Assembly: GCA_950295325.1 (NCBI GenBank)
Contig: OX485809.1
Coordinates: forward strand, 6,634,001-6,698,000
Origin: Polytrichum commune
Lineage: Eukaryota; Streptophyta; Polytrichopsida; Polytrichales; Polytrichaceae
Length of the DNA: 64,000 bases
Direction of reading: 5' to 3'
Under the pieces are notes generated by a model. It made no database searches. It was not told the DNA's origin and saw nothing but the letters and a program-made list of their open reading frames with translations. Positions within the stretch are counted from its first letter, which is position 1, and each line of letters begins with the position of its first letter. Shown here one piece after another: positions 1-64,000 of this stretch. The position numbers were made by a program, and so were the translations under genes.

Positions 1-22
1 GTCAAGCTAGGAGGTGAAATAC

Positions 23-3000
23 CTTGACATCGTGCAGTCCCCCAATCTCATCCCAAGACACTGTAGGAACCTCTGCTGCCGAGCTTCGTACAATGCTAGC
101 GCCCACCTTTTTGTGAGCCTCCTGGAAGTCCTCCATCAAGACTAACTTCACTTCTTCTCGTCCATGGCAGAGTGCTGACATGGCAGCCTCACGGCATAGG
201 GCTTGCAAGTCGGCACCCACGTACCCATTACACATCGCAGCTACAGCAGCAAGACTCACTGTCTTGTCAAGAGGAAACTTCTGCGAATGGAGCTGGTTCA
301 CATAGCAGAATCGGAGAAGTTAACCCTACAGGACCAAGGGACTCAAGACAAGCCTCAGAAGCCACAATTTCTACAAGCCTCACCAAGCTTTAAAGTCAAC
401 CTTAAAGATTCTTTCTGTATTAAAGGGTTTGCATTTAGTATATGATCTGATGTCATGAAGAAAGAAAAAGAAAGTACTCATGTGCAATATTAATGATCAA
501 AATACCTTGGTATGTATTTGCATCCAAGGCCACCTAAGATGCGTATTTGAACCCACATCTTCAATAAGATTAAAGTATCAACCAATTCAAAAAGTGCACT
601 TGAGTTACTTTTAAAATAATTAGCTAAAAAGGCAAGTATGTATCTCAAATACACGTTTTTTGTGCACGGGATGCTTGGGGCTTAACAATGAAAGAAAGCA
701 CAATTGATGGTTTTGGGTTGCATCCAGAAATGTTAAGAGTTTCAATACATTTTAACCATCTAAGGGGCTTGCAGCAGCTGCCACTGAAACGTGCCACTCC
801 TCTTACCAAAATGGCAAACCAAGACTTACACGCAGAATATGACAGCGTTCTTGAGCATTTGGAGGGGCAACTGCTATCTCTCGATCAAAACGGCCAGGCC
901 TTCTCAAAGCAGGATCTATAGAATTCACCCTGCAGAACAAGTAGTGGATGAGCCCACTAGCAATTTCTAGAGAATTGAATACATTTGTCTTATTGTTTGT
1001 ACACTCTGTTGGAGCTTCATTACCTTCGAAAAGCCCTCCAGGCTGTGCTTTGATAAATGGATGCTACAATTTTGCTTCAAGATGACTGAAAACTTCAGAA
1101 GAGAGACACACTCAGAGCACATTAAACTGCACAAAATTCAGAGAGCAACATGCACGAGTTGCTTGGAATAAGAATTTGTAAGGACATGTGTGACATTCAC
1201 CATCACCACCTATTGATAAATTAAACATTGTTTGCATTTGTTATCAAAGTTGTTATCAAAGATGTGGCATAATGAGGTAATCACCGATTGGTGGCAGCAA
1301 CAACAACTACTCTGGAAGGCCTGCTCGATGACCCTCTTGAACTTCCAACACCGTCCATCAATGTCAAAAGCTGAGCCACCAGTCTTGTTTCCTGTTGTCG
1401 CCTGTAAAGTGCACCCACCATCACTCAATGACCTATATAAAAGATCCAGAACACATGATAGGAGGCACATGTGTTAGCACATCAAAGGTCAGATAAGGAC
1501 ATGCTATCACTAATTGAGTGAGCACCTTAAGCCCTGGACAGCCTAGACGTCCCAAAATGGGACTCTAGATATCAAATGCTCGGATCTTGCTCAGAAACTG
1601 AGCATGTTTTTCCTGTTTTCAGGTTGCATAATTTCCTACTACCTCCCGTCCTTGATGGGTGAGTTGCTCCTAAGCCTTTAAAGGCTTGAGAGGTGAACCG
1701 TTTTCTAAGGTGTGTTATAAAATAACAATTCCAGGGGTCCCTTGAGAATCATCATGATACAATGTGAGGCACCATCAAAGCATCACATCTATATAGTTAG
1801 ATGCAATAAAAGTCTTCTCGGCCTTCCTACAATGAGTTTAAAATTTTAGAATTTTAGAATTCATCGTGCTTACAAATCTTATTGTTTGCTGAACTCATAG
1901 ACAGTATAGATTGGTGGAAAGTAGGAAGCATAATATGGGGTGAATGAACTATCAAAATGTCTCTTGAGATGTGAGCACTTCATCAGGCATAAAGGGTAAC
2001 CATTTAATGCCATTTTACATTTGATCAAGTTCTTGAAGGTGATAGAAAATCTCAATAAAATAACCTTGAAAAGAAACCTCACCCACACCTAAACTATATT
2101 GCAAGAGGCATTTCAATAAGCACCTGGAATCACGAGGTGGGCACATTGTATCAATTTCGTCAATGAAGATGATCGCCGGTCTCCCTGTGGCTGCTTCGGA
2201 TGCTGCTTTGCTGAAAGCTTCCCGAAGAATCCTCTCACTTTCTCCTGCGTAGGCCTTGTGAACAGAAGCTCCACTGTACAAGAACACAAACAATTTGAGC
2301 TGGGCTAGTGACAGACCAAATGGATGTAACACAGCAGGATAAGCTCAAAAAAACTAAAACACATCAGCCTTCAAATTCATGTAATTCATATCAGACCACA
2401 AAAGATAGAGGCAAACCTTAATGAGGTGAAATGCGCACTGCATTCTTGAGCCACAGCATGCACCAAGGTTGTCTGCAGGACAGAATGAAAGGAACCAAAT
2501 TCAGCAAGATGGGAAGGGAAGAGAGCATCATCAAGATTACTTTAAGGTAGACGTGCCTGATTCCAATATAACAATAATCTGGACACCTCCATTTGAGTGA
2601 AATGTGGTTAAGTGAGGATCCAAGCACGGCACAAAAAAGACGTGCTCAGAAAAAAAAAAAAAGATTGGACTATGTCCTCAAAATGTGCTAACTATTCTTG
2701 GCTCAATAGTCAACTTGATTGAGGGGACTTGTATGACCACTTAATGAACAAGAGAATCTTCACTTCGGTAATTCATAAGATATGAATATGAGCTCCGAAA
2801 ATTATGAGGCAAATGGCTACGGGCATGATTGGGAATTGCTAATTATCTCGCTATAATTGCGTGTTTCATACCATCTGAGAAGTGGGTGCAGAGAGAAAAG
2901 TATAAAAATAACACACGTCTGCCTTTTAACATATCCTTGTAAGTATCAATATTCAAACAACACTTATAGAGAGAGGTATCAGTAAACCCTAAAATAAGAA

Positions 3001-3334
3001 AAATAGAGATAGTTAATCCAAAGCTTTTTAGAGTTGCCACATGAAGAATTACGCACAAATTCGGAGGTTATTATGCTGGATGATTGATTGATTGTATGTT
3101 TACCTTGCCAGTGCCGGGAGGTCCATATAAGAGAAGTCCTTTAGGCCATTGAAGACCGATATCTTGAGCTTCTTTTGCATACATGACAGGCCAGAGCAAG
3201 AGCTCCCGCAGCGCTTGTAGAGGCGCTCCCATGCCTGCCACCACATTTTCTGCCTTCCATGGAATTTTTTCAGTGTCGAAGTTACCGCTGCATGTGGGAT
3301 CCGTGTCGTCGATCCCGCTTCCTTCCATACCCAT
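23..3334 (-). CDS. CDC48B: CDC48B-like AAA ATPase, 5' six exons (partial)
   Basis: Two-AAA-domain ATPase of the plant CDC48B branch of the p97/VCP family, which lacks the p97 N domain; presumed to unfold or segregate protein substrates. Six exons join in phase: 3104-3334, 2417-2472, 2124-2273, 1285-1401, 830-929 and 23-292 (308 codons); the rest lies off the left edge. The start is the ATG at 3334. Seen: Walker A GPPGTGK at residues 71-77 split from [11 protein letters not shown] by intron 1, [12 protein letters not shown], Walker B IIFIDEID near 130-137, VVVVAATNR, the arginine-finger region [11 protein letters not shown], then [16 protein letters not shown] and the start of the second AAA module (SWDEIGGL). 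All junctions have GT/AG sites, and split codons restore conserved residues (for example AG+T gives Ser before GASVHKAY). The N terminus before the first AAA module is only about 30 residues, as in Arabidopsis CDC48B. Intron 1 carries a MITE. Family confidence is high; substrate unknown. Confidence 0.9.
2541..2928 (+). mobile_element. MITE of the AAGGTAGAYG family in CDC48B intron 1
   Basis: Begins TTTAAGGTAGACGTGCCTGA and ends in an imperfect inverted copy (CACACGTCTGCCTTTTAA). The interior matches other copies at 3508, 51907 and 60141: the string GGACACCT, a pyrimidine/purine block, GATTGGACTATG, CAAAATTATGAGG-like and AGTGGGTGCAGA. It has no coding capacity. It sits entirely inside the intron between the Walker A exon and the next exon. 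Confidence 0.7.
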
Positions 3335-3413
3335 TCGGAAGAATTGCAGTGACGAGGAGCGATTAGGAAGAGCAGAACGAACGGGAGGTTAGAGGGGGAG
3401 GAGGAGGAGGATC

Positions 3414-3432
3414 AGAGGTTTAGGGTTTTAGG
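3414..3432 (-). promoter_or_regulatory. Telo-box-like motif upstream of the CDC48B-like gene
   Basis: About 85 bases upstream of the ATG, the minus strand reads CCTAAAACCCTAAACC, containing the plant telo-box core AAACCCTA. Telo-boxes are known near the start sites of plant genes active in dividing cells. No clear TATA box is seen here. Function is inferred from motif and position only. Confidence 0.4.
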
Positions 3433-3507
3433 CTGGACTTCACATGAAGAGAGATTTCAAAACCTGGTTGATGGGGGAAACCCTGGTTATTGGGGAGGTT
3501 CCTGGTT

Positions 3508-3745
3508 ATTAAAGTAGATGTGCCTAATTCCGTTCCTTCTCTTAATCGGACACCTACATTGGAGTGGTATTCGGTTAGGTGTGGCTCCAAGAACGGATAC
3601 TAAAGGACGTGTGACTAAAAGAGATCGGACTATGTGTTCAGAATATGGCAACCATTTTAAGCTCAATAATCAACTTGGGGGGAACTATATGACTGTTCAA
3701 TGAGCACAAGAATCTTCACTTTGATGATGGACAAAGAAAATCATA
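3508..3745 (+). mobile_element. Truncated MITE of the AAGGTAGAYG family upstream of CDC48B
   Basis: Starts TTAAAGTAGATGTGCCTAAT and follows the family through GGACACCTACATT, GTGTGGCTCCAAGAACGGA and GATCGGACTATGTG. It fades after AATCTTCACTTTGATGATGG. It lies about 170 bases upstream of the CDC48B start, so it may be in its promoter region. The second terminus is not recognisable. Confidence 0.6.
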
Positions 3746-5040
3746 CGAGTTCCAAAATATTGTTGTGGCAAGCAATTAATACATCCTAGAAATATTATAA
3801 TGCCATGGTAGGATCCTAGACTACTTACTATTTTGGATTATCCACATAATATGTTGTGGACCCTCAACACGGTCCACTTTCACTTTACAATAAGCTTGAG
3901 GGCCCATCAATTACAAACTTGATTTCTATTTCCCATGGTACGGTCTTTGGATGATTTTCATGGGCTCTTAGATTTTCATGGTCACAGCACATGGTCCTTG
4001 TGTAAAGTGGCCATGAGTCATGGACCTCCACAACTTCCAACTGAACTTTTGCTTCTAATTTGCAACAACATAATTCACATGCGTGGCACCTTTTCCAAAC
4101 TAGTATTTAGGTAATTCCAAACATTTTGACAAGTTCTAGACAAAACCGGTGGTTGACATCATCCTTTTGAAACCCCCTCGATATTGTGACTTCTTCTCAC
4201 AACTTTGTTGTTTGTGGATCAAATGTGACTTCTATTAGTTATTTATCATGCATGTATGACCATGTAATTGTGTGTTTTCATTGTGTTTTTGTTTGTTGAT
4301 ATCACACAATGCGTGCATCATCTTTGGACTATCCCAAAAATCCGGAATTGCCTTAATACTACATTAAATATGAAATTTAGTGTCACCAATCCAAATTGTC
4401 TTGCTCAATACTAATTGTAAGCAACGGTATAGTGTCACCAACACTAAATGTTAACCCATCATTATTTGTCATTCCTTGTAAAAAAAAACACATTGTTGGG
4501 GGGGGGGGGGATGATAGATTTACAGTGTTGCAATTACTGTCACTTACCAAGTGATTTTTCATCCAAATTTCAATCATCCATGACAATATTTCATCACAAG
4601 TTGTTGACAAGAGAAGGCAGGGTTTTGGCCAATGGATGAACTCATCCATCATCCATCATGACAATATTTGTTCACTTATTCATAAGAAGTGTCATCCGAA
4701 AAGTTACCATAGTGACATAAAATACCATATGACGACACTAAACATCATATTTAGTGTAGTTTCCACCTCAATTTTACCTTCCAATTCGGCTTCCTTGATG
4801 GTGATGCACTTGTAGTCACAACGGTTGTCTAAGCTCACGATCACCTTCTTTCCGTCCACCTCCACGCTCACCAAAATCTCTTGAGACTTGTCATCAAGGT
4901 CCACATTCACAGTGTCTTTTTGCCCACTTTCAATCTCAATGTTCCCTTCGTTGTTCAAGAAAGTTACCGGAAAAGAAAGATGTCTTCAATGTTGCACCGG
5001 TGTGAAATATGATGTTGCTTCATTTTCGAGTTGGTCTAAG
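3746..5040. other. Intergenic stretch without recognisable gene
   Basis: No gene is supported. A minus-strand reading frame at 4704-4958 has fair coding-like composition (an acidic, DLDDKSQE-type stretch) but no recognised family. The sequence after 4970 resembles 10290-10345 (shared GGTGTGAA, TTCATYTTTGAGTTGGT), so it is probably an old dispersed repeat. A poly-G run lies at about 4498-4511. Confidence 0.4.
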
Positions 5041-5253
5041 TCTATATGTAATTGGTCCAAGATGACCTTAAACTACCGGATGATGGTGGAGAGATACCCA
5101 AATCTCAAGGAAGAGGTTGGCAGTTCGATTCCCAGTTGTGAAATCTCCTCTCTACCTGACGGAAAACTTGTTAGGTGGTCAACTACCTCTTGTGCTTTGA
5201 TGTCGGCATGTCGGTCTTCTATCTCAAAAATAAAAATAAAATCTATATGTAAT
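5041..5253 (+). mobile_element. tRNA-derived SINE with 12-bp target-site duplication
   Basis: The insert at 5053-5241 is flanked by an exact 12-bp direct repeat, TCTATATGTAAT (5041-5052 and 5242-5253). It has an internal Pol III B-box-like sequence, GCAGTTCGATTCCCAG (near 5120), and a 3' tail of AAAAATAAAAATAAAA just before the right repeat. A short body, a B box, an A-rich tail and a long TSD are the hallmarks of L1-type mobilisation of a SINE. An A box is not clear, so the parent tRNA is not identified. Confidence 0.7.
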
Positions 5254-6932
5254 CCCAAACTGAGCATTACCGGAAGTAAGGAAGCCCCAAAGATTACTCC
5301 TTTCTTTCAATAGGTAAACACCTTGAACAAGCACGGATAATATGAATGGCACCTATCTCCGCCGAGGACAATACATGAACAATACGTCCAACTATCCCAA
5401 AGTACATGAACAGAGTGTCAAATTGGTGGCGGCTTGATTTACATTGCACTTCCCAAGTCCAAACAAAATATTCTTATGAAACTCATCCAAATTCACTTTT
5501 TAAACATATTGTGGTTTGATGTCAACATAGTTGTCATATATTGCCATACTAACATGATGAGAAGAAGAATTCAAGTCTCGGGGCAAGACCGAGATCAGAG
5601 TGAATAAAGCGTTTGTTCATAGAACATCCACGGTCACACCTAAGGGTTAATGACGTAGGATGTAAGACTACTTCACCCTTTTCAAGGAGTAGACACCATG
5701 TTAGTATGTAACCAATATCTAGTTGGATACACGTGGGCTTATTTGAATGGATGTGGATAGGAATTGGTTTGGCAATGCAATGTGGTTTTGTGGGTCTAGA
5801 AACGGTATCATACATCCGTCTTATCCTAAAGCTATGTGTCATGTGTTTTCGTGAGATACTAAAACAGGTGGTGTGTGCCGCTACCTTGTTTTTCTCGTTT
5901 TGTTGATCAATGGTGGTGGCCTAACTAACACATTCAGTTGATAAGCTCTTGCCAATAGTCACTTGACCCCACGGTGCTAGACATCATACTCAACTTATAC
6001 AAGTATGATACGTGGGTGTTATTCACTTTGCTATTCACGTTCTCCAGCTTATATTGATTACATTTACACAACAAAACTTCTACTGCATCGGCAAATCTAT
6101 GATGAAGCATCCTCAAAAATCAAATTGGAATCAAACCTCCCCATATTTAGTTATAGTTATCAGAACGCAAGTTTGTTAATCCTTTATCCAAATACATAAA
6201 CCCTCCCAGTTGTATTCATTATTGAGTGTGAAATAGCTAATAAGACGTAGTCTAATCTCTATGAAACATGTGATTTTATGATGTTTGTTCTTTGGTCGTG
6301 ACCCAAACCACACACCAATTAATCGCACATAGGTGTCCAATCAAGAAAAGTAACCGAGTAACACTTATGTGCTCAAGAAAGAGCAGACTTGCAAAACGAG
6401 AATAACATGAATATTCTCACGGAGATGCTCTTTGGCTCCGAGCACGCTCTAGAATGTTATGACTACTTCAAGGGCCAGCTTGGTTGTAACTTAAGTGGCA
6501 TAGATGGATAGAAACTCCAACCCCTTTCAAGCAAGGGGCCGGCGTGAATAAAGTGTCCGTTCGTAATGCCAATGACCCGATGCCCACTGGACAAGGGGAC
6601 ATTGGGACAAATACTACTCTCCCCTTTCGAGGATGGACACTATAGTGACACACTATACAAGTTCCTAGCTAGCCACTAGTGCCTTGAAGATACCGGACAT
6701 GGTATCCCCCCAAAGGGCTTTGAGGTACCCATACAACAAGGTCCAAGGACCCCCCACCATAAGTGGCATAAGTTATAATCCACCACAACCAACTGTCAAC
6801 TGAAACGACCGCCGCAATGTCAACACTAATACCCAAATTCAAGTGACCAACTAATCAACACATGACGTTGTTGCAAGCAATCTTTGAAGTTGTCTAATGC
6901 TAGGTTCGGAATTTGATCAAGACTCATGCGTC
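5254..6932. other. Intergenic stretch with decayed repeats
   Basis: No gene is supported. The segments near 5570-5720 and 6480-6660 are related to each other (GTGAATAAAG followed by a CCCYTTTCRAGGA block and a TAGACACCATG/GGACACTATAG string). A partial, reversed AAGGTAGAYG-family MITE lies at about 6230-6372 (GTGTCCAATCAAG and AAGTAACCGAGT strings). Confidence 0.4.
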
Positions 6933-7322
6933 TTAGGGCCGCTTTAATTTACACCTAGAGTCCGATTCAATAAATCTAGCATAATCCAACAGATCTAGCA
7001 TAATCTAGCATAGAGCCGTTCATATATTTTCACATAATCCAATGGATATGGTTCGCTAAAAACATCATGTTTTATTAAAGTTTTTATTTTATTTTATTGA
7101 AATTTGACATTGGCCTTCCATTTTGGGTGTACCCAATTCAACGAGCTCGGGTTGTGTCACACCATGCATTTTTTTATTAACAAATTCATACCACCAAATC
7201 AGCCCAGCCTCTAGGTGTAAAGAGGTTGGGGCTGATTTCAACCTTTTGGCCAATCACAAGTGAAGATTTCAAGCCTCTTACACAATGAATTGGCCTGGCC
7301 TCTAGGTGTAAAGCGGCCCTTA
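6933..7322. mobile_element. Tourist-like (PIF/Harbinger) MITE
   Basis: The 384-bp element (6936-7319) begins GGGCCGCTTTAATTTACACC and ends GGTGTAAAGCGGCCC. It is flanked on both sides by TTA (6933-6935, 7320-7322), the PIF/Harbinger target site. The left TIR differs from the right by a 3-base insertion. A second CCTCTAGGTGTAAAG copy lies inside at about 7207. There is no coding capacity. Confidence 0.75.
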
Positions 7323-8370
7323 TATATCTCTCTCTGGGAGGGCGAAAATGTGTGGCCTTGTCTACTTGCAAGTGAGCTGATTCATCTTCAGTTTGGAAGT
7401 AGACACGAGTTCTAGAGGACGAAGAAATCGTGGGACTGTAGTTTGCAGATGTGTGTGGGGACTCACACTGGGAATTGCCATGGTTCATAATTAAGGTACA
7501 TAACTTATCACTACACCCTAAACTCCGTAATATCAACCCCCATAATGTCACACACTCTCTAGTATCCCAAAACCCTAGGGAACGGGTGTTCGTAGTTCGA
7601 ATCTCACTCCTTATTGTCACATTTCTCTCCCTTATATCACAAAATTTGTCATTATTGCAAACCACCCAAGAAGTCAACCCACGCATTGTGTCAACACGTG
7701 GAGTGCCAACTTCTTATTCTTATTCTTTTTCTTCTTATTATTGTTATGCCACTTGTTGAATGTTGGTGCATGCGTTTGTCACATCGCCCGGGAAGGCCAA
7801 GTGGAGTGGACCACACTAGCGTAGGTGGCGGGAGAACAAATTTAAATCGTCCTCACATCTCCTTTGTGTTTTTCCATAATGTCACATGCTACATTGCTTC
7901 TGTAGTATCACACATCCATGTTAACACTACAAAACTCCGTAATATCACGTGCACTTTGGTTGCGCCACAAGTGTGATACTACGGACTTTAGAGTGTACAA
8001 GCATATGAATCCTTGGCAATTGATGTGAGATTGACCAACACATGTAGAGTTGTATATTTTTCTCACCAATGCACAACAATTGCCTAGGACTTGTACTCAC
8101 CAACACAAAATTATTTGCAACAACTTCCAAAACCAAATCTAGGCCGTCCAAGGAGAAGGCAATGTCGTCGTATCCCAACCATTCAACACGGAATCCGCCT
8201 AGGTCCACCATGTTTTGTACGAACAACAATGTTGTATAACATTATTCAACTTCAAGGTTGAGTTATGTATCCACACTAGCTTGAATCCATGTTGTCCTAG
8301 CTTGTTGCAGGCTAGCATATGGATTAGTATCACAACAATTCTATGTCCATCTCGCCCTATTGCATCCTTG
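7323..8370. repeat. Region with reiterated AATGTCAC / AATATCAC motifs
   Basis: Between 7540 and 7980 the strings ATAATGTCACA, GTAGTATCACA, CGTAATATCAC, ATATCACAAA and TATTGTCACA recur at irregular spacing. This looks like a decayed tandem repeat. No gene is supported; reading frames on both strands are short and unrelated to known families. Confidence 0.4.
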
Positions 8371-8399
8371 CATATGAATTGACATCTTGGGTCAACCCA

Positions 8400-8570
8400 A
8401 CCACATACAACATATCATCTCATGCAACAATATGTCCCCATGTCCATATATGTCCATGTCCATGTGTACATGCCATATGCATGTATGCTCATGTCCATGT
8501 TCAAAGCCCCCCATGACATGTCATGTTATCTCCATGCCCATGCCATACATGCCATCTCCCTTGGGTTCCC
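8400..8570. repeat. CATGTCCATG low-complexity repeat
   Basis: An imperfect repeat of ATGTCCAT/CATGCCAT units, seen as variations on CCATGTCCATGTGTACATGC. It is probably a degenerate microsatellite, and the open frames over it are artefacts of low complexity. Confidence 0.6.
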
Positions 8571-8739
8571 CGCACCATACCCATCTTCTGCATTTGTAGT
8601 CCCCACCTTTACACATCGGTTTTTTCTTTTTTTCTTTTTTCTTGACACATGTTTGTTTGGGGGGGGGGAGAATCTTTGGCATGTGGCCCTCTTTTCTTGG
8701 AATTTGTTTTGTGTTATAGGCAAGATTGGTGGGGAACAA

Positions 8740-8985
8740 TAATGTAAATTGATCAAATCCAGATGAACCCATGTGGGAATGTGGGTAGGGTTTTGCCCTT
8801 GGGGACAATGAATGTCAACTAGCTTGTTGGTGTCCATTCGAGGCCTTCACCTTTTGAAAGAGGGTAATGTTTTCCAATGTCCATCTAATTCCTGTGATGT
8901 CCAATTCGGATTTAAATATGGAGATTGACTAACTTGAAGATGAAGCAACACCATAAATCACAATAATGGCAACATCGGAGTCACC
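8740..8985 (+). repeat. Dispersed repeat, copy 1 (partner at 58690-58960)
   Basis: Shares ordered blocks with 58690-58960: GCCCTTGGGGA, CTTGTT, GCATTCACCTT/GGCCTTCACCTT, TCTAATTCYYGTRATG and a final AAGCAACRCCATAA followed by CAACATCG. The element class is unknown; both copies are non-coding. Confidence 0.5.
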
Positions 8986-10263
8986 TCTCTCTTAAAACAA
9001 GAAAATCCTAACAACTTTTTCCTCCAAAAAAATCATTGGGAATAAGATTCTTAATTTGAAGCTTAGTCATAATAAAAATTTGGCATCATCTAAGTTTTAA
9101 TTTTCAATGCGTAAAATAATCCAATGATTAGTAAGAATTTCTAATTATCGTCGTAGATTTGGCAGCTGTATCATTGAATTGATTGTGCATGCATAACAAT
9201 GTTTTTAGAAGTGTCGATTGTATCAATTCCATCTTTAACTTTGTAAGAACAATTTACTTTACAAATGTGTTATAAATCAAGCTTGATTCAATAAGGAATC
9301 GAACCTGCAAGGTTTCACACTTCCACTAAATCGGAAAATTCCACTATTTTGTTCCACAAAGTCAATGCGGATATTTTTAAGACTCTTGCATCTTTAACAC
9401 CAACTAGATCTAGTTCTTTAGGATTTGCAAACTACATATTGGAAGCATTCAACAAGGAATGTTCATAGTTTGATTACATCATCATAATACTAAGTTAGGA
9501 GCTAACAAGTCAAGTTTTGTCCAAGTCCTTCATATCCCATGTGCTTATTGTTCTTAAGAAAAATTTCAAAGCAAGTCTGACTCCATGTAGACGCATGTAG
9601 CAAAGTGATCTACGTAAAGAAGAATATCCATGAAGGGGCAATTACAAGCCAATTTAATGTGACATTCTTGTATATTATATCTTCTTGTGATCACATAACT
9701 CATTGCCACCATATCAAGATGGGACTTCCACATGTCGTAGGAAACGATTTGTAGAGTCTAATGAGCCCAATAAAAACTTTCTTGAAGCTTCTTCAAGACA
9801 AGTAGATTGCATTCAATAATTCATCAATTATTAGTATTAGTATTAGTATTAGTATTAGTAGTATTATTATTAGTGCCAAGGTGACTTGGGAGTGTGTTGT
9901 CAATTTGCTATGATTAATTTTTTCTCGGTTGAAGTTCTTTTCAAAGGCTTTGACCAAACTTGGAGAGCTACAAATGTCCTTTTTAGGAGGGACAACATGA
10001 AATCACTTGGAATAGAAAATGACAAGGCACTTAGGTAGTCAATGACTTGGTAACTTGTGGTTTGGGGGTTGTCTTTGGTTGGGTGGTTTGTTGGGTTGTC
10101 CTTGGTGGGTCTGGATTTCTTTGTCACTCTTTACATGATGGTGTTTCACGTCCGAGGGGCTCCATCTCCCCTCGAAGTGGGCACAATTTCCTTGGTTCTT
10201 ATTTCATTTGTTGTTGGAAATTTGCACGTGTATAGGCATATATTACTTGCAACACTAAACTAG

Positions 10264-10294
<31 letters not shown>

Positions 10295-12420
10295 TGCCAT
10301 TGGTGTGAAGTATGGGGTGTTTCATCTTTGAGTTGGTATAATTTATGTGTTGTGCCAAAACATGCATCACAAGAATAACTTAGAATATCCCTAAAATGGC
10401 TAGCTTCCTTTCAAGGTATTCCCTTGAATGAAGGGGCATGGACTACCTGGCTTATACCTATATCTCCAAAAGTCAAGCTCTTAGGTTCCCACGTGGTTGG
10501 CTGAAACTTAAAAGTATTTGGTTCACCAGGATACCCCCACTATGATTGGGTGGACCATAGGTGGTAGGGTGTACCAGAAATCAAGTGCTAGGAAGGACGC
10601 CCATCTGAGTATTATTCTAACCTTAGGCCACTTGACCCCCTTAACATTGGAGTTCCCATGGATCCGGGTTGGGCCTTGGGTTTAAGCCACCCCAACTAAC
10701 ATATGATAAATGAAGGCATTCAAATTGCCATGACATGTTAAGTATAGTACTTTAGTTGACTTGTCATACAAACACCAAACGTCATATGACACTCGTCTAG
10801 TTGAAACCCAATGATTGCAAGATAGCAAGTGTGGTTGATGATGAATAGTGCGGGCCACTAAATCATATGTTTAGTTAAATGTTGGATGGCTTCTGGGAGC
10901 GGGGATAGGGGGAGGGGAAGAGGGGAGGGGCCCTTAATGTAGCTTGTAGAATATCAAGTGGATGTACTAAAGGCTATTTAATGAGAATTCAACTTTCAAA
11001 GTATACACATGGGATAAGTGGGTATTGCTCCACCTACTTTTGTAGAAATAAATATGGTAATATGAATGTCGGAGGAGAGGTTAGTATAGCCTAATAATGG
11101 TTGGATTTGGTTTCTTAACACCTACCATCAGGGGTGTAGTCAAAATTTGCCATGTGGATTACTTCCGATTTGTAATAAATTACCCTCAATACCTTAATTT
11201 GAGGTCTTTGACCTATGGATTAGGTGTTAATGTGGCTTAAATAACAAGCTTGGGCTCTACATAGGAATCAATGTTTCACCCTCCCCCCTGATGGAAGGTG
11301 TTGTGTACATGTACCCCTAGGGCCCCTGAGGTTTCTTACAAGAGGATTTTACTTCATAATATACACAACTACATATATACGCTCAATTCACACAAATCAT
11401 TTTTTTTAACCACACAAACTCCACACAAGAACTACTGCAAAGAGACCCTTGCTACCAAAACAATACACACAAGTTGGTAACCTTCACAAGTATTCAATTC
11501 AAATGGTCACACTTAACATTGTTCTTCCTCTCCTAAAACACTTTCTCTCTTTCTTATCTCTAATCTCCTTCCTTCAGTATTAACCATTCCTTAAACAATG
11601 GTCCTCTTGAATGAAACCTTCTACCTTATCCTTATCTAATCCCTTGTTGCTAATCCCTATCCATTTCCCTATTTACTTTATACTTTATGCTCCTTTGATA
11701 AAGATAACTCCATTTACAATCAACAACAAACATGAGACAATTGCATAAGACCAATCATTTGGATGTGTAGCCTTCTTTTTGGTCATAAAACATTTGTATA
11801 TAATAAGGGGTCCCACACATATGTGGCTCCCACTCTCAAAGAGGAGTGCACCATTTTTTTGTGGGGAAAAGTTGTCGTATAGGCAAATCCATCTATAAAT
11901 CTAGTTGTCTTAGTAGCGATTTCAATGATTATTGATATAATTCAAATGCTTTATGGTATTCATAAATATGTTCATTTTATTTTATAATTTACCTTATATT
12001 CATCACATATGAAACTAATAAATGAAAAATAATTTTGGAGATCCTAATTTGTGTCAAAACACATTGACCTCAATTTTAACATGAAAGGTTTTAAGGTCTG
12101 ACTTATGTATCTAGTTGTAGATAAAATGCGTGCACTTATAATGTTAATCTCAAGACCAAAATTGAGCCTAAAATGCAATTCATGCGCTTGAACGAATCAA
12201 AATCAATATGAACTTTGCACATGCTTTGAGATCTATCCATTTTGCCTCCCTCATACTATGTTGACTAATATGATTATTTTTGTGTTTAAGAGATATGTTG
12301 TAAGTGCATGGGATTTGGGCTTAGGAGTTTCCACCCATTGTTTGTTGTTGAATTTGTGCAAGAAGTCGTTAGAGGTACATTGGTGGGGGGTTCTTAAGGA
12401 TGTGGGCCTTACGTAGCCAC
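8986..12420. other. Intergenic stretch with microsatellites, no gene
   Basis: No supportable gene. It holds a TTAGTA microsatellite (about 9829-9874), a GAA-type run of about ten units (10263-10293), and a block at 10410-10700 of unknown origin with several short C/G-rich strings. The open reading frames here are short and lack family signatures. Confidence 0.5.
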
Positions 12421-12640
12421 TCTTTCTTAATTGGCCACCTGTATTTTGAGTCGTATGGTGGCGGGATGTGGCAAGACTTGTTTATTTAAACAATGGACCC
12501 AAAATGACACATGTCGCAATGAGATTGGACTATGTGTTCATATTATATCAACCATCCTAGGGTCAATATCTAGCACACTTGGGAGGGCATGTGTCACTTA
12601 TAGAGCACGAAACTTCCACTTTGAACTTTCATAATATCTG
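12421..12640 (+). mobile_element. Degenerate AAGGTAGAYG-family MITE fragment
   Basis: Matches the interior of the family in plus orientation: GGCCACCTGTATTTTGAG, ACACATGTCGCAATGAGATT, GGACTATGTGTTCA, CAACCATCCTAGGGTCAAT and AACTTCCACTTTGA. Neither terminus is recognisable. Confidence 0.45.
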
Positions 12641-15600
12641 CATCCTAAATCCGCTTTTGACGCTTGAAATGATAATTTTCAAAATTTTTGAGCGGATGAG
12701 ACAATTCCTAAGTTGATCCAACACCCCGAATTGCATCTCTTGGAAGTTGCCACAATAGGGTCACATACCTAAGGTAGGAGCACCTTGAACCGAGAGATTA
12801 AGTACTTGAGATATATGTGGCAACCGTACAAATAAAAAGAAAAATCCATATAGAGAGAAAAAAGAACCAAGTGTATTGCAATTTTTAAATATCCCCCCCC
12901 CTCAATATTCAAATATATACAAAGTTGTCGAAGTGAAAACTATGTTGACATCCGAAACTGTTAGGAGGCCTTGATGTTCACATGGTGAACATTCCCAAAT
13001 CAACATATACTTATTATGCAAGATTTCGAGCGTGTTGGTTTTGGGTGTTGTCTGGGTTTGAGGTGCTCCTACCTTACGTTAGTGGATGCATAAGTGACAT
13101 ATCATTGACATGATTTGTTGTTCGGTGGAAAGTTCATCCTTGGTGTGGAGGGAGGCAGGGTGGATTTGGTAGTGGAGCTCAAAATGCAGAATTGAAAACT
13201 TGTGTGTCGGTGCGTGTCCATGAAACTAGGAGACGTTTTGTGTGTTGAATGGGTGACCGTTTGGGCCCATTGATATAGGAGGCTTCAAGGGCCTCTTTTG
13301 GGGCGGGAGGTTGGGCAAGACCACTTCCTTTTTTCCATTTTTAGAAGCTTGAATCCCGGTGGACCCGGAAATTGTGTTAGGATCATGTCTCTAATACATG
13401 AGAATGGGTGGGTTGTGTTGGTGTTGGGCCATGGGACGGGGCTAGTCTAGATCTAGTACTAGGTAGTTGGAATGGGCGAGGAAGAATGTTTCCGTTAGGG
13501 AAGTGAGTATGGATCGGAGAGATGGAGGTGTGCTCGAGGGCTTTTAGGGCTTAGTCCATGTATTCGTTTTTTTGGTTGCTTAAGAAACTAGTATTGACAG
13601 TTGGAAGGAGGTTGGAAGTTTAGACAAGAATATTCAACTAGAAAATGTGTCCAATTGAATTCCTAGTCAAAGAAGAAAACTTAGTGTGAGTTGCCGGAAT
13701 CGGGAACAACGCATGAGTGAGTTGCATTTCAGCTTCCTCAAGGGACATAAAAAAATAAAAAGAGAAACCCAAGACTTAGATGAAACTCCTTTCCCCTTGA
13801 CCGTGCTGCTCATAGCGAATTCACCCCAAGTTTGAGTCGCATTAGAACCCAACGTAGTATGTGGGTTCAAAAGCAACAAGAGAATGTCAATTCCCAACCC
13901 CAACTCCCCTACGTATAAGCAACTCACCCTTTGGAGTTCTAAGACCTTTGTGGAGATTTCATGAATACTTAAGGCATTCAACTATCACAGAGAAATTAAT
14001 CATAATCTATGATGATTTTATCTTGTGAAATGTGTGATTTATGTTTTCACTATCTGAAACTCTAAGCCACAATCCTCTAGATTGTAATTAAATAAGTCTT
14101 ACACAAGAAATCTTCCACAATTTCATGTGAACTTTTGCTCATATTCGGATTGATTTGCTATCGAAGCTAACTTATTACCTAGGAAGTTCATTGTGTACTT
14201 GAATACCAATCGAAGCATGTCACTTGATTTTACAACACACGTCTTATTTTTGTAGAGAATTCTAATAAGGTAATACACAACATTTTTCCACACAAGTCTC
14301 ATGTTTCTAGGCTCTTTTTCTAGGTAGTTGAATGAAACATTGATTCACCGTTGTTATATTTTAAGGATGACAATGTGGTGGTTGCTTGTCCCTTGTCAAC
14401 ACTATCGAATGATACCTCGGAGGTTGTATTATTGTCATGAATGTCTTCCACTTTTAATACGTGAGGCAAACAATGACATGGTGGCCACTTCCCAATGTCG
14501 GAGGCCAATTATCATACCATGAAGGTTTCAACAAGAATTTTCTCTCCTTAGGGATTCATGAACGCACCTATTACATTGTTTTCTATCACAATGCCACGTT
14601 CTATCCTTCTATCCATGCTCATTAAGTTTCTAACATGCTAATTGGAGATGTCAATGTGGGTATGGACCTCAAAGATACACATTTAATATGTAACTGCTCA
14701 AAGAACCGAAAACGCACATCACTAGATTGAATGGAGGAAAGTCAACCGTTCGTGGAATCCACTTGGCACTATATAGCCATGGAAGGGTGGACCATATATG
14801 TTGCATTTGTGAGGTCATGGAGAGTCCGCACTTTGGAAACTTGTAATATATTCATATCTTCACAAGAGAATTTCATTTTAATAACATTGAACTTGTCATG
14901 GATTTGCCAATCACATGATCAACACAACACTGTGCCCATGTGAGCCAAATGGAGGGCCTATGAAATCACGGAAGGTGTCCACCTTTGTGTGGATAAAAGA
15001 ATACTATTGTGGTTATCTAGGTTACTATAAGTCAACATTTAAGAAGTTGCACCATACTAATACTCATTCAAGTGCACTAAAGCAACATTGGTTTTCTTTT
15101 TAAAAAATGTTTGTAAGTAGGGTCAAAATTCGAATATGTAACTTTGGTATAAACAACATAAATCATGTCAACTTGACTGCTATAAATCTCCATATTGTCT
15201 TTCTCCAACGACTCCGACTAAGTAGAAACCTCACTCCTACTAAGAAACATGAACATAACTTGTGAGAAACAAAGTTTTTGTATGCAATGTGAGTCAACGT
15301 GGATACATAGTTCCTAAATGGACACTCACACTAGATGGTATTTAATGTTGAGGTACCCATCTTTTAGTAAATTTTTATTAAAGAAATTCACTGCAAACAC
15401 TACGTCCTTGTCTAAATTCGCTATTATTTTGCTTTAGACTATCATGTCAAAAATGATTTAGGATTTTTTTGTGGTCATGGTTTTGGACCGTCGACCATGA
15501 TCACGAGAAATCCCAGTTCATTTTACTCATGAAACTTGGTCATGTGTGTAAAACGACCTTAACTACAAATCTGAGAATTTAAGAGTAGTTGCAGCCATAG

Positions 15601-16500
15601 CATTATTCAATTGAGTGATCGTGTTGGGTGGGACCGGGAATATGTCATGTAAAGTGTTAGCATTCTATCTTACATATGCTTGTCAGTAAGTAGATCCAAC
15701 TTGAAAAATGAGCGTTGTCATTGAATATTATTACAATGACATGGCTACTAGCAACTGAATAATATTATGGCTCACGAATTCCTAAGCTACGAATTCACTA
15801 GATCAAGGTGCTAAGGCCCCATGGATCTTACAGAGGTAAAGAGAGTATCTCCTAGCATATGTTTGCAGTCAACCCAATTCACCCAACATGCTTCTACTAG
15901 TCTAATGCGGGGTCTCTTATGCTGGGTTCGGAGTTGAATAAACTCAAGCTCAAGGTAATATTCTCAAACACAAGTCAAATATTAGGAAAATGTCACAGAA
16001 TATTAAGACGCTTAACATGAACATTATTGACCACGTTCAAGATTGTTAATCTGCATGGGGTTGTGTGCTTCCACTGCGTGCACCCAAGAAAGTTCCTCCA
16101 CACTCTTTTTCGGGTGCCGGTGACTTTGTATGATTTTGTGGCAATAGAATAAACTTGTTTCATTTGTCTTAACAATACAAGAAAACGGTAGAACCGTGAA
16201 GCTCTGTCTTTTGCTATGAAAGACTACAATTGTAGCTGATTACTTTGCTCATGCCAATCCATGGCTATTCACTATACCAAACCTTCCTTGGATTTTGTGC
16301 ACCTTCTTCTCAAATACGGGTCAAGGATTGAAGCTACTCATTTATCACCCAATTTAAAAAATAATAATAATCAAAAACTGCCAAAATAACTATAGTTAAC
16401 TAGATTTCTTTTAATGCATTTTAGGGAGCACTTGTATGTATGTATATATATATAAAACTATAGATAACATCCACATTAAATACAGTGGACTAAAAATAAC
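12641..16500. other. Intergenic stretch, nothing recognisable
   Basis: AT-rich DNA with scattered short frames on both strands, none with recognisable domains or splice-consistent continuation. I see no terminal repeats with TSDs in it. Confidence 0.45.
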
Positions 16501-16992
16501 AAGAACAAGTAATGTCCAAGTGTGAACACAAAGTGGTTAGGAAATTTGCTCTTGAAACGAAGAAGTTGATGCATAGTCTCTGTCCTACAGACAGAGCAAA
16601 TAAAAAAAGGTCATGTCCGTGTTATAAAAAAGTTGACTATATTTTCATATTGGGGAAGATTGTTGGGGGGCCCATCTCAAAGAGCAAAAGACTACATCTA
16701 GCCATTCGGTTGCCCGGTCATTTGGTGAGCACGGGGTGCATAAAACATGGACTGCAGTATCCATAGTTTCCAATAAGTCGACCACCCAATCTGTTTAAAA
16801 TTGTAATTACATGCATGGGAGAACTGATCTCTCTATACCAAGTCAAGTTGCTCAAAAACCCAATGAAAACTGCAACAATCCGGATTCTCGTGACCAGTGC
16901 CTGAAGAGTTTTTGGGCATATAGAGTCGGTCAAGATCCATGTGATTCTAAATCCAACCGGTTACATGTTGACATCATCTTCCGGTTTTGCTT

Positions 16993-17217
16993 TCATTCAT
17001 TTGAGGAGGTATATTCCTCTATAGATTCCTCCAAAATGATCAGTAATTCTCCTGAAGTCTCCAACTTCAACTGGTTATTTCTCAAGCTCAACTGCTTCAT
17101 CTGTAACTTGCTGTCAGTTGGTTCCAGACACTGCTCATGACATTTGATTGCAGGAGGGTTACCTATCGATGTGTTAATGACGAGTCTTACATTTCTGAAG
17201 CACGCTCCTCTTGTCAT
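16993..17217 (-). CDS. Unrecognised reading frame, possibly a gene fragment
   Basis: A 74-codon ATG-to-stop frame with better codon texture than its surroundings, rich in Leu, Glu, Ser and Asn in its second half (LSLRNNQLKLETSGELL). That half faintly recalls a leucine-rich repeat or coiled-coil segment, but one motif is not enough to assign it. No adjoining exon could be built. It could be a relic exon or chance. Confidence 0.2.
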   Translation of the reverse strand: MTRGACFRNVRLVINTSIGNPPAIKCHEQCLEPTDSKLQMKQLSLRNNQLKLETSGELLIILEESIEEYTSSNE

Positions 17218-17219
17218 GT

Positions 17220-17838
17220 TTCTGTCGATTGCGTTTGCAAAGGATTGACTTGATAGAACGAGGAGTGATTTATAGGAAAGTAAATTTGGAATGTTTTGCA
17301 GAAGTGTATATCAACTCGTTATGTGTGGTTGGGGGGGGGGGGGCACCGATGCAAATGATGGAATAATTAGCACCAGGGCAACTAAGTTTATGCACATTAT
17401 TAGAGTTTGAAGACGACCAAGAATCACAGACACTAGAAGAAGACTTGTTCGTTACAACCATATGTTGCAACTTGTCCATTGTAACTCATGGCATCATTTT
17501 AAGGTATTTTTACGGAAGGTATTTGGTTGTCAATTGTTCAGAAACATACATAATAAATGAACTGTTTTGGGGTGCAAGCACGGTCAAGTGTACCAAAAAC
17601 GTGTTATGGTATATTAAAAGCATTAATTTTTTCGGGGTCAAATGCCTAAAAGTAGTAGCAAAGTGTTCTTTAAATTGGATTTTATTTGCATGGCAACCTC
17701 TATTCTTGTGTTAAATACTCAAATGTAGAATATCCAGAGGAGATCTTTAAAACTTATCATTAAATATGATGCTCAAAGCAATGGCTACATCTAGTTTTGG
17801 ATGTAAATTTCATGACCCTAAATATTGTAAAGTTGAAG

Positions 17839-17877
<39 letters not shown>

Positions 17878-19332
17878 GTTTTTTTATTGATATTCCTTGA
17901 ATTCATTATAAACTTGAGGCATCATTACAAAACTTGTAGAAAAACATCAATTTAATGTATTTTTTATCATATTTTTTTAAAAAGACAATAACTTGTTCAA
18001 AACGATCACCTACTTGCACACCACTTGCACCGTCTTCTTAAATATGTAGACTTTTCTTGAAAAATGATTTGTCAACATAATTCAAAATTAGTATATAGTT
18101 TTGAACACTTTCACTTGAACCCATGCAGGGTTTAGAAGCTGTCCACTTGATTGTGTTGGCATCCTTTGGTTGTCTATCAAAGAATTTTGATTACAATTTT
18201 TAAACAATTGAAAACCAAATATCTTTGGTTAACAACCAAAAGAATTTTTTTATGTGCTTTCCTGTCATGAGTTACATTGAACAAGTTACAAAAGACAGTT
18301 GTAACAGACAACTTTTTCTTAGTCTAGTGATAATGGACGATTTGGAGACTTCCAACGAGTCGAATTTTGATGAATCCACACCAGCTGTAATAACCACGCT
18401 GTTTGCAGATGGGACATTTCATGAATCAAAGTGAACAAGATCAAACACACGATCGAATTGCCACAGTAACTGCAAAATTTGCTTTACGATTGATGGATTA
18501 TAGGGTTCGCAATTACTAGACAGTGATGAGAGACACTAAAGTATTTACGGAGGATGTGCTTGTCAGTAATTAGTTGTGGTTGTTGACTGTTTATGTGCGG
18601 AGTAAATTACATACACTTTAGCTGCAAAAGTTTAGTAGAATTATGCTCGCCGCACTATGAATGTAAAGCATACTTGAAGCAATCCTTGTCACCACCCAAC
18701 GCAAGGTCAATGTTGCACGTTGAATCAGAGACTTGCTATTGAAATTGGCAGGTATCCGACTTAGATCTCGATCCCTAGAGATTACTTTTTTTTTTGCCAT
18801 TTGGGTTATATAATGTGCTTGGAAATAAAGCACAATTGGATTGTTGGAATGTCTCCTTTACAACTCCATTTGAGATAGATTTCATTTCCAATTCAAAATG
18901 TAGAGCTAGGTAGTTTCAAATCTTTCTACCAACCTCAGGATGGTAATAATTTGTAGCACTTGCAGGGGTCACTACCTTTAGGAATTGGTGTGGAGTTGTT
19001 AAACCATATCAAATAAGCAATATTTTGGAGTTGTTGTTGCATTGTAAGCATTTTTTTAAGACCATAAATTCTAAGAATTATTGTTACAAAAAGTGTTGAG
19101 TCTAATTGATTTTTAAAAATGATATTAGAAAATGAAAATACTTTCTAATCTAAATAAAAGTTGCACTTATGGATCCCTTTGAACGTTCTCTTTCCAAACG
19201 TGTTGCTCAACTTTGTGAAATAACAAATTAGTAGGTCATTAGAGATTACTAGAAGTGGTCAAGAAACATATGCTCTAGAGAGGAGAGTTGCCACCCCAAC
19301 TACTAACTGGATCATAAGGTTGATATTAGTTG
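17220..19332. other. Intergenic stretch with GTT microsatellite
   Basis: No gene is supported. Holds a poly-G run (about 17331-17343) and a GTT repeat of about 13 units (17838-17876). A possible retroposed tail lies near 18781-18795 (a run of T after a weak B-box-like TCTCGATCCC). Confidence 0.45.
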
Positions 19333-19860
19333 TTAAAGGTACGTGAGTCTTAAATGGTTGCTTATTCTAACCAACCTACTTCTACTAAATTACGGAACAC
19401 GAGATTAGTATGACATGGTTGGCAAATCCAAATCTAAGCCACAACCACTCTCCTCATAATTTTAGAGCTCATATGTGTATCTTGTTCAATGTCAATGCGA
19501 AGGTTCTTGAACTCATTAAACGGTCATATAGCACCGCCCCTCCCCCAATTATGCTGAGTACCGAGCCTAGAATGATTGACTTGTTTTGAGCACATAGTCC
19601 GAACTCTTTGAAATATACGTATTTTTGGTGTCCACATAACGTCACTTAACTGACGAACTGTACTTATGGGCCCAGCAATGGATTCGAGAGTAAAGACTCC
19701 GGATGCCAGAATCCCAATGTTGTAGACCGAATATGAAGTCATGGCAACTGAACACAACTCATCAGCTGAGTAATGTTATGATTCTTGGATCCACATTCAC
19801 ATCCACTCAAATATGGTTGTCCGGTTAAAGATAAGTAACCGAATTAGGCAGGTCAACCCT
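19333..19860 (-). mobile_element. AAGGTAGAYG-family MITE, expanded copy
   Basis: Begins TTAAAGGTACGTGAGTCTTA and ends near GTAACCGAATTAGGCAGGTC, with family-interior strings in the reverse orientation: TGGTTGGCAAATCCAAATC, AGAGCTCATATG, GAGCCTAGAATG and GAGCACATAGTCC. It is longer than other copies (about 530 bases) because of unrelated material at about 19640-19790. Confidence 0.55.
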
Positions 19861-20491
19861 TACTTCACAGAGGGCACTGCACCCCGTTGCTCGGGGAATT
19901 AGCCTTTGTGACCCCACACCTAGATTGCCTCCCCATTGAAATCTTGTGGCAGGTTTCTGAACTTTAAAATCAATTACATTTCAATATTTCATGACACACG
20001 CCAGGATTGCATGGAGTTTCGGCAACCGTGCCGACGCTTGCAGCCGCTGACCATGTTCGAAATAGTAGTTTCGATTCATGTGCATCCATGCGTGCAAGCT
20101 GTGTTCCTCAAGGGATCGAGGTGAAGGAGGTATCGTCGGATGCAGTAGTACTGACCTAGTTGCCTCTCATAGCTGTTGGAGGGACCACCTGAGATCATAT
20201 TCGGAGTTGTTAATTGAAGTGCAGGATCTATATATCCTTCTTGGAGGAGTTCTGGAGTTCGATTGATCGATTGGATTTTGCGTGTCTCATATACTGCATC
20301 GATCAAGCAAGCTTGCCGTATTGGTTTCTGTCGACCTAGGTTAGACTGTCAAATGTTTATTAATTAGATCTCCTTCCTTCCTTCCTTCCTCCCTTCTTCT
20401 GCAGATTAAAGTGGTTGTCATCGCGGCCGGCTGGCTGAAGAACTTCATAAGCTCTTCAAGGAGTTCGCGGCGGACGAGTTGCATCACCAAT
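19861..20491 (+). promoter_or_regulatory. Upstream region of the EXORDIUM-CUB gene
   Basis: The 5' flank ends in a CCTT-rich pyrimidine tract and TTCTGCAG (20360-20404), about 90 bases before the ATG. That is a good 3' splice-site shape, so a 5' UTR intron with an upstream leader exon is possible. No confident TATA box was found in this interval. Confidence 0.35.
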
Positions 20492-23400
20492 ATGTCAACA
20501 TCCAGTGCTACAGCTGTGGCTCTGGTTGTGGTGGCTGTATGGGTAGCCCTCGCCGCTCATGGGTGTGAGGCGAGACATAGAGCTCATCAAACAGGCCATA
20601 ATGTAGGCTTCGGCAGGTCTCTAGCTGCGGCTCTTCAGGCTTCCAATGTCACTGGGATGACGTACCGGCCTCCCATCGTCAACTACAAGTACCAAGGTGG
20701 ACCAGTAAGTTATAAGCACACACTAATAAAACATAAATAAAAACTTAATTATGCCTTCCTCATGTGATTGCTGCTGCAGCTCTGCATCACCACCGATCAT
20801 GCATCAACATTCCGTGTGTATATTGTCGACGTAACGGCATCATCAAAATCATGAAGCTATAGCTCAATGATCACCAATTGCTGATGAATTTGGGGGTTTC
20901 AACGTCGGGGATGAGCGAGAGCGAGAGTTGATGCTTCACGCTTTGATCAACGTAGAATGGGCTCTTATATAAACTCGACACGGAGCTAGGCTATGGCCCG
21001 ATCGACTGGCTGCGCTGTTTAGTTGTGTTTGATTTTGGGATGCTTTTGGTCGATCGTGTGTGTAGTCTTTCGTGATACGGAGTGTTGGGAAAGGATTCTA
21101 GGGGGTGTGGTATTGCTTTGGATGGTCTGGTTGGTTGCTTTGCAAGACGGGTTGTTCTGGGAGTCGCTGACTTTGTTGTGGGGATAGAGGACTATTAGAA
21201 ATTGAAATATAATCTGGTTTCGTACATCTAAAAGTTGTGTGACACTGTGTGATGGTGTGTTGACGACTAATTGCGTCCTCGTACAATTTGTATGCAAGCT
21301 TCTGAGGGAAGGGTTTCCCTTCTGAATCATGCAAATTTTTTCCCTGGATCAATTGGGTTTGATCTTCAGCGTTTGACCAAAGGGGTTGATCCACCATGTG
21401 ATATATGGGTTTGTATGCGGATCATGTGGAAGCCGTTCCATGTCCATTCCGTGTGGTAGTTCGTCTCGTGGTTCAATTTTGGGGGTCGCTTTGTTTCTTT
21501 TAAGGGACAGAATTTGATTGGAATGTGATATGGTTTTGTGCATCTTAATGTTGTGTGATGCTGAATGGTGGTGGGGGTACTGTTGACTTGCATCCTGCTG
21601 GAACAACATGATTATCTAACGAAGCTTGAGGTTTACTACTGTCTGATTCATGCACTTGGTTTTGATCTTCCAGGCGCGCATTTGACTAATTTTGGGTGTG
21701 ATCGATCGATGTTAATCAGTCATGTGATGATGGTTCTTGTCTTGCAGATCATCTGAGAACTGATCCATCTCTACGTCGTGTAGTACTTCGTGTGGTTCTA
21801 GTGAGAGTCACTTTGTTTATTGGGGGACAGATTCTGATTGAAATGTTATATGGTTTTGTACACCTCAAAGCTATGGTACGCTAAGTGGTGGTGGGATACT
21901 ACTGACTTGCATCCCGCTGGAACATCATAAATTTGATTTATCCAAGCTTGAGGGGTTACCACCGTCTGGTTCATGCACTTGGTTTTTATCATCCAGGCGC
22001 GCGTTTGACCAATTTTGGGTGTGATCGATCAATAATCATTTCATGGGTCGATGGATTTCGATCGTTTTGCAGATCATCTGGAGATCGATCCACCTCTACT
22101 TTGTATGGTACGGCACCTGGACTGAGACACAGAAGAACCTGGTACGCACGGCTGCCCAGTCACTGACACCGAGCAAGCCCATCACACAGTGGCCAAATCT
22201 GAGCAACCTGTGGCAGATCGAGCGCGAGTTTTACCAGGAGCTTCCCGGGGAGGCCCGCAAGTACGTGAGCGGCTCGGTGACGATCGCAGGCGAGACCGAT
22301 GACCACTACTCACAGGGATCCAACTTCGACAACGGTGCCGATCCCTCCACGATCCTCCTCACGCATGTTGGGAATGGGAAAGGGCAGCTCCCCAAGGACT
22401 TCGACCAGGGGGTTTACTTCCTGTTCGCATCTGGTGATGTGGTGTTGGGGAGTGGGAGCTCATGCTCTTACCACGATTACGCTTGCCCTGGCGGGAATGA
22501 CTCCACCTGCCCCGCCTTGACCGACAACATGGTGTATTCCTTCATCCCGCTCGTGTCTGCGAAGAACGGGCTCCTGCACGGCTGCAACATCTTCCAACAA
22601 CCTGGCAGCAACGGCATGGCTGGTCCCCCTCCTAACAAGGCCATCTCCGCTGACGGAGCCCTCGATGGGCTCGTCAACAGCTTCGTCCACCAGCTCTTCC
22701 GCACTGTTGTCGACCCCTACTTCACCGCCTGGTGTGTCCTTTCACTCTCATTCTCATAGATAGATAGATAGATAGATAGACAGAGAGCGAGAGAGCTTCA
22801 CAAGTTTGGTGGGCCAAGCTAAAAGAATATTATGAGCCTTGTTGATGTGTGCCTAAGGTGGTGGAGCTTGGTGCATTCCTATTTTGGATTGATTTTCAAG
22901 TTCAAGCTGACATGACTAACTTACACATTCAAGTTCGGCTTGAACTCGAAAACCAAATCCCAAATAAGCGGGACCCATCTTGAGACAAAGTTCCACCATC
23001 TTTGGGCACATGCAAGGGTTGAAATCTTTTGCATTGGCCCCCCAAACTTGCAAGCTTTAGGGCAAGGCCACTCACCCTGCATCTGCATCTGCATCTGCAC
23101 TTTTACATACGCGATACAGATGTATATGTAGGGAAGTGGCCGGCCCATTCAACCTACTACTTACATTTGTCGGATGAATTTTTTCCTAGGAAGTAGAACT
23201 CCCTCCATTTTGTTAAAATAAGCAGGGAGCCTGCTATTCAAGTAGGACAAAGCTCTTTATGCAGTACACTCACTAAAAACAACCTGAATTAGTAGCTAGT
23301 TAGTTGGAGATAGGTAATACACATTGAGCTGACGACAACCATGCACCACCCATGCCTGCATTCCCGAAGTCATTGTTCTCTTTGAAGAAGATTGAACTCA

Positions 23401-25862
23401 AATTATGTGAGGCAACTCTAGAGACTCTGATTCATTCTACCTAATGGAGATGGGCTTGAGCTTGAAGCCCAAGCTCAAGCTTGCAAGTTTGGTGGACAAG
23501 GTATGTTGTGAATAACAATGAGCCTTTGTGTGTGCCTAAGATGGTGGAGCTTTGTTATTTCTTGTTTTGTAAGTTGAACTTGTAGTCATCAAATTGACAT
23601 GACTAGAAGTTCAAGTTTGGGCTTGAAAATCAATCCAAAAGAAGTGGAAGCGAAAACCAACCTTGAGACTAAGTTCCACTATCTTAGGCACATGTGAGAG
23701 CTAAAGTCTTTTACCTTGGTCCACCATATTTGCAAGCTTGAGGTTAAGTTCAAGTCCTTAGAGAATGATGTCCTGTGAGGCAACCCTTAGAGAACGACCC
23801 GACCTTAAAGACAAGCTTGCAAGTTTGGCGAACCCATTTGTATGCCTTAAGTGGTGGAGCTTGGGATTGATTTTTGAGTTCAAGCCCAAACTTGAACTTG
23901 TACTCGTTGGACTTGACATGATTACAAGTTGAATATTTGGGATTAAACTTAGAATTCAAGTTCAAAAAGGCAAGGATTACCCTTGAAACTTAGCTCCACC
24001 ATCTTAGGCACATGTAAGGGCTCAAATCCTTCTACCTTGGCCTACCAAACTTTGCAAGTTGACTGTTGCTTGAGCTCGAGCTCAAGTTTTTCGTTAGACC
24101 CCAAGGGAAAGAAATCGGCCATTTGACTTCCTCTCATCCCAGAGTCTCTTTTATTCATATATAGATTACACATGTAGTCTCTCGACACTTCGCGTCCAGA
24201 TACCAGAACGCCAATCACTTGATTGTTCATCTACTCTGAAGCTTTAGTTCCTTGAATCTAAAATGTATACGGCCACTTGAGAGCTTTTGGTGATCAGATA
24301 ACTTACTCTTCGAATTCCACCAGGTACCACAACACCAGTGAGAACAGCGAGACGACCGAGATGTGCGCATGGACGTTCGCGGCCGGCGACTGGAACTACT
24401 GCGGTGACAAGAGCGTCTTTGCATCCGACTTCCCGGCTGGCATGCCGTTCCCGTGCATGAGCTTCCCCAATTCTCACGCGCTCATCGACCCGTCCTCCCA
24501 CTCGCAGTTCACCCAGTACGGGATTGACGGCTCCAAGTTCATGATCCAAAAGATGTGGAACCTAGAGAGCAAGGGCTGCGCGTCGCAAATTGAAGGTGAG
24601 TCGGACTGGAAATGGATTAATGTAGACAATATGATTGGTGAACAGTCATGGTGCTGGAAGTTTCTTTACCTCACCAAAGCCTTCTCTCCTTGCTCCATGT
24701 CCAACTCATCAATATTCTTCTTCACCCACACAAACACACACACCCAGGTCCACACATAAGCTTACCATAGAACCCAAAGAGAATCATTGGGTACTGTGTT
24801 ACAATTTACCATAAATGTATAGTTTCCCAATTTCCCTATCATCTACAGGCTGCATATAGTTGTTCTCCCTCCTTGGTACTAGCTCATGGGTACCTCCTAC
24901 ATTTGCCAAAAAGTCCTCCTTCCTTCTATCCTTTGTTCCGAATCCCCCAACTTGCTTTCCCTATCTTACTGTAGACTGGCACCAGTGTTGCACTATAATC
25001 ACTATCACTTGGGTCCTTGCCAATGTATGAACTAATTTGGCGCAAGTTTATCACAAGGTGGCAATCTCAAATCTCAAGGAGAATATTTTGTTGGAAAAAG
25101 AGGATTTTTGTTTTTCAGTTTTGAAATTCTGAAATCAGGCAAACAGATTATTAATGGTAAAGTTTTGGATGAATACCGTATTATGTCAGACTCATATCAT
25201 GGAATAGGAATCTTCTATGACGGTGAGTACCACTTTGACTGCTATAACAAAATAATTTAACATACATTGGTCACTACTGGGAGGGGCTTGATGAGTTTAG
25301 TAGGGGAGGAACAGTGCACCATCAAGTTGGCTTGGTTACGTATAATTGAAAAAGTCTACAATGTAGGGGAGGGCGAGGGAGAGGAGAGTCTATAATTCAT
25401 GGCCAACATTGGCATTAACTTCTTCAGATTTTTTGCTTGTTTTTGTTTTTGGTTTGTTTTGTTTTTGATGATTGATTGTTTCTGTGTGTAGGGGCGTGTT
25501 CCAAGAACACGGTGATCCTCACATCGCCCCAGGGCACAATACAGAGAGGCCTCTACTTCAATGGAGTGTGGATGCAGGGGTATGCGCCTGGTCAGAATTG
25601 CAATTGGAAGATCTACGTGCCTGGTGCAAAGAGCCTCACTCTAACCTTCGACAAGGTGGCCCTCGCCTATGATAAGTTGGATTACGTGACAGTGGCCCAC
25701 AACAATGTCGTGATCCAAACGTTGACCGGCTTTGGTTCGAACATTGGGGTGAAAATATCAGGAAAGGAGGCCACCATATCCTTTGTTACAGATGGGAGCA
25801 GAGCGCCCTACCCAGATTCCGCAGGCTTCATCTTGCGCTACGCCGCAGGTAGATACGCTTAA
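20492..25862 (+). CDS. Secreted EXORDIUM-like protein fused to a C-terminal CUB domain
   Basis: Exons 20492-20704, 22073-22731, 24324-24595 and 25492-25862 join in phase to 505 codons including the stop (504 residues). Residues 1-28 are a signal peptide (VALVVVAVWVALAAHGCEA), so the ATG at 20492 is preferred over the longer open frame upstream. Residues about 60-380 are an EXORDIUM/phi-1 (phosphate-induced protein 1) domain: VNYKYQGGP, FVWYGTWTETQKN, CSYHDYACPG, the second half with ADGALDGLVNS, FTAWYHNTSE, and the closing YGIDGSKFMIQKMW. EXORDIUM proteins act in the apoplast in growth and carbon responses; no enzyme activity is established. Residues about 384-500 form a CUB domain: NTVILTSPQG, NCNWKIYVPG, LTLTFDKVAL, LDYVTV, ATISFVTDGS and AGFILRY. 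CUB domains bind proteins or sugars extracellularly and are rare in plants. The CUB is a single final exon joined at phase 1. Confidence 0.85.
20705..22072 (+). repeat. Intron 1 of EXORDIUM-CUB: three tandem copies of a ~325-base unit
   Basis: Units at about 21140-21455, 21456-21785 and 21786-22110 align through GTTGTGTGA, TTGCATCC(C/T)GCTGGAACA, CATGCACTTGGTTTT, CCAGGCGCGC and AATTTTGGGTGTGATCGATC. The third unit contains the functional acceptor (TTTTGCAG at 22065-22072) and the first bases of exon 2. The second has a parallel CTTGCAG at 21741-21747 followed by a decayed exon start with a stop codon. The first unit is the most diverged. Confidence 0.7.
20967..20976 (+). promoter_or_regulatory. 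Strong TATA-box-like sequence inside intron 1
   Basis: TTATATAAAC lies in a GC-rich stretch of intron 1. Exon 2 is preceded by an in-frame ATG at 22043 that reads through the acceptor into exon 2. A transcript starting here could thus encode the protein without its signal peptide. This is inference from sequence only. Confidence 0.3.
22756..22782. repeat. GATA microsatellite
   Basis: About six tandem TAGA/GATA units just after the exon 2 donor of the EXORDIUM-CUB gene. Confidence 0.85.
22796..23056. mobile_element. Foldback MITE, copy 1 of 3, in EXORDIUM-CUB intron 2
   Basis: Begins CAAGTTTGGTGGGCCAAG and ends CCCCCCAAACTTGCAAGC. Internal arms pair too: GTGCCTAAGGTGGTGGAGCT near the left against AGTTCCACCATCTTTGGGCA near the right. 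Non-coding. Related copies follow at 23479 and 23814. Confidence 0.65.
23479..23739. mobile_element. Foldback MITE, copy 2 of 3, in EXORDIUM-CUB intron 2
   Basis: Begins GCTTGCAAGTTTGGTGGAC and ends TCCACCATATTTGCAAGC. It has the same inner arms as copy 1 (GTGCCTAAGATGGTGGAGCT against AGTTCCACTATCTTAGGCAC). The left side is preceded by palindromic AAGCTCAAGCTTG strings. Confidence 0.65.
23814..24060. mobile_element. Foldback MITE, copy 3 of 3, in EXORDIUM-CUB intron 2
   Basis: Begins GCTTGCAAGTTTGGCGAAC and ends CCTACCAAACTTTGCAAG, with inner arms GCCTTAAGTGGTGGAGCTT and AGCTCCACCATCTTAGGC. The three copies are evenly spaced, and no TSD could be fixed. Confidence 0.6.
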
Positions 25863-27620
25863 AACTTATGTACACATCAAGATTAATGTGGGGTCGTAAT
25901 TGATTTCTGGTGATCGATGCAGTGTGAGTTCTTGCGCATTCTGTGCCATTTTTCTTGTAAGCTTTGATGCCACTAACAACTTACAAGGCTCTGAAATTCA
26001 ATACCTTTGTCCAGTATCTAGGATACATGTACACGGCACCAGTAGTGGACATGGTACACCTTCCCTTTTGGATTTCCTTGACATCAGGATACATCATGTG
26101 ATGAATCCTTGGCCCTTGTGAAAAAAGTGACTTGTCTTAAAAAAAAGTTATGTGCAAATGAAACATGTTTAATGAAATTGTTTATCTCATTGCCAAAACA
26201 CATACAAGGCCGCTAGGATCATAAACACTACTTATGGAATGAGTTGTGTTGTGTCATTGCAGGTTATTGATAATTACTAGAAGGTTGGAACTGGGAAGTT
26301 GTGGGCTCTACATTGGAGTTGATCACCAAATCAAGCAATATAACCTAACAAATCCTTACCACATGGCATTAGATACATTGAGTACCTAGTTGGTTCCATT
26401 CTTAATTTAGAGAAGAAACAAAATTAAATTTTGATTTGAATTAGTAACTGTTGCAATAGTGTTTACAACATTGAATGTAAATGATGTAATTTGTAAGATT
26501 GAGAGCTATATTTAAATCCAATTCAGGATTTCTACAATGCTATTGCGCCTAGTTTATCTTTTGCCAACATCTAACTTAGTGCATATCGATTCTACTGGTT
26601 TTTGAAAACTTGAAAAATCAGTAGCAAAAATTAGATGGGACTTTTACAACATAGCCTACTTGAAAATACAACCAGTGCTGCAATATTTGTCAGCTCCAAC
26701 AATGACCTTGACCTTGACTTCTAGAATCATTCATAATATCGCCTACAAGGTGGTCACGAGTCACAGTCGATATCTTATAAATGTATGACATTTGTATCAT
26801 AAGCACTGAATGGGAAGAAACTTGAGCCAACTTGATCGCTATCCTTGCTTCTATATTATTAACTGGTTATTCATTCAAATCCTTCATTTATTCCTTGTAT
26901 TTTTACTAAAATAAGGAAAATTTCCCAAAATATGGTTCAGTTCATTTCCTAGAGTTTTCATTCCGAACCAGTAATTTGGGAAATCAAACTGGTTCATTTG
27001 TAACCAGTAGCCGGTTCTTCTTGTTCATCAATCATAAGCTTCAAATTGACACCACATAACAAAGGGATCCTGAAGTTGATTACCTCTGTCCCGTATCTAG
27101 GACAGAAATGGATGTTGCCACTGTTGAAAGTGGTACATCTACCCCAATCCTAGATTTTTGGACAGAGGTGATGAACCCTTGTCTAATGATCCGCAATGGT
27201 CAACATATTTTTTGATTGACCCAAGGGTTTTAAAGCTTGACAGGTTATGCAGTTAATGAGCTGCTGAGATGTTGATACCATTCATCAATAGAAATGAAAA
27301 TGGTGTGACCCCTAATTTCACCCTCAATTTTCTCACCCAGAACCTAGCTGGTGACGTAGATTGCTCTTGAATTTCAAGAACTTGACACTAATATAATACA
27401 GTGTCACATGCTCCAAAAACATGTTCCGACACTTGGTACCCTCCCATTCTGTCTCAGTGTCTCAAAATAAGTGTTTGATTTCTATTTGGAAAACTGTGTC
27501 GTGAATGTTGAAACCTAACCCTAATAAACATTGGCACCGCACTTACAGTCAAGGAAACCGTGACTATCTTTTCCATACCTTGCATTTGTTTCGTACTCGG
27601 GTGCACTTCCTCACCAATAA
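25863..27620. other. Intergenic stretch with a duplicated decayed repeat
   Basis: No gene is supported. The blocks at 25990-26115 and 27060-27185 are related (ACCT.TGTCC.GTATCTAGGA, GTGGTACA.CT.CCC and GATGAA.CCTTG). They appear to be two fragments of one dispersed element. AT-rich otherwise. Confidence 0.4.
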
Positions 27621-27629
27621 GAGTGCCAC

Positions 27630-27885
27630 TAAAAAGTAGAACAGAAGTGGGAGGGTTTGAAGTTTGAAGTGTTGGAGATAGGAGGCTTGTGGGTGATAAA
27701 GTAGCCAATGTGAACGAGGTCGCGTTCGTGGAAGGTGAAGGTGCTCCACTGCAAATCCATTTCCAGGAAATTTCGTTGCTCAAAATACCTTGCAATTTCC
27801 TGCCATTGCTGATTTTGAACTTCGAATGTACTTGGAGCCGGAGCACAAAGGAACTTCGTGTACAGCTCCATAAATAAGAGAAATA
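27630..27885 (-). pseudogene. Phi-class GST-like relic, frameshifted
   Basis: The minus frame shows ELYTKFLCAPAP, then QQWQEIARYFEQRNFLEMD and FTFHERDLVHIGYF. In order and spacing these recall the phi-class GST C-terminal domain (a KFLGAP-type helix, LEKVLDIYE, NKFLAGD, FTLADLVHI). Conserved positions shift between frames, and there is no continuation on either side. The call rests on weak similarity plus the adjacent, clearer GST relic. Confidence 0.35.
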
Positions 27886-28176
27886 GCAAAACCCGCCATC
27901 AAACTTACCAATAGCACACACACAGGTCAAATTCAAGCAAAAGGACGGATATAGAGGCAGAGAATCAATTATTGTGCTAGACTTGCTAAACAAGTACTCA
28001 ATAATTATATCTACATACTGCACCGTTGCACAAAATGGGGGGGACAGAAATATTTAATAGATTGACCATGAGCTCTGTGCCGGCGCATCAGCTGCTTCAG
28101 AAAACTCATATATTTTAACTAGAAGGACACACTTACATATTCACTTGACAGTGGCTTGACGCTCCAGGACCTTCTC

Positions 28177-29374
28177 CCAGGCAGCAGTGTTCAAGATTGA
28201 AGTCTTCAATGCCCTTCAAACGCGATTTGGCCCTTCAAAATATACCTCTCTCAAAACAGCCCTTCAAAATGCAACCCCAAACTCAAAATGAAAACTTCAC
28301 TTGACGTCCTCAAAATTTCTACACCCGTCAACACTGTAGCGCTACAGTGACGAGGAGGTCGCTACAGTGACAACCTCAACACCTAGCAAATGATTCATTC
28401 AACATCGATCTGACTTGGAATTCAACTTTTTAGGTCTTGCAAAAGATTGGAATCCAACCCTTTCTTTGGTAAGCATTGAGTCAGTGTTGTAGTGTGATGT
28501 GATTCAATCAATGTGAAATCAGTGTTGATTTGGGTCTACAAATTTAAAGGTTTGTGATGTAATTCACAGGCTAATCACGAATGAATGTTTTTTGTGGGGT
28601 GAAGGCCAGCACACTGGTAGTGGTGGAGCATGATGGTGGGGTTCTGAAAGGATCATCAATTAGTGCAATTGCAACTGCGAGTGCATTAGGGGAAGGAAGC
28701 ACAGTCCAAGCTCCATCCAGCTATTGATAAGGTACTGATTCAGGCTTTGAAATGTTGTTGTTTACAATTATAGCTCTGGCTCCTTAAGGATTTACACCAC
28801 TTTTGAGGACGAGCTTCTTAGGTTATACACTACTTTTAAGGGTGAGAGTGAAATCATGTGCATGTGAAATCATGGCAATGACCGGGAGTTCATGATTAAT
28901 TGGCCAACTATGATGTCGCTATGGCAAGCCATACTTGTGATCCCAACTAGCACTGTTGTTTGTGAGCGTGGTTTTTCAAAGCAAAATTGGGTTAAGAGTG
29001 AAAGGAGAACTAGACTCAACCTTGACACACTAGATGCTTTAATGAGGGTTAGTCTAAATGGGTTAGGAGTTGAATTCATGGATTGGGATAGTATTTTTGA
29101 ATCTTGGAAAATTGGCACAAGAACCAACAAGCGTAGGGCATTATCACTAGAAGAGGTGGAGTTAGATGGTTGATTCTTAATTCTTCACATTGTATTGGAA
29201 GCATGCACCATATAAATCATGCATAAGTTTAATATGAGTTTTTTATATTTTATTTCTATATTACTGAATTGACGTCTTGAATTTGAACTAGCCCTTCAAC
29301 CGAAGGGCTCAAATTTTAGAGCCCTTCAAAATGAAACTCATATGAGGGCTTCAATCTTGAACACTGCCAGGCAG
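28177..29374 (+). mobile_element. hAT transposon, internally deleted, with 8-bp TSD
   Basis: The 1182-bp element (28185-29366) has a perfect 18-bp TIR, CAGTGTTCAAGATTGAAG, and an exact 8-bp TSD, CCAGGCAG (28177-28184 and 29367-29374). These are textbook hAT features. Subterminal GCCCTTCAAA strings repeat at both ends. Only the transposase dimerisation region remains inside, so it is non-autonomous. It sits in the last part of a phi-class GST relic. Confidence 0.93.
28892..29173 (+). pseudogene. hAT transposase C-terminal dimerisation fragment
   Basis: An open frame of 93 codons reads through the hATC signature: SLWQAILVIPTSTVVCERGF, SKQNWVKSERRTRLNLDTLD and ALMRVSLNG. The BED zinc finger and most of the RNase H-like catalytic domain are absent. 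The frame ends at a stop at 29173 within the element. The initiating Met is arbitrary because the true upstream coding part has been deleted. Confidence 0.85.
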
Positions 29375-29981
29375 GGGCGGGAAGAGATGTCCTGCCACCA
29401 CGCATTGACGTGCTTCCTGGAGATCACGCCTGCGCCCTTCTGGGCAACGTTCACCAGGAAATGTGTGTAAGGCAGGTGCGACAGATCGCCGTGTTCATTA
29501 GTTCTTCGCCAAATGCTCCTTGTAAATGTCCAACACCTTCTCCAGCTTCGCCAACACCACCATTTCGCCAATTGCTCCAACTTCGCCGATTGCTCTGACC
29601 TGGGCCGCAAGTCGGGATGTGGCGGAGGCAACTGCGCTTGTAGCCTAGCTCCAGCGCCAATGCTGCTTGTAGTCAAGGGCGCTGTGAACAGAAGCTTGAA
29701 AAAGTTTGCCAAATGTTTGTCTTTATCATCCGCTTGATCATCGAGAGTATTGTCAAGGTGTTTTCTTGCTTGCAGGATCGATGTAATCAGCATAAAAAGA
29801 GAGTTTTTTCTTGGGAGATTTTGGACTTGCATTATGGACGAGAAGATGTCTCACTTGATGAAGGATGCGGTGCGTGCGGAGGGCCGAGAGTATCCATGCG
29901 ACGGAGTCGAAGTACATGGAGGCGAGCATGACGATGGCTATTTGGTTGCCCCTGCCTAATATTCTTCCCACCACTATCGAT

Positions 29982-30055
29982 GCCATACATAGGTTTCTAT
30001 GGGAGAAATAGTGTGGTCCATACATAGGTTTCCATGGGAGAAATAGTGTGGTCCA
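29982..30055. repeat. Two tandem copies of a ~37-base unit
   Basis: CATACATAGGTTTCTATGGG and its near-identical following copy, each continuing GAGAAATAGTGTGGTC. It lies just left of the Mutator-like foldback element. Confidence 0.8.
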
Positions 30056-30057
30056 TT

Positions 30058-30410
30058 GATGTGCGCCCCATGTCACGAGGTGTTGTGGTTTCTTGGGCAT
30101 ATCACATCCAAGCCATCCATTCACGGCACCCCATCCTACGGTCTACGAAACTTCTCAGGCAGCTTGGAAAAAACCTCTGACGGATGAAATTTTAACAAAT
30201 GAAATATTAGGGTTGATTGATCATCCGGTTGTATGAGAGCATTTGTGTGGGATTTTGAAGGTTCCCACAGGGTTCCCAAAGTTCCCAATGGAGTTCCCCG
30301 AAGTTTCGTAGACCATAGGATGGGGTGTTGTGAATGGATGGCTTGGATGTGGTCTGCCCACGAAACCACACCCTTTATTCACATCCCCTGAGTGACATGG
30401 ATGTGCGCCC
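30058..30410. mobile_element. Mutator-like foldback MITE with 11-bp TSD
   Basis: The 331-bp element (30069-30399) is flanked by an exact direct repeat, GATGTGCGCCC (30058-30068 and 30400-30410). Termini are CATGTCAC / GTGACATG. Arms of roughly 80-100 bases pair through CATCCAAGCCATCCATTCAC, CACCCCATCCTA and GGTCTACGAAACTTC. Long TIRs and a 9-11 bp TSD suit the Mutator superfamily. Non-coding. Confidence 0.75.
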
Positions 30411-30629
30411 CTCCCATTTTGGAACCTTTAAGCTATTAGGGTTTAACTAATTATTATTAATGCATGTGCACTATATAATATGCTAAGACCGTTCATATGA
30501 ATATCATAACATTATTTAGCCATGTGGGTCGCTTTCATGACCTTGGAATATGTCAATTATATTTAGAGAACAAAGTAAGAATACACATTTACTAATACAT
30601 TCAAGGTGAACTTGGAAATTTGGGTGGGG

Positions 30630-30757
30630 TTAGGGTTAGTTTCCATGTACACCGCTCGCCCACCACATTCTAGTGGAAATGTAGATTCCACTTGGTGGAA
30701 TTTGCATTCCCACAAGAATCTGGTGAGGTGACCGGCCTACATGGAAACTAACCCTTA
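30630..30757. mobile_element. Near-perfect hairpin MITE with TTA target sites
   Basis: The 122-bp element (30633-30754) begins GGGTTAGTTTCCATGTA and ends with its inverse. Almost its whole length folds on itself (ATTCTAGTGGAAAT against ATTCTTGTGGGAAT, and so on). TTA flanks both sides (30630-30632, 30755-30757), as for PIF/Harbinger elements. Confidence 0.8.
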
Positions 30758-31308
30758 AACTCATGGCACTTTGCATGGGAATCACTATCCATCTTGATAA
30801 TATTTGCAAGAACATTGTTCATCCCTGTATTATTCCCATAGCAATATTATCATTGAAAATACCAACACTATTCACAATATCCTTACTATTCATACCAATA
30901 CAATTGATTATACATATTGGCGTCAATTTCTTCCTCTTTTCTAAGTTTCTTCCCATAGAGGTAAGATAGTGGAGGCCCATGCCACATGCTAAATATAGAA
31001 TGGAACACAACCATGCAGTTGAATAATGTTGTGATCTAAAAGCTCATTGATATGAGTTTAAATGTGAGCCTCCTTGTACATCTTTTTGCATGTGACTATT
31101 TTGATGATTAAGGTAGATGGGTTTTAACCTGTTTTATATAGATGCTTGTTTTTACTAGCTCTTTCTAAATACACAATTAATATAATGATATAATTAGAAA
31201 ATCTAAACTGTAATCATATGCATTTCCTCAATATTTGTTATCAAAGTGAAGATTTCTTTTCCTCTTAATTGATCCCTAAATCATGTTGACTTTTGAACCT
31301 AAAATATC
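30758..31308. other. Intergenic stretch with partial MITE
   Basis: No gene. Contains a partial AAGGTAGAYG-family copy from about 31107 (TTAAGGTAGATGGGTTTTAA) to about 31300 (TTATCAAAGTGAAGATT, CATGTTGACTTTTGAACC). Confidence 0.45.
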
Positions 31309-31310
31309 TA

Positions 31311-32095
31311 AGGTAGATATATGGAAAACAATGAAAATAAGTTGATTTAGCCATAATGAGTAGCTTGGAATTTGTGCAATATTTTTTAAAGATGCAGTAG
31401 AGAAAAAGATGAGGAATGCAAGTTGTTTTGTAATTTTCTTCTGTATAGATTATAATTAGTTACATTTTTCCAAAGAGGCAAGTAAGTCAAACCCCCTATG
31501 TGTACACTATAGTCTTCTTAATCTTAGCTTCAAAATATCTTATTTTCCATATGAGTGCACACAAAATGGTTAACTCAATGGCACCCAAAAGTGACTACAA
31601 GTGGTGTGAAACAACACCTACCTGGCCAATCACTACACTCTTTTCGGGCCACCGCTTTTACGATTAGCCATTTTGGGTCCACACAAGAATCATTCTACCC
31701 CTATGGTTGAGGTATCTATAACTGATAAAATAAGAAAGTTAGCATTTGTTTAGGAGGAGTAATGGCGGGCAATCATTTTTCTTGCAAAGAGACATAGATT
31801 CTAAGGAGAATGCAATTGTTCAAAAAAAAAATCATGAATATGGAAATTGCTACAAATTTCGAAGTGTAAAATTTAGGTTACACATAGTTGATCTATAGGT
31901 TAACCCATAATTGCTCTTCTCAATGCCACTCCTCGGCGGCTACAACAATTGCCAAAACTCTTATGCGGGTACTCAATCAATCACAAGCCGCCACCATATA
32001 AACTTTACATTTTTTTCACCTAAAAATCATAAATCTCATCTGTGTCGGCATTACATGACCCTAGTGAACAGTTAAATGGACTATGGATGCCTCAA
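31311..32095. mobile_element. MITE related to the 44282 element (long copy)
   Basis: Starts CTAAGGTAGATATATGG then GAAAATAAGTTGATTTAG, and ends near GTTAAATGGACTATGGATGC. These match the termini and subterminal blocks of 44282-44702, and interior blocks also match (GAATGCAAGTTRTTT). It is roughly twice as long as the 44 kb copy, probably from internal duplication. Confidence 0.45.
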
Positions 32096-32967
32096 CCTTG
32101 GTCTAGCGCACCAGTACACCATTTATGGTATTTAGTGTCACATGTGTAGTAGTGCAAATTGTGTAATAGTGTCACTTACCCTATTTTGAGGCATAAGTTG
32201 TGCTACATTGATGATTAGCAACTTCATCATAATTGTTACCTCATGACACTTGGCATTCAACTGTGCTTACTAATATCTTGGCATGAGCATCTTCAATAGT
32301 GTTATGAGGTGCATGCCCATGTTACATAATGGTCTACAAGTTGACTAAAGTGTACACAAAATGACACTTGCCATTAGCATGCTCAAGAATATCCTCCTCT
32401 TGATACCAAAATGTAGACACATGACACTTGCCATTAGTACTAACAAAAATATCTTCCCCTTGCACACTAAAACACAAGACTATCATCTAACATAACCCAA
32501 TATGCCACTCTAAAATGTCATCATGTAGATATATTTTCACTCAAAGAATTCACTTATGTTGAGAAATGGAATCATATTGACAATTAACAGGTGTGACACT
32601 TTGAGACCTCTAGGCATCTAGTTTAGGTCTTGCGGAAATAGTGTATGTGATACTAAATGCCATTGACCGTTTTGTTACTTTTCTACCTGATCACAATTGG
32701 AGCACAAACTGAATAATTTGTCTTTGGTGTCTATTCTTTGATCCACACTAGGCTGAAGAGGCACCACTAAAAAACCACTCAAATCAAGATAAGTATCCGA
32801 ATCAATTATATTTAGTACCTTGTAGGTCATTAAAAGGATAAACTGCATTTCAAGTATAGTTGACTTTGAGTGCTATAGATCATTACATGTAGTTTTTATG
32901 TTATACGCTACTTGGTCAACATGCAATGTGTATAAGCATGCTCACTTCTACTAAAATAATCTCTCAC

Positions 32968-33208
32968 TTAACCCTTAAAGGACAATGCTGCCCCACGGGC
33001 TTGGTATTATTTTGGGAGAATCTTGTTCAAAACTTCTACTCCATTGCACCAAATGGGGTTTTTAGAATGCCAAATCGAGCACCTTAGCAAGATCTATACT
33101 TCTTTAGAATAAAGCCTATGTAAATTAATTGGTTACTCATGCTTAAAATGAATTTAAAAAGATATTTTGGGTGTGGTATCGGGAAAGCATATGTCCTTTA
33201 AGGGTTAA
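32968..33208. mobile_element. piggyBac-like MITE with TTAA target sites, nested in the pogo-like element
   Basis: The 233-bp element (32972-33204) starts CCCTTAAAGGACA and ends TGTCCTTTAAGGG, a 13-bp TIR that is perfectly inverse. TTAA lies on both sides (32968-32971, 33205-33208). A CCC start and a TTAA TSD are the piggyBac signature. Non-coding. It splits the terminal repeat of the surrounding pogo-like element. Confidence 0.75.
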
Positions 33209-33590
33209 GTACACACCCATTTAAGTACGCATCCCAGTTAATTCTATATTTTTGACAACAAAAATCAGGGTCCATACTTTATTGTTTGAACATGTCATGT
33301 AGAGTCGTTTGCCATGAATGCATGAATTTTTTACGCTTGAAATTCATTATCAATTTGTTTGCATTTCGCTGAAACTTCTCAAACGATCATCACAATTCAT
33401 CATACATTTGTATAACTTCCATTTGAATATCGGAGCAAAGCAATCGGTCATCAATGTCAAGGACAGTAGAGCTTCAAAGCCTTTTGAAGTCGGTAACACA
33501 CTCGATAGGCTGGATTTCGGCATCGATAATTGGTTCTTCCTCAATTCGCATCGTTTCCATAACTTTCCGGATGGCACCTTCACTAACTTC

Positions 33591-33716
33591 TCACTCCAGC
33601 CCTAACGCTTGCTTGCTCGGCGCATTTGGCTTGCTCAACTTTGCAATGATGTCACATCGTTGGGCTTCGGTCAAGCGGGTTGCCTCAAGTTTCATCTGTT
33701 TCTTGTTGCGATTCAT
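33591..33716 (-). pseudogene. Pogo/Tigger-type transposase HTH fragment
   Basis: From an ATG at 33716 the frame reads RLTEAQRCDIIAKLSKPNAP then SKQALGLE and a stop. The frame resumes directly as EVSEGAIRKV. This matches the N-terminal CENP-B/Psq-type helix-turn-helix of pogo/Tigger transposases, where GVSEGAIRKV follows ALAREY. The catalytic DDE region is missing. In-frame stops show decay. Confidence 0.6.
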
Positions 33717-33946
33717 CAAATCAGAGGGTCTAGAAAGCGATTTGAGTAAAGTATGCACCTGCCAACTAAGTGCGTACCAACAACTCTGATTCAAAGTGCG
33801 TACTTAAGCGGGAGATTACTGTAATTTAGACTAGGTATTACTATGAGCATAATAAGAAACAATCCTAAATTAGTTTTCTGTTTTTGCAACTTTCATTAGC
33901 CTCAGAGCCTTGGTAGTGAAAAACCAAGTTTTTATCATTGGAGGCA

Positions 33947-34523
33947 ATGTTATCCACGGGTAGGTCACTTAGTGCATTTTAAAAATGACGTGCGGCATAA
34001 TATAGAGAGGATTAAAATCATTTGAAATAAAAATTATTAAGGAATTCCAAATAATGAAGGGGCCATTAAATGTAGACAATCCCATTATAAGTAAGTTAGA
34101 TGGACATAAAATGTGGGCCATTATTTTTTTGTAAAATTAATATAGGGGCTGAAGATAAGGATCCTAGAAGGTATGTTTAGTATGTTTGCTATGGTCTCCT
34201 ATGTGTTTTCTTCATAACTTTGTTTGCAATGATATTACTGTTTGCACCCTTCTTTATTTCCATGGTTTCCCTTAACACTCGTCAATGCGTTAGGAAGTAG
34301 ATTAGCTTTTATTACTTCAAAGGAATATAGAGTACAAAAAATTGCAGTGACTTGGACAATATAAGTAATGGAAGGGTGCAAACAAATGGGCCATTTTTGA
34401 AATTTAAGTAATTATAGGGAGGCTTTAATTCAGCCCTTGAAGGTAAATAGCCCCAAAACAAAAAACCCCCAGCCGCACGTGGTGCACAAAAATGCCTTAG
34501 AGTGACCTACCCGTGATATTATC
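33947..34523 (+). mobile_element. hAT-like MITE family, copy A
   Basis: Element 33955-34515 with termini CACGGGTAGGTCACT and AGTGACCTACCCGTG. The flanks ATGTTATC and ATATTATC form an 8-bp TSD with one mismatch. The left arm carries AGTGCATTTTAAAAATGACG; the right arm carries AACCCCCAGCCGCACGTGGT. Same orientation as copy C. Confidence 0.85.
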
Positions 34524-34743
34524 AAAGGCAAATTTGACATATCTTAGTACTTGAGCAGGTCTTGTGCATTTTCAGCATATGGGGCAACAAATTGTATTTT
34601 TTCTCATCACTATAATAGATTATTTGGTTGAAATCACCCTTAGACTTAAACACAAAGTTCTTAAAAAAAACATCGCCTCATGATCATCATAGTATTTAAA
34701 TTTGAGTGAGGTTCATTTGCTTCGTAAGAAATTTATTAATCAA

Positions 34744-35031
34744 TAATCCCTCCGTTCCAAAATGATTGTCCTACTTCCTGGATTTTTTTGGTCCCAAAAT
34801 AATTGTCCGGTTTATTTGCTGGCTAGAAATTTGAGGCTCAAAGTCAAATATTTTTGCGCCTAACTTTTAATATCAAGAAGTTTTTCGACACCACAACTTC
34901 CGGGGGCGTTGTGGAGTAGTTAATGTTGTGTATTTTAAGAGTCGTACTTACAACTACTGGGTCAATGATTAGCGGGCCTTAATCTTGCCAAAGTTAAAAA
35001 CACGGACAACCATTTTGGGACGGAGGGAGTA
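34744..35031. mobile_element. Stowaway (Tc1/mariner) MITE
   Basis: The 284-bp element (34746-35029) has TIRs ATCCCTCCGTTCCAAAATGA and, inverted, CTCCCTCCGTCCCAAAATGG, flanked by TA on both sides. This is the plant Stowaway consensus (CTCCCTCCGTCCC). It lies between two inverted hAT-like MITEs. Confidence 0.9.
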
Positions 35032-35240
35032 TCAAATACTTAGGCAAGTTAAATTTTGGATTTTCTTTCTAGGCCCAAAAATCATTTAAGAAGAATTTCT
35101 TTCTTATCATAGACCAATCACCCTATTTCAATTACCTTGAGGCCACTTCACACACGAGCCAAGAGCCGTGATCGTGAAATTGTGAGAGCCTACAAGAGGT
35201 GGTCAAAGTCCATACCAAGACACTTTCAAAATCTAGTGTG

Positions 35241-35722
35241 GTCAAGGGCACGGGTAGGTCACTCTAAGGCATTTTTGTGCACCACGTGCGGCTGGGGGTT
35301 TTTTGTTTTGGGGCTATTTACCTTCAAGGACTGAATTAAAGCCTCCCTATAATTACTTAAATTTCAAAAATGGCCCATTTGTTTGCACCCTTCCATTACT
35401 TATATTGTCCAAGTCACTGCAATTTTTTGTACTCTATATTCCTTTTAAGTAATAAAAGCTAATCTACTTCCTAACGCAATTGACGAGTGTTGACGGAAAA
35501 CATGGAATCCTTATCTTCAGCCCCTATATTAATTTTACAAAAAAATAATGGCCCACGTTTTATGTCCATCTAACTTACTTATAATGGGATTGTCTACATT
35601 TAATGGCCCCTTCATTATTTGGAATTCCTTTATAATTTTTATTTCAAATGATTTTAATCCTCTCTATATTATGCCGCACGTCGTTTTTAAAATGCACTAA
35701 GTGATCTACCCGTGGTCAAGGG
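35241..35722 (-). mobile_element. hAT-like MITE family, copy B
   Basis: Element 35249-35714 with termini CACGGGTAGGTCACT and AGTGATCTACCCGTG. The exact 8-bp TSD is GTCAAGGG (35241-35248, 35715-35722). It is inverted relative to copy A, 730 bases away. Confidence 0.92.
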
Positions 35723-38150
35723 CCCTCTAGCGTAGTGTGAAGTCATATGTTACACGGTCTTCAACCAAATTCTATTTTAATGAATTTCTATTCATGTCAA
35801 TTCCTCACAAAATGATAAAATATAATAAATAAATGGTTGCAAGATTTCGGAGCGCCTTAGTCTCCCGGTTTTGTGTTATGCCTACCTTCAAGAGGTGATA
35901 TTTGAGAATAGTCCAAGTGACCACGAAACATGATTTATAATTTGACGCCATGTAGACTTTACATATAATTTTATGTAGACTTTACATTCATCTTGCATCC
36001 ACTAAATTTGTTGGTCCCTCAAGCGTAGTGTGAAGCAAATTTGGACCATGTCCGCCCTTTCCACCAATCAAAATGCTTGAAGTGCAATGGTCACGGGCCA
36101 TCAATGCCATGTGAAGTGGCCCTTACTATAGGTGATACAAATGAACTTAATTTCGTTTCTCCCTTCTATTTGATCCACAAAATGGTAAAAATCCAATTTG
36201 ATTTTTCTTACCTTGTTGGGGGCCTTCGTATCAAATCCAAGAACATTCATGTACATAACATTCTTCAAATATACATGCTTGTTCTGTAGGACCGACAGTA
36301 GTCCACATAGTATTCTTGGATATTCCCCACATTCATACTGAATATGAAAAGTGAATGCCACTAAAATTCTTCCGTACACCATATACTTATTTTTCTTCTT
36401 CTGCGGCATAAAAAATATTTGTTACAAAGGTTGTATTATTCTATCGTCTTTGATGTTGAGAATGACTTTCGTCTTCAAGTCCCAAATAACATTGTGAGGG
36501 TAACGTAGTGGATGAGTGGTGGCAGGAACGGAGGAGATCAGGGGAGGAGGGTTACATTGGTCAAATCTGACGGTCGAGAAAGCACAGGCAACGTGGCCTC
36601 ACAAGAAGCCAGAAGCTGCTTTCATCGCCCATAGACTTCTTCTCGACTACCCTTTCTAAAGCCTGTCTCTGAGTTTGAGTCAATGAAGTTGTGGCCTCAG
36701 GCATCAAAACCAAACTTCAGGTAAACATCTTTCATAAACAACTTGGTGAATTCCACTGCGTGAACCATGATAGGCTCTATATCTAAAAGTTGTTGAGAAT
36801 CCATCACGATGTGTATAGAGATAAAGGTATATTTTTTTGTTTTTTTGTTTTTTTTGGTGGGTGGGTGGGGGCGGGGAAGAAAAAAAAAGAAAAAAGAAAA
36901 AAGTCCTTATCTAGAGCTTAAACCCCAATTATAATAGGAGGCATCTTAACATAATTCCAATTTTTTTTAAACTATGATATTGACAATAAAAAATATATTA
37001 TTAAGGAAAACAATACACCATGTTAAAATATTGAGAAGAATAAAAGAATAAAGATATTTCAATTAACACTACCCGATGTAGTATTGATGAGAATCAAATT
37101 TATTTATTGGATAATCAACTTCAGTTACTTGTTAGAAGAAACAATGTCAATGGATGTTGGTGGAGGTGGGTTCATCCCAAAATTAATGGAGTGGATTAAT
37201 TCCACCATTTCTTAGGAGGTGATGATCATAACATGCACTATGTTGTAGTCAATCAAGTATGCATAAGAAATAATAACATCAAAATAAGCGAAGCAATGAA
37301 AAAATAAATATATTAGTATTTTGATACCAAGTAAAGCAAACAAACTATATTCAAAAGCAAAGGAAATCAAGATCATGTATTTATGAAAAAAAAAGGAATC
37401 TAATTGTCAATTGAAAAGAAAAACAATAAAAACTTAATATCCTCAACAGTAAGAAATCCTTATACATTTATAACCAAAAGAAACTAAGCTAACATTTCAA
37501 ACAACTTGAATTAATACAAAAATTCCAACACAAAAAATTACATTATAAGAATGCAAACAAATCATTTGCAAGCACAAAACATAAATAAAATAAGTTCCAC
37601 CAGTTCAAGACAAAACGATTCAAAACATAGCTACGCAACATAGAATAAGAGGCCCACTTCCTAGGTGCCCAAGTACCAAATTGCAATTTGAAAGGGCCAT
37701 ACTCTAAAGAATGAAAATAATCACCTAGGCAATTAATAAATCTAATGTCTACCAAGATTTTAATAATAAGTCCAAAGTAAAAGAATGATTAAAGCTTGAA
37801 CCATTGCGTTTTAACTATTACGTAATTATAGTTGTCAAGAACGGTGTATCAATGGTTAGTAACAATTAATGGCAAATTCAGCAACAATATGCATCATAAT
37901 CATCAGTAAGGTCAACAATAGGGTCAACATAGTCAACGGCAACGTATCAACAAGCATGTGGTTAGGGTGAGTGGGTAGGAAGGAGCGCCAATGGAGGCCC
38001 CTGATAATAGTCCACAAGGTCACAAATGGAGAGTGGAAGGTTGCTGTAGTTAGTTTTTGCTTTCACTTAAATAACCAAAACCCAGGGTACAGACTCTCAA
38101 GGAATACTTAACTGGTGTCTATTACAGGCATTTGTCACTTCATAGTTCAT
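35723..38150. other. Intergenic stretch, no gene
   Basis: AT-rich. Two short related strings (CTCTAGCGTAGTGTGAAG at about 35727 and CTCAAGCGTAGTGTGAAG at about 36017) suggest a repeat. Low-complexity T/G and A/G runs lie at 36830-36905. No frame has recognisable similarity. Confidence 0.45.
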
Positions 38151-40780
38151 TAATTAAACCATAGGTTGCTATCTTCACTCCAAAACATGATTGGTATGTC
38201 TTTTACTCTCCTATTCTCTCTTGGTTTCCTCTCATTGTGTATTATTCAGTGGGGTATGTGTGTCAGTAAGTTGTAGTTTCCATCTCGCCATGAGATTTTG
38301 TATAACAATAGTCTTTCGAGAACAATAGTCTTTGGGTATCACAATTGTCTTTGGTAACCATTGGCCAATGCATCTTCAATTCAAAACAACTCCTTCATTA
38401 TTTGGTCAATGTTAATTCCAATACAAAACAATTGTTCATTCATTAATTCCAGATTTAATCATTACTCACAACTTATGCAATTAACCATTATCAGTCAAGC
38501 TATAATCTTGCTTGCCCTGCACAACCTGCAACAACAACAACCAAGGTAACACACAAGATAATAGTTGATTGGGTTAATGTACATCTCATACTCAAAGATC
38601 TAATCCCTTGACTAATTAACAATTATAACTCCAATTGAAAATAAATTCACTTATGCCTAGGTCTTCTTTATAATCCAAAGTTAATTATATTTTGCTTACA
38701 TTCAATCCCTCTTTCAAACCTTGCCCTTTCCTCTAATCAACTGATCAGAAGTGATTTCTCATCACTTCAGTTGATAGAGATTCTCTCTTAAATTCCATTC
38801 TTCTCAATTACAAACCTATCAGCCTAAGTTCAAGTTTTCACTATATTCTCTTACGGCTGAACTATATCCATATAACTTCACTCTCTCCATGTCCTCACAG
38901 GTTAACAATAATCATTTCTCCCTGTGGGCTGGCCTTTGGCCTTACACTTCTCCTCAGTGCCTATCTTAGGTCTCAACTACATTCCGTAGATTCTCTCACA
39001 ATCTGACACTTGGCCTTACGGCTTCTGACAGCCTATAGTGAATCTCAACTATAGTCCATAATGTAACTCTCATTTGCCTCTCGGTGCGGCCTCTCACAGG
39101 AAGACAATAGTTTTATCTCAACTTTCTTTCTTTAACTTCCACCTTCTTCGGCCAAGAATTTTACTTAAGCTCTCTTCTCAATTTGACACAGTTCATAGTT
39201 TCACTTAATTCCATACTCGAGGTTCTTGACATTTCACTCTTATCTTTCAGACTGAACAAGTTTCTTGTTTCGTCAATAGTTTACTCTTACGACAATCCTC
39301 ATATTCCCCTTATTAATGATTGCAATCTGTTCTACTATGTTCAGGATTTCATGCTCCGTCAATAGTTGCACAATGCTCGAAGCATTACTACCATCATTTT
39401 CACTCCTGGATTCACTCATCAGACTCTTACACTTTTCTAGTCTCTCAATACTTGCTCACTGTTGATTCCTCTTTCCTATTCACCTCCTCTCTCGTCCAAA
39501 GGTGTTAATCATCTCTCCCTTAATCCCTCGTTGTTCCTTACAATTTGAACTACTTCAATTCCTCTCTCAATTTCAATCTCATCTTACTACAATCTCAACG
39601 ATTGACAATAGTTTCGCACGTTCCTCTTGTCAATTGCATCTCAAACTCTGTTTCACTCAATCACTCTTAACTTCATACTTTCTCTTAGACGACTAAAACT
39701 TCAACAATGAACAATCGTTTCACAATCCAGATTTATCCATCAAAATAGAAAATAGGTCGACACGTTTCGGTCGTTCAATAATTCAAAATCCAAATAACAA
39801 TATGCTTCAGTAGAAACCAATGTCCCGCAATCACTGCAGCGATCACTAAGTTTACTTAGAAGATAGTTTAACAATATTTCTCTCACAGACTCTATGATGA
39901 GGGAGACAAGCCTATAGTTTTACTCTGCGCTCAAAATTTCAGGGAATGTCAACATTCTCCCTCTTCGCCAGCCCTCTTAGCTTGGCGGGGAGGGAAGGAA
40001 GACGATAGTTACAGTAACCGCCTAACTAGGCCCTTCTATGGCCGTGACTATAGTGGTAACTTCCTAGCCTATGGTTTAACTATATTCATCCTATAGGATG
40101 ACTTCATCCAAAGTTCCAACTATAAGCCTATAGTTTACTGAGTGACCAAAAATTTGGCTCACAGTTGCCAAGCCGGTCAAGGAGTTCAGTTCATGAAAAT
40201 TCACATATAAACTTTGGAAAAGCCAACGCGGGGCTGCAAATCAAACTTCATAGAAGCTACCCTAGATAAGCAAATCATACTCTAGAGCAACTACTGCAAA
40301 GCCACAAATCAACTCTGGAGAAGCTAATATGAAGCTTGAAATCAAAAGCTGAAAGCAAGCAAAAACCTGAAGTTGGACCAAAAATCACAAAGCCAAGTCA
40401 CAAAACTAAAGCCTAAGATCTAAAGCCTCTTAGAGAGCTGCACATGCATGAGAGCTGATAAGCAAGAGAGAAAGAGAGATGAGAATAGGGTAGTGGCACC
40501 ACCATGAGTGTGAATATAGAAAGAGGAGTAGTAATGAAAATGATAAGCTTTAAAGAGCTCTATAGCTAGTGGGTCTAGTGGTGGTGGGTGGGGCCGAGCT
40601 AGAGGCCTCTCTTCCATCCATCTACATGAGGATTCTCTTCCCCTCACCCAAAATAGCCCTAAAACCCAATTGTCCCCCCCTAAACAAGCCAACAACCTAC
40701 TTGTCTAATATTTAGTCATGATAAAAAAAAAACCCTCAGACAAGGGGCCGTCTTACACCAAGTGATATTCTTGGAACCAC
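38150..40780 (-). repeat. Strand-skewed region with recurrent AATAGTTT/TATAGTTT motif
   Basis: The plus strand is strongly C- and T-rich, with little G, for about 1.7 kb. It repeats CAATAGTTT, CAATAGTCT, CTATAGTTT and CTATAGTCC strings (38300-40150). After about 40200 the plus strand becomes purine-rich. On the minus strand the right end reads TGTAAGACGGCCCCTTGTC, a start reminiscent of gypsy LTRs, but no second LTR, primer site or reverse transcriptase is visible. No gene is supported. Confidence 0.4.
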
Positions 40781-41291
40781 ATAAAACACGGGTAGATCAC
40801 TTAGTGCATTTTAAAAACAACGTGCGGCATAATATAGAGAGGATTAAAATCATTTGAAATAAAAATTATAAAGGAATTCCAAATAATGAAGGAGCCATTA
40901 AATTTAGACAATCCCATTATAAGTAAGTTAGATGGACATAAAATGTGGGCCATTATTTTTTTGTAAAATTAATATAGGGGCTGAAGATAAGAATCCTAGA
41001 AGGTATGTTTAGTATGGTATGTAAATGGGTTTAGGACTCACGGGGATGGATGATAATTGGGATTTCCGTCTGTCCAAAATTACTTAAAAGGAATATAGAG
41101 TACAAAAAATTATAGTGACTTGGACAATATAAGTAATGGAAGGGTGCAAACAAATGGGCCGTTTTTGAAATTTAAGTAATTATAGGGAGGCTTTAATTCA
41201 TCCCTTGAAGGTAAATAGCCCCAAAACAAAAAACCCCCAGCCGCACGTGGTGCACAAAAATGCCTTAGAGTGATCTACCCGTGACATGAAA
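40779..41291 (+). mobile_element. hAT-like MITE family, copy C
   Basis: Element 40787-41283 with termini CACGGGTAGATCACT and AGTGATCTACCCGTG. The TSD is ACATAAAA / ACATGAAA (7 of 8). Same orientation as copy A. Confidence 0.87.
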
Positions 41292-42007
41292 AGACTTTGT
41301 CTGACAAAGATGAAAGTCGCCTTGGACTTTGGGATGAGAATACATAGACATTGTGAAACCCAAGCCTACATACATGTCGCAAAAAAATACCCTTCTTGCA
41401 CTCATCTAAGTGCATACATGATAATGTGCAACGTCCACCCTTGGAAACGTCTTGTAGAAAATGAAGCACACAATAAATGCAAGATGATTAGCAAATCCAA
41501 ATCATGCCGGTAGCCCTTGGCCTCATAATTCATAGAGCCCATATCGTATTCATTATCAAAGTGAAGATTCTCGTGTTCGTTACGTGCTCACATAGGCCAC
41601 CCAATCATGTTGACTAATGAACCTAGAATGGTTAACCTATTTTGAGCACGTAGTCCAATCTTTAAAAAAATAAAAACAATAACTTGATAATTCTTCATAA
41701 TGTGTGATAATTCCCGAGTCTCCGTATGAATGGATGTCAAAGGTGCAACCCTCCAAGAGTTCTGGAATCCGAACCCTCAAATTGGTGAACACACATATGG
41801 AATTGGAACCTCATTTGTGCCCGAAATCTGGCATTTGGTTTGAAATTGCAGTGTTTTAGTCAACACGAAATCATCTAAGCCAAACTTAACATCCACATGT
41901 TTGCAAAAATTAAATAGCACGTGACTTGGATTTGAGTGTGATATTGGCTTGCAAATCTCTCCTTCTCAGATCATCTGGGACAATCGTATGGCATCTTCAA
42001 TATCCTC
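41292..42007. other. Intergenic stretch with partial AAGGTAGAYG-family MITE
   Basis: At about 41470-41690 the reverse-orientation family strings appear: GATGATTAGCAAATCCAAAT, ATCAAAGTGAAGATTCTCGT, GACTAATGAACCTAGAATGG and GAGCACGTAGTCCAATC. No gene. Confidence 0.5.
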
Positions 42008-42273
42008 TAGAATCACTATATTCGTTAATTTGGGATTTTTTTGGCATTTTGAGACAGTTACAAATATAAGAACATGGACAAAATCACATAGATTTGGAAG
42101 AATGTTGTAAGATGCAAATACTTTGAAGCGGGTGTTCATATCAAGAACCCAATTAAGAACTCATATCAAGATGGTTTAGGTAGGACGACCCAAACATTAG
42201 ACCATGTTGTTGTGGTCCATATATTTAATTTGAGACAAGAGAAAGTCTCAAATTAACGAATATAGTGATTAGA
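42008..42273. mobile_element. Unclassified TIR element with TAGA flanks
   Basis: The 258-bp element (42012-42269) has a TIR of about 20 bases, ATCACTATATTCGTTAATTT, inverted at the right end. It is flanked by TAGA on both sides (42008-42011, 42270-42273). Non-coding. Four-base target sites occur in a few superfamilies, so the class is left open. Confidence 0.6.
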
Positions 42274-44279
42274 GTATATGCAAAAGGAACTACGTGACCA
42301 AGATGTGATGTTTGAGATAAAGGTGTCATGAGACTTGGACAAATGCTCTAACACTTTGCATTTGTATAAGTTTAGCCCTAACTTCAATGGAGTGTATTGT
42401 GGTTTCATTACCTAATCAACAAACTAAGCTTTCTAAATCTCAATTTTTTTTGTAGCTAATGGAATAGTTATTGCTAACAGTTTAACATCACATCAATATG
42501 GTAGCAAGATTCAGTGATTTTCATGATTTGTTTATAATCGACTTAGACTCATTAAACTTCAAATAACATGGTAAATGTATGCAATGAAATCATAGTTCAA
42601 AATTTCAAGATTATATTAAGAATAGATACGCACTTTGAGGTAAGGCAAAGAATCCATAGAAAATTGACAATTTTCAATTAAATGATAAATTTTCAATTAT
42701 GAGTTGTACTGGCAAAGTTATGACCGTTTGAAGGTTGGTTGAGTTTTTAGAAGTTGATTTTGAAATGAAGTTGATTGACCTCCACCTATTGTAAAATCGG
42801 AAGATGCTCAACATCATGCTCAATCGTTAGCTACATATTTGATGGACAACCCATTCGATGTCACTCTTGTAGACGTAATAAAAATTGTAGGACATATCAG
42901 AGAAAACTCAACATATATATGTTGCTAGTTCAAAGTGGCAACATTAGCAAACTATTGATTCCTTGTTTAAGTCCACATAGATTTCATGAAAGAATTACAG
43001 ATTTGTAAAGACACTTGAAATAAAATTTATTTGATATGTGTGGCCATATATCTAATGTTTGTTTCCATGAAGCACCTCGTTAGTACAACAAAGAGATCCA
43101 ATTTGTCATATTATTGAATTTGTGACACCTTGATAATACGACCATTTTCTCGTTTCCCAAACGTCTCATATTAAAGAGGTAGGACTGTATAGCTTTTCAT
43201 CAGCTGTTGGAATTTGGAAGCAAGTGCAGGGTTTAAAAGTCCACACTAATTGGGCCCTTTAAAGCTGATGATCCGATCGTAATATACTTGGCACCTTCAG
43301 ACTGCAATCGTCCATTGATATGCTCCCACAAATCAGCAGTGTATGTCGCTTTGGTGAATTTTCGTAGATCTCATAAGAAAAAACTCATAGGTGGTCGACT
43401 AAACAAGGAAAAAACCTATGCCAGTTCTCCCTACTTATTTTTACTTATTTTCTTTGGAGACAATTGAAAAAATTAATAATTTCAATGCCAAAGTATCATC
43501 CAAGGTGCAGAGAATGCCAAGGCAACAATCTAGGGTGCACTTGGTGGAACCACACAACTTCAATAAGGATAAGACACCTGAGCATGGTCAATTAAGCCAA
43601 CACCTAGCAACTTGATAATCCAAGGAATTTTGTAGTTAGAGTGGGGGTACTGAAGATTGTTGTCACCCCACTACTTGTTGAAGTTTGCTGTAATTGCATC
43701 ATAGATGGATTTTTTAGAGAGTTTGGGTGTGCTCTCAAAGGCGTTCCTAACGAAATCAAGAAGCCCTTGCCAAATACTACTGCCTTGTTGAACTTTCTTC
43801 ACATCCCACCAAATGTCGTTCCCAATCTAAAATTTGATAAATGGATGAAATCGTCCAACTCTGTCTGTTGTTATTAGAAAAGTCCACGATAAATGTTACA
43901 TTCAACTCAGACTCCAAATAGGCATTTAAGTATATTGGGACAAACCACTTGTCCATAAATAAGAAGGGATGTGCACTTGTGGGGACAAAAACATCAAACA
44001 ACAACAATAAAAGCAACAACACAACAACCACAACTTCAAATCTTTCGTATTCCATGTTCACCAATTGCCATATTTGTGTCATTTTACAATCTAGTGACGT
44101 AGGTCATATTGGCGGTTGGAACTGTCCAAAATTCATGCATAAATCCAAATATACATTAATCCTAGTTTCTAGGTGATATCATGGAATTATAGGAGTCAAC
44201 TTGTAACGGTATTTAAGCGCCACTTTGACTACTATAGCACAATGAAAGAATATACATTACATAGTGCAAATCAAGTGCA
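42274..44279. other. Intergenic stretch, possible decayed element coding
   Basis: Near 42777-42870 a plus frame reads KSEDAQHHAQSLATYLMDNP then FDVTLVDV. It looks like protein sequence but I do not recognise it and it stops soon after. Other frames are short. No gene is claimed. Confidence 0.3.
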
Positions 44280-44704
44280 TAAGGTAGAAATACCATAACC
44301 CATGAAAATAAGGTGATTTGCATTGAAGATCTGGTCTAACAATCATGAGATAACTTTCCAAGATAAATGAGAAGGATTCATGGAGAATGCAAGTTATTTC
44401 ATATTTTTTTGCCCTATACAAAAAATGCTACAATTTTTCAAAGTGGAAAGTTGTCCAACCTCCTACTCGTTTACTAGATTCCCCCTACACCGAACACGGT
44501 AATCCACACTTCCATATAAAACATTGCCTAAATCGGTTACCTCATGAGTATATTAACACTTGACTCTCATTGGCTATACTAAATGTACACGTATTGAAGT
44601 TGCCGCCGAGCCATGATCCGTTTTAAAAATGGCACTTCACCATTATGACGGCGGTCTAGTGCACGGCTAGAGGGTGGTTAACGGGCTATGGTATTTCTAC
44701 CTTA
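44280..44704. mobile_element. MITE with AGGTAGAAATACC terminal repeats
   Basis: The 421-bp element (44282-44702) has a 21-base TIR (AGGTAGAAATACCATA then ACCC/GCCC) with one mismatch, and TA on both sides. Non-coding. A longer relative is at 31311-32095. Confidence 0.75.
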
Positions 44705-46342
44705 TATACATTTTAGACTAACGTACCCATGAGAGAGGGAGACTCGTGAATGCCGAGTGGCGGGAGCGGCGAATCGTCCACCTGCGTGAGCGAGATATCT
44801 GTCACAATCGCTCAGCTCATGAAAAATCTTTGGAAGTTATGAATGATGTTGTGTCGTCATGAAACATTATGACGAGTTTTGGTATACCTTCTGCTCTTGG
44901 ATGAGCAATCGGTTATGACTTGCATGAAGGGTCCACCGAAGGTCGTCATCATGAGAGTACGCACGAACCGGCAGGTAGATTAAACATGTTATTCAGGTGG
45001 ATTAGAAATGCTGGAAGTTGGGATTCCATCAAGACTTTGTTTGAGTATCTGCATTTAGGATCTGCTCCAGAAGTACATCCCAAAGCAGTCGTATAATTCG
45101 GTTGGCATATTCGGGGCATGCTCGGGAATCAGGATCGCAGCTGCTGATCAGCTAGGTCGATCTGGTCGTGAACTCCTGAAGATTCAATCCCGGGTTCGAT
45201 GATCTGGTCCTCAGTTCGCGCGTCCTCAAGGAAAATTTCCCTAAATTGTGCGGTCTAGGTAGTTGTTTCGGTTGGGATAGTAGCAATATTTCTTGTGCTT
45301 CAATTTCCACTATCTCGACTTCAGGCGTGGGTTAACTGACCTTGCAGACTGATAACTGGATACACGAGTCTAGTGTTCTTGGGGATATTTTGGCCCCATT
45401 TTGGCATTAGAAGCTAAGATTGGAGAGACAGGCTAGGTAGATCGATGCACTGCAGAATGCGGCACTAAATTCAATTTTATCATTCAGGCATCGTTTATTG
45501 GGGTAGCTAGATAGGTATATGTAGCTGGTGGAATTATCTGGTGTTGTTGTGTTGAGATTGTTGTTGTTGTCGTTGACTGGTGGTGCAGTTATTCCACGTA
45601 ATTAATCTCACCTGTCGACAATCGTGGTGCACTGACATGAGCTAATTAATTAGAATTGCATTTGCATATTGAGGCTAGGTGTGGGTTGAGCTACTAAGCT
45701 TACAAAGTAAGAGTTTACGTGTAACTTTGTAAAATAATTATAAGCTTCTTGTGGCTGTTTGGGCTAAACCCTAAGCCCTTTGGAGAGACATGAGCTCTTG
45801 GTAGATTCGCTGCGGAAGCTAATTAGAGGTTTATTGAAGGTGCCGATCGCTGCAAGGCTTACTCAGCTTCAGGGTGGAGGTACAGTTGTTTTGTTGGTAT
45901 CGTTAATTCAGTCTTTCAGAGGTGGTAACATTAATTGTTCACTTAATTATCTCACCTGTCGATGGATGCTTGTGCATCGACATCTCGAGCGAAGCGACGG
46001 TTGAGACACTAGCTAGGTTTGCATTTGGAGCATTTAAATATAAGGTTTCCTCCAGATCTCATTCTTACGAGTCTGGTCTAATTAATTCCTAGCTCGCTCG
46101 CTGCAAGTCATCAGGGTTCAGGGTGGATTATTGGTGTTCGACAGGGTGCACAGGAATCAGGATCGGCCCAAGTTGTGAGTAGGATTAATGCTCGTATGTC
46201 CTCATATTCGGAGTTCATCTGGACGAATTAGCTCGGTCATCTATAAGCTTCGAGTAGGCTTGCTTTTCTGACATCGATCAGTGCGCGGCTGCTCCGCGCC
46301 GCATCTTATTACAGGGACGATATTACAAACATTGCCGGCAGC
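44705..46342 (+). promoter_or_regulatory. Upstream region and 5' leader of PAL
   Basis: A TATA-like ATTTAAATATAAGG lies at about 46033-46046, some 300 bases before the PAL ATG. Two diverged copies of a block (TTAAT.ATCTCACCTGTCGA, at about 45600 and 45943) suggest a promoter duplication. No AC-element (ACCWACC) typical of lignin-pathway promoters was noticed near the TATA-like site. Confidence 0.35.
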
Positions 46343-49300
46343 ATGGACACGATTATTACAACAACATACGACGACCTTGATCGACGTCAGACTAACGGCA
46401 ATGCCGAAGAAGACGTAATCCAAAGTGGTGGATTGTATCATAGTAGCAATGTTGATGTTGCTCGTGATGACACATTATGCGTCAATCCTCTTACTCCAGC
46501 TGCCATCGACAAGTCCAGGCTCGACGAGGTGAAGGGCTAGTTTTTTTTGCTTTGGTGGCAAAGTTAATTCATTCATGGTTGTAAGCTTCTGGTCTTGTTT
46601 TCGTATGCATATACAGTTCCATTTATGTTCGGATACAAATGGTGTTTTCTTAAGGCAAAGTTTCCTGTTCGGAATAATATTACGATTTTGCTTATAGTAG
46701 GAAATTGAAGTAAATCCATTCATGTTGGGCGATCATATGGGGATTGCGGTGATGCTTTTTGTAGTCCAAAGCTTCATCGTAGGCGACCGAAGTTCCACTC
46801 ACGTCAACTGGGCATTCATGGTCGAATTATCACAGTGGCTATCATAGTAACGATATAATTGCTCGTGACACGACATTCTGCATTCATTGATCCTTTGTCG
46901 CAGGCCGTCGATTATAAGTCCACTATGTTAAGATCAGAAGAAGATCCCTTATATTGGCGCCGCACCGCAAGCGCCATGACAGGCAGCCACCTCGAGGAGG
47001 TGAAGGCACTCGTGAAGACGTTCTTCGAGTGCAAGCAAGTGGTGTTGGAGGGGGGCAGCTTGACGGTAGCCCATGTGGCGGCCGTCGCTCGCCGTCCCGC
47101 CCGCGAGGTGCAGGTCGTGTTAAACGGCACCATCGCGAGGAGCCGGGTGGAAGAGAGCGCCCGCTGGGTGGAGGACAAGATCGCCAACGGCGGCGACATC
47201 TATGGCGTCACGACGGGGTTCGGTGCGACGTCGCACAGGAGGACACAGCAAGGCCAAGAGCTCCAGACTGAACTCATCAGGTAATTGGTTAAAATGATTA
47301 CTTAATCACATCTCGTCAATGGTTACGTTACGTGCTTGAATGTTTGAATAATGGATCGATTTTGCTCATCCGTGCAATTTGGGCTCTCGTGATTGATTGT
47401 TTGCAAAGATAGTGGTGCTTTTTGTAGATGAATTTCCAATTACGTCCGGAAGTTTGTAGTGGTTTTTGTAGGCAGACCGCTGATGTTGGGCAAACCGTTG
47501 GGTTTTTTTGTTGGTGCTTTGTAGGCGAAGATCTATTCTTATTCGGATTCACGTGGTGCTTGTTGTAAGCATGAATAGCATTCATGTGTTGGAAGATCGT
47601 GGTTCTTTTTTTAGGCACAGCATTCATGTTGACATCATGATGCTTTGTGCAGGCTCATTACCTCTGTTTGGATTAATGGTGTTTTTGTAGGGAAAGTTCC
47701 ATTCGTGTCCGGAAGATTGTGGTGCATTTTATGGGCACACCACTCTTGTTTGGATGATGGTGGTACTTTTTATACTTTTAGGCAGACCATTCATGTTCCC
47801 TTTGTGGAGGTTTTTGTAGGCAAACTTTCCTTTCATGTTCGGAAGATGATTGTGGTAATTTCTCAAGGCAAACCATTCATGTTAATGAGCATTGATGTAT
47901 GTTTATGATGTTTTTGTAAGCCAAAGTCCCACTGCTGTTCGGATCGTGGTGCTGTCGCAAGCAAACCATTCATGTAGAGCATTCGCATATAGATTATTGT
48001 GTATTACATTGTAAGCAAAGGTAATCTTTAATCTCATGTTCGGAAGTGCTTAAATTGTGTTATAGGTTCCTGAATGCGGGAGTGGTAGACTCAGCTGGCA
48101 ACACTTTGGCCATGAGCACCACCCGGGCGGCCATGCTGGTGCGCACCAACACCCTGTTGCAAGGATACTCTGGGATCCGATGGAAGATTTTAATGGCGAT
48201 GGAGAAACTTCTCAATGCCCAAATCACTCCCAAACTCCCACTCCGAGGCACCATCACAGCCTCCGGCGATCTTGTTCCACTATCTTATATCGCGGGTAAG
48301 TAAGACATAATAGTAATCAAAGATCGTCATCTTGCTGACTGCCATTCAAGGCACTATTATAGACTTTCCTGAAATCTGTCGTTGCACTCGTGATGTAATT
48401 ATATATATGTATATATATAAAGGTTCAAACCACGGAGGAAGGCATGCCAGTACTCTAAGATGGCGGGTATAATACCTTGTATTCGGAAAAGGTCGTCGAC
48501 TAAAAATTAGTGCCCCAGGATGCAATTAGAATGGCATAACCTTGATGGAACCCATGTGCATAAACCATTCCCCCTTTGAGATCTCACTTTGGACACGGCA
48601 ACTTTACACTCGCTCAAGCTATTGAGAGCTTGAGGATTAGTCAACAAGAAGTTTACACTTCAGCCATGATGTGGCCGAGGAATGTTTCACTCATCACTTT
48701 TGTAATATCATGACATGGATCCCTTGTGTTTGTATCTAATTCCTTGTGCTAAATCTATTTGGCTTAGAAGAAGGGTACTTGGAGGGCTATTGAAGATTAA
48801 ATTACAAGACATAAATCGTCAATATTTTCCTTACCAAGAACGACTTCTCCACAGGGCTCCTCACAGCAAGAACCAACTCCAAGGCCGTCACGGAGGCCGG
48901 AACAACTGTGTCGGCTGTGGAAGGTTTGAAGATTGCAGGCATCAAAAAACCAATCACATTGCGCCCAAAGGAAGGGCTGGCTATGGTGAATGGCACTGCA
49001 GTGGGCTCAGCTTTAGCCTCCACAGTTTGTTTCGATGCCAACATTCTTGTGGTGTTGGCAGAGGTTTTGTCAGCTCTTTTCTGTGAGGTGATGCAAGGGA
49101 AGCCTGAATTCGCTGACCATCTAACCCATCGGCTGAAACACCACCCGGGGCAGATGGAGGCGGCAGCTATCATGGAATGGGTACTGGATGGAAGCGCATA
49201 CATGAAGCACGCCAAATTGCAGCAAGACGAGACTAATAATCTGAAGAAGCCCAAGCAGGATCGATATGCTCTTCGAACCTCACCCCAGTGGCTGGGTCCT

Positions 49301-51203
49301 CAGGTAGGAAACTGTGAATTTTTCTACTCCACTGACACAATCTGTGAAGGCAGCATGTGTTGGGAGTGGAATCTGTGGTTTGTGTTGAGATTGTATTCCG
49401 CGCCCATTCTGCTTTTGTCAGATTCCTGAACTGTTTGAAGCAACAAACATACTGATGAATTTGTTGGAATTCAGTGGCTTGCATTGAGATTATGTTCCAC
49501 ATTTGTCAGATTTCTGTATTGTTGGAAGTTTAAGTCCCATTAAACATGCTGATGATTATGTTGAGACTTCTTCTGTGGCTTATGTTGATATCGTATTCTG
49601 CACTTGTCGGATTTCTGTATTGTTGGAAGCAACAAACATACTGATGAATATACATGTTGGATATATTGTGGTTATGTTGAGTCTAAGTTTTACATTTGTC
49701 AGATTTCTGTTTTTGTTGGAGTTTTTAAGCCATCGGCCGTTTTCGAATCCAGCAAACATGCTGATGATAATCTTGGGGATTCTTCTGTGTACTTCTGTTG
49801 AGATTGTGTCCTATGCTGAAATTTGTCAGATCTCTGTACCGTTGCCAGTTTTGGACACAAGAATTAACAAGCTGATGAATATGTTGAGACCACTTCTGTG
49901 GCTCATGTGGAGATTGTGTTCCACATTTGCCAGTGTTCTGTATTGTTGGGAGTTTAAGACCATGAAACAACTTAGAATGCTGTTGAACTTGTTGCCATGA
50001 ATTCATCGGCGTCTTATTTTGAAATTGCGTCCTTCACAATTAGGGCGCATTGGTCAGAATTCTGTAAATTACTGGAAGTTTTGATTACTGATTTCATTGT
50101 TCTACTCCGCATTATCTCTTCGTGATCAGGTGGAGGTGATTCGCAACGCCACCCACTCCATCCAGCGGGAGATCAACTCCGTGAACGACAACCCGCTCAT
50201 CGATGCAGCAGGCGACCGAGCCCTTCACGGCGGCAACTTCCAGGGCACACCAATCGGCGTGTCCATGGACAACTTACGCCTCGCCATAGCCGCGATCGGC
50301 AAGCTGACGTTCGCGCAATTCTCCGAGCTCACCAACGACTACTACAACAACGGCCTACCGTCCAACCTGAGCGGGGGGCCAAACCCTAGCCTCGACTACG
50401 GGATGAAAGGCGCCGAGATTGCCATGGCTTCCTATCTCTCGGAACTAAACCACTTGGCCAATCCAGTCACCACGCATGTGCAAAGCGCTGAGCAACATAA
50501 CCAAGACATCAATTCCCTCGGTTTAGTATCCGCACGCAAAAGCGAAGAAGCCATCGAAATTCTCAAGCTTATGAGCTCCACTTTCTTAATCGGCCTTTGC
50601 CAGGCAATTGACCTTCGCCATCTCGAAGAGACGATGCAAGCCACCGTAAAGGTTATCATCGCGCAAGTTGCGAGGAAGACTTTGTTTCTAGGTCAAAACG
50701 GTTACAGCCTCCTGCCTGCGCGATTCTCCGAGAAAGATTTGTTCAAAGTGGTGGACGAGTTGCATGTATTCAACTACATCGATGACGCATCAAACTTAAC
50801 CTACCCCTTGATGGAGAAGCTGCGACAAGTTTTGGTCGACCATGCGCTCCAGAACCTCACTAAGACCGATTCAGACACTTCGATTTTTCAGAAGATTTCC
50901 GTGTTCGAGGACGAGCTTCGAAGGCGGTTGGAAATCGAAGTGCCTTTGGCTCGCGGGGATTATGATACTAATAAGGAATTTTCGGCGGTCCCGAACCGAA
51001 TTTTGGATTGCCGAAGTTACCCGATCTATCAATTTGTGCGGACGGGGCTGGAGACGAAGTTGATTTCGGGAATGCGAACGATTTCCCCGGGTGAAGATAT
51101 TGAGAAAGTTTACGATGCCATCTGCCAAGGGAAGCATGTCGCTCCGCTGCTTCGGTGCATCCACGGGTGGACCGGTGCTCCGGGACCGTTTCCTGCAAGT
51201 TGA
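46343..51203 (+). CDS. PAL: Phenylalanine ammonia-lyase, complete, five exons
   Basis: Deaminates L-phenylalanine to trans-cinnamate, the entry step of the phenylpropanoid pathway; a cytosolic homotetramer in plants. Exons 46343-46528, 46904-47280, 48066-48295, 48855-49303 and 50130-51203 join in phase to 772 codons (771 residues), slightly longer than the usual 700-740 because of an N-terminal extension. Seen: YGVTTGFGA with the catalytic Tyr near 162; RFLNAG near 188-193, retaining the Phe (not His) of Phe-selective enzymes; the MIO-forming Ala-Ser-Gly at 253-255 in [64 protein letters not shown]; and the C-terminal [19 protein letters not shown]. Intron 2 splits the Arg codon before FLNAG in phase 2, the position of the conserved angiosperm PAL intron. 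The other three introns are extra compared with typical seed-plant genes. The start is the ATG at 46343, and exon 1 ends in LDE at a phase-0 donor. Confidence 0.93.
46560..47985 (+). repeat. Degenerate ~50-base tandem repeats in PAL introns 1 and 2
   Basis: The unit is roughly CATTCATGTTCGGAAGAT plus GTGGTGNTTTTTGTAGGC plus AAA. It recurs about a dozen times in intron 2 (about 47405-47985) and a few times in intron 1 (about 46570-46840). Many units contain TTTTTGTAGG, which has the form of a 3' splice site. Coding exon 2 interrupts the array without trace of it. Confidence 0.7.
49330..50110 (+). repeat. ~100-base tandem repeats in PAL intron 4
   Basis: About six to seven degenerate units of TTTGTCAGATTTCTGTATTG, TTGGAAGTTTAAG, AAACATGCTGATGA and GTTGAGA..CTTCTGTGGCT. 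Each unit has TTTGTCAG, again shaped like a splice acceptor. The true acceptor (GTGATCAG at 50122-50129) lies just after the array. Confidence 0.75.
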
Positions 51204-51906
51204 TCCACGTCAATTGACAAACACTTTGCAATCAGCATAAGCACATGGTGCATATATAGAATTTCGAGACCGCAATGGTAAATTATTGTTGCACAGTATG
51301 CATCCAAACGGAAAGATTTGTTCAGGTTGATCAGAATCGCGGATTGCTCACAACCTCCACCCTGCAACGGCGATATCAAAATGTTCGTCGCCAGCTCAAT
51401 CTGAGAATTTTTTGACAGTGGATTGATTCCATAGCCACCTCATGCGTCTATATGATCGATCGCTTGGCACTCTTGCAGCACGAAGGCATTGTTGAATAAG
51501 CGACCGGAGAAACATGAGAGATGATCTACTGTGGCCAGTTCGTCGAGTTTTGATTAGGAGAGGTATGTAGACTTTAGGGTTTAGGATCCTAAACCCTTGC
51601 AACATAAGTTTCGTAATAAGCAATTTATTCTCGTGTATTATGCTTATTTTTCTTTTGCAAATCTTACTCTCTCATTGACTTTGGTCTTGTTGCAAAGAAC
51701 TCAAGAAGGTGAATTCATTGGTATCTTAATACATAACATAGTTGCCATTCATTTGAATCTCTTCAATGTATGATACATCATGCCCGGCCGGCAAAAACTT
51801 ACTTCTTTCTTGATGATATTGCATTTCCTTTGGTTTGCTTCTTTCACTCTAATTAAGTTCACTGCGGTTGTCCACTTCACACATCTTTTCACAATTTGGA
51901 ATACAT
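51204..51906. other. 3' flank of PAL
   Basis: Noncoding. Includes a perfect 22-bp palindrome at 51576-51597 whose halves are AGGGTTTAGGA and its inverse. No further gene is visible. Confidence 0.5.
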
Positions 51907-52297
51907 AAGGTAGATGGGTCTTAAATGGTGATTTTTCCGACTAGCCCACTTCTTCCTGGGATATGAAACATGCGCTTAGGATGAGATGGTTAGCAAATCC
52001 AGCTAATCGAGGCCGCAACCATTTTCCTTGTAATTTTGGAAGTCATATGAATATCGTAATCATTATTGAAGTTAAGATTCTTGTGTTCATTAAATGGCCA
52101 TAGAAGTAACCCCATTTATGTTGAGTAGTGAGCCTAGAATTCTTAATATCATATTTTGAACACATAAATAAAATCTTTGTTGAACACATAAACACATGTC
52201 CTTTTGGTGTTTGTCGTTCTTGGAGCCACACCTAACCACATACCACTCAAATAAAGGTGTCCAATTAAGATAAGTGAATTAGGCACATCTACCTTTA
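51907..52297 (-). mobile_element. AAGGTAGAYG-family MITE, best-preserved copy
   Basis: Starts AAGGTAGATGGGTCTTAAAT and ends GAATTAGGCACATCTACCTT, an imperfect TIR. All family blocks are present in reverse orientation: AGCCCACTTCTTCCTGGGAT, GATGGTTAGCAAATCCAG, AGTTAAGATTCTTGTGTTC, GAGCCTAGAATTCTTAAT, ACACATGTCCTTTTGGTGTT and GGAGCCACACCTAACCACAT. Useful as the family reference (391 bases). Confidence 0.75.
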
Positions 52298-53594
52298 GTT
52301 TACACAATCTGGAAATGGTTGTTACTAAGGCTAATTCCCTCTCATGCCATGTAACCAATATTATTATTATTTGGAATTTGTCTAGGCAGAGGAACCATAA
52401 CATTAAGTAACAAGCCCGCAAAGACCTCCTCAAAAGAGCAAAGATGGCGCTATGTTTGAGTTTTTCTTAGCTATTTTAAACCTATTTGGGTAGAACACTA
52501 TATTAAACAGTTTAGGACTTTGGGACTATTTTGGGACTATTATGAAGATAGGGGGGAACTCATAGGGAACTCATGGGGAACATAATGGTCTAAACATCTC
52601 AGAACACATATGCACGCTTTTATTGAATGAAAATAAATTGTCATACAATCATTGGGAAATGCCCCATAATGTAATTGAATTGAACTCTAGGTCTATGGAA
52701 GAACACATTTTGAATAAATCTTCTAACACTCTACAATATAAATGTAGTTAAATTAGTTAATCTAGGATCATACTAGATCGGTTTATAAGAGTCTACTATG
52801 AAATTATGTTAATCTAGAGATAGGTTACAGACATGGTTCACCATCATATCTATGTCAGGATGGAGTAGGTATTCTAAATGAGGTTGGATTTCTTGAGTGG
52901 CTTCCCACATAACGGTCTTCATTAAGCACAAATCTGGCTTATGTTGTTGGACAAACTCCACTTGGGGGATAGTGAGCCCTATATGTTCAGCAGCATGCAC
53001 CAATCTCCCGAGCATGTGTGCTTGCATTCCGACCATGCGACAACCTTCATATCTCACTAGAGCAGTGGTCATAGTCTTTTGTAGACGAAGAAAATTTCAT
53101 GTGCACTCATCAATCTCCTTGGCTAAGTAGTTAAACTCGCCATCAATACATGTCATTTCCATTGGGGGGTCTAACAGGGCATCCAGATCAGCTGATTGCA
53201 TTCTCTTCAAAATTTCCAAAAATGTAGTTGGGGGGGGGGAGCATCCGTCTTGTCATGACAAGACAATTCAAATATATGTACATGGGTGAATAATTGTACA
53301 ACAGAGAATGGCGGACTTACATGGTCCATACATTGGGAGCACTAATGAAAATGTTGATGCAAGACCAATAAGATCCATACATTGGGCGCATAGATATGCA
53401 GATGTTGATGCAAGACAATGCAGTGGGTAGTGAAAATTCTTGGCCACCTTTTATAAATTAATTATTGAACTAATATTGAACACAAATATGAATGTGAGCA
53501 CACATTTGGAAGGGGATTGTTTAACTTCTAGAATATTTGGGGTACAAGCGGAAGAATTGTCCATCAGACTTGCGGATATGTTTTGTTGCGTCCA
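52298..53594. other. Intergenic stretch, no gene
   Basis: A minus frame at 52809-53072 has some protein-like texture (VRYEGCRMVGMQAHMLGRLV) but no recognised family and no continuation. A duplicated string (CATACATTGGGAGC / CATACATTGGGCGC, with GATGTTGATGCAAGAC-type repeats) occurs at 53327-53410. Poly-G at about 53231. Confidence 0.35.
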
Positions 53595-54149
53595 TAGGGA
53601 GGCACGGGTAGATCACTCTAAGGCATTTTTGTGCACCACGTGCGGCTGGGGGTTATTTGTTTTGGGGCTATTTACCTTCAAGGGCCGCATTAAAGCCTCC
53701 CTATAATTACTAAAATTTAAAAAATGGTCCATTTGTTTGCACCCTTCCATTACTTATATTGTCCAAGTCACTGCAATTTTTTGTACTCTATATTCCTTTT
53801 AACATGGGGAAGAGGACCCCAACGACGGCACATTCCCTTTTGATCCATTTTTGGACAGACGGAAATCCCAATTATCATCCATCCCCATGAGTCCTAAACC
53901 CATTTACCTATCATACTAAACATACCTTCTAGGATCCTTATCTTCAGCCCCTATATTAATTTTACAAAAAAATAATGGCCCACATTTTATGTCCATCTAA
54001 CTTACTTATAATGGGATTGTCTACATTTAATGGCCCCTTCATTATTTGGAATTCCTTTATAATTTTTATTTCAAATGATTTTAATCCTCTCTATATTATG
54101 CCGCACGTCGTTTTTAAAATGCACTAAGTGATCTACCCATGTAGGGAGG
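53595..54149 (-). mobile_element. hAT-like MITE family, copy D
   Basis: Element 53603-54141 with termini CACGGGTAGATCACT and AGTGATCTACCCATG. The exact 8-bp TSD is TAGGGAGG (53595-53602, 54142-54149). Oriented like copy B. Confidence 0.92.
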
Positions 54150-54151
54150 TT

Positions 54152-54570
54152 GACCATTGGCTGACCGTGTTGAAGGGATGGGGTCTTGGCAAGGTCAGCC
54201 AATCCAACATGCAAGAGACTAACACCTCTTGATTCGATAAGGGCAATTTGGTAGTCGTGGGTTACAAGGGGACGCGGGATGCATAATGTATCGCTAGGAG
54301 GTGTTGAACCGTCCACCAGGGGGGACATTTTGAGGTGAGTTCCTTGCGCGTTCAATAGGGGAGACACAACTATAGTCGTGACCGGCTGAGGGACATAAGT
54401 CTTGCTAATGCCAGCCAATCCAGCACGCAAAATATATATGAACACCCCTTGAATTAGGGCCTCATGATTCGATAAGCAAAATTTGATAATCGCATGTAGT
54501 GGTGGGGCGCATGATGGACAACGTATCACAAGTGGGTGTTGAATCTTCCACTGGGGGTCATATTCAGGTC
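54152..54570. repeat. Two tandem ~200-base units
   Basis: The units at about 54152-54350 and 54370-54570 share GTCAGCCAATCCA/CCAGCCAATCCAGCA, CATGCAAGAGAC/ACGCAAAATAT, ACACCYCTTGA, GATTCGATAAG and a GTGTTGAA.C.TCCAC block. The open minus frame over them is a by-product. Confidence 0.5.
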
Positions 54571-57398
54571 AACATTCTACACGGTGACAAAGAAACAAGC
54601 ATTTCTCCAATTTACTAAATTACATGATTATATCCATAAACATCCATGCATATTCATATCCAATGCAATCGCACACATTCATATATATTCATTCAAATGA
54701 GCTTGAATTGAAAATGAAATGTGTGTAGGGTCTTACAATAAATTTACATATAAACATGGTCTGAGTGTTCAATAGTGTGGAAAAACAAAAAAATTACCAG
54801 AGTGTATCCGTTTCAATCTCTTGAAATGGCAAGTTTAAAACTAACACTTTTGACAGTAATAAATCTCCATCTCCATCACAAGAAAGGTTGTGAGCACTTG
54901 AAATTAGAAATAGGTAAGAGTGTCTCCTGCATATAGATTCAATATAAGGTAGACGTGTCTTAGATAGATACGTTCCTCTCTTCACCCACTTCTTGAAGGA
55001 TACGAAACACGCAACTAGTGCAAGCTAATTAATTATCAAATTGAGATTATGCCCATAGCCATTTGCCTTTGATGATTTTTGGAGCTCATATGAATTTCCT
55101 CGTCATTATCAAAGTGAAGATTCTCCTTCTCGTATGTTGATGCAGAAATATGATGTAAAATATTACTCCTCTTGCTCTTATTGATGCAAAAATATGACCA
55201 TCGGTGCATGAACTTCTCTAGACTTTTGCGATGCAAGTTACTTTCTTTTTTTCTTTTTTTATTGGGTACTTCAACGCAAGTTCATCCATGTTATTTGTCC
55301 CATAATGTATGTTAGGACAGCCTCATGACCATGAGAAGTGTGTCAAGATCAATTAATGCTTTGAATGTTTGTGGGTGATTGAAATATAGCACTCACTACT
55401 GTGCGCTCAATACTTTTCAATCTCACTGCCACCCAAGAAACGCTTTAATAGAATGTGAGTGATGAAAACTCGAGCCGAAAGTTCTGAATGTGAAAATTCA
55501 CCGCAATTTGCAGCCCAAGTAAGTTTTTGACGTTGTGCAGATTTCTTCATGATCTGCTTAAGCCCAACCCCGGATGGCAGCATGGAAGTCTTCAGTCATA
55601 GAGCTGTCATCGTGTTCTGGTGACCACAAAATGGGACACAGTCAGAATGCAAGTTGCTGCAGAAGATCAGTCTTGAATGGATACTTAAATGCTTACTTAA
55701 TTTTCCCACTGGCCCACTTCTAGGATATGAAACACGCGATTAGTACAAGATGGTTGGCAAAGCCGAATCAAGGCTATAGCCACTTCTCCATGTTGACTTT
55801 TGAACCTAGACTGATGGTTATCATATTTTGAGCACGCAGTCCAATCTCTTTAAAACATGTCTTTTTTGCATCCATTCTTGGAGCCACACGAGAGCATATA
55901 CCACTCAAATATAAGTTACTTGATTAAGATAAGTAACCGACTTACACACACCTTCCTTAAATACCTCCACATTGTTTATGCAGACAATTTCTTTTTCCAT
56001 ATTCACATAGAAGGTTGCCAGCCATCATGAAGTTATGTACATGTGGCTTACAAAGATAAAGCATATCCGATGAAGCAAGCTATAAATTTGTACAGATTGT
56101 GTTGCAGGAGTTTGGTGGATTCGTAAAGTAAACCAGTAGACTTCCAGGTTTTGAAATTTTACTTCCATTATATTGATTATTTGGTGATAATAACAGCTTC
56201 AAACACGTTGCTTAAATTTATGGTTGAATGCTCACTCTTTCCGATCTTGGGCGAGCATCATTCTGGCCCCCTGGCTCCAAACTTTCGTAGCAACACGACA
56301 TAAGACAGGCATGGATCCCGCAAGCAAACAATATAAGTATAATAATGCAAATTCCGACGAGGTTTGCCACCTTCCAGGCCAGGGTGCTATCCATGACGAA
56401 AACAGACAAGTTTAGAATCAAAAACCAAGTGCAGACAAATGGAGTTAACTCCAGTCAACACGGCATGAATAAGTTGGATACAACGTGAAGTGCAAGAGCC
56501 TTCTGAAAGCTTCATTTAAAGCAGTGCCTGGTAAAACCTTTCACCTTCTGCTGATGGAATACTTTTTGCATTCCCCAACCTCTTCAGCAACACTGGTGCA
56601 GCAATCTGAAGAGTCTCTTAGCATTCCTCTTCCAGAAATCTCAGGTGCCTATCATCTGACAATTAAGGTACATGGACCCAAACATGAGGATGTCCCTATG
56701 TGACCACAATGATGGGTCATGAGAACTTTTCACTTTGAAATTTTGTAAGAAAGTGTGATTTGATTCATATAGTGTTAGTTGCATGGGAAAGCTGGAATTA
56801 GCAACCGCCAGATGGAGGAAGGCGGAGTCATGCACCAAGGGGACCTTTTCAGCAACGCCAGGGGATGTGTTTGTGTGGGGAATATCCAAGCTATGCTTTC
56901 CAAATGGCCTCAAGATTGTTGGGCAGCTACAAGTCAAAATGCCGCCATTTAATTAGCTGCATAACCTAGCTTACCGTGATAATTTAAAGGTTTCGTGTTG
57001 ATTCTGAGGACCCCTAAATTTAGCTTACGTTTCAACTTCTGCGAAGATAGACGTACACTTTGCGTTTTAAGCTTACATCTCAAAATGCAAGTGAACAGTG
57101 TTTCAAGTTGAGTTAGTGTTGGTACATACGCTTTAGGGTTTAACATCCATTCAGTGCTAACTCAATATTCAGTTGAAGATTCATTAGTGAACATTGACAT
57201 AAGCCATAGTTTCATTTTTTGGGTCTTCCAACAAGTGTAGGGGGTACAACAAGGTTGCTCTTTTCTTCTACTGTAGACACATAACCACCTTGAATTTGTC
57301 AAGCGTTATAGTAGTGAATACTAACCTTTGTGGCAGTGGCCTTCCATTCTCAAGCATATGAGTGTTGTAGTGACTAACCTACCTAGGGGGTCATTTTC
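54571..57398. other. Intergenic stretch with two partial MITEs
   Basis: Partial AAGGTAGAYG-family copies lie at about 54946-55150 (TAAGGTAGACGTGTCTTAGA, CATTATCAAAGTGAAGATTC) and about 55683-55962 (CACTTCTAGGATATGAAACA, GAGCACGCAGTCCAATC, TTGGAGCCACACGAG). No gene is supported. Confidence 0.5.
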
Positions 57399-57975
57399 CA
57401 TGGCCACTACGGACAACTACATGACACACTTTAAACTGGAGCCGTTGGTGCGCACGTAGTTGGTAGGTGCGTACTTTGCAAAAATTCCATTGAACCAGAA
57501 GAAATGAGCGGTTTTTAAAATATCGATGATGCAAACATCGAAGAATATGTGTTGTTATGCTAGAGGACGTTGATGAAGTTCTGGAAACTATGCGAATTGA
57601 AGAAGAACCACCTATCGATGACGAAATCCAGCTTATCGAGACACTTGCTGAATCTGAAAGTACTACCGACCTCAAAGGTTTTTGAAGCTCTACACAGCAC
57701 TGTCCTCAACATCAATGACCAATTGCTTTGCTCCGATGTTCAAACAGAAACCGGACAAATGTATGATGAACTACAACGATCATTTGAGACGTTCCAATGA
57801 AACGTTAATCAATTGACATTAAATGTCAAGCGTAAAAAATTCATGCATTCGCGGCAAATGACCTTGCATGACATGTTCAAACAAAAAAATATGAACCCTG
57901 ATTTTTGTCTAAAAAATTGTGCACTTAACCGGGATGCATACTTAAACGGGTGTGTACTTAAGCGGAAGATTATTG
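57399..57975 (+). mobile_element. Pogo-like DNA transposon relic, copy 2
   Basis: Collinear with the minus strand of 32949-33823: GCACGTAGTTGGTAGGTGCG, the decayed coding strings LEDVDEVLETMRIEEEPPID, ALHSTVLNINDQLLCSDVQ and KKFMHSRQMTLHDMFKQ, then the right end GTGTGTACTTAAGCGGAAGA. Coding is broken by stops. It lacks the nested piggyBac-like insert, so it supplies the empty-site comparison. Confidence 0.6.
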
Positions 57976-59540
57976 CATCCACGTGTCAATTCAAGTATGC
58001 CTACAAGTGGTGATTCGGCCATGTTCACATGATTAAGTGAACTGACAATCCCTAGGAGATTGTATTTTCCTCCACTCCTATACCCCCAATTAATTAATTA
58101 ATCATTATTGATGAAAATCTATCTCACATTGGGTTTCCCTATCCAAAGATCTACCAAACCAGTTTAGGAACACTTGGACACTCGATAGCAACCAACAGAG
58201 AGGCATGGGTTGAACTGAAATGCCGAGCTATTCAAGGGAAAAAGAGCAGTGGGGGCAATCACTATTCCGGGTACTCATTACCCGCAACGTATCAATTGGC
58301 CACTTTAAAAACACTGTGTTCTCTTTCCCTCCGAATAATCTTAGATGATTGCACTTTGCATTTAGAATAAAAGTGTAGGATGCAAAAAAATCGACTCAAT
58401 TTCAATTTCAATCTGAAGTGGAGGATGGAAGAGAAGGTGGAGTAGGCTTCACTATGTTTTAGGAAGAGAACAAGCTTCACAGGCTGAGCAATGTTATGAA
58501 ATTTCAAAACAATTTCAGGCATAGTTAAAGAGAGCAGCCACTTTCCCAAGCTCTCGAGTGTGAATGGGTGGCTTAAACATAAGGCCATAACCCGGATCCC
58601 ATGAGAACTCTGAGGTTAGCTGCCTAGGCCAGAATTGTATTGTACTTGGTAACCTTAGCACTTGATTCCCAGTGCACCCTACCAAATATGGTCCAACCAT
58701 CATAGTGGGGCATCCAGGTGAACCGAATATTTTCAACCAATCAAGTGGGAACCTTAGGGCTTGCCCTTGGGGAAGATAGGTGCCAGCCAACTTGTTCATG
58801 CATGTTTTAGGCATTCACCTTCGAAATAAGACAATAGTTTTCAAGGGGGCCTCTAATTCTCGTAATGCCCATTTAGGGATTACATATAGACTTTGACCAA
58901 CTCGAAAATAAAGCAACGCCATAATTCACACCAGTGACAACATCGAAGTCGTCTTTTTTTACAAGTCTAATAAAAACAACAACGTTTGTCAACTTTTGTG
59001 AAAGAGCACTCACTGGCAGTGGACTTTGATAATTCTTAACAATTCGAGATTAGCCCCGAAACTTTCTGGAATTGATCTTGGCTTCTTCAAATACATTTGC
59101 AGTCGCGCATAATTCTCACCCTTGCAAATTAGAGTAATTTAAGGCAGAAAACAACAACAAAAATGACGAAATAAGGCCCATCCACACGCATACAGAACAT
59201 ACTTAAACTTTCTCCACAAACTACAAAAATGAGCCACTTCACATGCAGTTCAAACGGCCACATTGAAAGCCAGATCAAAGATCTGGTGTCAAAACTTCTT
59301 AAATGGCAGGCAAACAGTATGTTTGCACACACCTTGTCTAGAGCTGTAATACGGTTTTTTCCTAATGTTGAATCAGAGTAGACTACCCATAACAAAGATA
59401 TAAAACAACAGTGGCGCTTCAAGTGGCACTACACTCTTATTGGAGTGGCAAAACAAGTGCCTGAAGCCCTCACTGATTTGACAATCAAAAAAAAAAAAAA
59501 AAAAAAGGTCCAACATGAGCCTTGAGAGTAAGTAACATCA
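57976..59540. other. Intergenic stretch with dispersed repeat copy 2
   Basis: 58690-58960 is the partner of the 8740-8985 repeat. The rest has no gene signature. A poly-A run of about 20 (59487-59507) lies just downstream of the minus-strand gene that ends at 59541. Confidence 0.45.
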
Positions 59541-61991
59541 TCATTTGGAGTCCGTTGCATATGGAGCATGAGCTGAGGTGTAGTGCGGTGCATCCTCGCC
59601 ATGTGGAAATCGTGGCGTTACCTGCAGCAAATATTTGTTGCTATCAGCATTACATGGAATTTTCACACTTTACAATTATAAGGCCAACAACAATGAAGGC
59701 CACTGTGGAAATCCAAATTCTAACTGTCAAAGAGGAATCCTAAATGGTGGGAGATACTTTCTTTTGCAAGAACTTCTCACTAATTAAAAGAAGTGCACAG
59801 TGCATGAAGTTTTATTTTGCAGAATTGAAGACTCACAAATTAAAGACTGCAAGAAAGACAGATCAGTTACCTTGTAATGTACATCATCACGGTCCCAAGG
59901 TGCTTCATGTACCTTTGATTTGTCTGTCTGAAACATTACACCATCCAAATCTTCAAAGAGTTAGTCACATCAAACTAAACATGGTCTACAAAACAATGCC
60001 AAAGTTTTAAGAACGAATTAACTACAGAAGGTAATAAAGGTACTTAAGATATACAGTTTTAGCACCATCTACCTTTAGTCCTTCAGTAGCCAGGCCATGC
60101 ACACTGGAGGCATATATATAAAAACAAATCCATATATATATAAGATAAGCGGGCCTGATTCAACTACTTAAATAACATGGACACCTATATTTGGGTGGTG
60201 TGTGGTTATGTGTGGCTCTATGAACGAACACCAAAAAGACATGTGTTAAAAAGAGATTGGACTATGCACTCAAATTTGTTAACCATTCTAGGGTTAATAG
60301 TCAACATAATTTGGGGTGGGGGGAGGGAGGAGGGGGGAGGGGCACTACAATCATTTAATAAGAAAGAAAATCTTCCCTTTGACAATGAATAAGATATTTA
60401 CCTGAGCCCCAAAAATTATGAGGAAAATGGCTAATCATTATGATTAGGACTTGCTAATCATCTCACAGTAATTGCGTGGTTCATATCCTACAAAAAGTGG
60501 GTGCAGACCTAAAAGTGTTCATTCAAGTCCTGCTTACCTTATGTGTGTTTGACCACATATTCCTACAATAAGTATGAAAATCATGCCTGCGGTGGTCGGT
60601 GGAGCCTATGTGATGTGTTCTCAGGGGTTACGGTCCTGTTGGTATCAGGCAGTGGTTGTGACCCTCGGCATGCAGGTACTGGTGGCTGCGTTCTTTCCCA
60701 TGGTGCATCAGATACTGCTCCAACATTCTGCTAATCCCCAAACATACAATGACTTCCTGCCATTAATAACATGATAATGAACAATGAACACACTCAAACA
60801 ACCTCATATTACATAAGTAGGTATACCTGATGAGCCTGATCCTCCTTATAAGGCTACTGGACCAGCACCCTTAACACATGTCATGATGACACAACATCCC
60901 ACACTAAACGACACAAAGAAGATCAAAAACCCACAAATTGATAGACAGCGATGGTATGTTGTGATCCAACACCAGTATACTTAATAGCAGTAAAACCACA
61001 GCATAAAGCATTCCCTCTGATGGAAGCACAGTTGATCGCATCAGTGCCAAAGAGAGTTTGTAGAGGTTAAGAGCCAACCTTGGGCAACGAGACAAAGATG
61101 GAAGGAAAAACAACTTTACAGATGAGATGGAGAATCTCAACAAAATGACTAGAGGTACTTCAACCAGTCAACAGATGCTAAAGAACAGCAAAGCACATCA
61201 GTAACCATTAGTGCAACATATGCTTTTGCGGTAGACAAATAAAATGTTCACAAACCTATGCTTAATGAGACTGCCTTGGCGTGCAATGAGGTTACCGGTG
61301 TTAAATAGGATCAAAATTCCAGATTAAATGGCACAAAAGAAGCTTTCAGACAGACGAATTGATGCAGAAAGTGGTCTCTTGTGATCCTACAGTGTATGTA
61401 CCACTAACCCACCACATGAGGCATTCCCTCTGCTTGAAGCACAGCTAATCAAATCCAAATTCTATGTGTTGCACACTACGCAAGTCCCAATTCAATGTCA
61501 ATCTCATGAAGAAGGTGGTCAGACAAAGTTGTAGAGGTTAAGATCTGACCTTGAGCAATGAGACTAAGAGGAGGGGAGACCTATGTGACGGATAAGATGG
61601 AGAAGCCCAACAAGATGATAAGAGGTACTTTAACCAGTTGACAGATGCTATGGAATGGCAAAGCAGATCACTAACTAGTAGTACAGCATTCACTCTGACA
61701 TACACAAAGAAATGGCTGACAAACCTATGCTAAAAGAGAGACATCCGCATACAGTCTGTAAGTAGACAAGAAAGAAGAAGGGAAGATGACCTCCTGAGGT
61801 GGAGGAAGGTTATGGAACGTGGCAAAGGGCGCCGTCTGCGAGTTGCAGGTGATGTAGGGCTCAGGGTCATGGCCACGCCCACAATGGACATCAGGTTGAT
61901 CCTTAAACCATGGCGCTGAAACTGCGTCAGCTCGCTTCTCATATTTGGGCAAGTCGTGCATTGTTGCGTAGGGTGCCGTATTCGACGACAT
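59541..61991 (-). CDS. Unrecognised small Pro/Trp-rich protein with APW and AP(Y/F)AT repeats
   Basis: Four phase-0 exons can be chained: 61791-61991, 60632-60727, 59871-59927 and 59541-59621 (145 codons with stop; 144 residues). Each junction has GT/AG, though the first two donors (GAG|GTCATC and ACC|GTAACC) are weak. The protein repeats two motifs: TAPYATMHDLP, TAPFATFHNLP and HAPYATDSK; and SAPWFKDQ, DAPWERTQ and EAPWDRDD. One or more of these sits in every exon, which supports the chain. No signal peptide, membrane segment or known domain is seen. If the first donor is not used, the frame runs on to 61725 and gives an 88-residue protein. I do not recognise the family. The start is the first ATG of the frame at 61991; upstream exons are possible. 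Confidence 0.55.
60141..60545 (+). mobile_element. AAGGTAGAYG-family MITE in an intron of the APW-motif gene
   Basis: Starts TAAGATAAGCGGGCCTGATT and ends GTCCTGCTTACCTTATG. Blocks include TGGACACCTATATTTGGGTG, GAGATTGGACTATGC, AACCATTCTAGGGTTAATAG, CAAAAATTATGAGGAAAATG and AAAGTGGGTGCAGA. It lies between exons 2 and 3 of the minus-strand gene. Confidence 0.65.
60850..61720. repeat. Two tandem ~440-base units in an intron of the APW-motif gene
   Basis: The units at about 60850-61260 and 61310-61720 align through GTGATCC, GGCATTCCCTCTG, GAAGCACAG, GTAGAGGTTAAGA, GATAAGATGGAGAA, AAGAGGTACTT.AACCAGT and AAACCTATGCT. Identity is moderate, so the duplication is old. Confidence 0.65.
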
Positions 61992-62149
61992 CTTAACCCA
62001 CAGACACAATATTGTCTACTTCACTCACTTGTTGATGCACAGAATGCAGAATTGTATGTAACTTACTGCACAAATTGCAAGAAAGACGTATTGAGAATGT
62101 TATGTCAACTTTGAAACAAACAAACAGAGAGGCTCAGACATAGCCATAT

Positions 62150-63290
62150 TAGCAATAGTCTTCTGTTCAGTTCAGTGACAATTTGAGGTAATTGCAGTGG
62201 CAATGTGAGATGAGTAGGAGACACACAAGAGGATGGTATCGAGAGGTTTGCAATGTAGCAGTCGACTGCAAAATTGAACCATCCCATACAAAAACTCAGT
62301 ACTCAAATTCTTCACAGCTCGAAAAGTGGAGCACAGACAGCACACTCCAGCAGAACAAGCAATATTGACAACCACAAGCAAACTCAAAGCAAGTGCAGCC
62401 ACAACAAGTTTAAAATTTTGAAATTAAAGAACATCAACATCAACACAGCTCTCTCTGCCTATGTGCATATTTTCTATTAGCCCCTGATGAAGTCACATAT
62501 GGAACCCCTGGCCAAACAATGGTGTTCGGTCCTGTTACAATTTGAGGGGCTTGCAATGGCAATCAATGTGAGATAAGCATGGGATGACATACAAGAGACG
62601 GAGAGAATATATCAAGAAGGTTTGCAGAGTAGCAGTGAACTGACAAATTGAACCTATCCCCAACAAAACTCTGCACTCCAAACATATAGAGCTCCACAAG
62701 TGGAGCACAGATAGAACACTTCGGCAGAACAAGCAACTCCAAACATATAGAGCTCCACAAGTAGAGCACAGATAGAACACTTCGGCAGAACAAGCATTAT
62801 CAACAACCGCAGGCAAACTCGAAGCAAGTGTAGCCAAAAACAACAACAACTCAAACAAAAAATATCAACATCAACATCAACATCAACACATCTCTCTCTG
62901 CCTATCTGCATATTTTCTAGACCCAGACGAAGTCACACATTGAACCTTTGGCTAAACAATGGTGTTCAGTCCTGTTACAATTTGAGCTGCGTCAATAACC
63001 ATGTGACATGACTGTACGATGAAATACAAGAGACAGGATGGAATATATCCAGAGGTTTCCAAAGTAGCAGTGGACTCACAAATTGAACCTATCCCAACAA
63101 AACTCGAAACACATACAACTCCAAGCGTGGTGCACAGACAGAATACTTCCGCATTAACAAGAAATGTCAACAACCACACACAACACCTCAAACTAAATAC
63201 ACCAAAATAACGACAAAAACAAAAACAAAACAACACAGCTCCTCCTCTCTACCTATGTGCATGTTCTCTTGTCAAATGTCAACCACGAAT
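62150..63290. repeat. Three tandem ~370-base units
   Basis: The units at about 62160-62530, 62531-62965 and 62966-63290 each carry ACAATTTGAG, a CAGAGTAGCAGTG-type block, AAATTGAACC(T)ATCCC, GTGGAGCACAGACAG-like, and CTCTCTGCCTATGTGCATAT. The middle unit has its own inner duplication (AACATATAGAGCTCCACAAG at about 62682 and 62743). They lie upstream of the first coding exon of the minus-strand APW-motif gene, probably in its 5' intron. Confidence 0.65.
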
Positions 63291-63767
63291 TTCCCGCTGA
63301 TCACCACCCCAAACCATAAATTCTACCACTCTACCCCTCGACATCGACCGTAACCCCTACACAGATATACATGCTAACCCTAAACACCACATCCCAGACA
63401 CAATGCAAGCGCCCAAATGCCAAGTTGGCTTCCAAGAACAAATGACGATGCCTTCAAGCCTATTATCTCTGACCTCGCCTTCCGATCACACTGGACAAAT
63501 GCAGACCTAAATATCAATACAGAAGATCCAAGACCCACATGAACGACATCCCATTCCTTATACCCACATAATGATTCTGTTACGTATTCCCTACCTAACC
63601 CTGCACAGCCCGGAGAGGTGTCTCCTCCGGTATCCTTTGCAAGGTTTCAATGAGGCTTGTACAGAAGACGCTTCTTAACGTCTAAAGAACAACACACCTG
63701 AGGCGAGCAAAGCGAATGCAAGAGTGAGGTGATGTACAGTAGAGAAGAAGAAGAACGATGTGTTTAC

Positions 63768-63900
63768 CTTGGGGCGGGGGCGATGGAGAGAATGGACGAT
63801 GTTGCGGAGGAATGGCGAGGTGCCACCAAGAATGTTTGTTGCTGCTGCGAGGCTGCCGCGGTATTCGTATTCGTATTGTACCGTTGTGTATCGTATATGT
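63768..63900 (-). other. Possible leader exon of the APW-motif gene
   Basis: On the minus strand a GC-rich segment (CGCGGCAGCCTCGCAGCAGC onward) ends at a good donor, CCCCAAG|GTAAACAC (junction at 63768/63767). It is preceded by an AT-rich repeat (63860-63930) that could be a promoter. It has no in-frame ATG close by, so it is more likely 5' UTR than coding. A plus-strand frame also covers it, so strand is uncertain. Confidence 0.3.
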
Positions 63901-63987
63901 ATCGTAAGTATATCGTATCGTATGTGTATTGAGTGTTTCAAATACGGTCTCCTACGTGGACTAGGTAGGAGATGGAGATGCAATCTT

Positions 63988-64000
63988 TGTAAGGTAGACG
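63988..64000 (+). mobile_element. Start of another AAGGTAGAYG-family MITE at the window edge
   Basis: The window ends GTAAGGTAGACG, identical to the first bases of the family terminus. The rest lies outside the window, so this is only suggestive. Confidence 0.3.

Follow-up and report, generated by a model that had tools for sequence, protein, structure and literature searches.

The moss Polytrichum commune carries a gene in which an EXORDIUM (EXO) domain is, with near certainty, joined to a CUB domain. We found this gene in a stretch of 64,000 nucleotides that was analysed as a whole (in the following called the window). The preliminary description of this DNA had treated the fusion as a feature of a single gene. 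That observation is right but understated, since the gene is a member of a family. Across the genome, about 18 distinct loci show this arrangement, which is more than expected by chance and marks the fusion as old and family-wide, not as a one-off.

Structure of the EXO-CUB gene in the window

The gene extends on the plus strand from an ATG at 20492 to the end of a TAA stop codon at 25862 and encodes 504 amino acids after splicing (Table 1). We enumerated the GT/AG combinations near the three introns, and just one of 36 yielded a single open frame, the one of 504 amino acids, with the introns in phases 0, 2 and 1, respectively. In a Pfam search, the spliced protein matched Phi_1 (PF04674; 2.4e-23, 83.3 bits, cut-off 25), CUB (PF00431; 3.4e-06, 27.8 bits, cut-off 21.4) and CUB_2 (PF02408; 3.8e-06, 27.1 bits); the CUB segment scored alone reached 31.6 bits with PF00431. 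With a single open splice and both domains above their Pfam cut-offs, the earlier reading as an in-phase gene of four exons holds. Its start, stop and 24595/25492 junction were exact, and the phase 1 assigned to this last junction is seen in the 504-residue splice.

The first 40 amino acids show a Kyte-Doolittle peak of 2.85 over 15 residues, and values do not exceed 1.33 further on. This strong hydrophobic stretch is consistent with a signal peptide, here predicted from hydropathy and perhaps cleaved after CEA; six modelled paralogues have a hydrophobic N-terminus as well. The first Met in the CUB frame is residue 409, already past the first CUB cysteine, so that the CUB frame alone would be unable to yield a secreted CUB protein.

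Table 1 Features of the EXO-CUB gene, in positions of the window.
Feature	Position	Strand	Description	Basis
Exon 1	20492..20704	+	Hydrophobic N-terminus, probable signal peptide, then YRPPIVNYKYQGGP lead-in	Splice, hydropathy
Intron 1 and start of exon 2	21188..22111	+	Tandem triplication of ~320 bp
Exon 2	22073..22731	+	EXORDIUM/Phi_1 domain, N-terminal and central part	Splice, Pfam
HQLFR site	22688..22702	+	Position of HExxE in relatives, degenerate in the window copy
Exon 3	24324..24595	+	EXORDIUM domain, C-terminal part; donor AAG/GTGAGT, phase 1
YGIDGSKFM motif	24517..24543	+	Inside exon 3	Read from sequence and translation
Intron 3	24596..25491	+	Phase 1, between the EXO and CUB coding parts
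Exon 4	25492..25862	+	CUB domain (Cys1 codon 25497-25499) and stop codon TAA

Plant EXORDIUM and EXORDIUM-like proteins (PHI-1, PF04674) share with this protein the hydrophobic N-terminus, the Phi_1 domain, the YG(I/V)xGxxF block and a final cysteine. Each of the 11 plain EXO proteins read in this genome is encoded in a single open frame that closes three to six residues past the final cysteine; the set leaves out L036, a twelfth plain locus, which is split. Such an ending just after the C-terminal block is absent from the window gene, in which the CUB exon comes next. Compared to the plain proteins, EXO-CUB proteins thus have a phase-1 intron near the final cysteine and approximately 120 additional residues of CUB.

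Two further features concern the introns of the window gene. Intron 2 (22732-24323, plus strand) interrupts a Trp codon, and in 15 aligned EXO-CUB relatives the match continues unbroken across its position, which suggests that this intron was gained in the window copy. The triplication around the start of exon 2 carries two decayed exon 2 starts (near 21412 and 21739), followed by the real one at 22064-22111. The first decayed copy, read by eye, reads IMWKPFHVHSVW and then a stop; the corresponding IMWKPIHVYFVW of the paralogues is nearer to this decayed copy than to the functional exon 2. Elsewhere in the window lies a multi-exon gene for an aromatic amino-acid lyase of the phenylalanine ammonia-lyase type (46859-51203), in which three open frames match PF00221 in order.

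The EXO-CUB family and the origin of the fusion

We searched the genome of 407.8 Mb, of which 406.1 Mb lie on seven large contigs that we take to be chromosomes, with the window on the seventh. Using the window CUB as query gave 27 CUB matches and a divergent relative added 3, and the resulting 30 matches were paired with the 37 Phi_1 matches of the genome. Phi_1 loci were classed as canonical if their main match exceeded 230 bits and as divergent if it was below 140 bits. Downstream of the 12 canonical EXO loci, no same-strand CUB match lies within 20 kb; among the divergent loci, 21 of 22 have one within 10 kb. The sole divergent locus without CUB (C6:26748910, in the following C6:26.75M) contains two stop codons. 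Three of the 22 divergent loci are exact duplicates (L012, L014 and L021), and the roughly 18 distinct loci with EXO and CUB are distributed over six of the seven large contigs. Two of these 18 have fragmentary CUBs (C5:27.92M, and C3:0.32M with its fragment 8.8 kb away), and damage is also found at C7:8.17M, with an in-frame stop, and at C5:27.82M, where the CUB shifts frame.

Six further CUB matches are solitary, each covering only part of the domain. Two Pfam CUB models detected no CUB elsewhere in the genome among the best candidates, which were the ones scored, and with the same scope no complete CUB was found outside the EXO-CUB family. As to the statement that CUB domains are rare in land plants, the matches listed within this genome are all EXO-CUB loci or partial copies.

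Some copies are identical over several kilobases. The loci C7:41.55M and C7:41.58M (L011/L012) are inverted, about 29 kb apart and 100% identical over 3.8 kb, as are C2:40.36M and C2:40.39M (L013/L014) at a distance of about 24 kb and over 3.5 kb. Both pairs are either large palindromes or fold-back assembly errors. The locus on the 31 kb contig C46 (L021) shows 100% identity over 5.3 kb to C3:42.50M (L020), and C46 is probably an unplaced duplicate contig. A cluster of four plain EXO genes occupies about 120 kb at C1:60516738-60634962.

The junction between both parts is conserved in position and phase. In all 16 EXO-CUB loci compared, a phase-1 GT donor towards the end of EXO is separated by exactly 40 nt from the beginning of a shared Trp codon, and a phase-1 AG acceptor lies exactly 5 nt ahead of the first CUB cysteine codon. 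The triplet before the donor is AAG, AGG or TTG in 14 of the 16, and CGC in C2:7.83M and C2:7.97M. Full models of six paralogues all splice, with the first intron in phase 0 and the CUB junction in phase 1.

We built separate trees for the EXO and the CUB parts, leaving out the duplicates L012, L014 and L021, the loci with fragmentary CUBs (C5:27.92M and C3:0.32M) and C6:26.75M, which has no CUB. Both trees have 12 of 13 splits in common, the one discordant split being the attachment point of the window gene. The pairwise distances of both parts are correlated (0.877), a value that none of 5000 permutations reached. In a tree of 16 EXO-CUB, 11 canonical EXO and nine bacterial Phi_1 domains (without the split L036 and five of 14 bacterial loci, but with the bacterial L054, which matches no Pfam family), the EXO-CUB domains form one clade, with a FastTree support of 0.993 and a UFBoot value of only 86, beside a clade of the canonical EXO domains (0.988 and 99, respectively). 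Congruent trees together with this clade point to one ancestral fusion, followed by joint duplication. The CUB of the window gene is 37 to 63% identical to the 15 others compared; with the four nearest relatives, identity is 60-63% in CUB and 48-51% in the EXO core, and over all 120 pairs both parts are on average equally conserved.

The CUB exon is under purifying selection in well-diverged, unsaturated pairs. Its dN/dS ranges from 0.16 to 0.29 in six pairs with dS between 0.09 and 1.7: 0.24 and 0.27 for the window gene against two close relatives (dS about 1.2, hence approximate), 0.16, 0.18 and 0.28 in three further diverged pairs, and 0.29 in one younger pair. Among the youngest copies selection is apparently weak, with dN/dS of 0.57-1.2 in the EXO core. 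The three remaining young pairs gave 0.40, 0.46 and 1.5 for CUB, the last two based on five and six changes, and in two of the three, one of the copies is interrupted by an in-frame stop. The underlying table has 22 cells, three of which were not computed as the segment was not in one frame, and six are saturated.

According to these results, it is very improbable that CUB is encoded by a gene of its own, or that its exon is a dead remnant downstream of an EXO gene terminating in intron 3. In favour of such an ending, the EXO frame can extend about 55 residues into intron 3, with a stop near 24759. However, the CUB frame has no Met before residue 409 and therefore lacks its own signal peptide, donor and acceptor occupy the same place in phase 1 in 16 of 16 loci, the EXO and CUB trees are concordant, and dN/dS of the window CUB against both close relatives is 0.24 and 0.27. 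We therefore rejected a separate CUB gene on the missing early Met and the shared junction. The preliminary description had likened the last exon, joined at phase 1, to exon capture, which fits a possible start of the fusion, but a recent capture private to the window gene, although a phase-1 intron does set off its CUB as a last exon, is refuted within this genome by the like junctions and CUBs at the distinct loci on six large contigs, by their graded identity within a single clade and by the congruent trees, which make the event ancestral to the whole family.

Hence, an ancestral Phi_1 gene would have gained a CUB exon via a phase-1 intron, a few codons past the usual last EXO cysteine, and the joined gene would then have duplicated as one unit. 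No donor CUB gene appeared in the genome searches, in which the best candidates were scored. For a viral source, 23 stretches on viral contigs matched the search pattern and none was confirmed; for a prokaryotic source, none was confirmed out of 24 on genome contigs; and plasmids gave no match, in scans that all reach fairly close relatives only.

The CUB and EXO domains and their relatives

We aligned the CUBs of 14 of the 16 loci, omitting C7:8.17M and C2:7.97M, and all 14 match PF00431 at E ≤ 0.01. Compared with solved chains, the family CUB profile matched cubilin (7e-12) and procollagen C-endopeptidase enhancer 1 (PCPE-1; 8e-10), both scores being summed over several weak domain hits, as well as MASP-1 (1.5e-05) in one match of 28 bits. 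Two aspartates and the cysteines C3 and C37, predicted to pair as the first disulphide (Cys1-Cys2), are invariant in the aligned CUBs. The window CUB has only these two cysteines and thus misses the second disulphide (Cys3-Cys4); among the 16 family segments, 13 have two cysteines, one has four and two shortened ones have one.

The calcium site of CUB domains is taken here as Glu, Asp and Asp at their usual spacing. The Asp of the xDYxxV core is invariant in all 14 CUBs, and the place of the Glu is occupied by Glu in none. The window copy and two relatives retain the second Asp; ten others have Tyr, Phe, His or Ser there, and one shortened copy lacks the position. As the Glu and the second Asp are mostly absent, the window CUB should not be filed as calcium-binding. 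The family thus shares the profile match, the Cys1-Cys2 pair, the Y..G..C.W motif and the xDYxxV core with the animal CUBs of cubilin, PCPE-1 and MASP-1. Unlike these, it mostly lacks the calcium-site Glu and second Asp, the window copy lacks the second cysteine pair, and the domain is joined to Phi_1.

In the EXO part, 12 of 16 EXO-CUB proteins retain an HExxE motif, among them the C1:26.17M copy, but only 3 of the 11 plain EXO proteins do so, and it is lost in the window copy, which reads HQLFR. Phi_1-like domains also occur in scattered bacteria (L045-L058, L060, L062 and L063; Proteobacteria, Myxococcales, Actinomycetota and others), a wider spread than the single Solibacter protein mentioned in PMC2661892. 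Such domains are uncommon: in two phylum samples they occur in 2 of 398 and 3 of 282 genomes, each count including one seed. These secreted bacterial proteins share the EXO domain, HExxE and ExxDxC with the plant family. HExxE, ExxDxC and C(G/A)xH are found in 14 of 14, a biased count, since HExxE was itself among the two patterns by which these proteins were fetched. The fair test is given by three relatives fetched by Pfam only: HExxE and ExxDxC occur in each of them, together with CGxH in two and CANH in the third, all located by pattern in frame rather than by alignment. The motif set resembles a metal-binding or catalytic site, but the Phi_1/EXO profile had no credible match among solved chains, the one hit having an E-value of 0.71. 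Six of the 14 bacterial proteins were scanned with Pfam, with Phi_1 above the cut-off in L048 only, below it in L052, L055 and L058, and without a match in L054 and L056. Their additional regions are Ig-like, PKD, TIG or nothing above the cut-off, and never CUB.

In the literature we found no paper that combines the term CUB domain with EXORDIUM, and the matches listed contained neither a plant CUB family nor an EXO protein described as an enzyme. Searching for CUB domain together with land plants mostly returned papers on polyphenol oxidase, where CUB presumably denotes the copper-B site. In a microalgal study (PMC12664985), CUB, PF00431 and phi1 appear once each. The EXO-CUB architecture may already be present in protein databases, unremarked. 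A cotton study (PMC8481617) describes an EXO Clade V that is confined to a moss and a lycophyte, with nine Physcomitrium patens (P. patens) and two Selaginella moellendorffii (S. moellendorffii) proteins, besides another clade in which each of the nine species is represented. As far as the main text of that study goes, the letters "cub" occur only inside a journal DOI; Clade V may be the EXO-CUB family.

Possible action in the cell wall

On balance we favour, as moderately probable, a secreted EXO-CUB protein of an old and expanded family, in which CUB serves as a docking arm in the wall and the window copy is non-catalytic. The gene structure, the domains, the family, its co-inheritance, the junction and the constraint on CUB are observed, and we infer secretion, a ligand role of CUB and the non-catalytic state. 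The protein would be exported to the cell wall, where its EXO part may work in apoplastic growth signalling as in other plants. The CUB beta-sandwich with its single predicted disulphide may bind either a polymer of the wall or a partner protein, which would position the EXO part. Because it lacks the HExxE residues, the window copy would probably act by binding, not by catalysis.

Animal CUB domains mostly bind proteins or glycans, and by this analogy docking would be the simplest role; the new ligand- or sugar-binding arm that the preliminary description had proposed is plausible. An apoplastic location would be expected by analogy with Arabidopsis EXO, which is apoplastic (cell wall) and required in leaf cell expansion (PMC2661892).

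In a rival reading, which is unlikely, EXO-CUB proteins would act as metal-dependent hydrolases of the apoplast, with CUB presenting the substrate as in tolloid-type proteases and with window-like copies as inactive regulators. This would agree with the three motifs in the bacterial relatives, both the 14 with HExxE among their fetching patterns and the three fetched by Pfam only, and with the more frequent retention of HExxE in EXO-CUB than in plain EXO proteins. However, HExxE differs from HExxH, the Phi_1 profile has no credible match to a solved structure, the window copy lacks the HExxE residues, and the motifs of the three Pfam-only bacteria come from patterns in frame. To our knowledge, no EXO protein has been described as an enzyme.

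A broader version appears more doubtful still. In it, EXO-CUB proteins would be apoplastic metal-dependent enzymes of early land plants with a catalytic Phi_1 domain of bacterial descent that bears HExxE, the EXORDIUM proteins of angiosperms a CUB-less and often motif-less relic, and window-like copies pseudoenzymes that control the active members. If true, EXO-CUB proteins would be built like animal tolloid proteases, with CUB holding the substrate.

With EXO-CUB, a type of extracellular domain known mainly from animals would be present in a plant as a stable and expanded family. The growth of flowering plants is influenced by EXORDIUM proteins, and a family that retains a further, well-understood binding domain and in most members a candidate active-site motif gives two handles on their function, CUB to fish for a partner and HExxE to mutate. 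Its main value, real but moderate, lies in this way into EXORDIUM function.
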